From Candidatus Methanomethylophilaceae archaeon (lineage in GTDB: Archaea > Thermoplasmatota > Thermoplasmata > Methanomassiliicoccales > Methanomethylophilaceae), in assembly GCA_944321505.1 (NCBI GenBank), contig CALULN010000023.1:1-64000 (forward strand): a stretch of DNA of 64,000 nucleotides, written 5' to 3'. Shown piece after piece: positions 1-64,000 of the stretch (the stretch's first letter is position 1; each line of letters begins with the position of its first letter). Position numbers and translations under genes: made by a program. The notes below the pieces were generated by a model that saw only the letters and a list, made by a program, of their open reading frames with translations, ran no database searches and was not told the DNA's origin.

Positions 1-213
1 TCGGTGAGGCGCTCCGACCTGAAGGACATGAGGATCGTCTCCAAATGCGACGAGCTCAGGGAGGCGGTGGTGCTGTCCAGGTCAGACGGCGAGATACAGG
101 TGATGCATCCGTCTACCTACGCGTCCACGGATCTCAGGGTGCCGAAGGGCACCGAGATCGGCGATACCGTCGTCACCGTCCAGGACGACGACGTGCTGTA
201 CTACGTCCCCTGA
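1..213 (+). CDS. C-terminal end of an unidentified protein (possibly NMD3-like)
   Basis: The reading frame is open at the left edge of the window and ends at a TGA at 211-213, so only about the last 70 residues are visible. The piece reads like a small beta-barrel domain: VVLSRSDGEIQVMHPSTY followed by alternating hydrophobic residues and an acidic VQDDDV stretch. The phrase resembling 'QVMDPxTY' reminds me of the C-terminal part of archaeal NMD3 proteins (60S export/ribosome factor homologues), but this is memory of a pattern and not a firm match. The fumarase genes follow 38 bp downstream on the same strand. Confidence 0.4.
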   Translation, partial: SVRRSDLKDMRIVSKCDELREAVVLSRSDGEIQVMHPSTYASTDLRVPKGTEIGDTVVTVQDDDVLYYVP

Positions 214-251
214 CCGATTCATATTCAAACCGCCGCGGGATACACGGTCCC

Positions 252-1124
252 ATGATACAGCTGCCGGAGACCACGGAGGACATCGTGGTGAGGCTCCTCC
301 GTCTGGCTAACACCAAGCTCCCGGAGGACATCGGCTGGGCCCTGGAGGCCGCTGCCGGTTGGGAGACAGATTCCATCGCATACTCTCAGCTGGGCGCCAT
401 AATGGACAACGCCAAGAAGGCGGAGTTCCTTGGACGCCCCATGTGCCAGGACACCGGCATACCGGTGTTCTACGTCTCCGGGAGGTTCGACTCCTCCGTC
501 AGAGGGGACATCGAGCGGGCGGTCCGCAGGGCCACCGCGGAGATCCCGCTGAGGCCGAACCTGGTGGACCCCCTGACCAGGGAGAACACCGGGGACAACA
601 CAGGTCTCGGGGCGCCTTTCATACACTATCGTCCCACGGACGATGACTTCCTGCAGATAGACGTCCTGCCCAAGGGCGCCGGGTCCGAGAACATGACGCG
701 TTTGGCCATGCTGAACCCCGCCGACGGCATCGAGGGCATCCAGCGCTTCGTGGCGGACGCCGTCCTGGATGCGGGGGGCAGGCCCTGCCCGCCCACGGTG
801 GTGGGCGTGGGCATCGGCGGCACCTCCGACCGCTGCGTGGAGCTGGCCAAGGAGGCGCTGCTCAGGCCCCTGGACGACAGGAGCAGGGACAAGTCCATCC
901 GCGACCTGGAGGAGGGGCTCTTCGTGAAGCTCAACGGATCCGGCCTGGGTCCCATGGGCTTGGGCGGGAGCACCACCGTACTAGGCGTCAGGGTGAAGAA
1001 GGAGGGTTGCCACACCGCCAGCCTCCCGGTGGCGGTGAACATCGGCTGCTGGGCAACCCGCAGGGCGTCGGTGAGGATCTACCGCGACCGCCCGCCGGAG
1101 TTCACCCAGGGGGTGTTCAGATGA
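252..1124 (+). CDS. fumA: Class I fumarate hydratase, alpha subunit
   Basis: The product is 290 aa and forms the [4Fe-4S] half of a two-subunit class I fumarase, which interconverts fumarate and malate in the cytoplasm. Visible signatures are MCQDTGIPVFY with Cys65, VGIGGTSDRC with Cys195 and NIGCWATRR with Cys266; these three cysteines are the expected cluster ligands. The ATG at 252 is chosen because the family begins just upstream of this point; the long in-frame extension back to 45 overlaps the preceding gene. The stop overlaps the beta-subunit start as ATGA (1121-1124), implying translational coupling. L-tartrate dehydratase alpha is the main alternative, since the two families are hard to separate by sequence. 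In a methanogen the enzyme would serve a partial TCA route for biosynthesis. Confidence 0.88.
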   Translation: MIQLPETTEDIVVRLLRLANTKLPEDIGWALEAAAGWETDSIAYSQLGAIMDNAKKAEFLGRPMCQDTGIPVFYVSGRFDSSVRGDIERAVRRATAEIPLRPNLVDPLTRENTGDNTGLGAPFIHYRPTDDDFLQIDVLPKGAGSENMTRLAMLNPADGIEGIQRFVADAVLDAGGRPCPPTVVGVGIGGTSDRCVELAKEALLRPLDDRSRDKSIRDLEEGLFVKLNGSGLGPMGLGGSTTVLGVRVKKEGCHTASLPVAVNIGCWATRRASVRIYRDRPPEFTQGVFR

Positions 1125-1672
1125 GGATGATTCATGCGCCTCTGTCCGAAGAAGACGTCCGCTCCCTGAGGCTGGGGGAGGTGGTCGGCATCTCCGGCCC
1201 CATCGTCACCGCCAGGGACGAGGCCCATATGCGCGCACTCGAGAAGGGTCCGGAGAACAGCCCCGGATGCCTGAGGGGCTGCGTGCTGTTCCACTGCGGT
1301 CCGATCGTCTCGGAATCGGACGGCGTGTACTCCGTGGTGGCCGCCGGTCCCACCACCAGCGCCAGGATGGACAAGCTGGAGGCGGAGATGATACGCAGGT
1401 TCGGCATCCGCGCCGTCATTGGCAAGGGGGGCATGTCCTCCGAGGTGGCCGATGCCATGCGGGAATGCGGCTGCGTCTACCTCGCCGCCGTCGGCGGCGC
1501 CGCGGTCACGTATGCGGAGAGCCTCACGGTCACCGACGTGGAGTGGAAGGACCTGGGGATGGCGGAGGCCGTGTGGGAGATGGACGCATCGTCCTTCGGG
1601 CCTCTGGTGGTTGCCATCGACGCTGATGGAGACAGCCTCTACGAATCCGTCAGGAAGCGCATCAGGAGATGA
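1121..1672 (+). CDS. fumB: Class I fumarate hydratase, beta subunit
   Basis: The product is 183 aa and corresponds to the C-terminal domain of single-chain class I fumarases, encoded here as a separate subunit. The swivelling-domain signatures are present: GCVLFHCGPIV, VVAAGPTTSARMDKLEAEMI and the IGKGGMSSEVADAM motif that helps bind substrate carboxylates. The first of two nearby ATGs (1121 and 1127) overlaps the alpha-subunit stop as ATGA and is taken as the start. The stop at 1670-1672 directly abuts the stop of the convergent gene on the other strand with no spacer. Tartrate dehydratase beta is the alternative assignment, as for the partner subunit. Confidence 0.88.
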   Translation: MRMIHAPLSEEDVRSLRLGEVVGISGPIVTARDEAHMRALEKGPENSPGCLRGCVLFHCGPIVSESDGVYSVVAAGPTTSARMDKLEAEMIRRFGIRAVIGKGGMSSEVADAMRECGCVYLAAVGGAAVTYAESLTVTDVEWKDLGMAEAVWEMDASSFGPLVVAIDADGDSLYESVRKRIRR

Positions 1673-2686
1673 TCACTCCTCGGTGTCGTCGGCGATCCAC
1701 TGGTCCCTCTTGCCTTTCCTGGCCCTGTGCTGGAACACGGCGGACGCCAGGATCAGGATGACGCACACCACCCCGCCGAGCAGCATCAGGAAGTGGGGCA
1801 GGTCGAAGCCGAAGTACTGGGTGTCCGCATCCTGGGCCATGGTGACGCTGAATCTGTTGGACACGTTGTCCTGTATGTCCACGGATATGGGGTCGCAGGA
1901 GTACCCTGCCACGTTCACGGTCAGGATGTACTCCCCAGTGGGGACGTTGGAGATGCTGAACATGCCGCTCCCGTCGGTTGCGGTCCTGTAGATGACCTTG
2001 TCGGGGTCGGAGGCCCTAGCCAGGCCGATCTCGGCGTTGGACAGGGCGTAGTTCTTCTCCGACGTGACCGTTCCGGTGACGGTCACCGTGGCCGATCTCA
2101 GCACTATCCTGGAGCTCTCGGTCAGGTCCACGGTCTGACCGGCGATGTGGATGCTGGAGTTCACTATGCGGTATGCGGAGTACGGCGGCATCGGATACTC
2201 CCACGTGGCTTCGGGATCGGGACTCAGGGTGTAAGGCGTATAGCTCGGGCTCTGCTGGGAGTCCGTCGAAGGGCTGTACGCCATGGTGTCGGCGGGAACC
2301 CTCCATATGCCGTACCCGTCCTGGACGCAGAGGAAGTGCCTGTCCCCTGATCCGAGGGTTATTGCGGGCACTTCCACGGAGAACTCCCAGCATTTCTTGT
2401 CCTGATTGTACGCCGCGGTGCCCTCGTAGGGTTTCGTGTCGTAGTACCAGATGCTCTCCGAAGAACCGGATGAGGTGTCCATCCTCGCAGCTATGATCAG
2501 CACCCTCACGGGATCGGTGCCACTGGTGGTGTCCAGGCACTCCAGCTCGCCGGTGTAGGTCACCATGTCGGCGCCGGTCGTGCCGGAATCCGCCGTGGTG
2601 TCGGAGGCGGCGAATGCCGAGGACGGCACCGCGAGAAGGATGACCGCGACGATCGCGAGGACAGTTGCACCGACACCGCTGCGCAT
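1673..2686 (-). CDS. Secreted, membrane-anchored protein with carboxypeptidase-regulatory-like domain
   Basis: The product is 337 aa and begins with a Sec signal peptide (VGATVLAIVAVILLAVPSSAFAA). Residues of roughly 190-285 form a carboxypeptidase-regulatory / CNA-B-like beta sandwich (VTVTGTVTSEKNYALSNAEIGL, then TDGSGMFSISNVPTGEYILTV), a fold that usually serves as a stalk or binding module on cell-surface proteins. One hydrophobic helix (FLMLLGGVVCVILILASAVF) and a short basic tail follow, so the protein should be anchored with its bulk outside. No catalytic motif is visible. A TATA-like box at 2708-2717 lies about 26 bp upstream of the ATG, predicting a leaderless mRNA. It is divergent from the giant surface protein gene. 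Confidence 0.72.
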   Translation of the reverse strand: MRSGVGATVLAIVAVILLAVPSSAFAASDTTADSGTTGADMVTYTGELECLDTTSGTDPVRVLIIAARMDTSSGSSESIWYYDTKPYEGTAAYNQDKKCWEFSVEVPAITLGSGDRHFLCVQDGYGIWRVPADTMAYSPSTDSQQSPSYTPYTLSPDPEATWEYPMPPYSAYRIVNSSIHIAGQTVDLTESSRIVLRSATVTVTGTVTSEKNYALSNAEIGLARASDPDKVIYRTATDGSGMFSISNVPTGEYILTVNVAGYSCDPISVDIQDNVSNRFSVTMAQDADTQYFGFDLPHFLMLLGGVVCVILILASAVFQHRARKGKRDQWIADDTEE

Positions 2687-2707
2687 GCGCGGTCAATCGC
2701 CTGCGGT

Positions 2708-2717
2708 TGATATAACC
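2708..2717 (-). promoter_or_regulatory. TATA-like box of the 337-aa surface protein gene
   Basis: On the minus strand the sequence reads GGTTATATCA. Its centre lies about 26 bp upstream of the ATG at 2686, the spacing expected when transcription starts at or next to the start codon. Confidence 0.5.
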
Positions 2718-2803
2718 GTATGCGTTCGTGCGAAGCAATCGGTTAGGAAAAGCGGACCAGCACGGCGACGGCATGCATCCAGATGCGGTTTCCGGGTGCC
2801 TGA

Positions 2804-2811
2804 TTTATAAT
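2804..2811 (+). promoter_or_regulatory. TATA-like box of the giant surface protein gene
   Basis: The sequence TTTATAAT stands out in a GC-rich context. With archaeal spacing it places the transcription start near 2832-2836, giving a leader of about 75 nt. This is unusual here, since most nearby genes appear leaderless. The 11-G tract and a Shine-Dalgarno hairpin lie inside this leader. Confidence 0.55.
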
Positions 2812-2853
2812 CGGACAACGCGCTGACATTCCCAGAGCGCCGAGTGCGCATTC

Positions 2854-2864
2854 GGGGGGGGGGG
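2854..2864 (+). repeat. Homopolymeric tract of 11 G in the 5' leader of the giant surface gene
   Basis: Eleven consecutive G residues lie 43 bp upstream of the ATG at 2908 and downstream of the predicted transcription start. Such tracts are prone to slipped-strand length change. The tract can pair with the C-rich stretch at 2882-2893, which also contains the bases that can mask the Shine-Dalgarno sequence. A GTG at 2844 opens a stop-free frame through the tract; it is out of frame with the ATG at 11 G but would be in frame at 10 G. Confidence 0.85.
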
Positions 2865-2888
2865 CGACGCCTTCTGCTTCTCCCCCGC

Positions 2889-2903
2889 CCTCCGGAAAGG
2901 AGG
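2889..2903 (+). promoter_or_regulatory. Shine-Dalgarno sequence within a possible hairpin
   Basis: The ribosome-binding site GGAGG (2899-2903) precedes the ATG at 2908 by 4 nt. It is preceded by CCTCC (2889-2893), and the two can form a five-base-pair stem with a GGAAA loop. This could hide the site, and the upstream G tract could compete for the CCTCC side. Confidence 0.45.
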
Positions 2904-2907
2904 ACAT

Positions 2908-5900
2908 ATGAAGAGATTGTTGACGCTGGTGGTGGCAGCCTTCATCGTTCTTGGATGCATTGCAGTGATGGACATATCTGCAGGCACATCCGATCAGAGC
3001 GGCGAAGCCACGCAGTACGATTACTCGCTGGACCTCGGAACAGCACAGGACGTAGACGTCCTAAATCAGAATGCCGAACAGACAGATCCTAGTGCGGATG
3101 CATTGGAGTGGTATACGCCCGTCGGCAGGACACTGACCATCGACAGTGTGGATGAACTTAGAGAGTTCGCCTACGTGGTGAATTCCGGAATCGATGATTT
3201 CGAAGGGAGAACAGTGTCTCTCGTCAAGGGCGTGTATGACATCTCCGGCTACGAGTGGAAACCCATCGGGATAACCGTCGAAGGCTCAGACGGAATACTG
3301 GTTGACTATTCGTTCAAAGGGACTTTCCTGGGCAACGGATCCACCATAGCCGGACTCACCCTCACTGCAGATGACACTCCATGCTACAGCGGGATGGACG
3401 GCGACTACTACGCTTACGGATTCTTCGGCGGAGTAGTCGGAGGCCATGTGAGCGACCTCGTGTTCACCGACTTCATGATTGACGCTCCTGGCACAAGTGC
3501 CAACAATAACACCGTAGCGGTGGCTGTGGGTGCATTGGTGATCAGCGGCAGTGTGGAGGATATCACTGTAGGCCAATCCGGCGACGATGTGATCGGGCAT
3601 TCCCGTACCGCCGGAGTAATCGGGTACGTCGGCGGTGCCAAGACCACAAGTGCACTCGGTGGCGATGACAACGTTCTGGGCGAGTTCGTCATCAGAGGCT
3701 GCGTCAACTATGCCAACGTGTCCGCTCAGTGGAACACATCCTCTCACGGAACCGCCGCCGGCATTCTGGCGACCATCAATGCGAAGGACAGCACAGCCGA
3801 CGGCTGTCTCATCATCATCTCGGACAATACCAATTACGGTGACATATGCGGATACTATTCCGCAGGAATAGTCGCCAGTGACTTCTGCAAGGCGGAGAAG
3901 GCAGTGTCCGGGAACATCAACGAGGGCAGCATCACCACTCTGGTTCCTGCCGATAGCGCCAAGGAGTCCACCAGTGCCGCAGGCATATTCCTGGGACAGG
4001 TATCCACAGGTCCCAGCGATAATGCCGGAATGACCGTTGAGGACAACATCAACAACGGCAGTGTCACCTCTTCGACCGGTACCGCTTCCGGTATAATCGG
4101 CACGATGTACAATGCAGAGGTCTATGGTAACATCAACAACGGCGATGTCACCGGATACAAAGCTGCTTCGGGCATCGTGAAGGTCATGTACGGAGGTGTC
4201 GTGGGTGGCAACGCCAACTACGGTACCGTGTCAGTGACCGTTACTGCAGTAGATGCTGACGATCTCGATGTCTACGCTGGAGGCATCGTGGGGTATGTTG
4301 CTGACAGTTCTTTCCCGGACAGGCACCTCAACGCGGAGCTTGTGGGCGCCACGTATATCGAGTCACCCAATATCGTAGACGGTACGGTCCGCGGCAATAC
4401 GGTGTACATCGGCGCACTGGCCGGATGCGCGGTGAGCGGCACTGTGTACGGTGCCGAGTCCAATCACATCGGAGCTATAGTGGTCACCGGAGGCACTGCC
4501 AAGACGCTGAGGCTCGTGGATTCGCAGATCGGTGAGCTGCGCATCAAGGGAGGACATAACCAGTCCGTCATCTACACTCTCGAATTGGACGGTTCCTCTG
4601 TAGGCGCTCTCAAGGGAATCAGCGGAGCCGTTCATACAGGCATCAACTTGGAGATCAAGGGCGGGGAGATAGGCAGTTTCAGTCTGGATTTCACCGGCAA
4701 TGACGGGACTTACACAACCATCAACCTGCTGATAACCGGTGCTGATATCGGCGAGCTGAAGGTCAGCGCCGGCACTAGAGACAGCCCCGGATACCTGAAC
4801 ATCGCTGCCACCGATGGAGGCTCGGTGGGCATTGTCGATGCCGAATGTAATGTGAGGCTGGGCACGAATGTTGGGGACAAACCGGTCGCCAATCAGGACG
4901 GCATATGCATCGTTCTCTCGCCGGAAACCATCACGCTGAATTCGAATGCATCTGGAACCGTAGCGCCCGCGTGGGCCGTCTACGACGGCGAATGGGATGA
5001 AGAGAAGTTCGGAAACGGTTCCACAACCAGCATTGGCGTGTACAACGCCGTGAGCTCGGAGGTATTCTCCGGTTCGATATCGAACGCAGTCAGCCTGAGG
5101 GATGACGTCAGCCTGTTCGTGATGCCTGGTAAGACGCTCACGGTGTCTGCGGAAGTGACCGGGACTATAGTCGGGATGCCGGGACAATCACAGCTCGAAC
5201 TTCAGTCCAACGGATTGTACGGCAGTCTGAATGCCGGCACCTACGTCGCCACCGAAGACGGGTGGGAGTCGACGGATCCAAAGATCACCGTCACCGTGGA
5301 TGACACGGAGTACGTCTTCGGCAGTTTCCAGGAGGCTCTGCTGTTCGACTATCCAGCCGATGCCCATGTCATCATAGCCCTGGGAGCAGGAGAGTACACC
5401 TACGACTTCAGTTCTTCCAGCGAAGGTTTCTCCGGGAATGTCTTGGAAATCAGGGGTGCTGGCACAGATGATGCTGTGATCATCATCCCCGGGACTTCGA
5501 CATTCACACACATCGGCGACCATACGGGCAGCAGCCTGGCCGTCTCCGGCGTGACGTTCAAGTCGGACGATACCGCAGATAGCAGTCTGAATCTGTGGAC
5601 GTTCATCGACATAACGTTCGAGGACTGCAAGTTCGACAACGTGACTGTTTCACGTATATCCGGAGGCAACGATCAGACCTTAACCGGTCATTTCGTGATG
5701 CGCAGCAACGTCTTCAAGTACAGCAACGGAACGATCACCGGCGGATTCGCCGTGACGATTCTCACAGGAAGCGTGGAGATTTCGGACAACACACTGTCCG
5801 GATATTCACGCGGGTTCAATATCAGCCTCAACGGAAGCGAGCACAGCGTCCTCATAGACGGCAACAACGTGAGCGACCTCACCAGCACATCGAAAGGCAT

Positions 5901-8900
5901 CGCGTTCCAGATCGGAGGGGACATCACGGATACGGACATCGTGGTTCGGGGCAACACCGTCAGTGATGCTCTGTATGCGGTGTCCATCCATGATTCGTCC
6001 GTCGAGACCGCCAACTCCAGGCTGATCCTGCTGGACAACACCTTGGATGGTTTGACAGCCCATGTCTTCTTCGCGGGAGATGCTGCGGAACAGCATGTGT
6101 TCATCCCGGTGCAGGCTTCCGGCAACTCCTTCGGCGACGGATTGAAGATGGTCACCGAAACCGGCACACCCGTTGAAGACGTACCGGTGGCTGTCGCTTC
6201 AGAGACGATAACCGTCACCGGCGACGTTCAGATATCATCCGCAGAGGATCTGATATCCTTCGCGGCGCTGGTCAATTCGGGAGTCGACTTCACCGGGAAG
6301 ACCGTCTCTCTGAACAACGGCATCGATTTGAGCGGATACAAATGGATACCCATCGGCTCTCCGGCACATCCGTTCACCGGCGTCTTCGATGGTCATGGAT
6401 ACACCATCAGCGGACTTAGCATCGAGAAGGTCGGTACCGAGAACATCGATCTGTATGTCGGTCTCTTCGGAAACATCCTCGGAGCACCGAACGACGAGTT
6501 CGCACAGGTCTCCGACCTGTATTCGGACGGTTCGCTCAACGAAGGCGCAATCTCTGACGGGAACTACACTGCAGTGGTCAGGAATCTGATCCTCTCCGAT
6601 GTGAACGTCCGGGCCAGCGGTTCATTCGTCGCCGCGGTTGCGGGTCTGGCGGAGAACGCCCTGTTCTGTGATGTGCATGTGGTCAACGGCACCGTGGTCG
6701 GCACCAACTCCGTCGGGGGAATCGTCGGCCGCGGATACAGTGTCGTCATCGACGGATGCAGTGCGGGCTCAGAAAGCACCGATACCAAGGTGGAGACGTA
6801 CAACGATGCTAAGGGGAGCATCTACAACATCGGCGGTATTGCAGGTGCTTTGCGTGCGGCCGACAGTGGATACCCCAGCGCCGTCGTCTTCACAGAAAAC
6901 CGGGCCGACCTGTCGGTGAAGCTCACAACCGGCGGTGCCGGAGGCATAGTGGGACATTCCAACGGGAGTGCATTGCTGATATACGGCTGTGAGAACCGCG
7001 GTGACGTTACCATCACGGAAGTCGGCACCGTCAAATATGCATACAACGCCATAGCCGGAGGCATCGTGGGGCTGTTCCAGGACAATCCCGACAATACCAT
7101 CGTGAACAGCTTCAATTACGGCAGGATCTCCACCGCTGATTCGGTCGACAATCCTGCCGGTGCACTGGCAGGCATAGCCAACTACTATGGCGGTCTGGTT
7201 GTCGGCTCCGGCAATTACGGTGAGATAACCGGCGATGCATACTATGTCGCAGGCATCATCGGCCACGGGACCACCGTGACCATCGAGGAGTGTTTCAACG
7301 AGGGTGCGATTTCCCTTGCAGAGGGAAACACTGTCGGATACAAATCGACAATCTGCGCGGGAACCACCGTCGCCACCTACAAGGATATGGAGTTCAAGGA
7401 TGTCGGCGCTCTCCTTGATGCGCTGGTGAAGGCCGCCAAGAAGGCCAACACGCTCACCGATTCGGGTGCAACCGTCCATCTCGTGGGCGTGACCGTCGAA
7501 GACAACACCGGCATTCTGAACCTTCCGGAGTATCTGAACGTCCTGACCGCGGACGAGAGCGTCTGCGCGGGAATCGAAGTCGGCGACCGTGGTGTGTATG
7601 ATTCCGAGAAGCTGTACAACAACATCGTCCTGGAGCTCGGTGTCCCCGGCGCAGAGGTGACCGTGGGCGATGTGCATGCGACAGACCATGAGGGGCAGCT
7701 GACCCTTTCCGCCGACGATATGTCCGTCACCGTCAACGGCCAGATCGGCATCATCAGGCTGACGGCGGCCGTCGGCATGACCGTGATCAACAACGGGACT
7801 ATCGGAGATGTGACCGCCGGAGACTACGACGGCCCCACCGATGGCACCGGGATAACGGTCTACAACGGCTCCGAGGACGACAAGACCGTTCAGCTTGGCG
7901 GTGTGTCGTCTGGGGTGGCCAACATGGTCTTCCACAACTACGGCAGTCTGAAGGACGAGGCGCTCGGCAACGGCGACTACCTCATAAGGGTTGGTAAGGC
8001 GAACGTGTACTGGCAGACAAACACCTTCGTCCTGTACAACCACAGCGGGGCGGAGATCGTTGGCAAGAGAGTCAATTCCTCAGAGCAGGGCGGTCAGAAC
8101 TACCTGTTCTACATGCCCGGCGGCCAGAGTATAGTGCTCAACATCATGGAGAGTTCGAAGCTCGTCAACAAGACCGATTCCACCAGTACATGGTTCATGT
8201 ACTACGGTCTGGACGGCGTCAACAGGACTCCTGAGTCGGAGTACAAAGGCACTCTGACGATCTCATGCGCATCCGGCACGGTGTTCATGGGTGCGGACGG
8301 CACAACGCCGACATCCATAACCAAGAGCATGTGGGTCGGAAGCGATGACGGCGATGCCATAGGCGAGTTCGTCTCGCCCTTGGCGGTCACGTTCACCGGT
8401 TTCCCCGATGGAACCGTGATAACCGTCATCGACTCCGCCGGAGGGGAACTCGTCGTGGACGGGAACAGCATCAGTCTGGCTCCCGGCGACTACACCGCCG
8501 TGGGATCTTTGGATGGCTATGTCTTCGAGCCGAAGGTGTTCACCGTCGGATCGACTGCAGTGTCCGTGAATCTGGAAGCGGCTCTGGAGGAGCCGACGCT
8601 TGAGTATGAGGTCGAACTGACTGCTGACGGCGCCACCATCACGCTGACGGCGACCCATGTGCTGGACGATGTGCAGTTCGAGTACTATGCGGTCTCCGGA
8701 GGCGCCGACACCAAGCTGGAAGCTAATACGATGGACGTCGAGAAGTACGGCACCTACAGCTTCTACGTTGTGGCGTCCGTAGGCGGGTACACTGCGAAAT
8801 CGCAGACCGTCGATGTGGAGGTCGACCTCCCGATTGCGAAGGTTGAAGTGACATTCTCGCCCAAGAACCCTGTCCATGGTGCCGAGGTCACGGCGCATGT

Positions 8901-10245
8901 GTCAGTCACCGATTCCGCACCGGGCGTGGAGATAACTTATTGGCTGAACGACGGCCAGACGCAGGACACCACCGAAACCGAGTTCGACATCACATTCGAC
9001 GGTGTCGGAATGCAGATCGTCCATGTGACGCTGACATCCTGCGGAGCGTTTGGAGTGTGGGAATTCCCCTGGGTCTCGGAGCAGGTCGAGGTGCAGGTGA
9101 GCTTCCCCGAGTCCACCGGGCTCCCGGCACAGGAGTTCCTGGCTGACCGCGGAACGATCCTCGACCCCTCAGATGTCGAAGTCGAAGGATACATGGTGGA
9201 GGGATTCCTGAAGGACGGCCAGCCCTACAGTGGTCCGCTGCAGGACGACCCCGTGGTCCTCACTGCCGTCCTGTCCCTGGACACTCCGGAGCTGACGTAC
9301 ACGTCGGTCCTGACTCTCGACGGTATCAGGGTGACGCTCTCGGCATCCCACCTGCTGGATGATGCGGAGCTCGCCTGCTACATGGTGACCGATGGTGGCT
9401 CTATGCCGGTCGAAGGAGGGGTCTTCACCACGGACGTGTCCGGAGACTACGTGTTCTACGCCGTGGCCTCCGCCGGCGGCATGACCTCGGAGTCCGAGAG
9501 GGTCACCGTGACCGTGTCCTACGTCGCACCGGCCGTCACCGTGCCTGTGGAGAGCGCGGTCGGATACGCAGGCGGAGGATCGCTGGCTCTGAAAGCCTCG
9601 GCATCCGATCAGGTGACCCTGACCTACGAGAGCAGCGACCCGTCGGTGGCATCCGTCGACGGCAGCGGCGTGGTGACCATGGTCTCCGCCGGAAAGGCGA
9701 CCGTGTCCGTCATCGGCGAGCTGCCCTCCGGCGAGAAGCTGGATCCAGTGACCGTCAGCATCGAGGTGCTGACGGCACCCGCTGTCGAGGGAGTGACCTT
9801 CAACCCGGTCACCGACGCCACCCACGAGATCGTAGAGCGGGTGCTGCCCACGGTCTCCGAGGTGCCGGGGTCGGCGCTGGAGGGAGGCGACGTCGCCGTG
9901 TTCGACCTGACGGGAACCGGAGAGAGGTTCACCCTGTCCTATGCAGACCTGGGGTGGAGCCACATCACCGCCGACAACTGGGAGCGGTACGACTTCTACC
10001 TGGTGCACATAGACGAGGGCTACGATATCCCGTCCTTCACTGCGGGTACGGACGGCATCACCGTCCAGCCGGACGGGTTCAGCCCCTACGTGTTCATCAG
10101 CGCGGAGAAGTCCGCCGATCCGACCCCCGAGCCAGAGCCTCAGCCTGCCGCCGTGACCGTCTCCGATATCTGGATCTACGCGGCATTGGCGATCCTGCTG
10201 GCTGAGTGCGCGGCGATAATGCTACTGAACCGGCGCAGAGCGTAA
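2908..10245 (+). CDS. Giant GLUG / beta-helix / Ig-like surface protein
   Basis: The product is 2445 aa. It has a signal peptide (residues 1-25) and ends in a TM helix (SDIWIYAALAILLAECAAIMLLNRRRA) after a PEPEPQP linker, so it is a type I surface protein. Two GLUG-type modules start near residues 70 and 1098, each with a 'DISGYEWKPIG...FKGTFLGNGSTIAGL'-like unit followed by many 'GGIVG...GNINNG' turns. Between them (about 850-1090) is a right-handed parallel beta-helix-like stretch. Two related Ig-like units of about 100 residues lie near 1895-2210, joined by other beta-rich sequence, followed by a BIG2-like domain (SSDPSVASVDGSGVVT). This architecture is known from adhesins and adhesin-like proteins of gut methanogens and bacteria. 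No enzyme motif is visible. Translation is SD-led, with an unusual G-tract leader. A strong hairpin terminator follows. Confidence 0.8.
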   Translation: MKRLLTLVVAAFIVLGCIAVMDISAGTSDQSGEATQYDYSLDLGTAQDVDVLNQNAEQTDPSADALEWYTPVGRTLTIDSVDELREFAYVVNSGIDDFEGRTVSLVKGVYDISGYEWKPIGITVEGSDGILVDYSFKGTFLGNGSTIAGLTLTADDTPCYSGMDGDYYAYGFFGGVVGGHVSDLVFTDFMIDAPGTSANNNTVAVAVGALVISGSVEDITVGQSGDDVIGHSRTAGVIGYVGGAKTTSALGGDDNVLGEFVIRGCVNYANVSAQWNTSSHGTAAGILATINAKDSTADGCLIIISDNTNYGDICGYYSAGIVASDFCKAEKAVSGNINEGSITTLVPADSAKESTSAAGIFLGQVSTGPSDNAGMTVEDNINNGSVTSSTGTASGIIGTMYNAEVYGNINNGDVTGYKAASGIVKVMYGGVVGGNANYGTVSVTVTAVDADDLDVYAGGIVGYVADSSFPDRHLNAELVGATYIESPNIVDGTVRGNTVYIGALAGCAVSGTVYGAESNHIGAIVVTGGTAKTLRLVDSQIGELRIKGGHNQSVIYTLELDGSSVGALKGISGAVHTGINLEIKGGEIGSFSLDFTGNDGTYTTINLLITGADIGELKVSAGTRDSPGYLNIAATDGGSVGIVDAECNVRLGTNVGDKPVANQDGICIVLSPETITLNSNASGTVAPAWAVYDGEWDEEKFGNGSTTSIGVYNAVSSEVFSGSISNAVSLRDDVSLFVMPGKTLTVSAEVTGTIVGMPGQSQLELQSNGLYGSLNAGTYVATEDGWESTDPKITVTVDDTEYVFGSFQEALLFDYPADAHVIIALGAGEYTYDFSSSSEGFSGNVLEIRGAGTDDAVIIIPGTSTFTHIGDHTGSSLAVSGVTFKSDDTADSSLNLWTFIDITFEDCKFDNVTVSRISGGNDQTLTGHFVMRSNVFKYSNGTITGGFAVTILTGSVEISDNTLSGYSRGFNISLNGSEHSVLIDGNNVSDLTSTSKGIAFQIGGDITDTDIVVRGNTVSDALYAVSIHDSSVETANSRLILLDNTLDGLTAHVFFAGDAAEQHVFIPVQASGNSFGDGLKMVTETGTPVEDVPVAVASETITVTGDVQISSAEDLISFAALVNSGVDFTGKTVSLNNGIDLSGYKWIPIGSPAHPFTGVFDGHGYTISGLSIEKVGTENIDLYVGLFGNILGAPNDEFAQVSDLYSDGSLNEGAISDGNYTAVVRNLILSDVNVRASGSFVAAVAGLAENALFCDVHVVNGTVVGTNSVGGIVGRGYSVVIDGCSAGSESTDTKVETYNDAKGSIYNIGGIAGALRAADSGYPSAVVFTENRADLSVKLTTGGAGGIVGHSNGSALLIYGCENRGDVTITEVGTVKYAYNAIAGGIVGLFQDNPDNTIVNSFNYGRISTADSVDNPAGALAGIANYYGGLVVGSGNYGEITGDAYYVAGIIGHGTTVTIEECFNEGAISLAEGNTVGYKSTICAGTTVATYKDMEFKDVGALLDALVKAAKKANTLTDSGATVHLVGVTVEDNTGILNLPEYLNVLTADESVCAGIEVGDRGVYDSEKLYNNIVLELGVPGAEVTVGDVHATDHEGQLTLSADDMSVTVNGQIGIIRLTAAVGMTVINNGTIGDVTAGDYDGPTDGTGITVYNGSEDDKTVQLGGVSSGVANMVFHNYGSLKDEALGNGDYLIRVGKANVYWQTNTFVLYNHSGAEIVGKRVNSSEQGGQNYLFYMPGGQSIVLNIMESSKLVNKTDSTSTWFMYYGLDGVNRTPESEYKGTLTISCASGTVFMGADGTTPTSITKSMWVGSDDGDAIGEFVSPLAVTFTGFPDGTVITVIDSAGGELVVDGNSISLAPGDYTAVGSLDGYVFEPKVFTVGSTAVSVNLEAALEEPTLEYEVELTADGATITLTATHVLDDVQFEYYAVSGGADTKLEANTMDVEKYGTYSFYVVASVGGYTAKSQTVDVEVDLPIAKVEVTFSPKNPVHGAEVTAHVSVTDSAPGVEITYWLNDGQTQDTTETEFDITFDGVGMQIVHVTLTSCGAFGVWEFPWVSEQVEVQVSFPESTGLPAQEFLADRGTILDPSDVEVEGYMVEGFLKDGQPYSGPLQDDPVVLTAVLSLDTPELTYTSVLTLDGIRVTLSASHLLDDAELACYMVTDGGSMPVEGGVFTTDVSGDYVFYAVASAGGMTSESERVTVTVSYVAPAVTVPVESAVGYAGGGSLALKASASDQVTLTYESSDPSVASVDGSGVVTMVSAGKATVSVIGELPSGEKLDPVTVSIEVLTAPAVEGVTFNPVTDATHEIVERVLPTVSEVPGSALEGGDVAVFDLTGTGERFTLSYADLGWSHITADNWERYDFYLVHIDEGYDIPSFTAGTDGITVQPDGFSPYVFISAEKSADPTPEPEPQPAAVTVSDIWIYAALAILLAECAAIMLLNRRRA

Positions 10246-10253
10246 ACACATTC

Positions 10254-10290
10254 ACGGGCGGCCAACCGCCCGTCATCCTCTCTTTCTTCT
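10254..10290 (+). terminator. Hairpin terminator after the giant surface gene
   Basis: A perfect eight-base-pair stem ACGGGCGG/CCGCCCGT (10254-10261 with 10266-10273) closes a CCAA loop. A 17-nt pyrimidine run (CATCCTCTCTTTCTTCT) follows. It begins 8 bp after the stop codon, as expected for a terminator. Confidence 0.7.
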
Positions 10291-10305
10291 ATCCGCACTC
10301 ATAAG

Positions 10306-10417
10306 TTACGCTCCTGAATCGCGAGCATAAAAATTATGCACCTAAAATGCGAGCATAAAAATTACGCTCCTGAATCGCGAGCATAAAAATTACGCTCCGT
10401 AAAATGGAGTATAATCT
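10306..10417. repeat. Four tandem 28-bp units, each an imperfect palindrome
   Basis: Units start at 10306, 10334, 10362 and 10390. Units 1 and 3 are identical and begin TTACGCTCCTGAATCGCGAG; units 2 and 4 are diverged. Each has dyad symmetry (roughly TAYGCTC, 7-8 bp, GAGCRTA). Changes in unit 2 (TATGC/GCATA) and unit 4 (CTCC/GGAG) keep the arms complementary. The region of about 330 bp between the surface gene and the helicase gene holds nothing else except a terminator and two TATA-like boxes, one overlapping unit 4 (GAGTATAAT, 10408-10416). Confidence 0.8.
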
Positions 10418-10540
10418 CCAGTTCAACAAACAGGGTCGTTCTTCGCGCCATCAGGAATCGTGGTCAGCTTCCGCGCTTTCCAACCAGCATCACCTGGTTA
10501 CTAGGTTGCAAGGGGTGCAGAATCCCGTTCTAATCGCACG

Positions 10541-10548
10541 TTTATATA
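10541..10548 (+). promoter_or_regulatory. TATA box of the large Lhr-type helicase gene
   Basis: TTTATATA is centred 29 bp upstream of the ATG at 10574. The GTG at 10559 lies only 14 bp from the box centre and would precede the transcription start, so the ATG is preferred. Confidence 0.6.
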
Positions 10549-10573
10549 GAATCACGGCGTGGCCTCCGCGTCT

Positions 10574-13500
10574 ATGGCCATAAGACGCTCGGATAGGACA
10601 TACAGCAAGGAGGAGGTGATGTCCTCCATGCAGCCCCTGGTCTCCGCCTGGTTCGACGAGAGGTTCACCGGGCTCACGGAGCCCCAGGCCCGCGCCATCC
10701 CTGTGATACACAGGAGGGAGAACGTTCTGGTCTCCTCCCCCACAGGATCCGGGAAGACGCTGACCGCCTTCATGAGCATCATCGACGAGCTCACCCGTTA
10801 CGCATCCGAGGGGACGTTGGAGGAGAGGGTCTACTGCATCTACATATCCCCGTTGAAGGCGCTGGCCAACGACGTCAACCGCAATCTGAACACCCCGCTG
10901 GCGGAGATGCGGGAGGTGGCCGCCCGCAGGGGGATGAACATCCCCGACATCAGGGTGGGGGTGCGCTCCGGCGACACCTCCCAGTACGAGCGCCAGAAGA
11001 TGCTGAGGCATCCTCCCCACATACTCATCACCACCCCGGAGTCCCTGGCCCTGGTGCTGGAGGCGCCCAAGTTCAGGGAGAAGCTGGATCGGATCGAATG
11101 GCTGATCCTGGACGAGATCCACGACATATGCGACTCCAAGCGCGGAGCGTTCCTGTCCCTGACGGTGGAGAGGCTGAGGCAGCACTGCGTCAGGGACTTC
11201 ACCCGCATAGGTCTCTCGGCCACTCTGGCGCCCATCGAGGCGGTGGCCGGCTTCCTCGTTGGATGCGAGGACGGGGAGGTCAGGGACGTCACCCTGGTGG
11301 AGTCGGACTCCAAGAAGGTCCTGGACCTGGAGGTCATCTGCCCCACCGAGGATATGACCGCATTGTCGTCGGACATCGTCAACTCGATGATGTACGACAC
11401 CCTCAAGGAGCTCATAGACGCCCACGAGACCACGCTGGTGTTCACCAACACCCGCTCCGGAGCGGAGAGCGTTGTGTACAAGCTGAAGGAGCGGGGGTTG
11501 GAGAGCATAGAGGTTCACCACAGCTCCCTGGGCAAGGAGATCCGTCTGGACGTGGAGGAGCGCCTTAAGCGCGGCGAGATCAAGTGCGTGGTATCATCCA
11601 CATCTCTGGAGCTGGGCATAGACATCGGCTCCGTGGACCTTGTGTGCCAGATCGGGTCGCCCAAGTCGGTGGCCAAGGGCCTGCAGAGGATCGGCCGCAG
11701 CGGCCACAGCTTCGGGAAGGTGGCCAAGGGCAGGCTGCTGGTCTTCGACCCGGACGACCTGGTGGAGTGCGCGGTGATGTGCCGCGCGGCCCACCGCAGC
11801 CACATCGACAGGGTGCAGATCCCGGAGGACTGCCTGGATGTGCTGGCACAGACGGTGGTGGGCATGAGCCTGTCCGCGCGCTGGACGGTGGACGACGCCT
11901 TCGACCTGGTGCGCAGGTCCTACTGCTACCGCTCCCTCCCCCGCGAGAAGTTCATCGGGGTGCTGAAGTACCTGGGCAGCAAGGACGAGTACGAAGGCGT
12001 CTACTCCAAGATCTGGTACGACGAGGAGGCAGGGGAGTTCGGCAGGAAGAAGGGATCCAGGATGATCTACTTCATGAACCTGGGCACCATCCCCGAGGAG
12101 TCCAACTACCGCGTCATAACCAACCGCGGCACCGTGGCCGGGGAGCTGTCCGAGAAGTTCGTGGAGCGTCTGACCCCCGGGGACATCTTCGTCCTGGGAG
12201 GCAGGTCCTTCGAGTTCGTCAGGTCCAAGGGCATGGCCGCCCACGTGAAGGAGGCCACCGGCAGGAAGCCCACCGTCCCGTCATGGGCGGGGGAGATGCT
12301 GCCCAGGAGTTTCGACCTCTCCATGGACGTGGCCGAGTTCCGCGGGGAGATGGCCAGGGACATAGAGTCGGTGCCGGATGGTGAGCTGATGGACCATCTC
12401 TGCGGCGACTTCGACATAGACCGCGGGTCCGCCCGCTCTCTGATCTCCTACTTCAGGGAGCAGAAGGCCTCCGCCGGGATGATACCCGACGACCGCACGC
12501 TGATGATCGAGGAGTACATCGACCCCTCCGGCAACCAGCGCATCATATTCCATTTCCCCTTCGGCAGGAGGGTCAACGACGCCCTCTCCAGGGGGTACGC
12601 CTACCGCCTCACCAACCTCATCGGCTCCAACGTGTCGGTCACTATGTCCGACGACAGCTTCATGATCGGCACATCCAGGAGGGTGGACGTGTCCAGGATC
12701 CCCGGCATGCTGTCCGCCGCGGACCTGGAGTCGGTACTGAGGAAGGCCATCCGCGATTCCGAGATATTCAAGCTGAGGTTCAGGCACACCGCCGCCCGCA
12801 GCTTCATGATCCTGCGCAACTACATGGGCCGCCAGGTGTCGGTCAACCGCCAGCAGACCAGATCGGCGTACCTGCTGGAGTCCCTGGCGGACATGGAGAA
12901 CATGCCGGTGATCGAGGAGACCTACCGCGAGGTCCTGGAGGACGACATGGACATCAGGAACGCCCAGCTGGTGCTGGAGCGCATCGGCAGCGGGGAGATG
13001 AGGGTGGTGACCCAGCAGTACACAGGCACCCCGTCGCCCTTCGCCCATGCCATCATCCTGTCCGGGTTCTCCGACATAGTGCTGATGGAGGACCGCACCG
13101 CCCTGCTGAAGGAGCTGCACAGGAAGGTCCTGTACCGTGCCATGGGCGACTCCGTCAGGGAGTTCGAGTTCGACGAGGGCACCGTGGTACCCTATTTCAG
13201 GGAGAAGGCGGGCAGGGCCTCATGCAAGGAGGACATCGTCCCGCTGCTCTCCCGCACCGGGCCGCTGCAGGCGATACGCGAGAGGGGCCGCAACGTCTAC
13301 GCCTACTGCGACGCCGACAAGCGCACGGTGGACGGCTGGGTCAGGGAGCTGCTGAACGAAGGCGCCATAGGCACAGTGTTCCTGGACGACCCCCACATCG
13401 TCGACGCCGGGGAGGTGCCCTACTACGCCTCCGCCCTGCGGAGGGAGAGGGAGCTGACGGAAGCGGACCGGAAGGTCCTGGAATGCATCCATGAGAACAC

Positions 13501-15940
13501 CCCTCTGAGCGGGATCCCCGACGAGACGGGCATCAGCGAGGATGCGGTGTTCCGCTCCGTCAGGAAGCTGGAGTCCATGTACCTGATCACCAGGACCGGC
13601 ATCACAGGCAACAACCGCTGGCTGTTCTCCAGGTATGCCGGGGAGCTTCCGGACAGGGCGTCCTCCCAGGAGCGCATAGTCTCCAGGTACCTGGAGTGCT
13701 TCGCCCCCGCCACCGTCCAGGAGATCGCGTACTCCCTGTCCATGCAGGAGGACGACGTCAGGACCGCCCTGGCCGCCCTCACTGCCGAGGGCGACGTGGT
13801 CGAGGGCAGGTTCCTCATATCCGAGGGGGACCAGTACATGAAGCACATCGACCGCCTGCGCCTCAGGTCCGGCAGCAAGAACGTGTTCGACTACGAGACC
13901 GTGGAGAGGTACTGGGTGTCGAAGGGGTCGTCCTTCGATTCCATCGAGGGATTCTTCGCCTTCTTCGGCTCCGCCGGCAGCGAGATCGACGTGTACAACC
14001 GCGTGAAGGGTTTCGACCTGAAGCGCTGGTACGCCATGCGTGAGAGCGGGGACATCAGGCTGGGCAGGTTCATCCGCGGCAGGGTAAGGTACGTCCCCGA
14101 CGCCGATGCGGCCAAGTTCGCCGCCCTCAGGAACGAGCCGGTGACCCCCCGGGACACCGAGCTCCTGAACGTCATCGAGGGCATGGGCAGGGCGACCATG
14201 CGCCAGCTGGTGGCTGAGACCGGATGGGACAAGGAGGAGGTCAAGGACTGCCTCATGAGGCTGGACCGCGCCCTGATGGTCATACGCGCCTTCGGGGACA
14301 GGGAGGACTGGGGCACAGAGAACACCTACGAGGCGTACCATCCGGAGCCGGTTGCCGAGAGCCCCGTGCCGTACATGGTCTCCCTCGCGCTGAGGGCCTA
14401 CGGGCCGATACCCGCTCAGGCCATGCGCCATCTGCTGGGGATCCCCGCGGAGGAGGTGGCGGCGGTGGCCGAGGGCATGGGGGCCCAGACCATCTACGTC
14501 GGCGACGGCAAGGCCCCGATGCTGATCATGCCCGACGAGATCCCTCTGATCTCGAAGGCGGAGGTGAGCGAGGACATCATCGCCATGTCGCTGTACGATC
14601 CGGTGCTGGCGCCAAAGTGGGCGGAGATCTCCGCCAGGTACGGCGACAGGTGGATCTACCCTCTGGTGAAGGGGACGTCGATCGTCGGCGCCCTGGAGCT
14701 GTGGGAGATGTCGGGTTGCATCGAGATCCGCGGCATGGACCTGGACGACGTTTCGCTGCTGAAGGGGGCGCTGGAGGCGGTGGACCGCCTGATGGGCTAC
14801 TTCAGGATGAAGGGCGTGGACGTGGTCAGGATCCGGGAGCTCATGGGGACATCCGCGGACAGCCTGGCGGAGGAGGCGGCCAAAGTGTTCGGGGAATGCG
14901 GATACATCCTCGTCAACGGGTTCTACGCCAAGGGTCGCATCATCAGCCGCACCTTCTCGGAGAAGGACATCCTCAGCTATGTGTTCTCCAAGCAGCGCGT
15001 CGGACGCGGCCGCAGGTACCTGTCGGTGGGCGACGCCGTGTCCGAGCGCGGTTACATCCGCAACGAGTCGGAGATGCTCACCAGGGTGGAGGACCGTTCC
15101 CCGCTGAAGAAGCAGGCGGAGCGGGCCGGGCTGGTGAAGACCTCGCTGGTGCCCGGCTACATCGGGTACACATCCATGTCCAACGCCAGGGTGTTCAGGG
15201 CTTACAAGCAGCAGCCGCTGACTCCCGATCAGGAGCTGGTGGCGAGGATAATCGCCTCTAGGCAGCCCGTCTCCCGCAAGCAGCTCATCGAGGTGTCGCG
15301 CCTGTCGCAGGATGACACGGTGGAGGCGCTCAACTCCCTGGTGAGGATGTCCGCCGTCTACCAGGACGAGCGGTCGGGGTACTGCCTGCTGCCCGGGGAG
15401 CCGTCGTCCAGGGGCGATGCGCTCAGGGAGGTGGTGCTCATGCACTTCCGCGACTTCGGCATCTTCTCCGCCGAGAACCTCTGGAATTTCGTCGGAGGGA
15501 GGATGGCTCCGCTGAGGCAGGTCCTGTCGGAGCTGGAGGACGAGGGCGTGCTGGTGAAAGGATTCCTTGAGGAGGGCTCGCCCACGCTCTACTGGATGCT
15601 CGCATCCGATGCGGACAGGAGGATAGAGCGCTTCAGGGATCTGTTCGTCCTGAACACCCAGGATAACCTGCATGTATACCTGCGCGACCGCATCAAGCGC
15701 CAGCTGGGCGCCGCCGAGGCGGTGGTCTTCCGCGGCACCGACATCGTCGGCTCGTTCAAGGGTAAGCTGAACATCACCGGTGCGAAGATCGAGGACTTCA
15801 AGGGCGGAGACGACGCATGGCGGATCGTCAGGACCGTCGCCGCCTCCCTGGGAGTGAGCGTGGACGGCGATGCGGACACGGATCCGGAGGATTGGGATGC
15901 GGCGGAGTTCTACATCCGTACCAATCCCGGCGCCCTGTGA
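10574..15940 (+). CDS. Very large Lhr-type superfamily 2 helicase with AlkZ-like C-terminal region
   Basis: The product is 1788 aa. The N-terminal half is an Lhr core helicase that translocates on DNA using ATP: Walker A PTGSGKT (residues 56-62), DEIH box (180-183), GLSATLAP, then a RecA2 domain with SSTSLELGIDIGSVDLV and QRIGRSGHS. The C-terminal half is rich in winged-helix-like segments and contains AMSLYDPVLAPKWAEISARYGDRWIYPLVKG, which resembles the conserved 'LSPFDxLxWDR...YVLPLL' region of AlkZ/YcaQ-type DNA glycosylases. Bacterial Lhr proteins (about 1500 aa) carry a comparable AlkZ-like C-terminal domain with reported uracil-DNA glycosylase activity; extending that activity to this protein is inference. 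Archaeal Lhr cores are usually near 850-900 aa, so this is an unusually long form. It precedes OGG1- and endonuclease IV-like genes. Confidence 0.8.
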   Translation: MAIRRSDRTYSKEEVMSSMQPLVSAWFDERFTGLTEPQARAIPVIHRRENVLVSSPTGSGKTLTAFMSIIDELTRYASEGTLEERVYCIYISPLKALANDVNRNLNTPLAEMREVAARRGMNIPDIRVGVRSGDTSQYERQKMLRHPPHILITTPESLALVLEAPKFREKLDRIEWLILDEIHDICDSKRGAFLSLTVERLRQHCVRDFTRIGLSATLAPIEAVAGFLVGCEDGEVRDVTLVESDSKKVLDLEVICPTEDMTALSSDIVNSMMYDTLKELIDAHETTLVFTNTRSGAESVVYKLKERGLESIEVHHSSLGKEIRLDVEERLKRGEIKCVVSSTSLELGIDIGSVDLVCQIGSPKSVAKGLQRIGRSGHSFGKVAKGRLLVFDPDDLVECAVMCRAAHRSHIDRVQIPEDCLDVLAQTVVGMSLSARWTVDDAFDLVRRSYCYRSLPREKFIGVLKYLGSKDEYEGVYSKIWYDEEAGEFGRKKGSRMIYFMNLGTIPEESNYRVITNRGTVAGELSEKFVERLTPGDIFVLGGRSFEFVRSKGMAAHVKEATGRKPTVPSWAGEMLPRSFDLSMDVAEFRGEMARDIESVPDGELMDHLCGDFDIDRGSARSLISYFREQKASAGMIPDDRTLMIEEYIDPSGNQRIIFHFPFGRRVNDALSRGYAYRLTNLIGSNVSVTMSDDSFMIGTSRRVDVSRIPGMLSAADLESVLRKAIRDSEIFKLRFRHTAARSFMILRNYMGRQVSVNRQQTRSAYLLESLADMENMPVIEETYREVLEDDMDIRNAQLVLERIGSGEMRVVTQQYTGTPSPFAHAIILSGFSDIVLMEDRTALLKELHRKVLYRAMGDSVREFEFDEGTVVPYFREKAGRASCKEDIVPLLSRTGPLQAIRERGRNVYAYCDADKRTVDGWVRELLNEGAIGTVFLDDPHIVDAGEVPYYASALRRERELTEADRKVLECIHENTPLSGIPDETGISEDAVFRSVRKLESMYLITRTGITGNNRWLFSRYAGELPDRASSQERIVSRYLECFAPATVQEIAYSLSMQEDDVRTALAALTAEGDVVEGRFLISEGDQYMKHIDRLRLRSGSKNVFDYETVERYWVSKGSSFDSIEGFFAFFGSAGSEIDVYNRVKGFDLKRWYAMRESGDIRLGRFIRGRVRYVPDADAAKFAALRNEPVTPRDTELLNVIEGMGRATMRQLVAETGWDKEEVKDCLMRLDRALMVIRAFGDREDWGTENTYEAYHPEPVAESPVPYMVSLALRAYGPIPAQAMRHLLGIPAEEVAAVAEGMGAQTIYVGDGKAPMLIMPDEIPLISKAEVSEDIIAMSLYDPVLAPKWAEISARYGDRWIYPLVKGTSIVGALELWEMSGCIEIRGMDLDDVSLLKGALEAVDRLMGYFRMKGVDVVRIRELMGTSADSLAEEAAKVFGECGYILVNGFYAKGRIISRTFSEKDILSYVFSKQRVGRGRRYLSVGDAVSERGYIRNESEMLTRVEDRSPLKKQAERAGLVKTSLVPGYIGYTSMSNARVFRAYKQQPLTPDQELVARIIASRQPVSRKQLIEVSRLSQDDTVEALNSLVRMSAVYQDERSGYCLLPGEPSSRGDALREVVLMHFRDFGIFSAENLWNFVGGRMAPLRQVLSELEDEGVLVKGFLEEGSPTLYWMLASDADRRIERFRDLFVLNTQDNLHVYLRDRIKRQLGAAEAVVFRGTDIVGSFKGKLNITGAKIEDFKGGDDAWRIVRTVAASLGVSVDGDADTDPEDWDAAEFYIRTNPGAL

Positions 15941-16037
15941 CGGACTTAACACACCGTTACCGCAGGGTAAATCGGTGCCGCAGTATGTCTATGGTGGCGA
16001 TTCACTTTATATAATCGTTCCTCGTAATTTCCTACAG

Positions 16038-16424
16038 ATGAAGATTCCATGTGAATTGGTGGTCTGGTACCTTCTTCCGACCATCAGGAAGGAGGTGGCC
16101 AAAGAGCTGGTCTCCGCACACGGATACTCTCAGGCGGATGTGGCGAGGACCTTCGGCGTCACCGATGCCGCTGTGTCGCAGTACCTCAAGAACAAGAGGG
16201 GCGACAACAGGGTGGTGACCGACAGCCCGGATTATCCCGAGATACTCGGGGCGATCAGGGAGTCTTCCGCCCGTATCGCCAAAGAAGGCGCCGATTTCGC
16301 CGAGGAGGTCTGCCGTATCTGCATGGTGATGAAGAAGGCGGGCATCATCAACAAGATCTACGAGGTCGAGTTGGGCTGCAAGCCCCCCGCCTGCACCTGC
16401 GAGCCGAGTATACTCTCGGAGTGA
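16038..16424 (+). CDS. Small XRE-type helix-turn-helix regulator (COG2522-like)
   Basis: The product is 128 aa. Residues 5-58 match the archaeal COG2522-type start (KIPCELVVWYLLPTIRKEVAKELV) followed by a helix-turn-helix (YSQADVARTFGVTDAAVSQYL), also seen at the N-terminus of archaeal thiamine regulators. The C-terminal part has several cysteines (CRIC and GCKPPACTCEP), which could bind a metal or Fe-S cluster. The ATG at 16038 is chosen because a TATA box (TTTATATAA, 16006-16014) lies about 28 bp upstream, predicting a leaderless mRNA. Its last 67 bp overlap the convergent 8-oxoguanine glycosylase gene. The target promoters are not apparent. Confidence 0.75.
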   Translation: MKIPCELVVWYLLPTIRKEVAKELVSAHGYSQADVARTFGVTDAAVSQYLKNKRGDNRVVTDSPDYPEILGAIRESSARIAKEGADFAEEVCRICMVMKKAGIINKIYEVELGCKPPACTCEPSILSE

Positions 16425-17197
16425 TAGAGGAACTCCTGGGAGTACCCGCAGTATCTGCCGAACCTCGATCTGGCGAACTCCGAGAGCCTCCGATAGGATC
16501 CCTCGATCCCGTAATGCTCCTTCAGCACGTGTCCGATCCTGGCGTCGATGGGGAATGCGTCCAAGTGCCCGTATGAGAACAGGGCTATGCAGTCGGCCAC
16601 CTTCGGACCTATCCCCTCTATGCTCTGCAGCTCGGCTACGCATCCCTCGTATCCCATGCCTTCCAATGCATCCGGGTCGAAGGAGCCGTCCGCCACGGCC
16701 TGCGCGAACCTCACGAACCTGTCCTGGCGGTAGCCCAGTTTACACACGCATATCCTGTCCTTTCCGGCCACGATCTGCTCCGGAGTCGGGAAGGAATGCC
16801 TCCCTCCCAGGTCGTCGCCGAACTCCCTGCAGACGGATTCTACCATGGCCCCGATGCGCTTGACGTTGGCGTTGACGGCCAGCATATATGTGGCGATGCA
16901 CTCCCAGTGGTCCTGCCTGAGGATCCTCAGCCCCCAGCATCCGTCGATGAGGCGGGCGACCAGCGGGTCCGCCTCCGCGCATTCCCAGTAGATGGTGTCC
17001 AGGTCGTCGTCGGCCCTCATGTACGAGAGGATCCTGTCCTCGGAGCATCCTTCGCACTCGAACCCGTCCGCCGTCTGCGTTAGCGTGACGACCGAATCTC
17101 CGAGCACGCCCTCCCAGCTGCCGTCCCTGCGGATCCAGCGGTGGGCCTGGCCGCAGCCCAGGGTGGAGTCGAGGTCGACCTCCATGACGATCCTCAT
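16358..17197 (-). CDS. ogg: 8-oxoguanine DNA glycosylase / AP lyase, OGG1 type
   Basis: The product is 279 aa. It excises 8-oxoguanine from DNA in base excision repair. The OGG1 pattern is clear: RQDHWECIATYMLAVNANVKRIGAMVESVCREFG (start of the helical core), then the helix-hairpin-helix SIEGIGPKVADC with the Schiff-base lysine at residue 199, and DAFPIDARI with the catalytic aspartate at 218. An ATG at 17197 is preferred over the GTG at 17203, because an AT-rich box near 17224 places transcription start close to the ATG. The 3' end overlaps the HTH gene by 67 bp. It is divergent from the endonuclease IV-like gene, which would process the abasic sites it makes. Confidence 0.87.
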   Translation of the reverse strand: MRIVMEVDLDSTLGCGQAHRWIRRDGSWEGVLGDSVVTLTQTADGFECEGCSEDRILSYMRADDDLDTIYWECAEADPLVARLIDGCWGLRILRQDHWECIATYMLAVNANVKRIGAMVESVCREFGDDLGGRHSFPTPEQIVAGKDRICVCKLGYRQDRFVRFAQAVADGSFDPDALEGMGYEGCVAELQSIEGIGPKVADCIALFSYGHLDAFPIDARIGHVLKEHYGIEGSYRRLSEFARSRFGRYCGYSQEFLYHSESILGSQVQAGGLQPNSTS

Positions 17198-17270
17198 GCC
17201 CACCGCATCGCCGTGGACGGATTAACCTTGCCGTCCGCCGTTTGAAATAGCTGACAGAAGATGCACCGGC

Positions 17271-18077
17271 ATGAGATTCGGACCCGCAGGATACCCGCCG
17301 GGCAGCAAGAGCCCTAAGGACGCCATGGACACCATCGTCTCCCTCGGACTGGACGCCCTTGAGGTGGAGTTCGTGAGGGGGGTCAGGGTCTCCGAGGAGA
17401 GCGCACGGGCCAACGGCAGGCTGGCGGCGGAGCGGGACATCCGGCTCAGCTGCCACGCGCCCTACTTCATCAGCTTCAACTCGGACAAGCAGGAGACCAG
17501 GGACAAGAGCGTGCAGTATGTGGTGGACACCGCCAGGGCCGCCCATTGGCTGGGGGCCTACATCATCGTGATACACGCCGCGTCCTACGGGAAGTCGCCG
17601 CAGACCGCCACCGACAGCGTGGTCGACGGGTTGCTCCGTGCGAGGGAGGTACTGGATTCCGAAGGCATCAGGGACGTCACCCTGGGCATCGAGACCATGG
17701 GCAAGCACGGCCAATGGGGGACGCTGGAGGAGATCGCAGAGGTCATGGACCAGGTGGAGCTCACCGCACCGGTGCTGGACGTGGCCCACACCCATGCCCG
17801 CTACGGCGGCAGCCTGAAGACGGTGGACGACTGCGAGGCGCTGCTGGACAGATTCCTGCCTCTGGCGGGCGACATCGCCCACTTCCACATCAGCTGCATA
17901 AAGTACGGCGACAAGGGGGAGATCAGCCATCTCCCGCTGGAGGCCGCGGACCCGGACATGTCCGTCTTCGCCGAGGCTGTGAAGGACTGCGGCAGGGACT
18001 GCACGTTCATCTGCGAGTCGCCCCTCCAGGAGAGGGATGCGGTGGTCTTCAAGAGGATGTTCGCCGACCGCGGCTGA
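17271..18077 (+). CDS. nfo: Endonuclease IV-like AP endonuclease (TIM barrel)
   Basis: The product is 268 aa, the usual length for the endonuclease IV / sugar isomerase-like TIM-barrel family, which cuts DNA at abasic sites using a metal cluster. Expected ligand-bearing strands are visible: LSCHAPYFISF, IVIHAASYGK, LGIETMGK, PVLDVAHTHARYGG, IAHFHISC and FICESP. A TATA-like element (TTTGAAATAG, 17241-17250) is about 25 bp upstream of the ATG, so the mRNA should be leaderless. The divergent partner is an OGG1-type glycosylase, which supports the repair role over a sugar isomerase. It is somewhat diverged, so the enzyme activity is inferred. Confidence 0.78.
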   Translation: MRFGPAGYPPGSKSPKDAMDTIVSLGLDALEVEFVRGVRVSEESARANGRLAAERDIRLSCHAPYFISFNSDKQETRDKSVQYVVDTARAAHWLGAYIIVIHAASYGKSPQTATDSVVDGLLRAREVLDSEGIRDVTLGIETMGKHGQWGTLEEIAEVMDQVELTAPVLDVAHTHARYGGSLKTVDDCEALLDRFLPLAGDIAHFHISCIKYGDKGEISHLPLEAADPDMSVFAEAVKDCGRDCTFICESPLQERDAVVFKRMFADRG

Positions 18078-18166
18078 GGCGGCCCGGATGCCGTTGCAAG
18101 CACGCTGACGGGCGGTACCGAGGGCATCAGGCCATGCTAAGCACTAACGCGCGAAACCCCTGTTTT

Positions 18167-18227
18167 CGTGTGTATCCGCACCATGTAAAAGTCCGTATCA
18201 CGTGTGTATCCGCACCATGTGGAAGTC
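18167..18227. repeat. Two direct repeats of 27 bp upstream of the DUF4143 ATPase gene
   Basis: Copies at 18167-18193 and 18201-18227 share CGTGTGTATCCGCACCATGT followed by AAAA or GGAA and GTC. The spacing is 34 bp. They lie 42-102 bp upstream of the ATG at 18269, in the position of operators or upstream activator sites. The 191-bp gap holds no gene. Confidence 0.75.
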
Positions 18228-18268
18228 TTGATTACGTGCAAACGATATGACCGGTCGAGTGTGGGGCC

Positions 18269-19633
18269 ATGCCGACGAACCTCCGCAGGAAAGCTTACGA
18301 CAGGCTGCTCAGGTGGAAGGAGAGCAGCAGAGGCGCATCAGCCATGGTGATACACGGGGCCCGCCGCGTCGGCAAGAGCTACCTGGCGCGCGAGTTCGCC
18401 CAACGTGAGTACGGCGACCATGTCATCGTGGATTTCTCAAGTCAGGATGACGAGGTCGCCGATCTGATCAGAGGATTCAGCGGGCCCCTGTCCGACCTGT
18501 CCAGCGCCATCGACGTCGTATTGGGCAGGGATCTGCCCGAGCGCGACACCCTGGTGGTGTTCGACGAGGTGCAGCTGTGTCCGAAGGCACGCCAGATGAT
18601 CAAGCACCTGGTGGCCGACGGGAGATACGACTACATCGAGACTGGCTCTCTGATCTCCATCAGACCCAACATACAGGACATAGTCATCCCTTCGGAAGAG
18701 GAGGATCTGGAGCTGTTCCCTCTGGATTTCGAGGAGTTCCTGTGGGCCATGGGGAATGAGAACGCGATACCATATCTCAGGAAGTGCCTGGAAGAGAAGA
18801 CGCCTGTCGGAGAGGAGATGCACAGGAAGATGATGGGCCTCTTCAGGAAGTACGTGCTGGTGGGAGGGATGCCCCAATCCGTGACCGCGTTCGTCGAGAC
18901 CGGCAGGTTCGAGGAATCGGATGCCGTGAAGAGACGCATTCTCACTACGTACCGTAAGGACGTGGGCAGGTACGCCGGCACCTACGCTCAGAAGGTCAGC
19001 TCCATCTTCGAGGGGATACCGGCGGAGCTGTCGCGGAAGGAGAAGAGGTTCAGGATAACCAGCCTCGGAAAGAACGCCCGCAACCGCGACTATGAGGATG
19101 CGTTCATGTGGCTGGCCGACGGCATGATCGTCAACCCCTGCGTGAATGCCACGGACCCGACCGTGGGTCTCCGGATGAACATGGACGTGACCACGCAGAA
19201 GCTGTACATGGCTGACACCGGTCTCCTGGTCACACAGTGCCTGGATGACGACGACTTCGCCAACGAGGCGCTGTACAAGTCCATACTACTGGGGAAGATC
19301 GGGATCAACGAGGGCATGTTCGCGGAGAATGTGGTGGCCCAGTGCCTCCGCGCCGGCGGGCATAGGCTGTACTTCTACTCCCGGCCGGCAAGGAAGGCCG
19401 ATGACAGGGGCGGGAGCGAACCGGGGGTCGAGATCGACTTCCTCATCCGTAAGGGCGGGAAGGTGTGTCCAGTGGAGGTGAAGTCCTCGGACAGGTTCAG
19501 GCACGAGTCCCTGAACATCTTCATGCGGAGGTTCGGCAAGCGCATCGGCCAGCCGTACCTGCTCTGCACCAAGGACGTCCACGAGAAGGACGGCATCCTG
19601 TTCCTGCCGCTGTACATGGCGTCGGTGCTCTGA
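18269..19633 (+). CDS. AAA_14 / DUF4143 ATP-binding protein
   Basis: The product is 454 aa. The N-terminal half is an AAA-type ATPase with Walker A HGARRVGKS (around residue 30) and Walker B TLVVFDEVQLCP (around 95). The C-terminal half is DUF4143, ending in a PD-(D/E)XK-like arrangement (GVEIDFLIRKGGKVCPVEVKSS near 390-410). The role of this abundant archaeal and bacterial family is not established; toxin-antitoxin, nuclease and defence functions have been suggested. These genes are often multicopy and mobile-looking. The promoter region carries 27-bp direct repeats, and a tRNA-Thr gene follows 69 bp downstream. The annotation as an ATPase is firm; the cellular role is unknown. Confidence 0.85.
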   Translation: MPTNLRRKAYDRLLRWKESSRGASAMVIHGARRVGKSYLAREFAQREYGDHVIVDFSSQDDEVADLIRGFSGPLSDLSSAIDVVLGRDLPERDTLVVFDEVQLCPKARQMIKHLVADGRYDYIETGSLISIRPNIQDIVIPSEEEDLELFPLDFEEFLWAMGNENAIPYLRKCLEEKTPVGEEMHRKMMGLFRKYVLVGGMPQSVTAFVETGRFEESDAVKRRILTTYRKDVGRYAGTYAQKVSSIFEGIPAELSRKEKRFRITSLGKNARNRDYEDAFMWLADGMIVNPCVNATDPTVGLRMNMDVTTQKLYMADTGLLVTQCLDDDDFANEALYKSILLGKIGINEGMFAENVVAQCLRAGGHRLYFYSRPARKADDRGGSEPGVEIDFLIRKGGKVCPVEVKSSDRFRHESLNIFMRRFGKRIGQPYLLCTKDVHEKDGILFLPLYMASVL

Positions 19634-19670
19634 GCCTCGGAGCCGCAGGCCCGATCGGCGTTCGGAAAGT

Positions 19671-19679
19671 GATATAAAC
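19671..19679 (+). promoter_or_regulatory. TATA box of tRNA-Thr
   Basis: GATATAAAC is centred about 28 bp upstream of the mature tRNA 5' end, the normal distance for an archaeal tRNA promoter. Confidence 0.55.
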
Positions 19680-19702
19680 AGAACCCGCATTGTCTCGTCC
19701 GT

Positions 19703-19777
19703 GCCACTGTGGCTCAGAGGTAGAGCGACTGATTCGTAATCAGTCGGCCGGGGGTTCGAATCCCTCCAGTGGCTCCA
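19703..19777 (+). tRNA. tRNA-Thr (anticodon CGT)
   Basis: The acceptor stem GCCACTG/CAGTGGC, the D arm GCTC/GAGC, the anticodon stem ACTGA/TCAGT with loop TTCGTAA and the T arm GGGGG/CCCTC are all present. The anticodon CGT reads ACG. The discriminator is T, and CCA is encoded (19775-19777). The stop codon of the convergent nikR gene begins one base after the CCA. Confidence 0.93.
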
Positions 19778-19778
19778 T

Positions 19779-20162
19779 TCAGCTTCTGACGAATTTGAGG
19801 TAGCGGCAGCATCCCGACGAGTGGATCTCCCGCATCATGTCGCGGACCGACGACCCGTCTCCGGAGATTATCATCACCTCCAGGCAGTTGCGGTCCTGGA
19901 GGTGGGAGTGCAGCTGGGTCTTTATGATGTCCCCGTACCTGTGCTGAACCTGGGTGATCCACCTGTCGCCGTGGCTGCCGTGGACCATTATCATGACGCC
20001 CTCCACCGTCCCGGAGAAGTCCTCCATCTCCCTGATTTCGGCGGTGGCGGTCTTTATGGCGAACCTTACGGACTCGCTCCTCCCCTTGAGACCCAGCGCC
20101 TCGGTGATGGAGTCCAGGGCGGCGGAGCTCTCGTCATCCAGGGAGATGCTGACGACCGGCAT
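19779..20162 (-). CDS. nikR: NikR-family nickel-responsive ribbon-helix-helix regulator
   Basis: The product is 127 aa, near the usual 130-140 aa. Residues 1-45 form a ribbon-helix-helix DNA-binding domain (VVSISLDDESSAALDSITEALGLKGRSESVRFAI), followed by a C-terminal ACT-like domain. The square-planar nickel site is complete: His74, His85, His87 and Cys93 in QHRYGDIIKTQ / LHSHLQDRNC match the spacing of E. coli His76, His87, His89 and Cys95. NikR represses nickel uptake genes when nickel is plentiful; no transporter gene is in the window. The ATG directly follows the thiC stop (TGAATG), so the two are probably cotranscribed. The gene ends one base from the oppositely oriented tRNA-Thr. Confidence 0.92.
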   Translation of the reverse strand: MPVVSISLDDESSAALDSITEALGLKGRSESVRFAIKTATAEIREMEDFSGTVEGVMIMVHGSHGDRWITQVQHRYGDIIKTQLHSHLQDRNCLEVMIISGDGSSVRDMMREIHSSGCCRYLKFVRS

Positions 20163-21437
20163 TCAGTCCTTCCTCAGGTACCTGCTGACGATCTTCACGG
20201 CGCATACGTCGCCGCACATGGAGCATCCGTCCTGCTTCTCCGTGCATCCCCTGGAGCGGTACTCCACCGCCTTCTCGCGGTCCAGGCACAGGTCGAACAT
20301 TGCGTCCCAGTCCAGGGCCTTGCGGGCCTTGGACATGGCGGTGTCCCTCTCGCGGCCCCTGCCGCGGCTCATATCCCCGACGTGGGCGGCGATCTTGGAT
20401 GCGATCAGCCCTTCGCGGACATCCTCCGCGTCCGGGAGGCTGAGGTGTTCCGCCGGGGTCAGGTAGCAGAGGAAGTCGGCTCCGGCCATGGCCGCCATGG
20501 CGCCTCCGATGGCGCCGACGATGTGGTCGTAGCCCGGAGCGATGTCGGTGACCAGCGGACCCAGCACATAGAACGGCGCTCCGTCGCACAGGCTCTTCTC
20601 CAGCACCATGTTGGCCTGCACCTGCTCCGCGGGCACGTGCCCTGGGCCCTCCACCATGCTCTGGACGCCGGCCTCCCTGCAGCGCTTCACCAGCCTGCCC
20701 AGGGTCACCAGCTCGGAGATCTGCGCTGCATCCGAAGCGTCGTCGATGGCGCCGGGGCGGAAGCCGTCCCCGAGGGAGAGGGCCACCTCGTACTTCCTGG
20801 CCAGCTCCAGCAGGTAGTCGAAGTTGCGGTACAGGGGGTTCTCCTCCCCGTTGTGCAGGATCCAGGCGGTGAGGAAGGACCCTCCGCGGGAGACAATGTC
20901 CATGATCCTGCCCGACTCGCCGAGATTGGCCACGGTCTCCCTGGTGATGCCGCAGTGGACGGTGACGAAGTCCATGCCGTCCTTCATGTGGCGCTCGATC
21001 CCGTTGAACATCTCGTCCTCGGTCATCTCCACCACCGCGTTCTTCCTCGCGGCGGTGAGGCCGATCTGGTATATGGGCACGGATCCCGTTATCACAGGGC
21101 ATTCGGAGAGTATCCTGGCTCTTATGGCGTCGATGTCCCCTCCGGTGCTGAGGTCCATGACGGCGTCGGCGCCGTACCTCAGGGCGACCCGGAGCTTCTC
21201 CAGCTCCGGCTCCATGTCCGGCATGTCCCTGGACGTGCCCAGGTTGACGTTGACCTTCACGCTCATGCCTTCGCCGATGCCTGCGGGGGCCGGGTTGTGA
21301 CGGGGGTTGCAGGGGATCACGATCCTGCCGGAGGCGACTCCGCTGCGGACGCGCTCTTCGCTCACTCCCTCCTTCCTCGCCACCTCTCTGATCAGAGGGG
21401 TGACGCCTCTCCTGGCCTCTTCCATGATGGTGCTCAT
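20163..21437 (-). CDS. thiC: Phosphomethylpyrimidine synthase ThiC
   Basis: The product is 424 aa. ThiC is a radical SAM enzyme that rearranges aminoimidazole ribotide to the hydroxymethylpyrimidine phosphate of thiamine. Family motifs include ADAVMDLSTGGDIDAIR, TVHCGITRE, SRGGSFLTAWILHN, SLGDGFRPGAIDDASDAAQISEL, MVEGPGHVP and IAPGYDHIVGAIGGA. The C-terminal cluster-binding cysteines are Cys405, Cys408 and Cys412 (CSMCGDVC). The ATG at 21437 is preferred over an upstream in-frame start because a TATA-like box (CCTTAAAAGG, 21461-21470) is about 28 bp away. It forms a pair with nikR downstream. Confidence 0.94.
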   Translation of the reverse strand: MSTIMEEARRGVTPLIREVARKEGVSEERVRSGVASGRIVIPCNPRHNPAPAGIGEGMSVKVNVNLGTSRDMPDMEPELEKLRVALRYGADAVMDLSTGGDIDAIRARILSECPVITGSVPIYQIGLTAARKNAVVEMTEDEMFNGIERHMKDGMDFVTVHCGITRETVANLGESGRIMDIVSRGGSFLTAWILHNGEENPLYRNFDYLLELARKYEVALSLGDGFRPGAIDDASDAAQISELVTLGRLVKRCREAGVQSMVEGPGHVPAEQVQANMVLEKSLCDGAPFYVLGPLVTDIAPGYDHIVGAIGGAMAAMAGADFLCYLTPAEHLSLPDAEDVREGLIASKIAAHVGDMSRGRGRERDTAMSKARKALDWDAMFDLCLDREKAVEYRSRGCTEKQDGCSMCGDVCAVKIVSRYLRKD

Positions 21438-21501
21438 AACGAGCCCGTATCGCCCTGCTCCCTTAAAAGGAACGCAAACGCGCGGTTTCTCGCGGTCGCG
21501 G

Positions 21502-21541
21502 GCGCATGCATGCGTGTTGCGCGCACACGCGCGCACACGCG
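21502..21541. promoter_or_regulatory. Alternating purine-pyrimidine tract upstream of the gyrB promoter
   Basis: Two runs of strictly alternating purine and pyrimidine, 16 nt (21502-21517) and 24 nt (21518-21541), are separated by a single TT step. The second contains two 10-bp GCGCGCACAC repeats. The tract ends immediately before the gyrB TATA box (CTATATATAG, 21543-21552). Sequences of this type can adopt Z-DNA under negative supercoiling; a role in gyrase control is inference. Confidence 0.6.
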
Positions 21542-21542
21542 A

Positions 21543-21552
21543 CTATATATAG
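21543..21552 (+). promoter_or_regulatory. TATA box of gyrB-gyrA
   Basis: CTATATATAG places the transcription start near 21574, giving a leader of about 19 nt that includes the Shine-Dalgarno-like GAGGT (21581-21585) before the ATG at 21593. Confidence 0.6.
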
Positions 21553-21559
21553 AGTCTGA

Positions 21560-25998
<4,439 letters not shown>

Positions 25999-26009
<11 letters not shown>

Positions 26010-26271
26010 GCTGGCACTCCTGATCTCCGCCTCGGCCGCGGCGGCCGCCTGCGCCGTCGCGGCATTCGCTCTCCGGAGCGAGGCGCTGCCCTGCGCCCTG
26101 GCGGGGGTCGCCGCGGCCCTGTTCGCGGCCAACGCCGCCGTCTGCCTCGTCAGGTACCGGAGGGTGCTCCGGACCGAGGGCAGGGAGACGGTGTCGGTGG
26201 TCATGATGAAGGACGGGGAGTTTAAGGGGGAGCCTCCGGTGAGAGGCAAGATGCCGCCTGGGACCATGTAG
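25999..26271 (+). CDS. Small two-helix membrane protein
   Basis: The product is 90 aa and unrecognised. Two hydrophobic alanine-rich helices ([21 protein letters not shown] and [23 protein letters not shown]) are followed by a basic-polar C-terminal tail, probably cytoplasmic. Its ATG overlaps the gyrA stop by 11 bp, so it is likely the third gene of the gyrase transcript. Small proteins of this sort downstream of gyrA may be conserved in close relatives, but no function can be assigned from sequence. Confidence 0.6.
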
Positions 26272-26275
26272 ATAA

Positions 26276-26284
26276 CTTTATAAC
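26276..26284 (+). promoter_or_regulatory. TATA box of tRNA-Phe
   Basis: CTTTATAAC is centred about 28 bp upstream of the mature 5' end of tRNA-Phe. Confidence 0.55.
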
Positions 26285-26308
26285 CGGCATCTCTATTGGG
26301 GCATCTAC

Positions 26309-26384
26309 GCCGCGGTAACTCAGTTGGGAGAGTGCATGACTGAAGATCATGAAGTCGCTGGTTCGAGCCCGGCTCGCGGCACCA
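26309..26384 (+). tRNA. tRNA-Phe (anticodon GAA)
   Basis: The acceptor stem GCCGCGG/TCGCGGC includes one G-U pair. The anticodon stem CATGA/TCATG encloses CTGAAGA, and the T arm GCTGG/CCGGC is intact. The discriminator is A, and CCA is encoded at 26382-26384. Confidence 0.93.
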
Positions 26385-26434
26385 TACAACAACCTCTCCG
26401 ATGCGCCGTTTTGAGTGATTGGCCCTCGGGAACG

Positions 26435-26623
26435 ATGAGCGCGGTCTGCATGCCTGTGGATGTCCTTCTGATAAGCGTCGATTCCGACGACTACACCCTC
26501 GGCCAGATCATGCAGATGGTGGAGAAGTACCAGCAGGAGAACCCCGGCATGGACGTGTTCCTGGACGGGGACAGGCGGGCCATCATGGGCCGCCCGCGCC
26601 AGATGCAGAGGCTGGAGAGGTGA
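26435..26623 (+). CDS. Small conserved-looking protein upstream of DUF531
   Basis: The product is 62 aa from the ATG at 26435, or 57 aa from a second ATG at 26450. The longer reading frame that begins inside tRNA-Phe is rejected. The sequence looks like a small alpha/beta domain: VDVLLISVDSDDYTLGQI, a helix (MQMVEKYQQENPGM), a strand (VFLDG) and a basic tail. I do not recognise the family. It lies 4 bp before the DUF531 gene, whose Shine-Dalgarno sequence (GAGAGGTGA) overlaps its 3' end. The two are therefore probably expressed together, perhaps with a role in RNA or methanogen-specific metabolism, which is a guess. Confidence 0.6.
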   Translation: MSAVCMPVDVLLISVDSDDYTLGQIMQMVEKYQQENPGMDVFLDGDRRAIMGRPRQMQRLER

Positions 26624-26627
26624 TCCG

Positions 26628-27170
26628 GTGGGGCGCGGACGGGTGACCATCGGATTGTACAACTCATACGACGCCTCCAAGTTCAGGGAGCCCCACCGCC
26701 GCGCGATCGCGCGGGCAGGTGGTCTGGCGACGTCCTTCGATATGAATCTGGCACTCTTCGGATTCCCCTTCCCGGAGGACATATCCACCCCGGTGGAGCT
26801 GGCGTCATGGATCGCAGGGACCACCAGCATAGGGTCCCACGGAGACTACTTCGTCGACCTGGCGGAGATGGGCAGGTTCCACAGCTTCCCGTATCCGTCC
26901 AAGGGCTTCCCGCCGCAGTTGGGGGAGGCGGTGCTGACCACATCAAAGCCGGACGAGAAGCGCGCGGTCACCCCGCGCCAGGTGGCGGATATGGTCCTCG
27001 GCGGGCGCAGCGTCCTCCTGGTGTTCGGGCTGGGGCCCCACGGCGTCCCCAAGACGGCCGCATCCATCCCGAAGTACAATCTCGACATCACCGGCGGCAG
27101 GTATTCCCTGGAGACCTGCACGGCGGTGGGCGCCGTCTCCGGCGCCCTGCACGCGCTGCTGGATCAGTAG
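26628..27170 (+). CDS. DUF531 family protein
   Basis: The product is 180 aa and begins at a GTG preceded by GAGAGGTGA with good spacing. The sequence (TIGLYNSYDASKFREPHRRAIARAGG, LALFGFPFP, then LLVFGLGPHGVPKTAASIPKYNLDITGGRYSLETCTAVGAVSGAL) fits the archaeal DUF531 family. The C-terminal part, with a glycine-rich loop and 'ETCTAVGAVSGAL', is reminiscent of the knotted cofactor-binding region of SPOUT RNA methyltransferases; that link is inference. The 3' end overlaps the convergent purM by 7 bp. No substrate can be named. Confidence 0.72.
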   Translation: MGRGRVTIGLYNSYDASKFREPHRRAIARAGGLATSFDMNLALFGFPFPEDISTPVELASWIAGTTSIGSHGDYFVDLAEMGRFHSFPYPSKGFPPQLGEAVLTTSKPDEKRAVTPRQVADMVLGGRSVLLVFGLGPHGVPKTAASIPKYNLDITGGRYSLETCTAVGAVSGALHALLDQ

Positions 27171-28183
27171 TTCTCGTACAGGATGTCCCCGGGTTCCAGG
27201 AGCACTCCCCTGCCCTTCTCCACCCTGCCGACGACCGCAGCGCCCTCGTATGACGATGCGATCTCCTCGGCCGCGTCGGCGGGCGCTATTATGTCGAACC
27301 CCATGCCCATGTTGAGGGTCTGGTAGATCTCCCTGTCGGAGATGCCGCCCAGCTCCTGGATTTTCGTGAAGACGGGCCCGGGCTTGACGGGGTCGTCTAT
27401 GACGTATCTGAGGCCCTCCCTCATCCTGAGGATGTTCCTGAGGCCTCCGCCGGTGATGTCCACCAGCCCGTGGACCTCGTGCTTGGACAGGATGTCGAGG
27501 ACGTCCCTCACGTAGATGCGTGTGGGGGTGAGCAGCTCCATGCCCACCGTATTCTGCAGCCCGGGGCAGGAGTCCTTCATGCCGTACCCGGCGGACTCGA
27601 ACACCTTCCTGGCAAGGGTCAGGCCGTTGGAGTGTATCCCGGACGACGACAGGGTGACGATCAGATCCCCCTCCCTGCAGTCCTGTCCGGTGACCACCTT
27701 GTCCTTGTCCACGAACCCCAGGCAGGTTCCGGAGACGTCGACCCCGTTGACCATCTCCGGGAGAACGGCGATCTCTCCGCCGACGATCTCCATGTTGGAC
27801 ATCTCGGCTCCCTTCTCGAGACCGATGCCGATGTCGCGGGTCACCGCGTCGTCCGGACGGTCGATGGCGATGTAGTCCACGAAGGACATGGGCTCGGCGC
27901 CGACGCAGATGGTGTCGTTGACGTTCATGGCAATGCAGTCTATGCCGACCGTGTCCCAGATCCCGAGCTCCTCCGCCACCAGCAGCTTGGTGCCCACGCC
28001 GTCGGTGGCCATGGTGAGGTAGACGTCGCCGAAGTCGATGAGGCTGGCGAAGAGGTTCTTCATGCGGACCATGTTCCCGCGGCCCTCCCTGCGGTATCCG
28101 AGCTCCTTCACCAGCGAGGCTATGGCGCTGGATTTGCGGTCGATGTCCACTCCTGCCTTGGCGTATGTCCAACCCTCAGTCAT
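27164..28183 (-). CDS. purM: Phosphoribosylformylglycinamidine cyclo-ligase (AIR synthetase)
   Basis: The product is 339 aa. PurM closes the imidazole ring of purines: it converts FGAM plus ATP to AIR. Family signatures are TYAKAGVDID, ATDGVGTKLLVAEEL, GIDCIAMNVNDTICVGAEPMSFVDYIA, GGEIAVLPEM, LSSSGIHSNGLTLARK and LVDITGGGLRNILRM. The ATG at 28183 (MTEGWTYAKAG) is the start expected for the family. The in-frame extension to 28318 would overlap the divergent rlmE gene. A TATA-like box near 28215-28222 is about 36 bp upstream, so a leader of about 10 nt is likely. AIR also feeds ThiC, encoded nearby. Confidence 0.95.
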   Translation of the reverse strand: MTEGWTYAKAGVDIDRKSSAIASLVKELGYRREGRGNMVRMKNLFASLIDFGDVYLTMATDGVGTKLLVAEELGIWDTVGIDCIAMNVNDTICVGAEPMSFVDYIAIDRPDDAVTRDIGIGLEKGAEMSNMEIVGGEIAVLPEMVNGVDVSGTCLGFVDKDKVVTGQDCREGDLIVTLSSSGIHSNGLTLARKVFESAGYGMKDSCPGLQNTVGMELLTPTRIYVRDVLDILSKHEVHGLVDITGGGLRNILRMREGLRYVIDDPVKPGPVFTKIQELGGISDREIYQTLNMGMGFDIIAPADAAEEIASSYEGAAVVGRVEKGRGVLLEPGDILYENY

Positions 28184-28279
28184 CTGAGACCCCGGTCTGG
28201 GGAACCCGTGCGCCGTATTATAGGTTATGTAGGCGCGTGCGCGGAAGCTGTTAAATCCTCGCCGGCTGTAGGGTGGCCC

Positions 28280-28960
28280 ATGCACGAGCGCTGGTTGGAG
28301 GAGAGGCACCACGAGCACTACTACAAGCTGGCCAAGAAGCTGGACTACCGCTCCAGGGCATCCTTCAAGCTCATGCAGATAGACGACCGCTTCAACATCC
28401 TCAGGGAGGGGGACAGGGTCGTGGACCTGGGCGCCGCCCCCGGCGGATGGCTCCAGGTGGCGAAGGAGAGGGTCGGCGAGGAGGGCGTCGTCGTCGGCGT
28501 GGACCTGCGGCCGATACGCCCTCTAGAAGGTGTGCAGACCATCGTCGGGGACATCACCGAGGATTCCACCATGCGCCGCCTGCTGGAGATCTTCGAGGGG
28601 CAGGCGGACGTGATCCTGTCGGACATGGCGCCCAACATAGCGGGCCACTACTCCACCGACCATGCCCGCTCGGTGAACCTCTGCGAGTACGCCGTGGGCG
28701 TGGCGGACCGCATCCTGAAGAAGGAGGGGCGGATGGTGATGAAGGTGTTCTACGGTGACATGTTCAACGATCTGAAGCGCCAGCTGGAGGCCAGGTTCAG
28801 GTCGGTGAAGGTCCACTCGCCCGACGCTTCGAGGCCCACATCCTCCGAGATGTACGTGATCTGCAAGGGCTACTTCGCCCGCACCCGCGTGAAGGTCGCC
28901 GAGGATGAGGTCAGGGAGGAGAGGAAGCCCCGCTTCACCGTCAAGGGGAACCTGTCATGA
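28280..28960 (+). CDS. rlmE: 23S rRNA 2'-O-ribose methyltransferase RlmE/FtsJ
   Basis: The product is 226 aa. It is a SAM-dependent ribose methylase of the FtsJ family that acts on the large-subunit rRNA. The KDKE catalytic tetrad is present: Lys30 (RASFKL), Asp115 (LSDMAPN), Lys155 (VMKVFYG) and Glu190 (SSEMYVICKGY). The SAM-binding motif is VVDLGAAPGGWLQVA. The start at 28280 is supported by an AT-rich box (CTGTTAAATCC) about 27 bp upstream. The family ends near GYFARTRVK, so the last 20 residues are a charged tail. The stop overlaps the next gene as ATGA. Confidence 0.93.
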   Translation: MHERWLEERHHEHYYKLAKKLDYRSRASFKLMQIDDRFNILREGDRVVDLGAAPGGWLQVAKERVGEEGVVVGVDLRPIRPLEGVQTIVGDITEDSTMRRLLEIFEGQADVILSDMAPNIAGHYSTDHARSVNLCEYAVGVADRILKKEGRMVMKVFYGDMFNDLKRQLEARFRSVKVHSPDASRPTSSEMYVICKGYFARTRVKVAEDEVREERKPRFTVKGNLS

Positions 28961-29574
28961 CGCCGTCCAAGATCGTATGCATAGGGTGGAACTACCGCCC
29001 CCACATCAGGGAGACGGACGCCGAGCTCCCGAAGGTGCCGGTCGTGTTCCTGAAGCCGCCGTCCTGCATCATCGGAGACGACGATCCCATCGTCATCCCG
29101 GAAGGGGTGACCAATGTGCAGCACGAGGTCGAGTTGGCTATGATCGTCGGCCGCCGCTGCTCCCATGTCTCCGAGGAGGAGGCGATGTCGTTCATCTCGC
29201 ATGTGGCGGTGTTCAACGACGTCACCGCCCGCGACATGCAGTCGGATGCCCGCCGCACCGGGAACCCGTGGTCCGTCGCCAAGGGGATGGACACATTCGG
29301 CCCCATGTCGGAGCCGGTTCCGCCGGAGGGGCTGGACCTTTCGTCCCTGAGGCTGGAGCTGTCGGTGAACGGGGAGGTCAGGCAGCGCGGGTGCACCGCC
29401 GACATGATCTTCGAACCGTCGTTCATCGTGTCGTATATCTCCAAGTATATGACGCTTGAACCGGGGGACGTCATCGCCACAGGCACCCCGGAAGGGGTCT
29501 CGGAGATCCGCAGGGGCGATGCGGTCGAGGCCCGCATCGAGGGCGTCGGCCGCCTGCGCAATCCCGTCGTCTAA
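28957..29574 (+). CDS. Fumarylacetoacetate hydrolase (FAH) family protein
   Basis: The product is 205 aa, a single FAH catalytic domain. Family motifs are visible: IVCIGWNYRPHIRE, VVFLKPPSCIIGDDDPIVIP, VQHEVELAMIVGRR, FNDVTARDMQ, WSVAKGMDTFGPM and DVIATGTPEGVSEIRRGD. Metal ligands of this family (a glutamate pair in HEVELA and an aspartate in NDVTARD) are in place. Substrates in the family include acylpyruvates and oxaloacetate; the one used here cannot be told from sequence. It is translationally coupled to rlmE (ATGA overlap) and overlaps the convergent helicase gene by 4 bp. Confidence 0.88.
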   Translation: MTPSKIVCIGWNYRPHIRETDAELPKVPVVFLKPPSCIIGDDDPIVIPEGVTNVQHEVELAMIVGRRCSHVSEEEAMSFISHVAVFNDVTARDMQSDARRTGNPWSVAKGMDTFGPMSEPVPPEGLDLSSLRLELSVNGEVRQRGCTADMIFEPSFIVSYISKYMTLEPGDVIATGTPEGVSEIRRGDAVEARIEGVGRLRNPVV

Positions 29575-32318
29575 TCCCAGAACCTCTTGTTCCTGGCGAA
29601 GAGCACCTCTGCCGACAGGATGTCCCTGAGGAACTCGTCCTCGTCCGTGTGCATGCTCCTGAGGATCCTTGATGCGGAGTCCGGTCCGACGCCGCGGCCG
29701 GCCAGGGTCATGGCGGCCTTCCTCCCGTCCTCGTTCACCAGGTTGGCGATCCTGCGGACCCGGGCCATATCCTTCCTCTCCTCGGCGGAGAGGGCGCTCC
29801 TGTCCGCCGCGAACAGCTTGATCTTGTCGCGGTCGTACTCCTTCAGCGCGGCGATCATGTTGCCTCCGCACCTGGGGCAGATGAACCTTCTGGGGGCGTC
29901 GCCCACCCTGAACCTCCACTGCGCGGCGCAGTTCAGGCAGGATGCGTACAGCACCTCGTTCTCCAGCCTCCGCTTGAGGGCCATCAGGATGGAGTGGTCC
30001 GCTCTCAGAGGCTGCATCAGCTCCTTGGACCTGGTGATCCCCTCCATGCCCATGGGGGACACGGTGGACACCGCCACCCCGATCTCCCCGTTGCGCATCA
30101 TGGACACCGCCTTCTCGGTGTTCTCGATGTCCAGGTCCTCCCACAGCACCTTGTTCACGGCTTCTCTGTACGCGGGTGTGTCCTTGTGTAGGTCGAAGAG
30201 CCTGCCAAAGTTCATGAAGCGGTGGTCCGCGTCCTTCTCCACGATGCCGAACTTCTTGGCGACGTAGGCGAACCTCCATTTCAGGAAGGAGGAGTTCAGC
30301 ACGGTCATCCTGGCCAGCGCCTCCACCGTCCCCGGCTCTATCCTCCTGAAGGTGTCCATGACGGTATCCGGCGGTATGTTCCTCGGCAGCTCCAGGATTA
30401 TGCGGTACTGGTCGGTGGTCACGCCCACGCTCTCTCCTATCCTGGCCGCCAGCAGGGCCACGAATATCTTGCTGATGGTCTCGTTGACCTTGGTGCCGAA
30501 GCAGGAGTTGATGATCACCAGGCGGTCGCCGAACTCTATGGTGACCAGCTTGTCTGAGGGGACCTTCCACTTCTCCCTCTGCTCGTCTATGTACCTGCGC
30601 ACCTCCGCCGCGGCGTTGCCGTTGCATCTGTATGCGGAAAGGTCGCCGGTGCGGCGCATCCGGCCCACCTCCATGGCCACTTCGAATGGCACGGGGATGT
30701 CGGATCCGGACCAGGACGGCACCGACCCGATGTCACGGGCCTCCTCCACCAGGATCTCGTCCTCTCTCATCTCCACCACCCTCCAGGTCCTGCCTTTGGC
30801 GATGAACATGGCGTTCTGGCCCTCGAAGGTGGCGACGAAGCTCTCGTCCAGGGTCCCGATGACCGCTCTGGTGGCGATGTCACGGATGAAGTACGACCTC
30901 TCGTCGGGGATCATGGAGATGTTGCTGTAGAAGTAATCCATCCCCTTCCTGGACCGGCGGAAGCCGTTCTCGTCCTCGAAGAGCATCCTGATCCCCTTCA
31001 GCTGGTCGAGGACGCTGTCCATGTCCTCTCTCTTCAGGTCGCGGAAGGGATGCGTCCTGCGGAACACGGCGTAGGCGGAGTCCCGGTCCATCCTGCCGGA
31101 CATGGTCATGGCAACCAGCTGGTTCGCCACAACCGTCAGCGGGCAGGGCCTGCCGGAGCTGTCCTCCACCTCCCTGTCCTCGCATCTGCGGGCGACGGCC
31201 ATGGCCTCCATCAGCTCGTCCGGGGCGGTGGCGATGACCTTGGCGGCTATCCTTCCGCCTATGCGGTGGCCGGCTCTGCCGGCCCTCTGGACCATGCGGG
31301 CAACCCTGCGGGGGGAGTTGTACTGGATCACCAGGTCGGTGGTCCCCACGTCGATGCCCAGCTCCAGGGATGAGGTGCAGATCAGCGCCTTCAGCCTGCC
31401 GCTCTTGAAGCGGTCCTCCATCTCGGTCCTCACCTCCTTGGAGAGGGAGCCGTGGTGCACGTCGATGGGGAACTCCGGGTCCCAGTGGCGGAACCTGGCC
31501 GCCAGCCACTCCGCCGTCTCCCTGGTGTTGACGAAGAAGAGGGTGGACCTGCCCTCCTCGATGAGCTGCCTGGCCCTGACCATGACGGAGATTATGTCCG
31601 GGTCTCCCTGCAGCCTGTCCAGGAGGACGGGGTCGTCGCAGGGGTCCGGGCGCTCGACGGATATGTCCATGTCGCGGTGGGTGTCGTGCCTGCAGAGCGT
31701 CACCTTCCGCTTCACGCCGGCAAGGAACCTGGCCACCTCCTCCCCGTTGCCCACGGTGGCCGACAGGCCGATGCGCTGGAACTCACCGGCAAGCATCACC
31801 AGCCTCTCAAGGGCCACGGACAGCTGGGCGCCGCGCTCGGTGTCCGCCAGCTCGTGGATCTCGTCCACCACCACCCAGCGGATGTTCTTCATGTGCTGGG
31901 CCAGACGCTTCCCGGTGAACATGACCTGCAGGGTCTCCGGCGTGGTGATCAGCACGTCCGGCGGGTGTAGGGACTGGCGGTTCCTGTCGGAGGCGGACGT
32001 GTCCCCGTGGCGGACGTCCACCGATATGCCGAGGTCCCCGCCGATGTCCTCGAGCCTGCGGAACATGTCCCTGTTGAGGGCCCTGAGGGGGGTGATGTAC
32101 AGGCATCTGATCCCCGGATGCTTCCCCTCCTCCCGCATGGCGTCGAGGATGGGGAGCATGGCGGCCTCCGTCTTCCCGATGCCGGTGGGGGCCAGCAGGA
32201 GCACGTTGTCCCCTCTGGCGATCCTGGGCCCCGCATCGCGCTGCGGAGCCGTCGGCTCGGTGAGCCCCCTGGCGCCCAGCACCTCGCGGAGCTCGGGTGA
32301 CAGGTAGTCGAAGGTCAT
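29571..32318 (-). CDS. Lhr-type superfamily 2 helicase with C-terminal zinc ribbon
   Basis: The product is 915 aa, the size of archaeal Lhr core proteins (SF2 DNA helicases linked to repair of stalled forks). Motifs are Walker A APTGIGKT (43-50), DEIH (152-155), IGLSATVGN and the RecA2 motifs CTSSLELGIDVGTTDLVIQY and QRAGRAGHR. A winged-helix and Lhr-specific domain follow (GTLDESFVATFEGQNAMFIAKGRTWRVVE). A zinc ribbon lies near residues 792-818 (CLNCAAQWRF...CPRCGGNM), then a helical tail with possible HhH features (GRGVGPDSASRILRSM). It is a paralogue of the much larger helicase at 10574-15940. A strong hairpin precedes it. Confidence 0.88.
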   Translation of the reverse strand: MTFDYLSPELREVLGARGLTEPTAPQRDAGPRIARGDNVLLLAPTGIGKTEAAMLPILDAMREEGKHPGIRCLYITPLRALNRDMFRRLEDIGGDLGISVDVRHGDTSASDRNRQSLHPPDVLITTPETLQVMFTGKRLAQHMKNIRWVVVDEIHELADTERGAQLSVALERLVMLAGEFQRIGLSATVGNGEEVARFLAGVKRKVTLCRHDTHRDMDISVERPDPCDDPVLLDRLQGDPDIISVMVRARQLIEEGRSTLFFVNTRETAEWLAARFRHWDPEFPIDVHHGSLSKEVRTEMEDRFKSGRLKALICTSSLELGIDVGTTDLVIQYNSPRRVARMVQRAGRAGHRIGGRIAAKVIATAPDELMEAMAVARRCEDREVEDSSGRPCPLTVVANQLVAMTMSGRMDRDSAYAVFRRTHPFRDLKREDMDSVLDQLKGIRMLFEDENGFRRSRKGMDYFYSNISMIPDERSYFIRDIATRAVIGTLDESFVATFEGQNAMFIAKGRTWRVVEMREDEILVEEARDIGSVPSWSGSDIPVPFEVAMEVGRMRRTGDLSAYRCNGNAAAEVRRYIDEQREKWKVPSDKLVTIEFGDRLVIINSCFGTKVNETISKIFVALLAARIGESVGVTTDQYRIILELPRNIPPDTVMDTFRRIEPGTVEALARMTVLNSSFLKWRFAYVAKKFGIVEKDADHRFMNFGRLFDLHKDTPAYREAVNKVLWEDLDIENTEKAVSMMRNGEIGVAVSTVSPMGMEGITRSKELMQPLRADHSILMALKRRLENEVLYASCLNCAAQWRFRVGDAPRRFICPRCGGNMIAALKEYDRDKIKLFAADRSALSAEERKDMARVRRIANLVNEDGRKAAMTLAGRGVGPDSASRILRSMHTDEDEFLRDILSAEVLFARNKRFWD

Positions 32319-32331
32319 GTGTAAGAATGAT

Positions 32332-32351
32332 GCCGGGCCCGGAGGCCCGGC
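32332..32351 (-). terminator. Perfect hairpin between the HdrD-like and helicase genes
   Basis: GCCGGGCC and GGCCCGGC form an eight-base-pair stem around a four-base loop. On the minus strand it lies 13 bp after the HdrD-like stop and 13 bp before the helicase ATG. A short ATCATTCTT follows. It may terminate or attenuate read-through into the helicase gene. Confidence 0.5.
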
Positions 32352-32364
32352 GGTTGGGGTTTTA

Positions 32365-33990
32365 TCACTTTCTCTTCTTGGCCTTCTTCATCGCGCGCAT
32401 CTGCTCTTTGACCTTGTCGCGGATGATGATGGCCTGCTTCTCGCCGTCGGTGATCTCGGCGGGGTCGAACTTCAGGACGACCCATCCGTCCTCCTCGAGG
32501 ATCGGGCGCACCGCCGACTCGTCCTCCTCGACGTAGACGGCGACCTTGCCCTTCACGAAGGCGACGGGGATCTGGTACTCTCCGTAGTACCTCCTGCACC
32601 TGAGCTTCTTGTTCCAGGCGGCCCTCCTGACCACTCCCTCGGGGGTGAGCTCGTAGTTGAAGTCGTCTCCGTAGTCCTCCTCATCGGCGTCGTCGGCCTC
32701 GGCGGGAGCGGGCTCCTCGACGGGGGCCGGTGCGGGCTCTGGCTTGACCTCGGGGACAGGCTCCGGCTTCACCTCGGGTTTGGGCTCCGGCTTGGGTCCG
32801 GTGACCTCCAGGAGGATCTCGGAGATGTCCACGACCTGCACCTTGGAGCCGATCTTCTTGGCGCCGGCCTTCAGGTTGAGGACGCAGAAGGGGCAGGCGG
32901 TGGCGATGACCTCGGCGCCGACGGCCTCGGCGTCGCGGATCCTCTCGGCGGCGATGTTGACGGCGAAGTCGTTGAAGGCGGACTTGTATCCTCCTCCGGC
33001 ACCGCAGCAGCGGGAGTTCTCCCTGTTCTTCTCCATCTCCACGAACTCCAGGCCCTTGATCTTCTTCAGGATGTTCCTGGGCTCCTCGTAGACCTTGGAG
33101 TGCCTGCCCAGGTGGCAGGGGTCGTGGTAGGTGACCTTGTGGTTGTACTCGTTGTTGAGGGGGAGCTTCCTCTCCTTGATAAGGCGGTCCACGTACTGGG
33201 TGAAGTGGTAGACGTTCTGGCCGGTCTTGGAGTAGTAGTCGCCGAAGTTGGACGAAACGGTCTTGAAGCATCCTGCGCAGGTCATGACCATGTCCTTGGC
33301 GCCGATGGCGTCGGCCTTGGTGACGGTGGTGATGGCCAGGTTCATGGTGTGGCTGGTGATGCCGGTCCTGAGCATGGGGGAGGAGCAGCAGACCTCGTCC
33401 TCGCCGAGGCAGTTGACCTTGACGCCGGCGCGGGCCAGCACCTTGACTCCCGCGGTGGGGATGTGCTGCATCCTGTAGGAGCCGGTGCATCCCGCGAACA
33501 TGATCGCGTCGGGGACAGGGGCCCTCTCGACGTCCTCGGGCCACCAGGCGTCCCTCTTGGAGCGGGGCTCCCCGAAGGAGTTGCCGGTCCTGGCGATCTT
33601 GTCGGATATGCCCTTGTGGACGGGCATCGGGGCGACGCCCTGCTGCACCAGCCATGCCCTGACGGTCTCCCAGAGCTTGACCAGCTCGATGTTGGCGTGG
33701 CAGACGGCCTCGCAGTTCCCGCATCCAGTGCACTTGAACATCGCGTCCACGAAGTCGGGGGAGATCTCCACCTTCCTGCCCAGCAGCTTGTCGGTGGCGC
33801 CGAAGCCCCTCTTGTCCAGCTGGTTGAGGTAGTAGATCTTCCCTCTGGCGGTGACCGACTCCCAGGGGGTCTGTCTGTGTGTCTCGCAGACATCTATGCA
33901 GTATCCGCACATCTGACATTGGGCGAGCTCGCGGGTGATCCTCGGGAGCTTGATGAGCTTGGGCTTCTCAGGCAGGTTGATCGTGGCCAT
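32365..33990 (-). CDS. HdrD-like heterodisulfide reductase subunit with C-terminal extension
   Basis: The product is 541 aa. Two 4Fe-4S motifs are N-terminal: Cys25, 28, 31, 35 (CQMCGYCIDVC) and Cys87, 90, 93, 97 (CTGCGNCEAVC). Two CCG domains follow, with CLGEDEVCCSSPMLRTG and RCCGAGGGYKSAFND; these bind the non-cubane clusters of the HdrB/HdrD site that reduces CoM-S-S-CoB or other disulfides. HdrD is normally about 400 aa. Here a Pro/Glu/Lys-rich linker (starting near GPKPEPKPEV) and a C-terminal domain of about 100 residues (NYELTPEGVVRRAAWNKKLRCRRYYGEYQ...) are added; I do not recognise this domain. No hdrE or glcD partner is adjacent. A generic CCG-domain oxidoreductase is the alternative. 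It is divergent from a cysteine desulfurase. Confidence 0.8.
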   Translation of the reverse strand: MATINLPEKPKLIKLPRITRELAQCQMCGYCIDVCETHRQTPWESVTARGKIYYLNQLDKRGFGATDKLLGRKVEISPDFVDAMFKCTGCGNCEAVCHANIELVKLWETVRAWLVQQGVAPMPVHKGISDKIARTGNSFGEPRSKRDAWWPEDVERAPVPDAIMFAGCTGSYRMQHIPTAGVKVLARAGVKVNCLGEDEVCCSSPMLRTGITSHTMNLAITTVTKADAIGAKDMVMTCAGCFKTVSSNFGDYYSKTGQNVYHFTQYVDRLIKERKLPLNNEYNHKVTYHDPCHLGRHSKVYEEPRNILKKIKGLEFVEMEKNRENSRCCGAGGGYKSAFNDFAVNIAAERIRDAEAVGAEVIATACPFCVLNLKAGAKKIGSKVQVVDISEILLEVTGPKPEPKPEVKPEPVPEVKPEPAPAPVEEPAPAEADDADEEDYGDDFNYELTPEGVVRRAAWNKKLRCRRYYGEYQIPVAFVKGKVAVYVEEDESAVRPILEEDGWVVLKFDPAEITDGEKQAIIIRDKVKEQMRAMKKAKKRK

Positions 33991-34127
33991 GTCTTCATCC
34001 TCAATATGGTCGCATCCGCCCTGTCTAGCGATAGGCGGAGCTGTGGATTGTTGCGGAAAACTCCGTCGGGGTATTTGTAGGTATTGGGGCCGTTCGCTAG
34101 AGCCACACATCCGGAAACGCCTTCGAT

Positions 34128-34140
34128 TACGAAATTCGTA
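34128..34140. promoter_or_regulatory. AT-rich palindrome between divergent Fe-S genes
   Basis: TACGAAATTCGTA is a perfect 13-bp palindrome, with an odd central base, in the 250-bp gap between the HdrD-like gene and the cysteine desulfurase gene. It abuts an AATATAC box (34142-34148). It could be an operator for either gene. The rest of this gap holds only TATA-like elements. Confidence 0.4.
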
Positions 34141-34240
34141 GAATATACGATAGCCAGACATCGTACGGAATGTATGCCAGATGATGGATTGGTTGGCACA
34201 GCGGCAAAAACGGTATATCCGCGGCCTCAGATTCCGTCCC

Positions 34241-35374
34241 ATGAGCCCGGGAATGGCGTATTTCGACAACGCCGCCACCACCATGACCCTTCCGGAGGTG
34301 GCGGAGGAGATGCGCCCGTACTTCACGGAGATGTACGGGAACCCTAGCAGCCTCCACGAGATGGGTGCCGAGGCGGCCGCGGCGGTCAGGACCGCCCGCA
34401 AGAGGATGGCGGACGCCTTCGGATGCTACCCGTCCGAGGTATATTTCACCGCCGGAGGCACCGAGGCGGACAACATGGCCATCCTGGGCACGCTGCCGGA
34501 CGGCGGCGGACGCATCGTCACCAGCGCCATCGAGCACTCCGCCGTGCTGGAGACCTGCGGCGAGGTGAGGCGGAGAGGCGGCTCGTCGACCGTCATCCCC
34601 GTCGACGGGGAGGGGTTCATCGACCTGTCCGCTCTGGATTCGGCGATGGGGGACGACGTGTACCTGGTCTCCGTCATGGCGGCCAACAACGTCATCGGCA
34701 CCATCGAGGACATCCGGGAGTGCGCCAGGATAGCCCACGAGCACGGCGCCCTGTTCCATACGGACGCGGTGCAGGGGTTCACCAAGATGGACATCGACGT
34801 CCGCAGGGACGGCATCGACATGCTCTCCGTCTCCGGCCACAAGATCCACGGCCCCAAGGGCATCGGGGCCCTCTACGTCAGGACGGGGACCCCCATCCGC
34901 CCCATAGTCTTCGGAGGCGGGCAGGAGGGCGGCCTGAGGTCATCGACAGAGAACGTCCCGGGCATAGTGGGGATAGGGAAGGCGGCGGAGATCGCCATGT
35001 CCAACATGGGCAGGGACATGCGCAGGATGACCGAGGTCCGCGACCGCATAATCGACTCCGTCCTGGACCTGCCGGGCGCCGGGCTCAACGGCCCCGGGAG
35101 CCACAGGCTCTGCAACAACGCCCACTTCCGCTTCGACGGCGTCAGGGGCAACAGCCTCGTCCTCGCGCTGAGCAGGAAGGGCGTGGCCGCCAGCACGGCA
35201 TCGGCCTGCTCCGCCGGCGACACCGAGCCCTCCCACGTGCTCTCTGCGATAGGGCTCTCCCCTGCGGAGTCCCTCTCCGCCCTGAGGGTCACCATATCCC
35301 ACATGACGACGGACAGGGAGGTGGACCTCCTGCTGGACGCCCTTCCGGGCGCCCTGCGGGAGTCCAGGGTCTAA
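34241..35374 (+). CDS. Cysteine desulfurase, NifS/IscS type
   Basis: The product is 377 aa. This PLP enzyme takes sulfur from cysteine for Fe-S clusters and tRNA thiolation. Motifs are [37 protein letters not shown] and [11 protein letters not shown] with the PLP lysine at 201, plus the persulfide cysteine at 323 in [14 protein letters not shown]. The Cys loop with insertion and 'SACSAG' resembles the IscS/NifS group rather than SufS. The ATG at 34241 is chosen over 34181 because a TATA box (GGTATATCC, 34211-34219) lies 26 bp upstream. The 3' end overlaps convergent copA by 4 bp. Confidence 0.93.
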
Positions 35375-37521
35375 TACTCGGGGTCGAACCTCCTCAGCCT
35401 CAGCGCGTTGGTCACCACCGACAGCGAGGACAGGGACATGGCCGCCGCCGCGATCATGGGCATGTGGTCGAACTCGGCCATCCCCAGCAGGTACGGCAGT
35501 CCCGCCGCTATCGGGATGCAGACTGCGTTGTAGCAGAACGCCAGGAACAGGTTCTCCTTGATGTTCCTCAGCGTCCGGCGGCCGTAGTCCACCGTGCGGG
35601 GCAGGTTGTACAGGTCGTCGTTCAGCAGCACCACGTCCGCGGAGCCCAGGGCGATGTTGGTCCCGGACCCCATGGCCACGCCCACGTCCGCTTGGGCCAG
35701 TGCGGGGGAGTCGTTGATTCCGTCCCCCACCATCATGACGGTGCGGCCGGCGACCTGGAGGTCCTTCACCCTCTCGGTCTTGTCCCCCGGGAGGGCGCCT
35801 GCGTGCACCTCCCTTATGCCGCACTCGTCGGCGACCCTGCGGACGGAGGACTCCCCGTCTCCGGAGACGACGACCGTCGCCACGCCCCTCTCCTGCAGCA
35901 GGGACACGGTCTCCGTGGCTCCCTCCCTGAGGCTGTCGGACAGCGATACGATCGCTTTCTGCTCGCCGTCGACGGATACGACCACATGGGTGGTCCCGTC
36001 GTCGGCGGAGTGCTCTGAGCCGAACAGGCCGGCGGACCCCGCGGTCATGCGCCTCCCGCCGGATGTGAAGGATATCCCCTTGCCCACGGTGTACTCGAAT
36101 CCGGAGACCTCTGCGGGCTCGATGCCGCGCTCTCTGCAGTACTCCACTATGGCCTTCCCCACCGGGTGCTCGGACATGGATTCGGCGGCCATTACCGCCG
36201 GGAGGACATCCCCGTCGCCTTCGAACCCCGTGACCCTGGGCCTGCCGAGGGTGAGGGTGCCCGTCTTGTCCAGTATGATGGAGTCCACCCTGCCGCTGCG
36301 CTCCAGCGACGCGGCGTCCCGGAACAGGATGCCGTGCTCCGCCGCCTTCCCAGACCCGACGGTTATGGCGAGAGGGGTCGCCAGCCCCAGGGCGCAGGGG
36401 CATGATATGACCAGCACCGAGATCATCACGTTCAGCGAGAACCCGGCGTCCCTGCCGGACAGGAACCATCCTATGGCCGCCAGCACGGCGATGGCGATCA
36501 CTGTGGGCACGAACACCGCGGCGACCCTGTCCGCCATCCGGGCCACCGGGGCCTTGGTGGCCTTGGCCTCCTCCAGCATGGCGGCTATCTCCGACACGAA
36601 GGTGTCCCCTCCGGTCTTCTCCACCGTGAAGCGGAACGCTCCGTCAACGTTCATGGTGCCGGTGAACACCTCCGCGCCCTCCTCTTTGAGGACGGGCATG
36701 GGCTCCCCGGTGAGCATGGACTCGTCCACCGACGTCCTGCCTTCGGCAACCCTCCCGTCGGCGGGGATGCGCTCCCCCGGACGGACGGCGACCAGGTCCC
36801 CGACTGCGAGTTCACTGACCGGTATACGGACCTCGGCGCCGTCCCTGACCACAGATGTCTCCTCGGGGATCAGGGTCAGCAGCCTGCTGACGGCGTCGTC
36901 CGCTCTGATCCTCGACCTGAACTCCAGCCATTTGCCGACGGATATCAGCGTGATGATCATGGCGGCGGAGTCGAAGCATATGCCTGAGACCGAATCCGCC
37001 CCCAGGTATGACGCCGCGGTCAGGTACGTGCTGTACAGGAACGCCGTGCCGGACCCCAGGGACACCAGTGTGTCCATGGTTGGGCTGCGGTGCAGCAGGG
37101 CGGGTATGCCCTTGACGAAGAACTTCCTGCCGAGGACCACCACCGGCAGCGCCAGCAGCAGCTGCACGGTGCCATAGAGGGCGGGGTCGCTTTGGAGCGG
37201 CACCCGCAGGCCGAACATGGGGCCCATGGCGTAGATCGTGAGTATGACGGTGAGAACCGCGGACACGCCGATGGCGCGGATGTCCCATCCGCCACCGTCG
37301 TCCGCCTTCTCCGCCACGGGGTACCCGGCCCTGGACAACTCCCTTTTGATCGCGTCCTCGTCTATCCTGTCGGGGTCGTACGTCACCGAAACCATGTTGC
37401 TGGAGAAGACCGCATCCACGTCCGTGATGCCGTCCGCGGATTTCAGCGCCTTCTCGATCCTGGCGGAGCATGCCGCGCAGGACATCCCGGTGACCTTGAA
37501 CGTCTTCCTCTCTTCGGTCAT
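35371..37521 (-). CDS. copA: Copper-exporting P1B-type ATPase CopA
   Basis: The product is 716 aa. It pumps Cu(I) across the cytoplasmic membrane using ATP. One N-terminal heavy-metal domain carries GMSCAACS (Cys15, Cys18). The membrane metal site CPC is in [14 protein letters not shown] near residue 373. The phosphorylation loop DKTGTLT is near 417, TGEPMPV lies in the actuator domain, SEHPVGKAI gives the nucleotide-binding HP motif, and [16 protein letters not shown] the hinge. Six to eight TM helices are evident. The ATG overlaps the copZ stop as ATGA, so the two are one operon. Only one metal domain is fused; many CopA proteins have two. Confidence 0.95.
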
Positions 37522-37742
37522 CCCAGCAGCCCGTGCTTCACCTTCGCCTTGAATCCGGCGTCGATGACCGCCCTCACCAGGACATCGTCGGCTATCTTCC
37601 TGTCCGCGGTGACCACGGCGGTGCCCTTCTTGGGGTCCGCCACGGCGGAGGTGACGCCCTCGATCTCCGAGAGGGCCTTCTCCACCTTGGCTTTGCACAT
37701 GTCGCACTTCATGCCTTCGACGGCCAGCTTGATCTTCTCCAT
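37518..37742 (-). CDS. copZ: CopZ-like copper chaperone (heavy-metal-associated domain)
   Basis: The product is 74 aa, one HMA ferredoxin-like domain with [15 protein letters not shown]; the metal cysteines are Cys13 and Cys16. It would carry Cu(I) to CopA, encoded immediately downstream with an ATGA overlap. The start at 37742 is supported by a TATA-like box (CTTAAATA on the minus strand, 37765-37772) about 26 bp upstream, so the operon mRNA should be leaderless. A perfect inverted repeat sits just beyond the box. Confidence 0.88.
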
Positions 37743-37771
37743 AACGGCGTTACATGAGTGTGGGTATTTAA

Positions 37772-37789
37772 GTTTAGGGAAGTCTAAAC
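37772..37789 (-). promoter_or_regulatory. Inverted repeat at the copZA promoter (probable operator)
   Basis: GTTTAG, 6 bp, CTAAAC forms a perfect six-base dyad. It lies directly upstream of the copZ TATA box, in the BRE position for the minus-strand promoter. Binding here would affect TFB recruitment, as expected for a copper-responsive regulator. No such regulator gene is adjacent. Confidence 0.5.
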
Positions 37790-37845
37790 ATGGCTTCAGG
37801 CGGCTGTGCATCAGGTTTTAACATCATTCCGCGATACGGATAACC

Positions 37846-39990
37846 ATGTCGAGATGGGATGCCGCAGCCCTGGCTTTGGCCGTGCTGCTGATGGTTTCGA
37901 TGCTCCCCTTCGTGCCCGCCGCCGACGCGGATGCGGCGGAGGCGGCCGACGGGGTGCTGTTCTACGAGGTCTCGCCGTTCGGCGATACCGAGGGGTTCGC
38001 GTTGAAGAACTACGGCGGTTCCGCAGTGGACCTGTCCGGGTACGAGGTGAGGAAGGCTCCGGATGCCACAGCGTCGCAGACCTTCGAGGTCACATCGTCC
38101 CTGGTGCTGGATCCAGGGGATGTGGCGGTGTTCTCCGGCAGCCCGGATGACGGATACTGGTTCTGCGAGTCCGAAGAAGGGAGAGACGTCTACACCATGT
38201 TCGCTGTCGGCAGCCGCACACTGAGCATCAACAACGATTCGGGCACGCTGTACCTGTACACCCCCTCGGGGGCGCTGGCGGATGCCGTCGCCTACAGGTC
38301 GTCGCTCACCGGTGCCGACAAGGCGAACCCTCAGGCGGGATGGTCCGGCCAGTCGGCGTACCTCGGGCACAAGGAGGACTCCATCCGCAGGGTGGAGGCC
38401 ACGGACACCGACACCGCGGCCGACTGGACCCCCGCCGGCGACGGCCTGCTGTCGGAATCATACGGCTCCGTGCCCACCGCATCGTGCACGGTGACCCCGT
38501 TCTCCTTCCCGGAGTCCAGCGGCAAGCCCGTCTACGATGCGCTTGCCGGTGCGGGTGAGTACGTGCACATCTCCATCTACATGCTCACCAGCAGGAACAT
38601 CATCTCCATACTGTGCGGCCTCGAGGCTCAGGGGGTGGAGGTCATACTGATCCTGGAGCAGAAGCCCTTTGGGTACGAGCATCCCGTGGAGGACCTTGCT
38701 GCCCTCGCGGAAGCGGGCGCAGAGATACGGATGATCGGCGCCGGCACCGACGACCGCTACGACTACGTCCACAACAAGTACATGGTCGTGGACGGGGACA
38801 CCGTGGTCATAACCTCCGAGAACTGGACCTCCGGCAACATGGAGTGCTCCGGCGATCCCGGCAAGGGCAACCGCGGATGGGGGGCGCTCATCGAGGGTGC
38901 GGAATTCGCTCAGAGGATGGAATCCATCTTCCAGAACGACCTGGGCTACTCCGCGGACTTGTCATCCTTCTCGGACGAGTATCCCGACGCCGTTCCGTCG
39001 GAGGATCTGCCGTCATACGCCGACGCAGCATCCTACGGAGAATCCATAGATTACGAGAGCCCGACATTCACCGCAGACGTCAGCATCTACATGTCCCCGG
39101 ACAACACCTACAAGGCCCTCACGTCCCTGATAGACGGTGCCGAGGAGAGGGTGTACTCCCAGCAGATGGATGTGGGTGCCGCCTGGGAGTCGTTGTCCGT
39201 GGAGTCGCCGGTGACCGCCATGGCCGATGCGGCATACCGCGGAGTGGACGCCAGGCTGCTGCTGGCGGCATCCGATGCCAAGGGCTTCATCGACGAGCTC
39301 AACAGCCAGTCCAACATCAGGGCCTCCTACCAGGGGTCCTCCGGGTTCGCCACAATGCACAACAAGGGCGTGGTGGTCGACGATGCCGTCTGGGTATCAT
39401 CCGTCAACTGGACGTCCAACTCCTTCTACAACAACAGGGAATGCGGACTGGTGATACGCTCAGCGGAGGTCGCCGACTGGTACGCAGACCTGTTCTTGGA
39501 GGACTGGGACGCCAACTATGATTTGAAGGACAACCTGACCCTGGTTCCCGAGGGAGGAGTGCCCGCCGACGGCGAGCAGATGACGGTCACCGCCAAGGGG
39601 GCCGTCGGTCCGTGCCAATGGACCATCTCCAGGGACTCCGGGGACAGCACCGCCTCCACCGAAGGGTCCGCCCTGACCATAGAGAACTACGAGGACCTGA
39701 ACTACATCCGCGTGGTGGACAGTCAGGGCAACGAGGGCAGGTTCGTGCTGACATATGCGCCGGCACCAGGGACAGTTCCAGAGGGTCCCGACACAGCCCC
39801 AGACGACCCTGATACAACCCCAGATGACCCGGGCACGGTGCCCGACGATCCTGGTGCAGCATCCGACCCAGATTCAGCGGAGGCAGATCCCTCCTCGCCT
39901 CTGGACGACCTGCCGAAGGAGTCCCTGCCCATCATAGCCGCGGTTATCCTGGCGATACTGGGCCTCATCGTGAAGGTCATCCGGAGGTGA
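37846..39990 (+). CDS. Secreted phospholipase D-like protein with lamin-tail domain
   Basis: The product is 714 aa. A signal peptide (AALALAVLLMVSMLPFVPAADADAAEAA) precedes a lamin-tail-like beta domain (VLFYEVSPFGDTEGFALKNYGGSAVDLSGYEV, with SLVLDPGDVAVF). Two PLD-like half-sites follow, each with an intact HxKxxxxD motif: HNKYMVVD near residue 308 and HNKGVVVD near 504, with SENWTSGN and SVNWTSNS after them. The family cleaves phosphodiesters in lipids or nucleic acids. A Pro/Asp repeat linker (PDDPDTTPDDPGTV) and a C-terminal TM helix with VIRR anchor it outside the cell. It is leaderless, with an AT-rich box (GGTTTTAAC) about 28 bp upstream. The last 14 bp overlap the convergent EamA gene. 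Confidence 0.82.
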   Translation: MSRWDAAALALAVLLMVSMLPFVPAADADAAEAADGVLFYEVSPFGDTEGFALKNYGGSAVDLSGYEVRKAPDATASQTFEVTSSLVLDPGDVAVFSGSPDDGYWFCESEEGRDVYTMFAVGSRTLSINNDSGTLYLYTPSGALADAVAYRSSLTGADKANPQAGWSGQSAYLGHKEDSIRRVEATDTDTAADWTPAGDGLLSESYGSVPTASCTVTPFSFPESSGKPVYDALAGAGEYVHISIYMLTSRNIISILCGLEAQGVEVILILEQKPFGYEHPVEDLAALAEAGAEIRMIGAGTDDRYDYVHNKYMVVDGDTVVITSENWTSGNMECSGDPGKGNRGWGALIEGAEFAQRMESIFQNDLGYSADLSSFSDEYPDAVPSEDLPSYADAASYGESIDYESPTFTADVSIYMSPDNTYKALTSLIDGAEERVYSQQMDVGAAWESLSVESPVTAMADAAYRGVDARLLLAASDAKGFIDELNSQSNIRASYQGSSGFATMHNKGVVVDDAVWVSSVNWTSNSFYNNRECGLVIRSAEVADWYADLFLEDWDANYDLKDNLTLVPEGGVPADGEQMTVTAKGAVGPCQWTISRDSGDSTASTEGSALTIENYEDLNYIRVVDSQGNEGRFVLTYAPAPGTVPEGPDTAPDDPDTTPDDPGTVPDDPGAASDPDSAEADPSSPLDDLPKESLPIIAAVILAILGLIVKVIRR

Positions 39991-40849
39991 CGGTCTCCGG
40001 CTCGGTGGCCCTGGAGAACAGGTACACGCCTGCCAGGACCACCGCGCTCCCGGCGACCACCAATGCGGCGGGCGCCTCGCCCAGCACGGCCAGAGCCAGC
40101 ACAGAGCCGAACACCGGCTCCAGCAGGTTCACCACAGCGACGAAGGACGCCTTCTCGTACTTCAGCCCCCAGCTGTAGACCGAGTGGCCCAGGAGGGTGC
40201 AGAACACCGCCATGCCCAGGGCGCACCATAGGTCGTTGGCCGTGGGCGCCAGGTCCGTGCCCATGGCCAGGGACAGGACCAGCGCGGTGGCGGCGGCGGA
40301 CACGTAGACGATGAAGGTGTACGTCACCGCCGACAGGGACGACCTCTCCCTCCTGCCGATCACCGCGTAGAACGCGAAAAGCACGGCGCCGATCAGAGCC
40401 AGGGCGTCGCCGTACAGCATGCCGCCGGCGATGTCGGAGACGCCGATGACCACGCTCCCTGCGAAGGTGATGGCCATGGCCGCCCATCCTCCCTTCGATA
40501 TACGCTCGCCGTAGCGGAGCATGATGAATGCCACGAAGAAGACCGACGTGTCTATGAACACCAGGCTGGAGGCCACGGTGGTGTACCTCAGGGACTCGTA
40601 GAACACGTAGAAATGCAGAGCCAGGAGGATGCCGCTGAGGATGCACATCGTCATGTCCCTGCGGGGGACCGACAGCAGCTCCCCCCTGTATCTGAGGGCC
40701 ACGACGGGGGACATCAGTAGCACCGTCAGCAGTAGGCGGTAGAACACGATCCCCATGGAATCCATGTCCGCCAGCCTGCCCAGCACCGCCGATACGGACA
40801 CGGAGGCGCTGGCCAGGACGATGATTGCCCTCCTGGTGTGGGTGTCCAT
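39977..40849 (-). CDS. EamA/DMT-family transporter
   Basis: The product is 290 aa with about ten hydrophobic helices arranged as two EamA repeats (the first ending near VSDIAGGML, the second from YGDALALIGAVLFAFYAVIG). The helix LLEPVFGSVLALAVLGEAPAALVVAGSAVVLAGVYLF is a classic EamA ending. The family exports metabolites such as amino acids or nucleotide sugars; the substrate here is unknown. The ATG at 40849 lies about 25 bp from a symmetric TATA element shared with the divergent HAD gene, so the mRNA should be leaderless. Confidence 0.9.
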   Translation of the reverse strand: MDTHTRRAIIVLASASVSVSAVLGRLADMDSMGIVFYRLLLTVLLMSPVVALRYRGELLSVPRRDMTMCILSGILLALHFYVFYESLRYTTVASSLVFIDTSVFFVAFIMLRYGERISKGGWAAMAITFAGSVVIGVSDIAGGMLYGDALALIGAVLFAFYAVIGRRERSSLSAVTYTFIVYVSAAATALVLSLAMGTDLAPTANDLWCALGMAVFCTLLGHSVYSWGLKYEKASFVAVVNLLEPVFGSVLALAVLGEAPAALVVAGSAVVLAGVYLFSRATEPETVTSG

Positions 40850-40867
40850 GGGAGGGCGTCATGATTC

Positions 40868-40879
40868 CGGATATATACG
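40868..40879. promoter_or_regulatory. Single symmetric TATA element between two divergent leaderless genes
   Basis: CGGATATATACG is centred about 25 bp from both the EamA start (40849) and the HAD start (40899). The two start codons are only 50 bp apart, so one box appears to serve both directions. Confidence 0.5.
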
Positions 40880-40898
40880 CATTCGCCATCCTCCGGGC

Positions 40899-41552
40899 AT
40901 GCGGTACCTCGCCGTGGCATTCGATTTCGACTACACCCTCGGGGACTCCACCGAGGGGATTATGATCTGCACCGGGCACGCGCTGGCGTCCATGGGGCTC
41001 CCGGCACCGGACGAGGAGGCGGTCAGGCGCTCCATCGGCTACCCCCTGCGGGACGCGTACCGCATCATCACCGGCGATGACGACGCATCCGCAGCCGGGA
41101 GGTTCGCAGACGCATTTGTGCGCAAGGCCGACGAGGCCATGGCGGAGACGGCGGTGCTGTACCCGCAGACGCTGCCGCTGCTGGGGATGCTGAGGGATGC
41201 GGGGATCCGCACGGCGGTGGTCACCACCAAGTACCGCAGGCGGATCGAGGGCATCCTGGACCTCCGCGGAGGGCGCGATCTGGTGGATGCGATCGTCGGT
41301 TCGGACGACGTCCCGAACCCAAAGCCCGCCCCCGACGGCCTTCTCCTGGCGGCGTCGATGCTGGGGGTGTCCCCGAAGGACATGCTGTACGTGGGCGACA
41401 CGGTGGTGGACGCGGCCGCCGCTGAGGCGGCGGGGACGGACTTCGCCGCCGTCCTCACGGGATTCGGCGCAGAGGGGCGGTTCGATTCCTGCCGCACCGT
41501 GGCGGTCCTGGAGGATCTATCGGGCGTCCCCCGGGTCGTCGGGCTCCGATAG
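40899..41552 (+). CDS. HAD-superfamily phosphatase (phosphoglycolate phosphatase-like)
   Basis: The product is 217 aa, a subfamily I HAD hydrolase. Motif I is FDFDYTLGDST with the nucleophile and acid aspartates, followed by an alpha-helical cap. Motif II is VVTTKYRRR, motif III lysine is in NPKPAPDGLL, and motif IV is YVGDTVVDAAAAEAAG. This pattern is typical of phosphoglycolate phosphatase or pyrophosphatase PpaX-like proteins; the substrate cannot be fixed. The ATG at 40899 is preferred to the longer frame because of the TATA box 25 bp upstream. Confidence 0.87.
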   Translation: MRYLAVAFDFDYTLGDSTEGIMICTGHALASMGLPAPDEEAVRRSIGYPLRDAYRIITGDDDASAAGRFADAFVRKADEAMAETAVLYPQTLPLLGMLRDAGIRTAVVTTKYRRRIEGILDLRGGRDLVDAIVGSDDVPNPKPAPDGLLLAASMLGVSPKDMLYVGDTVVDAAAAEAAGTDFAAVLTGFGAEGRFDSCRTVAVLEDLSGVPRVVGLR

Positions 41553-41581
41553 GCCATTATGGGGCATGCCCATTACCGTCC

Positions 41582-42388
41582 ATGGCTCTGATGGTGGACG
41601 CACCGAGATGCTCCATGTGCGGGAGATGCGCGGCGACCTGCCCGGTGGGCGCGATAGACATGTCCGAGGGCCTCCCTGTTTCGAAGGATGGGTGCATAGG
41701 ATGCGGCGAGTGCGTGGCGGTCTGCCCCACGGCGGCGGTCAGCTGCTCCCTGTCCCCGCTCCCCGATTGCGAGGAGATTAGGTTCCCGATGCCGGACCCG
41801 GCACGGGTCAGGGAGTACATGCGCCGCCGCAGGTCGGTCCGCAGGTACCTCTCGGAACCGCCCGATAGGGATGAAGTGCGCGAGCTGCTGGCTCTGGCAG
41901 GCTCCGCCCAGACGGCAATGAACGTGAGGAAAGTGTCCTTCGCTGTCCTGGACGATCCCGCCGAGGTGCGCAGGCTGGCGGACATGTGCGCGGACTGGCT
42001 CGAAGGGAGCGACGACCCCGTTATCCGCAGCAGGTACCGGCGCACTGTGGAGGGCTACCGCGCCGGGAGGGACACCATCATCAGAGGTGCCCCCGCAGTG
42101 GTGCTGGCACTCTCGGAGGAAGGATACGCCAAGGGCAGGGAGACCTCAGTGATCTATCTGACGTGGGCGGAGATCTACGCCCCTTCGCTGGGGCTGGGCA
42201 CCTGCTGGGCGGGTATCCTGGAGAACATGCTGCTGGCGGACCTGCCCGAGGTCAACGCATTCCTGAACGTCCCCGAAGGCAGGAAGGTCACTGGCGCGCT
42301 GATGCTGGGGTACCCGGACGTGGAGTTCAGGAGGATACCGTACAGGGAGGCTCCGGAGGTCAGGTTCGTCCGTCAACGTCTCCGATGA
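41582..42388 (+). CDS. Ferredoxin-nitroreductase fusion protein
   Basis: The product is 268 aa. The N-terminus is a two-cluster ferredoxin: Cys10, 13, 16, 20 (CSMCGRCAATC) and Cys38, 41, 44, 48 (CIGCGECVAVC). Residues 78-265 form an FMN-dependent nitroreductase domain (RRRRSVRRYLSEPPDRDEVRELLALAGSAQTAMN, ... GLGTCWAGILENML, ... MLGYPDVEFRRIPYREAP). Electrons from ferredoxin-like clusters would reduce FMN; the acceptor is unknown. Such fusions are common in anaerobes. A weak TATA-like element (CCATTATGG) near 41556 predicts a leaderless start at 41582. Confidence 0.9.
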   Translation: MALMVDAPRCSMCGRCAATCPVGAIDMSEGLPVSKDGCIGCGECVAVCPTAAVSCSLSPLPDCEEIRFPMPDPARVREYMRRRRSVRRYLSEPPDRDEVRELLALAGSAQTAMNVRKVSFAVLDDPAEVRRLADMCADWLEGSDDPVIRSRYRRTVEGYRAGRDTIIRGAPAVVLALSEEGYAKGRETSVIYLTWAEIYAPSLGLGTCWAGILENMLLADLPEVNAFLNVPEGRKVTGALMLGYPDVEFRRIPYREAPEVRFVRQRLR

Positions 42389-42547
42389 TGCGATCCGGTT
42401 CTTTTCTCAGGCACAGGCAGGCTGAGGCGAGCGGGGGAAGCGCCGAGGGTCGGAGTCTGCCCCCGGACTTCTGGATCCTCAGGGCATCATGTCGCCGCGA
42501 TCAGCATCAGACGATAGTTTTATCCCCGAATCACAGGTAATGCGAGA

Positions 42548-42718
42548 ATGCCGATAGGCGGGAAGTCCGAATCTGTCGCGACATCTCACACTCTCGGCAG
42601 ATTCGGAACCGTCCCGGCAGGAGGTGATAGGATCCTCGTGATCAGCATCGATTGCCGCCACGGCTTTCGTATGACGATCATGACCGATGAGGTCACGATC
42701 GTCATCGACGTTCCGTAA
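42548..42718 (+). CDS. Possible 56-aa protein with a leaderless start
   Basis: A frame of 56 codons starts at ATG 42548 and ends at TAA. An AT-rich box (AGTTTTATCC, 42516-42525) is centred about 27 bp upstream, the same spacing as at the well-supported genes here. The product begins MPIGGKSESVATS, has a hydrophobic strand (RILVISIDC) and ends in alternating polar and hydrophobic residues (VTIVIDVP). It is unrecognised and may be a chance frame. A hairpin with a GCAA loop follows 33 bp after the stop. Confidence 0.4.
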   Translation: MPIGGKSESVATSHTLGRFGTVPAGGDRILVISIDCRHGFRMTIMTDEVTIVIDVP

Positions 42719-42750
42719 GGAACGCTGAGGTCTGATCCGCCTTAAGGATC

Positions 42751-42768
42751 CGGTCCCGCAAGGGGCCG
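42751..42768 (+). terminator. GCAA-loop hairpin after the 56-aa frame
   Basis: CGGTCCC and GGGGCCG pair over seven positions, with one T-G pair, around GCAA. A pyrimidine-rich TTATCTCCTCCTT follows. This is a plausible terminator for the small gene. Confidence 0.45.
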
Positions 42769-43145
42769 TTATCTCCTCCTTGTCTATGGGATGCGTCAGG
42801 CTCTTATTTATCGTTTCGGCGGTGGGAGATACGGCGTTTCCGACTGTGCCGTCTCTTATGTGTCCCAGATCCCGTAGGGTGTATCGCCGTCAGTGATACG
42901 TCGGTAGTGATGGCTATCGTTGGAACCACCGCAGTGGTTCGCTCAAGGTTCTGCTGCCTAGGGGATTATTCCGTAGCATGTCACCTCCGACACCTCAGTC
43001 GGACTCTTCATTCTCTCCCCTCTGGCTCTGAGGAAAGGCGTGCTTAGGGTGCGGAAACGCTCGGTATTACGCCCGGTTCTTCGGTTATGCAGTTCGAGAG
43101 CACAGGCAGCTTCCTGCATACTGTTCTGTCCGGATGTGAGAGCCT
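42769..43145 (+). other. Gene-free stretch with a TATA box and several hairpins; possible RNA gene
   Basis: No convincing coding frame is present. A TATA-like box (CTTATTTATC, 42803-42812) would start a transcript near 42832. The following sequence has local hairpins: ACGGC/GCCGT (42831-42852), GTATC/GATAC and a perfect GAACCAC-CGCA-GTGGTTC. This is suggestive of a structured RNA. I looked for SRP RNA, RNase P RNA and 5S rRNA signatures and could not identify any. Its right end meets the 3' end of the gene on the minus strand. Confidence 0.3.
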
Positions 43146-43640
43146 TCAGAGCTCTCCCTGCTCTTTCCTCAGACGCTCGCGCTCTTCGGGGCTCATCTCG
43201 GCCACTTCGTCCGCGTAGCGTCCGATTATGCCACTGAAGCGCCTGCTGCGCGGATCCGCGGTATCCCAGTCAAGAATGCCTTCCTCGGCCATCTTGTCGA
43301 ACACTTCGTCTGCCTGATCGTGGTTGATGCCGTAGTCGAACATATCGGTATAGCCGTACTCTTCCGGATCTTCCGATTTGGATTTAGCGTACAGAGCGAT
43401 CCTGCGGGCCCATTCGTCCGTCGTCCTCTGGCCCTCGTGAAGTGCGTCGTCTTCTTCGGTTTCCACTATGTACGGGGGCACGCGGTCTATCGGATGCTCG
43501 TAGGTCAGCATCTGAAACGCATACAGGAAATCCCTGTGCGCTGTGCGCTCTTTCACCAGCTCGATGATCAGTTCCTCCTTAGTCAGTTTCTCCAGCTCCT
43601 CCCATTCGCTCGCCATCTCATTGTCTCCTTCTTCAGTCAT
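43146..43640 (-). CDS. Hypothetical acidic protein
   Basis: The product is 164 aa and unrecognised. It is very rich in Glu, Asp and Arg, with a predicted coiled or helical start (EWEELEKLTKEELIIELVKERTAHRDFLYAFQML) and later helices (DQADEVFDKMAEEGILDWDTA). No signal peptide, TM helix or metal motif is visible, so it is probably cytoplasmic. The ATG at 43640 lies about 24 bp from an AT-rich box (GGTGAAAAATTAAAAATCAC, minus strand 43651-43670). A second ATG at 43616 (MASEWEEL) follows AAGGAG and is possible. It stands alone between two long non-coding stretches. Confidence 0.65.
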   Translation of the reverse strand: MTEEGDNEMASEWEELEKLTKEELIIELVKERTAHRDFLYAFQMLTYEHPIDRVPPYIVETEEDDALHEGQRTTDEWARRIALYAKSKSEDPEEYGYTDMFDYGINHDQADEVFDKMAEEGILDWDTADPRSRRFSGIIGRYADEVAEMSPEERERLRKEQGEL

Positions 43641-44469
43641 TGATTCAGAAATGTGGTGATTTTTAATTTTTCACCAGTTTCGGGCGGTGCTGCGACACAG
43701 AAATCGGACCTGTGGTGCAGACATTCTTTCTTTGCATGCGGTGTCTGATTCGATCTGCCGGCATCCGATTATATCGTGCGTATGCCGAGGTCTGCTGCAT
43801 CTCTTTCCGGATGGCAATGGTCCACCAGTGCGTCGAGTGTTCGCGTATGCTGTCTGTGTCATCAGTCAGACTCAAACGCGGTACTCCAATAGAATATCTG
43901 AATCGGTGCCGATTGTTCCTGTTCCGGCAAATCGGTTCGGGTCTTGTTCCCAAGGGCCCTTATCATGATCCCCGTTGCTCCGTGATCGGGTCTGTGTTCG
44001 GGCCTCCTGTGAGCTCCTCTCCAAGATGCGCGCCTTCCAGAATCCTCAGGTGCCATCCGTACAGCGCTGCTGCGGAACATCCACAGAAGGTCGGCAACGC
44101 ATCGGAAGGCACCGGGGCGGTCCAGCAGGCCGTCCGATGTCGACTGTGTGATCCTCCATGTAGCCGCATCATCGCATCGTGCGATGTGTTTTATACTCCG
44201 AGGCGGGTTGGAAAGCCGACCAATGCCGGGACGAAGGCCGGTTCTCCGTAAGGTGCCGACCTCCGGCAGTCCGGGCCAATGCCGGGACGAAGGCTGGTTC
44301 TCCGTAAGGTGCCGACCTCCGGCAGCCCGTCACAATTATCCATTCGGCTTCGCAGTCCGTTGGTGCCCCCTCCTCCATGGGGGCGCATTGGGTGCGTTCG
44401 GAATCCGAGGAGAACGCTTGAAAGCGCATCCCCTGAGCCATTCCGTGCATAGCCAGACATCATGAGTAG
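43641..44469. other. Gene-free accessory stretch of about 830 bp
   Basis: Frames here overlap on both strands and have no domain-like sequence, so none is called. Features seen are an AT-rich promoter for the 164-aa gene at its left end, a hairpin CTGC-GA-CACAG / CTGTG-GT-GCAG at 43690-43720 followed by a T-rich run, a TATA-like TTTTATAC (44189-44196) and two tandem 56-bp repeats. A GCCCCC/GGGGGC hairpin lies at 44365-44384. It may hold an RNA gene or remnants of an inserted element. Confidence 0.4.
44220..44329. repeat. Two tandem 56-bp repeats, possibly within a transcribed RNA
   Basis: Copies begin at 44220 and 44276 and differ at only a few positions; they start CCAATGCCGGGACGAAGGC. Within each, TGCCGG (44224-44229; 44280-44285) can pair with CCGGCA (44263-44268; 44319-44324), closing a stem around about 33 nt. 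A TATA-like box (44189-44196) would start transcription near 44218, right at the first copy. No coding potential is evident. Confidence 0.7.
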
Positions 44470-44543
44470 TGGGCCTGGCCGGATTTGAACCGACGGCCAT
44501 CTGGTTATGAGCCAGACGCTCCACCAGACTAAGCTACAGGCCC
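44470..44543 (-). tRNA. tRNA with CAT anticodon (elongator Met or Ile2)
   Basis: On the minus strand the acceptor is GGGCCTG/CAGGCCC, the anticodon stem TCTGG/CCAGA encloses CTCATAA, and the T arm is closed by GTCGG/CCGGC. The discriminator is A and no CCA is encoded. The anticodon CAT fits elongator methionine, but the GGGCC start and A discriminator also fit tRNA-Ile2, whose C34 is modified to agmatidine in archaea. It lies 27 bp downstream of tRNA-Asn, probably on one transcript. Confidence 0.88.
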
Positions 44544-44570
44544 GTTTTGCACTTTCAAGCAGAACAGGTA

Positions 44571-44646
44571 TGGCGCCGTCACACGGGCTCGAACCGTGGA
44601 CCTTGGGATTAACAGTCCCACGCTCTACCAACTGAGCTACGACGGC
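44571..44646 (-). tRNA. tRNA-Asn (anticodon GTT)
   Basis: The minus strand shows acceptor GCCGTCG/TGACGGC, anticodon stem TGGGA/TCCCA with loop CTGTTAA, and T arm CACGG/CCGTG. The discriminator is G, and CCA is encoded. A TATA-like CTTTAATA (minus strand, 44671-44678) lies about 28 bp upstream. Confidence 0.93.
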
Positions 44647-44672
44647 TTGAAGAGTGCAAAGTAGGGGATGTA

Positions 44673-44993
44673 TTAAAGAGTTGCGGACAGGCGATCCTCA
44701 AGCCTCTCGATGTCCCCTTTCAGCTTCGCCAGGTACTCCCGCATGGCGTCCATGTACTCGTCGTAGATGTCCGTGGCCACCGCGCCGTCGGGGGTGGGGA
44801 GGATCGCGCCGTCCTTCTCCAGGAGCCTCAGGGAGTAGCGGATCTTGTGCTTGGGGACGCCGAGGGTCTCGGAGAGGCGGATGATCCCGGTGGCGCCGTT
44901 GGTCTTCAGCGTGTACAGGAGCTCCAGATGGCGGGCCAGCAGTTCGAGGTCCTCGTCGAGCTTGTCCGTGATGCTGTCCCTGACATCCGCCAT
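44673..44993 (-). CDS. Small winged-helix protein with C-terminal coiled region
   Basis: The product is 106 aa. The central part reads as a winged helix (LELLYTLKTNGATGIIRLSETLGVPKHKIRYSLRLLEKDGAILPTPDG), and the last 35 residues form an amphipathic helix (YDEYMDAMREYLAKLKGDIERLEDRLSAT) that may dimerise. It is probably an archaeal DNA-binding regulator. The ATG at 44993 is chosen over an upstream in-frame start because an AT-rich box (TTTGAAATACC on the minus strand, about 45010-45021) is about 24 bp away. Its target is unknown. Confidence 0.75.
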   Translation of the reverse strand: MADVRDSITDKLDEDLELLARHLELLYTLKTNGATGIIRLSETLGVPKHKIRYSLRLLEKDGAILPTPDGAVATDIYDEYMDAMREYLAKLKGDIERLEDRLSATL

Positions 44994-45107
44994 GCTACAT
45001 CCAACTCCTGGAAGGTATTTCAAACATCACACGCGGAGGCGTCCCGATCGGATTTGGAAAGCTACCGCTGGAACACAGAATAGGGAAAAGGTTCGGACGG
45101 GTGGCGC

Positions 45108-45269
45108 TCAGCGCCCGTACCAGTGCTGCCTGCCCCACTTGTTGTAGTTCTTGCACCACGCCTGGATGAAGGACCCGCAGCAGTCCAGAGCCTCCTGCTC
45201 CGTCTTGTAGGTCTTGTAGCATCCCAGGCACTGGTACCTCATCTCGGGTGCCTTGGTCTTACCGAACAT
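45108..45269 (-). CDS. Small cysteine-rich (zinc-ribbon-like) protein
   Basis: The product is 53 aa, too short for default gene callers. It has a CLGC knuckle at residues 14-17 (MRYQCLGCYKTYKTEQEAL), then a CC pair and a further Cys in DCCGSFIQAWCKNYN, and an aromatic tail (WGRQHWYGR). Four or five cysteines in this pattern suggest a zinc ribbon. The start is supported by a TATA box (ATTTATCTAG, minus strand 45291-45300) about 27 bp upstream, so it is leaderless. Function is unknown; binding nucleic acid or a protein partner is plausible. Confidence 0.7.
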   Translation of the reverse strand: MFGKTKAPEMRYQCLGCYKTYKTEQEALDCCGSFIQAWCKNYNKWGRQHWYGR

Positions 45270-45490
45270 GTGCCCGCAATCGTGCGCTCACTAGATAAAT
45301 GTTGGCTGTTGGAGACATCGGGCCGGTTGGATGCCAGCGCATCCTTCTCCGGCCGGCCGTGACGATGCCGAAGGCGCACAGTCTGGCATATGCTTCCGGA
45401 ACGCGGTCTCCGGTGCACGGTCCGCCGGCGGTCGAGCGTCGGTTTTAACAGTGGTTATAAATAGCTTCCTGACCATTAGGTGAAGAGGCT

Positions 45491-45994
45491 ATGAACAGAA
45501 TCAAGGTCATCAATGAACCGTCGGAGCTCGTCCCCATGCTACGGTCCGTTGATACGCCGACAAAGCGGGATGTGCTCAAGGAGGTGACCTTGGAGTGGAG
45601 GACCGCCGACGAGATTGAGGCCAAGTACGGCCCCGAGGGAAGGGAGGCCATCATGTTCTTCGACAAGATGAAGCTGGTCGAGAGCAGGTGGATGGCCGTC
45701 GAAGGCAAGAGCTTCCCCGAAAAATCTTACCACACCTTCTACACATCTTTCCACATCAACGCGCAATGGCCCGTCTACGAGATCAGCGACGTGCTCGCCG
45801 CCGCCATGATGAGCGAGGAGGAGTACGCCGACATCGAGGCGAGGATCATCCAGGAGGTCGGCCCTTCCGGGCGCTTCTCCGGCGATGTGGCAGAGGCGCT
45901 GGGCCTGACATCCACGATGCTCAAGAGCCTGGTCCGCAGGTCGGTGAAGATGGACTTCCGCGGCCACAGGATCGAGCTGAAGCGCGAGGAGTAG
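45491..45994 (+). CDS. ArsR-like winged-helix regulator
   Basis: The product is 167 aa. The N-terminal half is a winged helix (LVPMLRSVDTPTKRDVLKEVTLEWRTADEIEAKYGPEGREAIMFFDKMKLVESRW), typical of archaeal ArsR-like transcription factors. The C-terminal half has a second helical unit that resembles another small HTH (FSGDVAEALGLTSTMLKSLVRRSVKM). A strong TATA box (GGTTATAAATAG, 45453-45464) gives a short leader of about 7 nt. It lies 9 bp upstream of trm56, so the three genes 45491-47084 probably form an operon. I cannot name the effector. Confidence 0.78.
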   Translation: MNRIKVINEPSELVPMLRSVDTPTKRDVLKEVTLEWRTADEIEAKYGPEGREAIMFFDKMKLVESRWMAVEGKSFPEKSYHTFYTSFHINAQWPVYEISDVLAAAMMSEEEYADIEARIIQEVGPSGRFSGDVAEALGLTSTMLKSLVRRSVKMDFRGHRIELKREE

Positions 45995-46003
45995 TCGGGC
46001 GGC

Positions 46004-46522
46004 ATGTCGGATATCTGGATAATGAGGATCGGGCACCGTCCGCAGCGGGACAAGAGGGTCACCACCCACGTGGCGCTGTCCTCGAGGGCCCTGGGCGCCA
46101 AGGGGATCTTCGTGGACACCGAGGACCCGGTGCTGGAGGAGAACATCCGCAGCGTGGTGGGCCGGTTCGGCGGCGACTACACCATAGAGACAGGCGTCCC
46201 GTGGAAGAGGAAGATCGCGGAGTTCCCCGGCAAGGTGGTCCATCTGACAATGTACGGCCAGAGGGTGGACGAGGCTATCCCCAAGATCCCCAGGGACGAG
46301 GACATCCTCATCGTGGTGGGCGCCGAGAAGGTGCCCCCCGAGGTCTACCAGCGCGCGGACTTCAACGTCTCCGTGGGCAACCAGCCGCATTCGGAGATCG
46401 CGGCGCTCGCCATCTTCCTGGACCGCTTCACCGGAGGTTCCGAGCTGTACTCCGACCGCCACGGCCGGATGACCGTGGTTCCCAACGAGAGGGGGAAGAC
46501 AGTTGTCGACGCTTCCAGATGA
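46004..46522 (+). CDS. trm56: tRNA (cytidine-56-2'-O)-methyltransferase Trm56
   Basis: The product is 172 aa. Archaeal Trm56 is a SPOUT enzyme that methylates the ribose of C56 in the tRNA T loop. Family sequence is clear: IMRIGHRPQRDKRVTTHVALSSRALGA, then VVHLTMYGQRVDEAIPKI, the knot region ILIVVGAEKVPPEVYQRADFNVSVGNQPHSEIAALAIFLDR, and a short tail. It follows the regulator gene by 9 bp and overlaps the HD-domain gene by 20 bp. No archaeal C/D guide for C56 is needed where this enzyme exists. Confidence 0.94.
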   Translation: MSDIWIMRIGHRPQRDKRVTTHVALSSRALGAKGIFVDTEDPVLEENIRSVVGRFGGDYTIETGVPWKRKIAEFPGKVVHLTMYGQRVDEAIPKIPRDEDILIVVGAEKVPPEVYQRADFNVSVGNQPHSEIAALAIFLDRFTGGSELYSDRHGRMTVVPNERGKTVVDASR

Positions 46523-47084
46523 TGCGGCCTGCATCCGCCTGCTGACGGAGGCCGGGTGCAAGAGGAGGGTGATCGTGCACTGCTGCACCGTCTGCACCGT
46601 GGCCGACGCCATGGCTTCCGGCACCGGATGCGACATGGCCCTCGTGCACGCGGGGGCACTGCTCCACGACATCGGGAGGTCGGAGGACCATTCCATAATG
46701 CATGCCGTCATCGGCGCCGGCATCGCCAGGTCACTGGGTCTGCCGGACGAGGTGGTGGAGATCATCCGCCGTCACACCGGGGCGGGGCTGGACGAGGAGG
46801 ACGTGCGCGAGTTCGGGCTCCCGCCGGGGGACTACATCCCCCGCACGCTGGAGCAGAAGATCGTCGCCCATGCCGACAACATGGTCAGCGACAACCGCTT
46901 GGTGCCCCACGGGCGCTCGGTGGAGAAGCTCCTCTCGAAAGGCTCGGAGCGCGGCGCGGCGCGCATAGAGGATCTCCACAGCGAGCTGTCGGAGATCTGC
47001 GGATACGACCTGGACCAGCTCGTGGGCGAGCTGGGCACCTATCCGCGCATGAAAGGTCCGCTCAGAGAGTACGAAGTGGGCTGA
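46503..47084 (+). CDS. HD-domain phosphohydrolase (TIGR00295-like)
   Basis: The product is 193 aa. It carries the metal-dependent HD motif (MALVHAGALLHDIGRSEDHSIMHAVIGAGIA) and a following helix with RRHTGAGLD, matching the archaeal TIGR00295 group. The substrate is unknown; HD proteins act on nucleotides or RNA ends. The first start codon in frame is TTG at 46503, 20 bp inside trm56. This rare start and the overlap imply translational coupling. The linkage to trm56 hints at an RNA-related role. Its 3' end overlaps a convergent PRC-barrel gene by 23 bp. Confidence 0.82.
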   Translation: MSTLPDDAACIRLLTEAGCKRRVIVHCCTVCTVADAMASGTGCDMALVHAGALLHDIGRSEDHSIMHAVIGAGIARSLGLPDEVVEIIRRHTGAGLDEEDVREFGLPPGDYIPRTLEQKIVAHADNMVSDNRLVPHGRSVEKLLSKGSERGAARIEDLHSELSEICGYDLDQLVGELGTYPRMKGPLREYEVG

Positions 47085-47334
47085 CCGTCCCGTCCCTGGA
47101 GACCTTCCCGGGGAACCCCTTCAGCAGGACCACGTCCCCCACCGCCGACACCCAGGAGTACGGGATGCCCAGTATGACGCCGTCCTCGGCGACTGCCGGG
47201 TTCGGCCTCTCCACGATGAGGCTGCCGACGCTGCGCGAGTCGGTGTCGAAGGCGATTGCGTCAACCTTCCCGACGAACACGCCCTCATCCGTGTAGATGT
47301 CCAGACCCACTATCTCTCCGCATTCCTCCAGCAT
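47062..47334 (-). CDS. PRC-barrel domain protein
   Basis: The product is 90 aa, one PRC-barrel beta domain (EIVGLDIYTDEGVFVGKVDAIAFDTDSRSVGSLIVERP, then GVILGIPYSWVSAVGDVVLLKG). These domains occur in RNA processing factor RimM and in photosystem and archaeal stand-alone proteins. Archaeal single-domain members have been linked to cell division, for example CdpB-type proteins; this is family knowledge and not shown here. A TATA-like element lies near 47357-47372. It overlaps the HD gene by 23 bp. Confidence 0.8.
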   Translation of the reverse strand: MLEECGEIVGLDIYTDEGVFVGKVDAIAFDTDSRSVGSLIVERPNPAVAEDGVILGIPYSWVSAVGDVVLLKGFPGKVSRDGTVSPLRTL

Positions 47335-47424
47335 GGCATCCCTGACCGCCGATTCATATGGGCGGATATAACGGTGACGAGGGGCTCAGACATCTTTATT
47401 AGCCCTCAAAGGTTCCTCCGCCCC

Positions 47425-47748
47425 ATGACTCTCGAGATTACAGAGGACGGCTTCGATTCGTTTGTAGACTCCCACGACAACGTGGTCATCGACTGCTGGG
47501 CCCCCTGGTGCGGACCCTGCAGGAGGCTCGGGCCGATCATCGACGAGATCTCCGCCGAGTACGCGGACAAGGTGGCCGTGGCCAAGCTCAACGTGGACGA
47601 GGCCCAGGTCATCTCCATGAGGTTCGGTATACAGGCGATCCCCACCGTCCTGTTCTTCAAGAAGGGCGTCCTGGTCAACACCATGGTGGGGCTCAGGCCC
47701 AAAGAGGACATCGTCGCCATCATGCAGGGCGCCAAGCTGCTGGAGTGA
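47425..47748 (+). CDS. trxA: Thioredoxin
   Basis: The product is 107 aa with the active site WCGPC (Cys29, Cys32) in VVIDCWAPWCGPCRRLGPIIDEI and the cis-proline segment FGIQAIPTVLFFKKG. It reduces protein disulfides. The ATG at 47425 is preferred over a longer frame because CTTTATTA (47395-47402) lies about 26 bp upstream. Thioredoxin reductase follows 7 bp downstream, making a complete reducing couple. An extra Cys at 24 precedes the active site. Confidence 0.95.
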   Translation: MTLEITEDGFDSFVDSHDNVVIDCWAPWCGPCRRLGPIIDEISAEYADKVAVAKLNVDEAQVISMRFGIQAIPTVLFFKKGVLVNTMVGLRPKEDIVAIMQGAKLLE

Positions 47749-47755
47749 GCGCGGC

Positions 47756-48643
47756 ATGCGCTTCGACGTGGCGGTCATAGGCTGCGGACCGGCGGGGCTG
47801 CAGGCGGCCATCCACGCCTCCCGCGCCAAGGTCTCCGTGGCCCTCATCGGCAAGACCGCCAACAGCGCCGCGGCCGGCACCGACATAGAGAACTACTTCG
47901 GCGTCGGAGAGGCATCCGGCGACGATCTGCTGTCCGCGGGGCTCGCACAGGCGGAGACGTTCGGCGCCGAACCGTTCCCGCTCAACGTGACGGCAGCATC
48001 CGCCGCGGACGGCGGGTTCGCCCTGGAGCTGGAGGACGGCACCTCCGTCGAGGCATCCGCCGTCGTCCTTGCGACCGGGGTGTCCAGGGTGAAGCTGGGC
48101 GTCCCCGGGGAGAAGGAGCTCTTCGGCAAGGGCGTCAGCTACTGCGCGTCCTGCGACTGCAACTTCTACAAGGGGCGCAGAGCGGTCATCGTCGGAGGCG
48201 AGACCGAGGCCGCGGTCTCCGCGGAGCTGATGACCCGCTACGCGTCGAAGACCTACTGGGTCTGGGACGGCGTCCGTGCCTCCGAGGCCGCGGTGCGCAG
48301 GGCCGCCGACGCGGGCGCCGAGATGGTGGCCGCGATGCCGGTCCGCATACTGGGGGACGACCGGGTCACCGGGATAGAGCTGTCGGACGGCACCGTCATA
48401 GAGACGGACGGGGTGTTCATAGAGCTGGGGGCCCGCTCATCCGCCGATCTGGCCATGGACCTGGGGGCGATGCCGGAGATGGACGACTCCGTGAAGGTGG
48501 ACGCTTCATGCGCCACGGAGGTGCCGGGCCTCTTCGCATGCGGGGACGTCACCGGCAGGCCGTGGCAGGTGGCCAGGGCCGTCGGCCAGGGCTGCGTCGC
48601 CGGCACGTCGGCGGCAAGGTACGCCAAGGAGGCCGGGCCTTGA
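47756..48643 (+). CDS. trxB: Thioredoxin reductase
   Basis: The product is 295 aa. The FAD-binding motif is N-terminal (DVAVIGCGPAGLQAAIHASRA), the redox cysteines are in SYCASCDCNFYKG (about residues 129 and 132), and a second Rossmann motif (AVIVGGETEAAVSAELM) precedes the C-terminal FAD segment VPGLFACGDVTGRPWQVARAVGQGCVAG. The second Rossmann fold lacks the usual HRR...R NADPH-binding residues (here TYWVWDGVRAS). So the electron donor may not be NADPH; F420H2 or ferredoxin is possible in methanogens. It lies in an operon with thioredoxin, and its stop overlaps the next start. Confidence 0.92.
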   Translation: MRFDVAVIGCGPAGLQAAIHASRAKVSVALIGKTANSAAAGTDIENYFGVGEASGDDLLSAGLAQAETFGAEPFPLNVTAASAADGGFALELEDGTSVEASAVVLATGVSRVKLGVPGEKELFGKGVSYCASCDCNFYKGRRAVIVGGETEAAVSAELMTRYASKTYWVWDGVRASEAAVRRAADAGAEMVAAMPVRILGDDRVTGIELSDGTVIETDGVFIELGARSSADLAMDLGAMPEMDDSVKVDASCATEVPGLFACGDVTGRPWQVARAVGQGCVAGTSAARYAKEAGP

Positions 48644-49152
48644 CCGTCGAGGACCTGGTGGCGGGGATGCTCCGCGAGGAGGGCGGATTCCAGAAGGCCC
48701 TCCGCAGGGTGCTGGAGGACGAGCTGGGGATGACCGTCAACGAGTTCTCCAAGGCCACCGGCATATCCCAGAGCACCATGTACAAGATACTGGAGGACAA
48801 GCGGGAGCCGAATCTGCGCACGGTCCGCACCATCATACGCGCAGTGAGGATACTGTCCAAATCCGTCGGCGAGAACTTCATCGCGGTCATAGCGTCGCAC
48901 ATGGTCCTGCAGACCATGGAGCCGGAGACGGAGGTGGACGGTCAGATCGTCCGTCTGCGGGAGTACCCGGTGTCCACGGTGGAGGACGCCATCGTCGCAG
49001 CCATACGCGCCGAGCGGGACGGCGCCCTCGGAGTGGTCTGCGCCCCCATCGTCACGCCCACCGTGGAGAAGATCCTGACGATCCCGGTGTGCCCGGTGAT
49101 GCCCACCACCAGCATAACCGTGGCGGTGGAGCGTCTGAAGCGGGAGCTGTGA
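48640..49152 (+). CDS. XRE-type regulator with C-terminal sensor domain (COG1709-like)
   Basis: The product is 170 aa. The start is assigned to TTG at 48640, because AAGGAGG (48626-48632) lies 7 nt upstream and the codon overlaps the trxB stop (TTGA). The sequence MTVNEFSKATGISQSTMYKILEDKREPNLRTVRTIIRAVRIL is a helix-turn-helix. The C-terminal half (LREYPVSTVEDAIVAAIRAERDGALGVVCAPIVTPTVEKILTIPVCPVMPT) resembles the archaeal COG1709 extension. It may sense redox state, given its place in the thioredoxin operon and the cysteines in VVCAP and IPVCPV; that is inference. Confidence 0.78.
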   Translation: MTVEDLVAGMLREEGGFQKALRRVLEDELGMTVNEFSKATGISQSTMYKILEDKREPNLRTVRTIIRAVRILSKSVGENFIAVIASHMVLQTMEPETEVDGQIVRLREYPVSTVEDAIVAAIRAERDGALGVVCAPIVTPTVEKILTIPVCPVMPTTSITVAVERLKREL

Positions 49153-49222
49153 CGGCCGCTTCGCTTCAATTTAATATACCACCTTTACTTCATTAAGTAC
49201 ACACATTAAGGAGAGGATCCCA

Positions 49223-49687
49223 CTGTTCGAGCTCCAGGTTGTCAGCAATACCCCTCAGACGGGCGTCGACGACGCAGACATCGTGGCGGAGACGTTCCTG
49301 ATGCAGATCGGGTACATCCCCAAGGGATACGATCCGAAGACATCGGCCACCAGCATACGGGACAGCATCCCCTACCGCCTCTTCATGGATTTTTTCATGC
49401 GCAACATGGGCAAGGCATGGTCGGTGGAGGAGCTGGCGGCGCTCCTCGGCACCAGCAAGCCCACGGTGTACCGCCACATCAACAAGCTGAAGTCGATGGA
49501 CCTGCTGGAGAGCACCGACGTCGAGTTCGACGGGCAGACCCGCAAGGGCTACCGCATAAGGTACGGGGACCTGGTGAAGGCCTGGAGCTTCACCGAGGCG
49601 AACATACAGATGGCCATGGACAACTACCGCAAGACCGTGGCGCATTTCCAGGAGCTCATGGACAAGAGGAGGTACGGCGATGAGTGA
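49223..49687 (+). CDS. Winged-helix regulator with an apparent CTG start
   Basis: The product is 154 aa if started at CTG 49223, or 134 aa from GTG 49283. The upstream start is favoured: AAGGAG (49208-49213) sits 9 nt before the CTG, and a TATA-like box (TTTAATATACC, 49170-49180) gives a leader of about 20 nt. Codons 49223-49282 read as protein (FELQVVSNTPQTGVDDAD). No ATG, GTG or TTG lies in frame between the SD and 49283. Residues 65-110 form a winged helix (WSVEELAALLGTSKPTVYRHINKLKSMDLLES). Its stop overlaps the next gene by 8 bp (ATGAGTGA). Confidence 0.7.
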   Translation: MFELQVVSNTPQTGVDDADIVAETFLMQIGYIPKGYDPKTSATSIRDSIPYRLFMDFFMRNMGKAWSVEELAALLGTSKPTVYRHINKLKSMDLLESTDVEFDGQTRKGYRIRYGDLVKAWSFTEANIQMAMDNYRKTVAHFQELMDKRRYGDE

Positions 49688-49925
49688 CAGCTACGAGATA
49701 TCGAAGGGATCCAAATGCCTGGTCCGCACCGGCGAGGAGGAGGACGCGGTGGGCCTGTTCGCGGGATACGTGATGATGGGCAGCGACACCGCCATGGTGC
49801 TCCGCATGGACGGGGACAGGCTCCGCTACATCCCCGTAGCCCAGATCTCGTACGTCGATGTCCTCGAGGCCGCGGACTCCGAGTCGCCGAGGCCCTCCGG
49901 CACCGCCGGACCGTACTATGGCTGA
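49680..49925 (+). CDS. Small unidentified protein in the elp3 operon
   Basis: The product is 81 aa and probably a small beta-barrel (SKCLVRTGEEEDAVGLFAGYVMMGSDTAMVLRMDGDRLRYIPVAQISYVDVLE). The pattern of a short SH3-like or Sm-like barrel with an 'RYIPVAQISYVDVLE' strand suggests RNA or protein binding, but no family is recognised. It overlaps the regulator gene upstream by 8 bp and elp3 downstream by 8 bp (ATGGCTGA), so its expression is tightly coupled to both. This linkage suggests a role in tRNA wobble modification or its control. Confidence 0.7.
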   Translation: MSDSYEISKGSKCLVRTGEEEDAVGLFAGYVMMGSDTAMVLRMDGDRLRYIPVAQISYVDVLEAADSESPRPSGTAGPYYG

Positions 49926-51456
49926 CCTGGAAGGTCTGTCCCGCACCCTCATCGACGGGATACTGTCCGGGAGGATCCGGGACAGGGACGCACTCCAGGC
50001 GGAGAAGGTCAGGCTCTGCCGCAGGTTCTCGCTGGACGAGGTGCCCCGCAACTCCGACATACTCGCCTACGCGTCCGATGACGAGAGGGAAGCCGTCCTG
50101 CCGTTCCTGGTGAAGAAGCCCATGCGCACCGCCAGCGGCGTGGCGGTGGTGGCGGTCATGACCTCCCCGCATCCCTGTCCCCACGGGAAGTGCACATACT
50201 GTCCGGGAGGGGTGGAGATGGGGTCCCCTCAATCCTATACCGGCAAGGAGCCCGCCGCCAGGAGGGCCGCCAGGAACTCCTTCGACCCCTATGAGCAGGT
50301 GACGGACCGCATCCGCCAGCTGACCGACATCGGGCATCTGACCGACAAGATCGACCTGATAATCATGGGCGGCACCTTCACCAGCCGGGAGCCGGAGTAC
50401 CAGGAGTGGTTCGTCCGCAGGTGCTTCGACGCCATGAATGGCAGGGACGCACCGGATGCGGCCACCGCCCAGGATTGGAACCGCACCGCCACCCACCGCT
50501 GCGTGGGGCTGACGGTGGAGACCCGTCCGGATGTTTTCGATGCGGAGCAGATCGGCAGGGCCATGGCATTGGGGGCCACCAGGGTGGAGCTGGGGGTCCA
50601 GATCCTGGACGACGGCATCCTGGCCGGCGTCAACCGCGGCCACGGCACGGAGGAGGTCCGCAGGTGCACCCGGGAGTGCAGGGACAGGGGGCTGAAGGTC
50701 TGCTACCACATCATGCCCGGCCTCCCTGGCTCGTCCCCTGAGACCGATCTGAGCCGGTTCCGCCTGCTGTTCTCGGACCCGGCGTACAGGCCGGACATGC
50801 TGAAGTTCTACACCACCCTGGTCACCGAGGGCACGGAGCTCCACAGGATGTGGGGGTCCGGGGAGTACGAGCCCTATGACACGGAGATCGCGGTGCGGCT
50901 GCTGGCGGACATGAAGGCGGAGGTGCCGGAGTACGTCCGCATACAGCGTGTTCAGCGGGATATCCCCGCCCCGCAGATCGCGGCGGGGATAACCAGGAGC
51001 AACCTCCGCCAGCTGGTGGCCGGGGAGCTGGAGCGCACCGGCAGGGCATGCAGATGCATCCGCTGCAGGGAGGTGGGCCACACCGGAGGCGTCCCGGAGG
51101 GCGCCGTGCCGGAGTTTTCGGAGATATGCTACGAGGCCTCCGGCGCCACGGAGCATTTCATACAGTGCACCGCCGGGGAGGCGCTGATCGGGTACGTGCG
51201 CCTCAGAGCATCGGCGCCGATCGCATACGTGCGCGAGCTGAAGGTGTTCGGCAGGATGGCCGCCATCGGCGAGGACGGCGACTGGCAGCACCGCGGGTTC
51301 GGCAGGGAGCTCATGCGCATGGCGGAGGAGAGAGCCATCGGATCGGGGGCCTCCGAGATCAGGGTGACCAGCGGCGCCGGCGTCAGGGACTACTACGCAT
51401 CCCTGGGGTACGCGTTCCGCGCCCCTTATATGGCGAAGGACCTCACTCTATCGTGA
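49918..51456 (+). CDS. elp3: Elongator protein 3 homologue (tRNA uridine-34 modification)
   Basis: The product is 512 aa. Elp3 combines a radical SAM domain and a GNAT acetyltransferase to add a carboxymethyl-type group at tRNA wobble uridine. The cluster cysteines are Cys87, Cys92 and Cys95 (CPHGKCTYCPGG). Further motifs are GKEPAARRAARNSFDPYEQV, IIMGGTFTS, TVETRPDV, GATRVELGVQ and HIMPGLPGSSPETD. The GNAT part spans about 395-512 (YVRELKVFGRM, WQHRGFGRELMRMAEE, YYASLGYAFRAPYMAKDL). The ATG at 49918 overlaps the upstream stop by 8 bp. The 3' end overlaps a convergent PRC-barrel gene by 14 bp. Confidence 0.95.
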   Translation: MADLEGLSRTLIDGILSGRIRDRDALQAEKVRLCRRFSLDEVPRNSDILAYASDDEREAVLPFLVKKPMRTASGVAVVAVMTSPHPCPHGKCTYCPGGVEMGSPQSYTGKEPAARRAARNSFDPYEQVTDRIRQLTDIGHLTDKIDLIIMGGTFTSREPEYQEWFVRRCFDAMNGRDAPDAATAQDWNRTATHRCVGLTVETRPDVFDAEQIGRAMALGATRVELGVQILDDGILAGVNRGHGTEEVRRCTRECRDRGLKVCYHIMPGLPGSSPETDLSRFRLLFSDPAYRPDMLKFYTTLVTEGTELHRMWGSGEYEPYDTEIAVRLLADMKAEVPEYVRIQRVQRDIPAPQIAAGITRSNLRQLVAGELERTGRACRCIRCREVGHTGGVPEGAVPEFSEICYEASGATEHFIQCTAGEALIGYVRLRASAPIAYVRELKVFGRMAAIGEDGDWQHRGFGRELMRMAEERAIGSGASEIRVTSGAGVRDYYASLGYAFRAPYMAKDLTLS

Positions 51457-51679
51457 CGGTGCCCTCGCCCACACTCAGCTTGGTGAAGGCGTAGACCGCA
51501 CGCCCTTTGGAATCCACCCGCTGCCCGGGACGGGCCTGCTCCCCGGCCCTCACCAGCAGGTACCTCATCTCGCCGGTGGCGGTGTCAACCACCACGTCGT
51601 CCAGCGTCCCCAGGATGCTCCCGGCCCCGGTGACGACCCTTCTCCCCACAAGCTCCTTCAGCAGCACCGTCTTGGTCAT
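51443..51679 (-). CDS. PRC-barrel domain protein downstream of cdc48
   Basis: The product is 78 aa, a single PRC barrel (KELVGRRVVTGAGSILGTLDDVVVDTATGEMRYLLVRAG, then AVYAFTKLSVGEGTVTIE). It starts 4 bp after the cdc48 stop on the same strand, so it should be cotranscribed. It is the second stand-alone PRC-barrel gene in the window. Archaeal PRC-barrel proteins have been tied to cell division, where Cdc48-like ATPases may remodel complexes; a shared role is inference. It overlaps elp3 by 14 bp. Confidence 0.82.
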   Translation of the reverse strand: MTKTVLLKELVGRRVVTGAGSILGTLDDVVVDTATGEMRYLLVRAGEQARPGQRVDSKGRAVYAFTKLSVGEGTVTIE

Positions 51680-51683
51680 CGGA

Positions 51684-53879
51684 TCACCCGTACAGCGGAG
51701 GGTCGAAGTTGGTGCCCCTCCTGCTCATCTCCCTGCCGGCGTCCACGTACGCCTGCATCTCCTCCTCGCTCACCGACGGAGTCACGGTCCTCAGCGCGGC
51801 CTCGAAGTGGCGCATTGACACGAACGCCGTCTCCCTGTCCTCGCGGTAGGCGCACATCCCCGCCTCCCTGCACAGCTCGGCCAGGTCGGCGCCGGTGAAG
51901 CCCTCTGTGCGCTGTGCCAGATCGTCCAGCGATACGCCGAGCATCGGCATCTCCGAGGTGTGGACCTCCAGTATCCTGCGCCTGCTGTCGACGTCGGGGA
52001 GGCCGATGAGTATCTTCTTGTCGAACCTCCCCGGCCTCAGCAGGGCCGGGTCTATCATGTCGGGGCGGTTGGTGGCGCCCATCACCAGGACGTTCTCCAG
52101 CTTCTCCATGCCGTCCATGGAGGTGAGCAGCTGGTTCACCACCCGCTCCCAGACGCCGGTGCCGTCCTGCCTCCTTTTGGGGGCGACGGCATCGATCTCG
52201 TCGAAGAACAGTATGCAGGGGGACATCTGCCTGGCTCTCTTGAATATCTGGCGTATGGCCTTCTCGGATTCGCCCAGCCACTTGCTGGCCACCTCCGGTC
52301 CGTTGACGCAGATGAAGTTGGCGCCGGCCTCGTTGGCCATGGCCCTGGCCAGCATCGTCTTGCCCGTACCCGGCGGGCCGTAGAGGAGCACGCCTCTGGG
52401 CATGGAGATCCCCAGCCTCCTGAAGTCCTTGGTGCCCTCTCCTGGCATGAACGCCTCGCGGAGCTCCCGTTTGACGTCCTCCAGGCCGCCGATGTCCGAC
52501 CATCTGACGCTGGGTATGTCCACCAGCACCTCCCTCATGCCGCTGGGCTCCACCTCTGTCAGCGCGTCGCGGAAGTCCGCCATGGACACCCTGACGTCCT
52601 CCAGCGCCGCCTCCGGCGCCGGACCGTCCCTGTCCACAAGGTGCATGTGCTTGCTGAGGCACCTCATCGCCGCCTCGCGGGCCAGTGCGGCCAGGTCCGC
52701 GCCGACGAAGCCCTGGGTCATCCCCGCCAGGGCGTCGACGTCCACGTCGTCGGCCAGGGGCATCCCCCTGAGATGCACTCCGAGGATCTCCGCCCTGCCC
52801 TTCAGCCCGGGGACGCCGATCTCGATCTCCCTGTCGAACCTGCCGGGCCTCCTGAGGGCCGGGTCCACCGCGTCCTCCCTGTTGGTGGCGCCGATGACGA
52901 TCACGTCCCCCCTGCCGGACATGCCGTCCATGAGGGTCAGGAGCTGCGCCACTATCCTCCTCTCCACCTCTCCGGAGACCTGGTTGCGGTTGGGGGCGAT
53001 GGAGTCTATCTCGTCGATGAACACGATGCTGGGGGCGTTCTTGGACGCCTCCTCGAATATCTCCCTGAGGGCCCCCTCGGACTCGCCGTAGTACTTGCTG
53101 ACTATCTCCGGCCCCTGGATGGAGTAGAACGCCGCGCCGGATTCCTTCGCCACGGCCTTGGCTATGAGGGTCTTCCCCGTCCCGGGGGGCCCGTACAGCA
53201 GCACCCCCTTGGGGGCGCCGATCCCCAGCCTCTCGAACAGCTCCGGGTGCTTCAGCGGCACCTCGATCATGTCCCTTATCCTGCGGAGCTCCTCGTCCAG
53301 GCCGCCCACGTCGTCGTAGGTGATGGAGCTGTCTATGGTCTTCTTCTTGCTGCGGGGGCGCTCGTTCAGCACCCTGATCTCGGTGTCCGTGCCGATGACC
53401 ACGGCCCCTGCCGGCTCGGTGGACACCACGGTGAAGGGCGCCAGGTTCCCCATCAGGTAGACGTTGGGGACGAACACGTCGTTGCCGGTCATGACCGGGC
53501 GGCTGTACAGCCCCTCCCTGACCCTGTCCTGGATGTTGCTGTCGAAGCGGACGGTCTTCCCCTCGGGTATGTTGGGGGCGAAGACGGCGGTCCTGGCGTA
53601 CACGGTGTCCCGTTTGATTATGCGGACGGTGTCCCCCACCGACACGCCGGCGTTGGCGCGGGTGGTGCCGTCGATGCACACGATCCCGGAGCCGTGGTCC
53701 TGGGGGCAGTCCTTGAAGACCTTGGCCGCCACCGAGGAGCGGCCGACGATCTCGATGACGTCGCCTATCTCCAGACCCAGCCTCTCCCTGGATGCCGGGT
53801 CCATGCGGGCCCTGCCTAGCCCCGTGTCGGTCTTGAGGTACGCCATGGCGACCTTCAGCTCGCCGCAAGCTCCGTCCAT
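51684..53879 (-). CDS. Cdc48/VAT-family AAA ATPase
   Basis: The product is 731 aa. It is a two-ring AAA unfoldase that extracts and unfolds proteins, often for the proteasome. An N domain (residues 1-180, double-psi barrel then four-stranded barrel) is followed by D1 with Walker A GPPGTGKT near 233 and Walker [16 protein letters not shown]2 has GPPGTGKT near 503 and [14 protein letters not shown], with the second-region arginines present in both rings. The C-terminus is [10 protein letters not shown]-like ([13 protein letters not shown]), close to the HbYX-type end of proteasome partners, though the last residues are LYG. A TATA-like box centred near 53904 gives a leaderless start at 53879. 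A PRC-barrel gene follows in the operon. Confidence 0.93.
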
Positions 53880-53942
53880 TGGGCGCGGATTGGCGTCTCG
53901 TTATATCTCATGTTCGGGGGACGTCCTGTGCGGCTGTCCTCG

Positions 53943-53969
53943 ATGCGCGCGCTATATAGGTGCGCGCAT
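53943..53969. repeat. Inverted repeat flanking a TATA element
   Basis: ATGCGCGC (53943-53950) and GCGCGCAT (53962-53969) are perfect inverted repeats around GCTATATAGGT. The element lies between the divergent cdc48 and tRNA-Lys genes. It is too far from either start to be their main TATA box. Confidence 0.7.
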
Positions 53970-53989
53970 GCGTTCCGGGATAGATATGT

Positions 53990-53997
53990 TATAAATA
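53990..53997 (+). promoter_or_regulatory. TATA box of tRNA-Lys (and perhaps the rpo operon)
   Basis: TATAAATA is the best TATA match in this region. It lies about 45 bp upstream of the mature tRNA, giving a leader of about 20 nt. No stronger box is visible before rpoH, so read-through into the RNA polymerase operon is possible. Confidence 0.5.
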
Positions 53998-54038
53998 TGA
54001 GAACGATATCCCGCTTTCTTGCAAGCTAAAGCTATCAA

Positions 54039-54112
54039 GGGCCTGTAGCTCAGCTAGGTAGAGCATCCGACTTTTAATCGGGTGGTCAGGGGTTCGAATC
54101 CCCTCAGGCCCG
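54039..54112 (+). tRNA. tRNA-Lys (anticodon TTT)
   Basis: The acceptor GGGCCTG/CAGGCCC, the D arm GCTC/GAGC, the anticodon stem TCCGA/TCGGG with loop CTTTTAA and the T arm CAGGG... GGTTCGAATCCCC are intact. The discriminator is G; CCA is not encoded. Confidence 0.92.
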
Positions 54113-54125
54113 CATGGTAGTCTTC

Positions 54126-54233
54126 ATGAGCGATCAGACACGGATCAAGTATGAGGAATATCGAATGAGTTTCGTGAGTTCTTCTCAGGAAATGGGTTTC
54201 CCGCTGACCGGCAGCGGGGCAGTTTGTAGGTGA
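54126..54233 (+). CDS. Possible 35-aa leader peptide upstream of rpoH
   Basis: A 35-codon frame (starting MSDQTRIKYEEY) runs from 54126 to a TGA that overlaps the first possible rpoH start as GTGA. This is the same 4-bp overlap style seen between the other rpo genes. It lies between tRNA-Lys and rpoH with no other candidate in the gap. It may be a coupling or regulatory leader, or a chance frame. No clear Shine-Dalgarno sequence precedes it. Confidence 0.35.
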   Translation: MSDQTRIKYEEYRMSFVSSSQEMGFPLTGSGAVCR

Positions 54234-54508
54234 AATACTTGGCAGCAGAGAATATCCCGTTCAACGTCCTCACCCACGACCTCGTTCCCGAGCATCACCT
54301 CCTGTCCGAGGAGGAGGCTGCGCGCGTGCTCTCCGAAAAGGGGATCAGCCGCGAGCAGCTCCCCAAGATCAGGAAGAGCGATGCGGCGATCAAGGTCCTG
54401 GAGAACGTCTATGGCAAGCCCATAGCCGAGGGCAGCGTTGTAAAAGTCGTAAGGAAGAGCCCCACCGCGGAGGAGTTCGTCGCGTACAGGCTCGTCACGA
54501 GGAGCTGA
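54230..54508 (+). CDS. rpoH: DNA-directed RNA polymerase subunit H (Rpb5 C-terminal homologue)
   Basis: The product is 92 aa from GTG 54230, or 89 aa from TTG 54239, which follows an AGGTGA. The family signature is intact: [47 protein letters not shown] and [22 protein letters not shown]. Subunit H sits in the jaw of the archaeal polymerase. It is the first gene of the rpoH-rpoB-rpoA1-rpoA2-rpl30e-nusA cluster, 4 bp before rpoB. Confidence 0.95.
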
Positions 54509-54512
54509 TCCG

Positions 54513-57500
54513 ATGAGGGACCTTGTAGACCTTTACTTCAAAGACCGCAGCATAGTCGACCACCACATCTCATCCTTCGACGATTTCCTCTCCAACGAGG
54601 ACAACCCCAACAGCAGGATGCAGAGGATCGTTGACGATATCAGGGTGCCCACCGACGACGCCGAGCGCGGGATCATCAAGCTGGATCCCGAGCGCACCGG
54701 CGGCAGGGACATCAAGATCCGCATCGGCAGGAAGAGGAACCCGGACGGCACCGTGGACCCCAACGCCAAGCCCACCATCCGCGTCGGGACCCCCCGTGTC
54801 ATGGAGGCCAACGGGTACGCCCACGACATCACCCCCATGGAGGCCAGGCTCAGGAACCTCAACTACCTGGCGCCCATCACCGTGGACTTCACCATCCTGG
54901 AGAACGACGAGGAGGTCGGCACCGAGTCCATCCACGTGGGCGACCTGCCCATGATGGTCAAGTCCAAGGGCTGCAACCTCAACAAGAAGAACATGGAGCT
55001 GGCGGAGGACAGGGCCCTCACCGATGCCGAGTACCGCGCCAGGCTCATCAGCCACAAGGAGGACCCCAGGGACCCCGGAGGCTACTTCATCATCGGCGGG
55101 ACCGAGAGGGTCCTGATCACCCTGGAGGACCTTGCGCCCAACAGGATCATGGTGGAGTACAGCGAGAAGTACGGCTCCCGCGTGGAGGTCGCCAAGGTCT
55201 TCTCCCAGAAGGAGGGCTACAGGGCCCTGACCCTTGTGGAGAAGAAGAAGGACGGCACCATCATGGTCACCGTCCCCGTGGCATCCGGGTCCATCCCGCT
55301 GGTGGCCATGATGAAAGCCCTCGGCATGGAGTCGGACAGCGACATCTTCAACACCATCGTCTCCCACCCCGAGATGACCAACCTGGTCTACGCCAACATC
55401 GAGGGGAGCTACGACAAGAAGAACTACCCCCCGAACGGCTACCGCACCAAGGAGGACGCCATCGCGTACCTGGAGAGAAACTTCGCCGCCGGTCAGGCGA
55501 AGGAGTACAGGACCAAGAAGGTGGAGTCCATCCTGGACCGCTCCCTGCTGCCCCACCTGGGCGACACCGAGGCGGACCGCGAGAAGAAAGCCATCTTCCT
55601 GGGCAGGATCGCCCGCTCGGTTCTGGAGATGTCCCTCGGCCTCAGGGAGGAGGACGACAAGGACCACTACGCCAACAAGAGGCTCAAGCTCTCCGGCGAC
55701 CTGATGGAGGACCTGTTCAGGACCAGCTTCAGCAGCCTGATGAAGGACCTCAAGTACCAGCTGGAGAGGAACTGGAGCAGGAAGAAGGACGCCATGAGGA
55801 TCGGATCCTCCATCCGCCCCGACCTGCTGACCCACAAGCTCCTCCACTCCCTCGCCACCGGCAACTGGGTGGGAGGGCGCGCCGGAGTGTCCCAGCTGCT
55901 GGACAGGACCACCAACATGTCCGCCATGTCCCACCTCAGGAGGGTCACATCCTCGCTCACCAGGAGCCAGCCCCACTTCGAGGCACGTGACCTGCACCCC
56001 ACCCAGTGGGGCAGGCTGTGCCCCTCGGAGACCCCCGAGGGACAGAACTGCGGACTGGTGAAGAACGCCGCGCTGATCATCAACGTGTCAGAGGGCTTCC
56101 CCGACTCCGAGGTCGCCTGGATGATCCGCGAGTTCAACCTGGACAACGTCAACAAGGAGGACGCCCGCGTCTACATCAACGGGGACCTCATCGGGACCCA
56201 CTCCGACCCCGCCAGGCTGGTGTCCGAGATCCGCGAGCGCAGGAGGTGCGGCCTCCTGTCCGACGAGATCAACGTGCGCTACGACGAGCAGATGCAGGAG
56301 GTCATCATCAACTGCGACGAGGGCCGCCTCAGGCGCCCCCTGCTGATCCTCAAGGACGGCAGGACCATGCTCACCCGCAAGCACATCGAGGGCATCCGCG
56401 AGGACCGCATCAAGTGGGACGACCTCTTCAAGGAGGGCATCATCGAGTGGATCGACGCGGAAGAGGAGGAGGACACCTTCATCGCCGTGGACGCCTACGA
56501 CACCCCTCAGAGGTGCGAGCACTGCGGAAGGGCCCTGTCGCCCTTCGACGTGGACTGGATGAACCCCGGCAAGGACGAGGACGTGGAGCTCAAGTGCCTG
56601 CACTGCGGCGGCATCATGACCGTCCCCACCAAGATCCGCAAGGAGCACACCCACATGGAGGTGGACCCCATGGTCATCATCGGAATCGCCTCCGGACTGG
56701 TCCCGTATCCCGAGCACAACTCCGCGCCCCGTGTCACCATGGGCGCCGGAATGGCCAAGCAGGCCCTGGGAGTGCCGGCGGCCAACTACCGCCTGAGGCC
56801 CGACACCCGCGGCCACCTGCTCCACTACCCGCAGAAGCCCATGGTGCAGACCCAGACCATGCAGTACATCGGGTACAACCACAAGCCCGCCGGGCAGAAC
56901 TTCTGCATCGCCGTCCTCTCCTACCACGGGTACAACATCGAGGATGCGATCGTCATGAACAAGAGCTCCGTCCAGCGCGGACTGGGCAGGTCCACCTTCA
57001 TGAGGACCTACCGTGCGGAGGAGCGCCGCTACCCCGGCGGACAGGAGGACCACTTCGAGATCCCCTCCCCCGACATCGTGGGCGCCCGCGCCGACCTGGC
57101 GTACGCGTCCCTGGGCGAGGACGGCCTCATCTCCCCCGAGGCGGAGGTCTCCGGAGCCGACGTGCTGATCGGGAAGACCTCGCCCCCCAGGTTCCTGGAG
57201 GAGGAGACCGACTACCTGTCCCCGATGAAGAGGAGGGAGACCTCCGTCACCGTCAGGCCCGGGGAGACCGGGTACGTGGACTCCGTCATGGTCACCGAGT
57301 CCGAGAACGGCTCCAGGCTCGTCAGGGTCAAGGTCAGGGACCAGAGGATCCCCGAGCTCGGCGACAAGTTCTGCTCCAGGCACGGGCAGAAGGGGGTCGT
57401 CGGACGCCTGGTGGACCAGACGGACATGCCCTTCACCGCCGACGGCATCACCCCCGACATCGTGGTCAACCCCCACGGTATCCCCAGCCGTATGACCATC

Positions 57501-58100
57501 GCCCACGTGCTGGAGATGATCGGAGGCAAGGTCGGAGCCATGGAGGGCCGCACCATCGACGGTACCGTCTTCTCCGGAGAGAGGGAGCAGTCCATCCGCG
57601 ACGGCCTGGTCAGGAACGGCTTCAAGGACACCGGCAAGGAGGTCATGTACGACGGCACCACCGGGCGCATGATCTCCATGGACGTGTACACCGGCGTGAT
57701 CTTCTACGAGAAGCTGCACCACATGGTCAGCGGTAAGATGCACGTCAGGTCCAGAGGGCCGGTGCAGATCCTCACCCGTCAGCCCACCGAGGGACGCTCC
57801 AGGCAGGGAGGCCTCAGGTTCGGAGAGATGGAGAGGGACTGCCTCATCGGCCACGGCGCGGCCATGGTCATCAAGGACCGCCTGCTGGACGAGTCCGACG
57901 GGACCCAGCAGTACATCTGCGGCAACCCCAACTGCGGCCACATCGCCATCCACGACCGCCGTGGCGCCCTGTACTGCCCCGTCTGCAAGAACAACACCAA
58001 CATCTACCTGGTGCAGACCTCCTACGCATTCAAGCTGCTGATGGACGAGCTCCTGTCGCTGGGTGTTGCCATGAGGCTTCAGCTGGAGGATTTGAAATGA
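54513..58100 (+). CDS. rpoB: DNA-directed RNA polymerase subunit B (unsplit)
   Basis: The product is 1195 aa, the complete second-largest subunit. In most methanogens this is split into B'' and B'; here both parts are in one chain. Landmarks are [50 protein letters not shown], a zinc site near residues 668-698 ([10 protein letters not shown]...CLHCGG), [36 protein letters not shown] and [30 protein letters not shown]-terminal zinc site lies near 1136-1160 (CGNPNCGH...CPVCKN). GAGGAG upstream gives a good ribosome-binding site. It overlaps rpoA1 as ATGA. Confidence 0.97.
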
Positions 58101-60889
58101 TGCGCGGAATCACCAAGAGGATCGGATCGATCAAGTTCTCCTGCGTCTCGCCCGACGAGATCAGGAGGATGTCCGCAACCAAGATCATCACCGCAGACAC
58201 CTACGACGACGAGGGCTACCCCATCGAGATGGGTCTGATGGACCCCCACATGGGAGTCATCGAGCCCGGCCTCCGCTGCAAGACCTGCGGATGCAAGGTG
58301 GACGAGTGCCCCGGGCACTTCGGACACATCGACCTGGCCATGCCGGTCATACACGTTGGGTTCATCAAGGACATCAAGTCCCTGCTGGAGTGCACCTGCA
58401 GCCAGTGCGGCAGGCTGATGCTCAGCCCCGAGGAGGTGGAGACCCGCAGGAAGGAGATGGAGCAGATGGAGGAGCTGGGAGGCGATGCCATCGATGCCAA
58501 GGTCTTCGCCAAGGGCACCGCCAGGGCGGGAGCCGGACACGAGGTCTGCCCTTACTGCGGCGCCGAGCAGGTGAAGATAAAGCTGGACAAGCCCACCACC
58601 TTCCGCGAGGTCACCGACAACCACAAGCTGACCGCCAAGGAGGTCCGCGAGAGGCTGGAGCGCATCCCCGACGAGGACCTGGTCACCCTGGGCATCGACC
58701 CCAAGACCTGCAGGCCCGAGTGGATGGTGCTCACCGCCCTGGCTGTCCCGCCGGTGACGGTCCGCCCGTCCATCACCCTGGATTCCGGAGACAGATCCGA
58801 GGACGACCTCACCCACAAGCTGGTGGACGTCCTGAGGATCAACCAGAGGCTGAGGGAGAACCGCGACGCTGGAGCGCCCCAGCTGATCGTGGAGGACCTG
58901 TGGGAGCTCCTGCAGTACCACGTCACCACCTACTTCGACAACCAGACCTCCGGCATCCCGCCGGCGAGGCACAGGTCCGGACGCCCCCTGAAGACCCTGA
59001 CCCAGAGGCTGAAGGGCAAGGAGGGGCGCTTCAGATCCAACCTGTCCGGTAAGCGTGTGAACTTCTCCGCCCGTACGGTGATCTCGCCCGACCCCCTGCT
59101 GTCCATCAACGACGTGGGGATCCCGATCCCGGCGGCCAGGGAGCTCACCGTGCCCCTGCACGTTAACGAGCACAACATCGAGAAGGTCAGGGAGCTCGTG
59201 GCCCGCGGCACCGCCCCCGTCACCGAGGACGGGAAGTACATGCCCGGAGTCAACTACGTCATCAGGGCCGACGGAAGGAGGATCAAGATCACCGAGAGGA
59301 ACGCCGAGGAGCAGGCCGAGGGACTGGAGGTCGATTACGTGGTCGAGCGCCAGATCGTCAACGGCGATGTGGTCCTCTTCAACAGGCAGCCCTCGCTGCA
59401 CAGGATGTCCATGATGGCCCACAGGGTCAAGGTCATGGACGGGAAGACCTTCAGGTTCAACCTCTGCGACTGCCCTCCGTACAACGCGGACTTCGACGGC
59501 GACGAGATGAACCTCCACGTCCTCCAGAGCGAGGAGGCCAGGGCGGAGGCCCGCATCATCATGCAGGTCCAGGAGAACATCCTCTCCCCCAGGTACGGAG
59601 GCCCCATCATCGGAGCCATCCACGACCACATCACCGGAGCCTACTTCCTGACCCACGACAACCCCAGGTTCGACAGGCCACAGGCTATGAACATCCTCAC
59701 CAAGCTGGGGGACATCGAGATCCCCGAGCCCTTGGTGGACGAGAACGGCCATGAGTACTGGACCGGGAGGCAGCTGTTCTCCGTGGTCCTCCCCAAGGAC
59801 CTCAGGCTGTCGTTCAAGGCATCCATCTGCCAGGGCTGCGCTCAGTGCAGGATGGAGGACTGCGAGTACGGGGCCTTCGTGAAGATCGTCAACGGCCAGC
59901 TGGTCTGCGGCACCATCGACGTGAAGGGCATCGGTAGCAGCAAGGGGAAGATCCCCGACAAGATCGCCCGCGACTACGGCGCCGACGCCGCCTGCAAGTT
60001 CATCAACCAGGTGACCAGGCTGGCCCTCGGCTCCATCATGAACCACGGGTTCAGCACCGGCATCGACGACGAGGACATCCCCGAGGAGGCCAAGCTGCAG
60101 ATCGCCGAGTTCAACAGGAAGGCGGTCGAGGACGTGGACGAGATGGTCCAGTCCTACAGGGACGGCACCCTGGAGCAGATGCCCGGGCGCTCCCTGAAGG
60201 AGACCCTCGAGACCAAGATCATGGGCAAGCTGGGAGAGGCCCGTGAGGAGGCGGGACGCATAGCCGGTAAGCACATGGGTATGCAGAACCCCGCCGTCAT
60301 CATGGCCAAGGCCGGAGCCAGAGGCTCCATGCTGAACCTGTCCCAGATGGCCGGATGCGTCGGGCAGCAGTCCGTCCGTAACGAGAGGATCTCCAGAGGG
60401 TACTGGAACAGGACCCTGCCCCACTTCGAGAAGGGGGACCTGGGGGCATTCGCCAGGGGATTCGTCACCAACTCCTACAAGACCGGCCTGTCCCCCACCG
60501 AGTTCTTCTTCCACGCGATGGGAGGGAGAGAGGGACTGGTGGACACCGCCGTCCGTACCTCCAGGTCCGGATACATGCAGAGGAGGCTGGTGTCCGCTCT
60601 GGAGGACCTGAAGCTGATGGACGATGGATCCATCCGCAACACCGCGGACACCGTCATCCAGTTCAAGTACGGCGAGGACGGCATCGACCCGTCCAGGGCC
60701 GTCAACGGCAAGGTCATCGACATGGACGACCTCTTCACCGAGGTCTTCGAGGACCGTGCCGACCAGTTCCTGAAGCTGGACTCCAAGCCCCTCGGTGTGG
60801 ATTACGGGACGCTGGAGAAGGATGAGATGGAGGGCTTCGAGGAGGAGTTCCCGGAGTTCGAATCCGAAACCGAGTACGAAGGTGAGTGA
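58097..60889 (+). CDS. rpoA1: DNA-directed RNA polymerase subunit A'
   Basis: The product is 930 aa, the N-terminal two-thirds of the largest subunit. The catalytic magnesium loop is [13 protein letters not shown] near residue 463. Zinc-binding segments are [21 protein letters not shown] (about 61-77), CTCSQCGRL and CPYCGAEQ. Further landmarks are [42 protein letters not shown] and the bridge-helix region [44 protein letters not shown]. It ends with an acidic tail. The start overlaps the rpoB stop as ATGA. Confidence 0.97.
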
Positions 60890-60891
60890 GC

Positions 60892-62361
60892 ATGAGCGAC
60901 GACAACGACAAGATGGTCCGCGAGACGGTCCGCGCGAAGAAATGGCCTGCCATGGAGGCGAGGGGCGTCGAGGAGCAGGACATCGCACTGCTCCAGACCA
61001 GGTACACCTCCCTGGAGGCCATCAAGGCCGCCGGCACCGAGGGCCTGGTCGATCTGGGATTCGAGGAGGCCAAGGCCGCCGAGATCCTGGCCAAGGTGAG
61101 GTCCTCGCCCGGCAAGGGGAAGACCGCGGCCAAGAAGGCCGAGGAGGTCCAGATCGAGAGGATGGAGCTGGTGGAGGACAAGCACCACGTCTACACCGAG
61201 ACGGAGCAGGAGCTGGTCTCCATCGCCGACGGGAAGGGTGTCGAGATACCGCTGAAGGTCATCGTGGACATCGCCTCCCGCATCGAGGGCAAGGAGGTCT
61301 CATCCGAGGACAAGCAGAAGCTCATCGAGGTGGCCGGCCGCATGTGCGCCGCCCACAAGATGGATTCCCACGAGTCGGCCGGAGTCATGGCCGCCCACTC
61401 CATCGGGGAGCCCGGTACGCAGATGAACATGCGTACCTTCCACTTCTCGGGGGTGGCGAACGTCCTGACAACCCAGGGTCTGCCCAGGCTGATCGAGATC
61501 GTTGATGCCAGGCGCATACCCAGCACCCCGTCCATGGATATACCCCTCAAGGGTCTGGCCGCCGAGGACGAGAACGTGGCGAAGAAGGTGGCCTTCGAGA
61601 TCGAGACCACCGCGCTCATCGACATCGCCGATGTCGAGACCGACGACTCCAACCTGTGCCTGAGGATCATACCCTCTATGCGCAAGATGGAGGCCAGGAA
61701 CATCACCATGGACGACATCGTCGAGCGTCTCAACAGGATCAAGGCCCTCCGCGGACTGATCCACGCGACGGACTTCGACATCGTGGTGCAGAGCGACGAG
61801 TCTTCCTTCAAGAAGCTCCAGTCCCTGTACGACGCCGTAAGGAACGCCAAGGTCAAGGGGATCGACGGGATCACCAGGGCCGTCCTCACCAAGGACAAGG
61901 GCGCCTGGAGGATCGTCACCGAGGGCAGCAATCTCAAGGAGGTCCTCAAGGTCGAGGGCGTCAACGTGGAGAAGACCAGGACCAACAGCGTCCTGGAGAT
62001 CGCCGACGTCCTGGGCATCGAGGCCGCCAGGAACGCCATCATCAACGAGGCGTTCGGCACCCTGTCCGAGGCCGGTCTGAACGTCGACATCAGGCACATC
62101 ATGCTTGTCGCCGACCTGATGACCAACGACGGATACGTGAAGGCCATCGGCAGGCACGGCATATCCGGCAAGAAGTCCAGCGTGCTGGCGAGGGCGGCGT
62201 TCGAGATCACCGCCCCGCACCTGCTGCACGCAGCCATGAACGGAGAGGTGGACCACCTCAAGGGAGTGGCGGAGAACATCATCGTCGGTCAGCCCGTCAC
62301 CGTGGGCACCGGCGCAGTAAACCTTGTTTACACACCCAAGAAGAAGGGGGATGAAGAATGA
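60892..62361 (+). CDS. rpoA2: DNA-directed RNA polymerase subunit A'' with N-terminal HhH-like extension
   Basis: The product is 489 aa from ATG 60892, which follows AGGTGAG; GTG 60886 is an alternative. Archaeal A'' is usually about 380-400 aa. Residues about 100-485 are the normal subunit (HESAGVMAAHSIGEPGTQMNMRTFHFSGVANVLTTQGLPRLIEIVDARRIPSTPSM, then RHIMLVADLMTNDGYVKAIGRHGISGKKSSVLARAAFE). The first 100 residues are extra. They include a helix-hairpin-helix-like unit (LLQTRYTSLEAIKAAGTEGLVDLGFEEAKAAEILAKVR, about 32-70) and a Lys-rich linker. This could touch DNA or a factor near the jaw. The stop overlaps rpl30e as ATGA. Confidence 0.95.
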   Translation: MSDDNDKMVRETVRAKKWPAMEARGVEEQDIALLQTRYTSLEAIKAAGTEGLVDLGFEEAKAAEILAKVRSSPGKGKTAAKKAEEVQIERMELVEDKHHVYTETEQELVSIADGKGVEIPLKVIVDIASRIEGKEVSSEDKQKLIEVAGRMCAAHKMDSHESAGVMAAHSIGEPGTQMNMRTFHFSGVANVLTTQGLPRLIEIVDARRIPSTPSMDIPLKGLAAEDENVAKKVAFEIETTALIDIADVETDDSNLCLRIIPSMRKMEARNITMDDIVERLNRIKALRGLIHATDFDIVVQSDESSFKKLQSLYDAVRNAKVKGIDGITRAVLTKDKGAWRIVTEGSNLKEVLKVEGVNVEKTRTNSVLEIADVLGIEAARNAIINEAFGTLSEAGLNVDIRHIMLVADLMTNDGYVKAIGRHGISGKKSSVLARAAFEITAPHLLHAAMNGEVDHLKGVAENIIVGQPVTVGTGAVNLVYTPKKKGDEE

Positions 62362-62636
62362 TCGATATTGGTAGAGCATTGAAGGCCGCCATCTCCACCG
62401 GCAAGGTGGAGTTCGGCGTCGACCAGACAGAGAAAGCAGTCAAGGCGGGCAAGGCACAGCTCGTCATCGTCTCCAGGAACTGCCCCAGCAGCACCCTGAC
62501 CGCCGGAGACCTCGGCGTGAAGGTCCATGTCTACGAGGGCAACAACATGGAGCTGGGCGCACTGTGCGGGAAGCCGTTCTCGGTTTCCGCGCTTGCGGTC
62601 ATCGACAAGGGCACCTCCAACATCTTAACGCTGTGA
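62358..62636 (+). CDS. rpl30e: Ribosomal protein L30e
   Basis: The product is 92 aa, a member of the L7Ae/L30e fold that binds kink-turn RNA. Family sequence is clear: RALKAAISTGKVEFGVDQTEKAVKAGKAQLVIVSRNCPSSTL, VHVYEGNNMELGALCGKPFSVSALAVIDKGTSNI. It sits in its usual archaeal position after rpoA2, with an ATGA overlap. A gap of 4 bp separates it from the NusA-like gene. Confidence 0.95.
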   Translation: MIDIGRALKAAISTGKVEFGVDQTEKAVKAGKAQLVIVSRNCPSSTLTAGDLGVKVHVYEGNNMELGALCGKPFSVSALAVIDKGTSNILTL

Positions 62637-62640
62637 GAAC

Positions 62641-63069
62641 ATGGTTGCAGACATCGTGCTTACCGAGGAGACCCTGAACTACATCAGGATGTTCCAGAGC
62701 GTTACGAAGGCCGACGTCCGCGACTGCATGGTCACCGAGGACAAGCTGGTGTTCGTGGTCGAGAAGGGCCAGGGCAACACCGCGGTGGGGAAGAAAGGGG
62801 AGCACGTCATAAAGCTCAAGGACCTGACCGGGAAGAACATCCAGGTCGTGGAGTACTCCGAGGACCCCGAGCAGTTCGTGAAGAACGTGTTCCACATCTA
62901 CGCCCCCCAGAAGGTGGTCATAGAGCAGCGCGGCAACATAACCCATGCCACCGTGACGGTGGACCCCAAGCTCAAGGGCAGGGCCATCGGCAAGGCGGGC
63001 AAGAACCTCCGCATCGCCAGGGACATCGTCAACCGGCACCACGAGATCCAGAGCATCAGCGTGGACTGA
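62641..63069 (+). CDS. nusA: NusA-like transcription factor (two KH domains)
   Basis: The product is 142 aa, the short archaeal NusA consisting of two KH RNA-binding domains. The GxxG-type loops are NTAVGKKGEHVIKL and GRAIGKAGKNLRIARDI. It lacks the S1 and N-terminal polymerase-binding domains of bacterial NusA. It is the last gene of this operon here; in many archaea rps12, rps7 and translation factors follow, but a convergent radical SAM gene replaces them. A hairpin lies directly after the stop. Confidence 0.93.
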   Translation: MVADIVLTEETLNYIRMFQSVTKADVRDCMVTEDKLVFVVEKGQGNTAVGKKGEHVIKLKDLTGKNIQVVEYSEDPEQFVKNVFHIYAPQKVVIEQRGNITHATVTVDPKLKGRAIGKAGKNLRIARDIVNRHHEIQSISVD

Positions 63070-63074
63070 TCGAC

Positions 63075-63099
63075 GCCCCCTGCGATCGGCAGGAGGGGC
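63075..63099 (+). terminator. Strong hairpin after nusA
   Basis: GCCCCCTGC and GCAGGAGGGGC pair around GATCG with one bulge. It begins 6 bp after the nusA stop, in the gap before the convergent gene. No U-run follows, so its role as a terminator is tentative. Confidence 0.45.
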
Positions 63100-63126
63100 C
63101 CCAAACCCCTGCGGCCGCCGGCCGTC

Positions 63127-64000
63127 TCAGAGAGGTCTCCTCTCCACTTCGAGACGGTCGGCGGTCGGGTATTCTTCCACAATGTAGCATTTGTATCCGA
63201 CCTCCGAGGCGACGCCCTCGAGTGCGGAGGGGTCCGCCTCCATGCGGTTCAGATCCTGATTGTACGCCATCATGTCCTCCCGCATCCCTGCGGAGAGGAG
63301 CGCATCGCGGACATCGTCCTCCGGACCGTACACGGCCCCCATCACCACGGTGCCGTCCTCGGTCACTGCGTCGAAGGGGCGGGCGCAGCGCAGAGCCTTG
63401 CGCATCAGACGCCTGCGCAGCTGGACCCCGTCTTTGAACGGGGAGGAGCAGAAGTGGATGCTCAGCCTGCGGTGCCTGCGCATCATGTCCATGGCCAGGT
63501 CACGGGACCCCTCCACAGCGGCGGAGAGCCCCTCGGCCAGTCCGTAGCCGTGGGCCTCCATCATGTCCCAGTTGCTCTCCGAGAACTCCAGCTCGTTGAG
63601 GTTGGCGAACCTGACTCCGATCCTCTCGGCGTAGGACAGCAGAGCGTCCAGCTCCTCGCGCATGTCCGGCAGAGCCGGAACCTCTATGCCCACATCCATC
63701 CCCGACGAGGAGACGATCTCCGCCAGGGTGGTCCCGTCCATGCGGTCCCACATCTCCGTCGGCGGGTGGAAGCGGATCTCGTCCAGCCCCGCCTCCTCCA
63801 GCAGGCGCACCTTCTCCGGATCGATGGTGGCGGTGTACAGATGGATGTGGTGTTCGGGCCCGTACCTCTCCTTCAGCGTCCTGACGGCCCTGAGGGTGCG
63901 GTCCATGCATTCCAGGGGGTCGCCCCCGGTTATGCCGGTGCCCCTGGCGTCCATGGAGTCGGCCTCTTCGAAGATCTCGTCCCAGGAGCGCACCCTCCTC
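63127..64000 (-). CDS. Radical SAM protein, 5' end beyond the window
   Basis: The frame is open at the right edge, so the N-terminus with the expected CxxxCxxC cluster motif is missing; 291 codons including the stop are visible. The visible part begins SWDEIFEEADSMDARGTGITGGDPLE, a radical SAM 'GGDP/GGEP' motif, and continues with HHIHLYTATIDPEKVRLLEEAGLDEIRFHPP, VGIEVPALPDM and NLNELEFSESNW. This agrees with the COG2108-type archaeal radical SAM proteins. The substrate is unknown. A GTG at 63993 is probably internal. Its stop lies 57 bp from the convergent nusA stop. Confidence 0.8.
   Translation of the reverse strand, partial: RRVRSWDEIFEEADSMDARGTGITGGDPLECMDRTLRAVRTLKERYGPEHHIHLYTATIDPEKVRLLEEAGLDEIRFHPPTEMWDRMDGTTLAEIVSSSGMDVGIEVPALPDMREELDALLSYAERIGVRFANLNELEFSESNWDMMEAHGYGLAEGLSAAVEGSRDLAMDMMRRHRRLSIHFCSSPFKDGVQLRRRLMRKALRCARPFDAVTEDGTVVMGAVYGPEDDVRDALLSAGMREDMMAYNQDLNRMEADPSALEGVASEVGYKCYIVEEYPTADRLEVERRPL

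Follow-up and report, generated by a model that had tools for sequence, protein, structure and literature searches.

A G11 tract as the probable variable element of a structured mRNA leader before a giant archaeal surface-protein gene

A G11 tract in the leader of a surface-protein gene

We analysed a 64,000-nucleotide stretch of DNA (hereafter, the window) from Candidatus Methanomethylophilaceae archaeon, in which a run of 11 G precedes the gene for a 2445-aa surface protein. We are moderately confident that this tract is what varies in a structured mRNA leader, one that would control translation of the surface protein, with slippage changing the tract and output graded by its length. The architecture around the tract is far beyond chance. 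The run itself had been reported in a first-pass annotation, and a check of the sequence found it at 2854-2864. The protein has a signal at its N-terminus, a Big_2 domain and an anchor at its C-terminus, and thus, as at contingency loci, an uninterrupted homopolymer of at least nine bases stands just before a gene of surface function. The TATA-like box (Table 1) suggests a transcript start near 2830-2836, and its distance upstream of the tract implies that the Gs would lie inside the 5' untranslated region (UTR). A search of positions 2700-3000 with Rfam covariance models gave no match at E≤1.

Table 1 Positions of the G11 tract, the leader parts and the surface-protein gene in the window
Feature	Position	Strand	Basis or remark
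TATA-like box TTTATAAT	2804..2811	+	sequence; 43-50 nt upstream of G11 tract
H1, 5' hairpin GCGC-CGAGT-GCGC	2837..2849	+	contains GTG 2844
G11 tract, presumed variable element	2854..2864	+	sequence
Pyrimidine run CTTCTCCCCC, partner of G tract in H2	2877..2886	+	sequence, folding
Anti-Shine-Dalgarno (anti-SD) CCTCC	2889..2893	+	partner of the SD in H3, or else of surplus tract Gs
Shine-Dalgarno (SD) GGAGG	2899..2903	+	sequence
ORF, 2445 aa, secreted C-terminally anchored surface protein, Big_2 domain	2908..10245	+	ORF and domain search

A leader family shared by secreted-protein genes

About 26 leaders, the window's included, stand before secreted-protein genes of this archaeal family and are alike in the order of their parts, namely a TATA-like region some 45 nt upstream of the tract, a short hairpin adjoining it, 9 to 14 G, a pyrimidine run, CCUCC-loop-GGAGG and the ATG. 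The tract is exactly 11 G long in 17 of the 26 (range 9-14). The pyrimidine run is mostly 8-12 long, matches the G tract in length, and is kept in cis, adjoining the anti-SD, in nearly all of them. With the proviso that leaders within one genome are partly paralogous, so that leader statistics overstate independence, the anti-SD hairpin was found in 20 of 23 leaders versus 2 of 69 other SD-bearing genes of the same loci (p = 4.5e-15), and H1 reached a combined z of about -8 against shuffles. The H1 stem score was 10.8, compared with 8.25 (sd 0.53) when 3' halves were swapped between leaders (0 of 500 swaps were as high), so the pairs of H1 co-vary; the four inner positions each show all four Watson-Crick types. 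H3 is not free to co-vary because the SD is part of it.

The leader nearest to the window's (L158 in genome G117) matches it at 38 of 46 aligned positions, and in G020 the same leader, with nine Gs, precedes the gene for a protein related to the window's. That protein was the one partial homologue of the 2445-aa protein found in 61 relatives, with none in the genome collection, so an allele series across species is impossible. At C1:1187000-1200000 of G020, tandem secreted-protein genes have separate G-tract leaders with 9, 10, 11, and 11 G. A strict composite pattern (G10-N16-40-CCTCC-N3-9-GGAGG), searched in 147 genomes of the order, was found in the window's genome, G020, G114, G115, and G117, and its reversed form had no match in the same 147 genomes. 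Further matches in G087 and G095 were set aside, as they occur in a different context and look incidental. The strict pattern was absent from other members of the window's genus, and the leader locus may therefore have been exchanged between genera.

Predicted folding and a possible translation switch

Over the leaders, the cost of opening the SD, a model value like all folding energies here, had medians of 7.4, 6.2, and 1.8 kcal/mol for tracts of 8, 11, and 14 G, respectively. Between the shortest and the longest of these tracts, it dropped by at least 3 kcal/mol in 20 of the 26 leaders versus 14 of 104 with shuffled spacers, while tract-length dependence in the folding model was small in 6 of the 26. 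For the window, adding the eleventh G lowered the predicted cost from about 6 kcal/mol to about 2-3, a step that appeared under three assumed start sites and six coding-sequence lengths and was smallest (about 1.5 kcal/mol) with 45 nt of coding sequence. The break falls between 10 and 11 G because the opposite pyrimidine run offers 10 bases, leaving an eleventh G able to enter the anti-SD arm. When the leader alignment was folded unguided with RNAalifold, the G tract was paired into this arm. The pairing of the tract with the C-rich stretch, which the first-pass annotation had pointed out, recurs in the folding models and proved a better lead than the fusion of reading frames considered below. 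For an RNA ending at the AUG, the closed form remains the one of lowest energy with 11 G in the tract, and 11 G is hence best called a threshold rather than "on". As H2 is stable at every length, kinetics may matter more.

In the switch that we propose, H2 (G tract and pyrimidine run) and H3 (anti-SD CCUCC and SD GGAGG) would coexist for as long as the tract does not exceed the run in length, leaving the SD closed, and each surplus G could capture the anti-SD strand and free the SD. Such a switch would be graded and independent of reading frame. Single-G changes would arise by replication slippage in a lineage with no MutS above the cut-off, and cells in one population would then make differing amounts of the surface protein. 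Predicted opening of the SD showed no length dependence for the G11 tract on contig C21 of the same genome, which lies before another secreted protein, so the SD-displacement model is specific to the window's leader family.

G tracts across the genome, the family, and the order

A first-order model expects about 0.16 G runs of at least 11 in the window, and a single G11 run is therefore not extraordinary by itself. Across the whole genome (a metagenome-type assembly of 1.39 Mb in 31 contigs), the lengths of G/C runs are bimodal, with 11 runs of length 7, none of 8, two of 9, one of 10, and four of 11. The runs of 9-10 bases are intergenic, at terminator-like positions, and three of the four 11-base runs (on C4, on C21, and in the window) lie upstream of secreted-protein genes with the Gs on the gene's strand. 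The tracts at C21:143082-143092 and C4:25833-25843 of this genome (G000) have no SD-hairpin leader. McrA was found in the genome, so the organism, whose taxonomy we infer, is taken to be a methanogen; PylS was not above its cut-off.

G runs of at least 10 occur in 75 of 102 genomes of the family (maximum 94 per genome), and tracts of at least 11 are present elsewhere in the order, mostly few per genome. Three genomes of genus g5 (G021, G079, and G087) carry 94, 63, and 37 G tracts of at least 10, most relatives having far fewer, and G041, from another family of the order, carries 15 of at least 11. We collected 144 distinct tracts of at least 10, including those of about 60 further regions of relatives. 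G-strand tracts stood before a secreted-protein start in 30 of 142 cases, compared with 4 of 457 for runs of 5-6 G, and tracts on the other strand did so in 4 of 142. In the window's genus, genes for secreted proteins, helix-turn-helix proteins, and one DNA methylase have tracts of 9-12 within them or ahead of them.

Tracts of a frameshift type (type 1, the leaders above being type 2) lie within the signal-peptide region of secreted proteins. At L037, L039, L067, L109, L111, and L134 the frame is joined, and at L024, L032, L064, L077, and L144 it is off by one base, as expected for on/off phase variation. A G11 tract at L042 (G003 C4, near 107096-107106) lies in frame just before DPPY in a full-length D12-class adenine methylase (PF02086, E 2e-61), which makes this locus a candidate archaeal phasevarion. 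Another gene, possibly a restriction partner, begins directly downstream. At L159 (G117 C1, about 156710), a DNA methylase gene (PF01555, partial) falls into two frames at a G12 tract, apparently as an off-state allele. At L036 and L026, G11 lies inside helix-turn-helix frames or at their start (weak matches to HTH_24 and HTH_IclR); both are possible phase-variable regulators. In G002, a C11/C12 run (L031/L019) lies about 12 bases before a secreted-protein ATG and adjoins a TATA-like stretch, possibly as a promoter-spacing switch.

Tract-length differences, slippage, and alternative roles for the tract

No MutS was found above the cut-off in 61 relative genomes, while Haloferax and Methanosarcina controls were positive, and archaeal replicative polymerases have been reported to slip in vitro (PMC4134008). 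The one direct indication that tract length varies comes from overlapping contig ends in two sister genomes, at loci other than the window's. In G002, the ends of C12 and C34 (L163/L164) represent one locus with 12 versus 11 G and identical flanks of 77 and 11 bases; in G005, those of C11 and C79 (L020/L037) represent one locus with 9 versus 11 G and identical flanks of 117 and 4 bases. We read such pairs as two versions of a locus at which the assembly broke at the tract, though sequencing error could also produce them. The first-pass annotation had proposed phase variation by slippage at the surface gene, chiefly through fusion of its frame with one opened by GTG 2844. The phase variation itself gains comparative support, because contingency-type tracts occur family-wide, tract lengths differ between contig ends, and MutS is not found above the cut-off, but the fusion does not.

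It is also conceivable, if somewhat unlikely, that the tract is fixed, with its length selected at about 11, and forms one side of a stable RNA fold by which the mRNA is regulated or protected, perhaps together with a small RNA or a protein acting in trans. The predominance of exactly 11 G and the matching length of the pyrimidine run would suit such a leader, but a stem needs no perfect homopolymer, which is slippage-prone, and tract lengths from 9 to 14 do occur among the leaders. Frameshift-type tracts in on and off states in the same genomes, and other tracts that are unequal between contig ends, likewise argue against a fixed length. We regard as improbable that tract length matters but acts by another effector, through a C/U-rich RNA in trans (as for RepG and tlpB of Helicobacter pylori), mRNA stability, or transcription elongation; despite the RepG precedent and a G tract that is an obvious antisense target, the cis pyrimidine run adjoining the anti-SD in nearly all leaders makes a trans partner unnecessary.

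Frame fusion is less probable still. The stop-free frame that begins at GTG 2844, noted on first pass, runs for 82 codons to 3092 and is not in register with ATG 2908, the start of the 2445-aa ORF; the two frames would join at 10 G (one G lost) or 13 G, adding 21 residues before the signal peptide. Tracts of type-1 relatives do lie between start codon and signal peptide, whereas the window's tract lies upstream of ATG 2908 and outside the start-to-stop span. Moreover, ATG 2908 has a strong SD of its own, and GTG 2844 has none and lies inside H1. Across the 26 leaders, we rejected fusion because the tract-to-ATG spacing is frame-neutral (7, 9, and 10 leaders in the three frames), stops occur in the ATG frame (6 of 26), and upstream starts capable of fusing are mostly absent (present in only 10 of 26) and lack an SD (0 of 10). 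Lastly, we give almost no credence to an artefact of assembly or sequencing, even though the assembly is of metagenome type with 31 contigs and two-colour sequencing is known to produce false poly-G, since the tract lies 2.8 kb inside its contig with conserved leader on either side and near-complete genomes assembled as a single contig (G020) show this architecture too.

Implications for phase variation in archaea

Repeat-slippage phase variation has been described as a bacterial trait. The open-access literature yielded no report of homopolymer phase variation in archaea and no match for phase variation together with Methanomassiliicoccales. Homopolymers have been surveyed in 99 prokaryotes, 18 of them archaea, with the emphasis on poly-A/T in coding genes (PMC2831843); a 2025 review left archaeal phase variation to future work (PMC11868660), and a review of archaeal recombinases cites a phase variation system of a haloarchaeal virus (PMC8371274).

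We give roughly even chances to the broader picture, in which a methanogenic archaeal lineage would have a genome-wide poly-G contingency system without MutS. The system would combine a frameshift arm (signal peptides and DNA methylases) with a new class of RNA leader, in which competition between a slipping G tract and the SD for the anti-SD strand grades the output of sets of giant surface proteins. If this is true, cells of a single methanogen population differ in their surface in much the same way as those of Campylobacter or Neisseria, with a bearing on their encounters with hosts, partners, and viruses. The leader would also represent a new and simple translation switch, in which a homopolymer and an SD compete for one strand, with an output that is graded rather than on/off and to which reading frame is irrelevant.

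Comparison with known systems

By analogy, the nearest known mechanism is that of RepG and tlpB in H. pylori, where a G-repeat in the tlpB-hp0102 leader represses at 7-12 G and activates at 14 G or more via the small RNA RepG (PMC8295292). The predicted archaeal switch resembles it in its presumed variable G-repeat, which would lie in the 5' UTR, in the graded expression, and in the C/U-rich pairing partner. However, the partner there is a small RNA in trans, whereas the archaeal leader has a pyrimidine run in cis and an anti-SD beside the SD; the host is moreover an archaeon, in whose genome the leader is shared by numerous surface genes.

Poly-G contingency loci of Campylobacter, Helicobacter, and Neisseria carry G8-12 in genes for surface proteins and DNA methylases and change by single-base slippage. 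Frameshift tracts of this sort occur in the archaeal family too, but the window's tract is non-coding and its spacing frame-neutral. Homopolymers in promoter spacers, as at porA of Neisseria and sabA of H. pylori, are non-coding and grade the expression of surface proteins. The window's tract is likewise non-coding with a predicted graded output, although it would lie within the transcript and not between promoter elements. Finally, the leader shares with SD-sequestering hairpins (RNA thermometers and translational riboswitches) an anti-SD/SD hairpin and a competing upstream strand, but here the competing strand is a homopolymer whose length would be set by mutation, not by ligand or heat.
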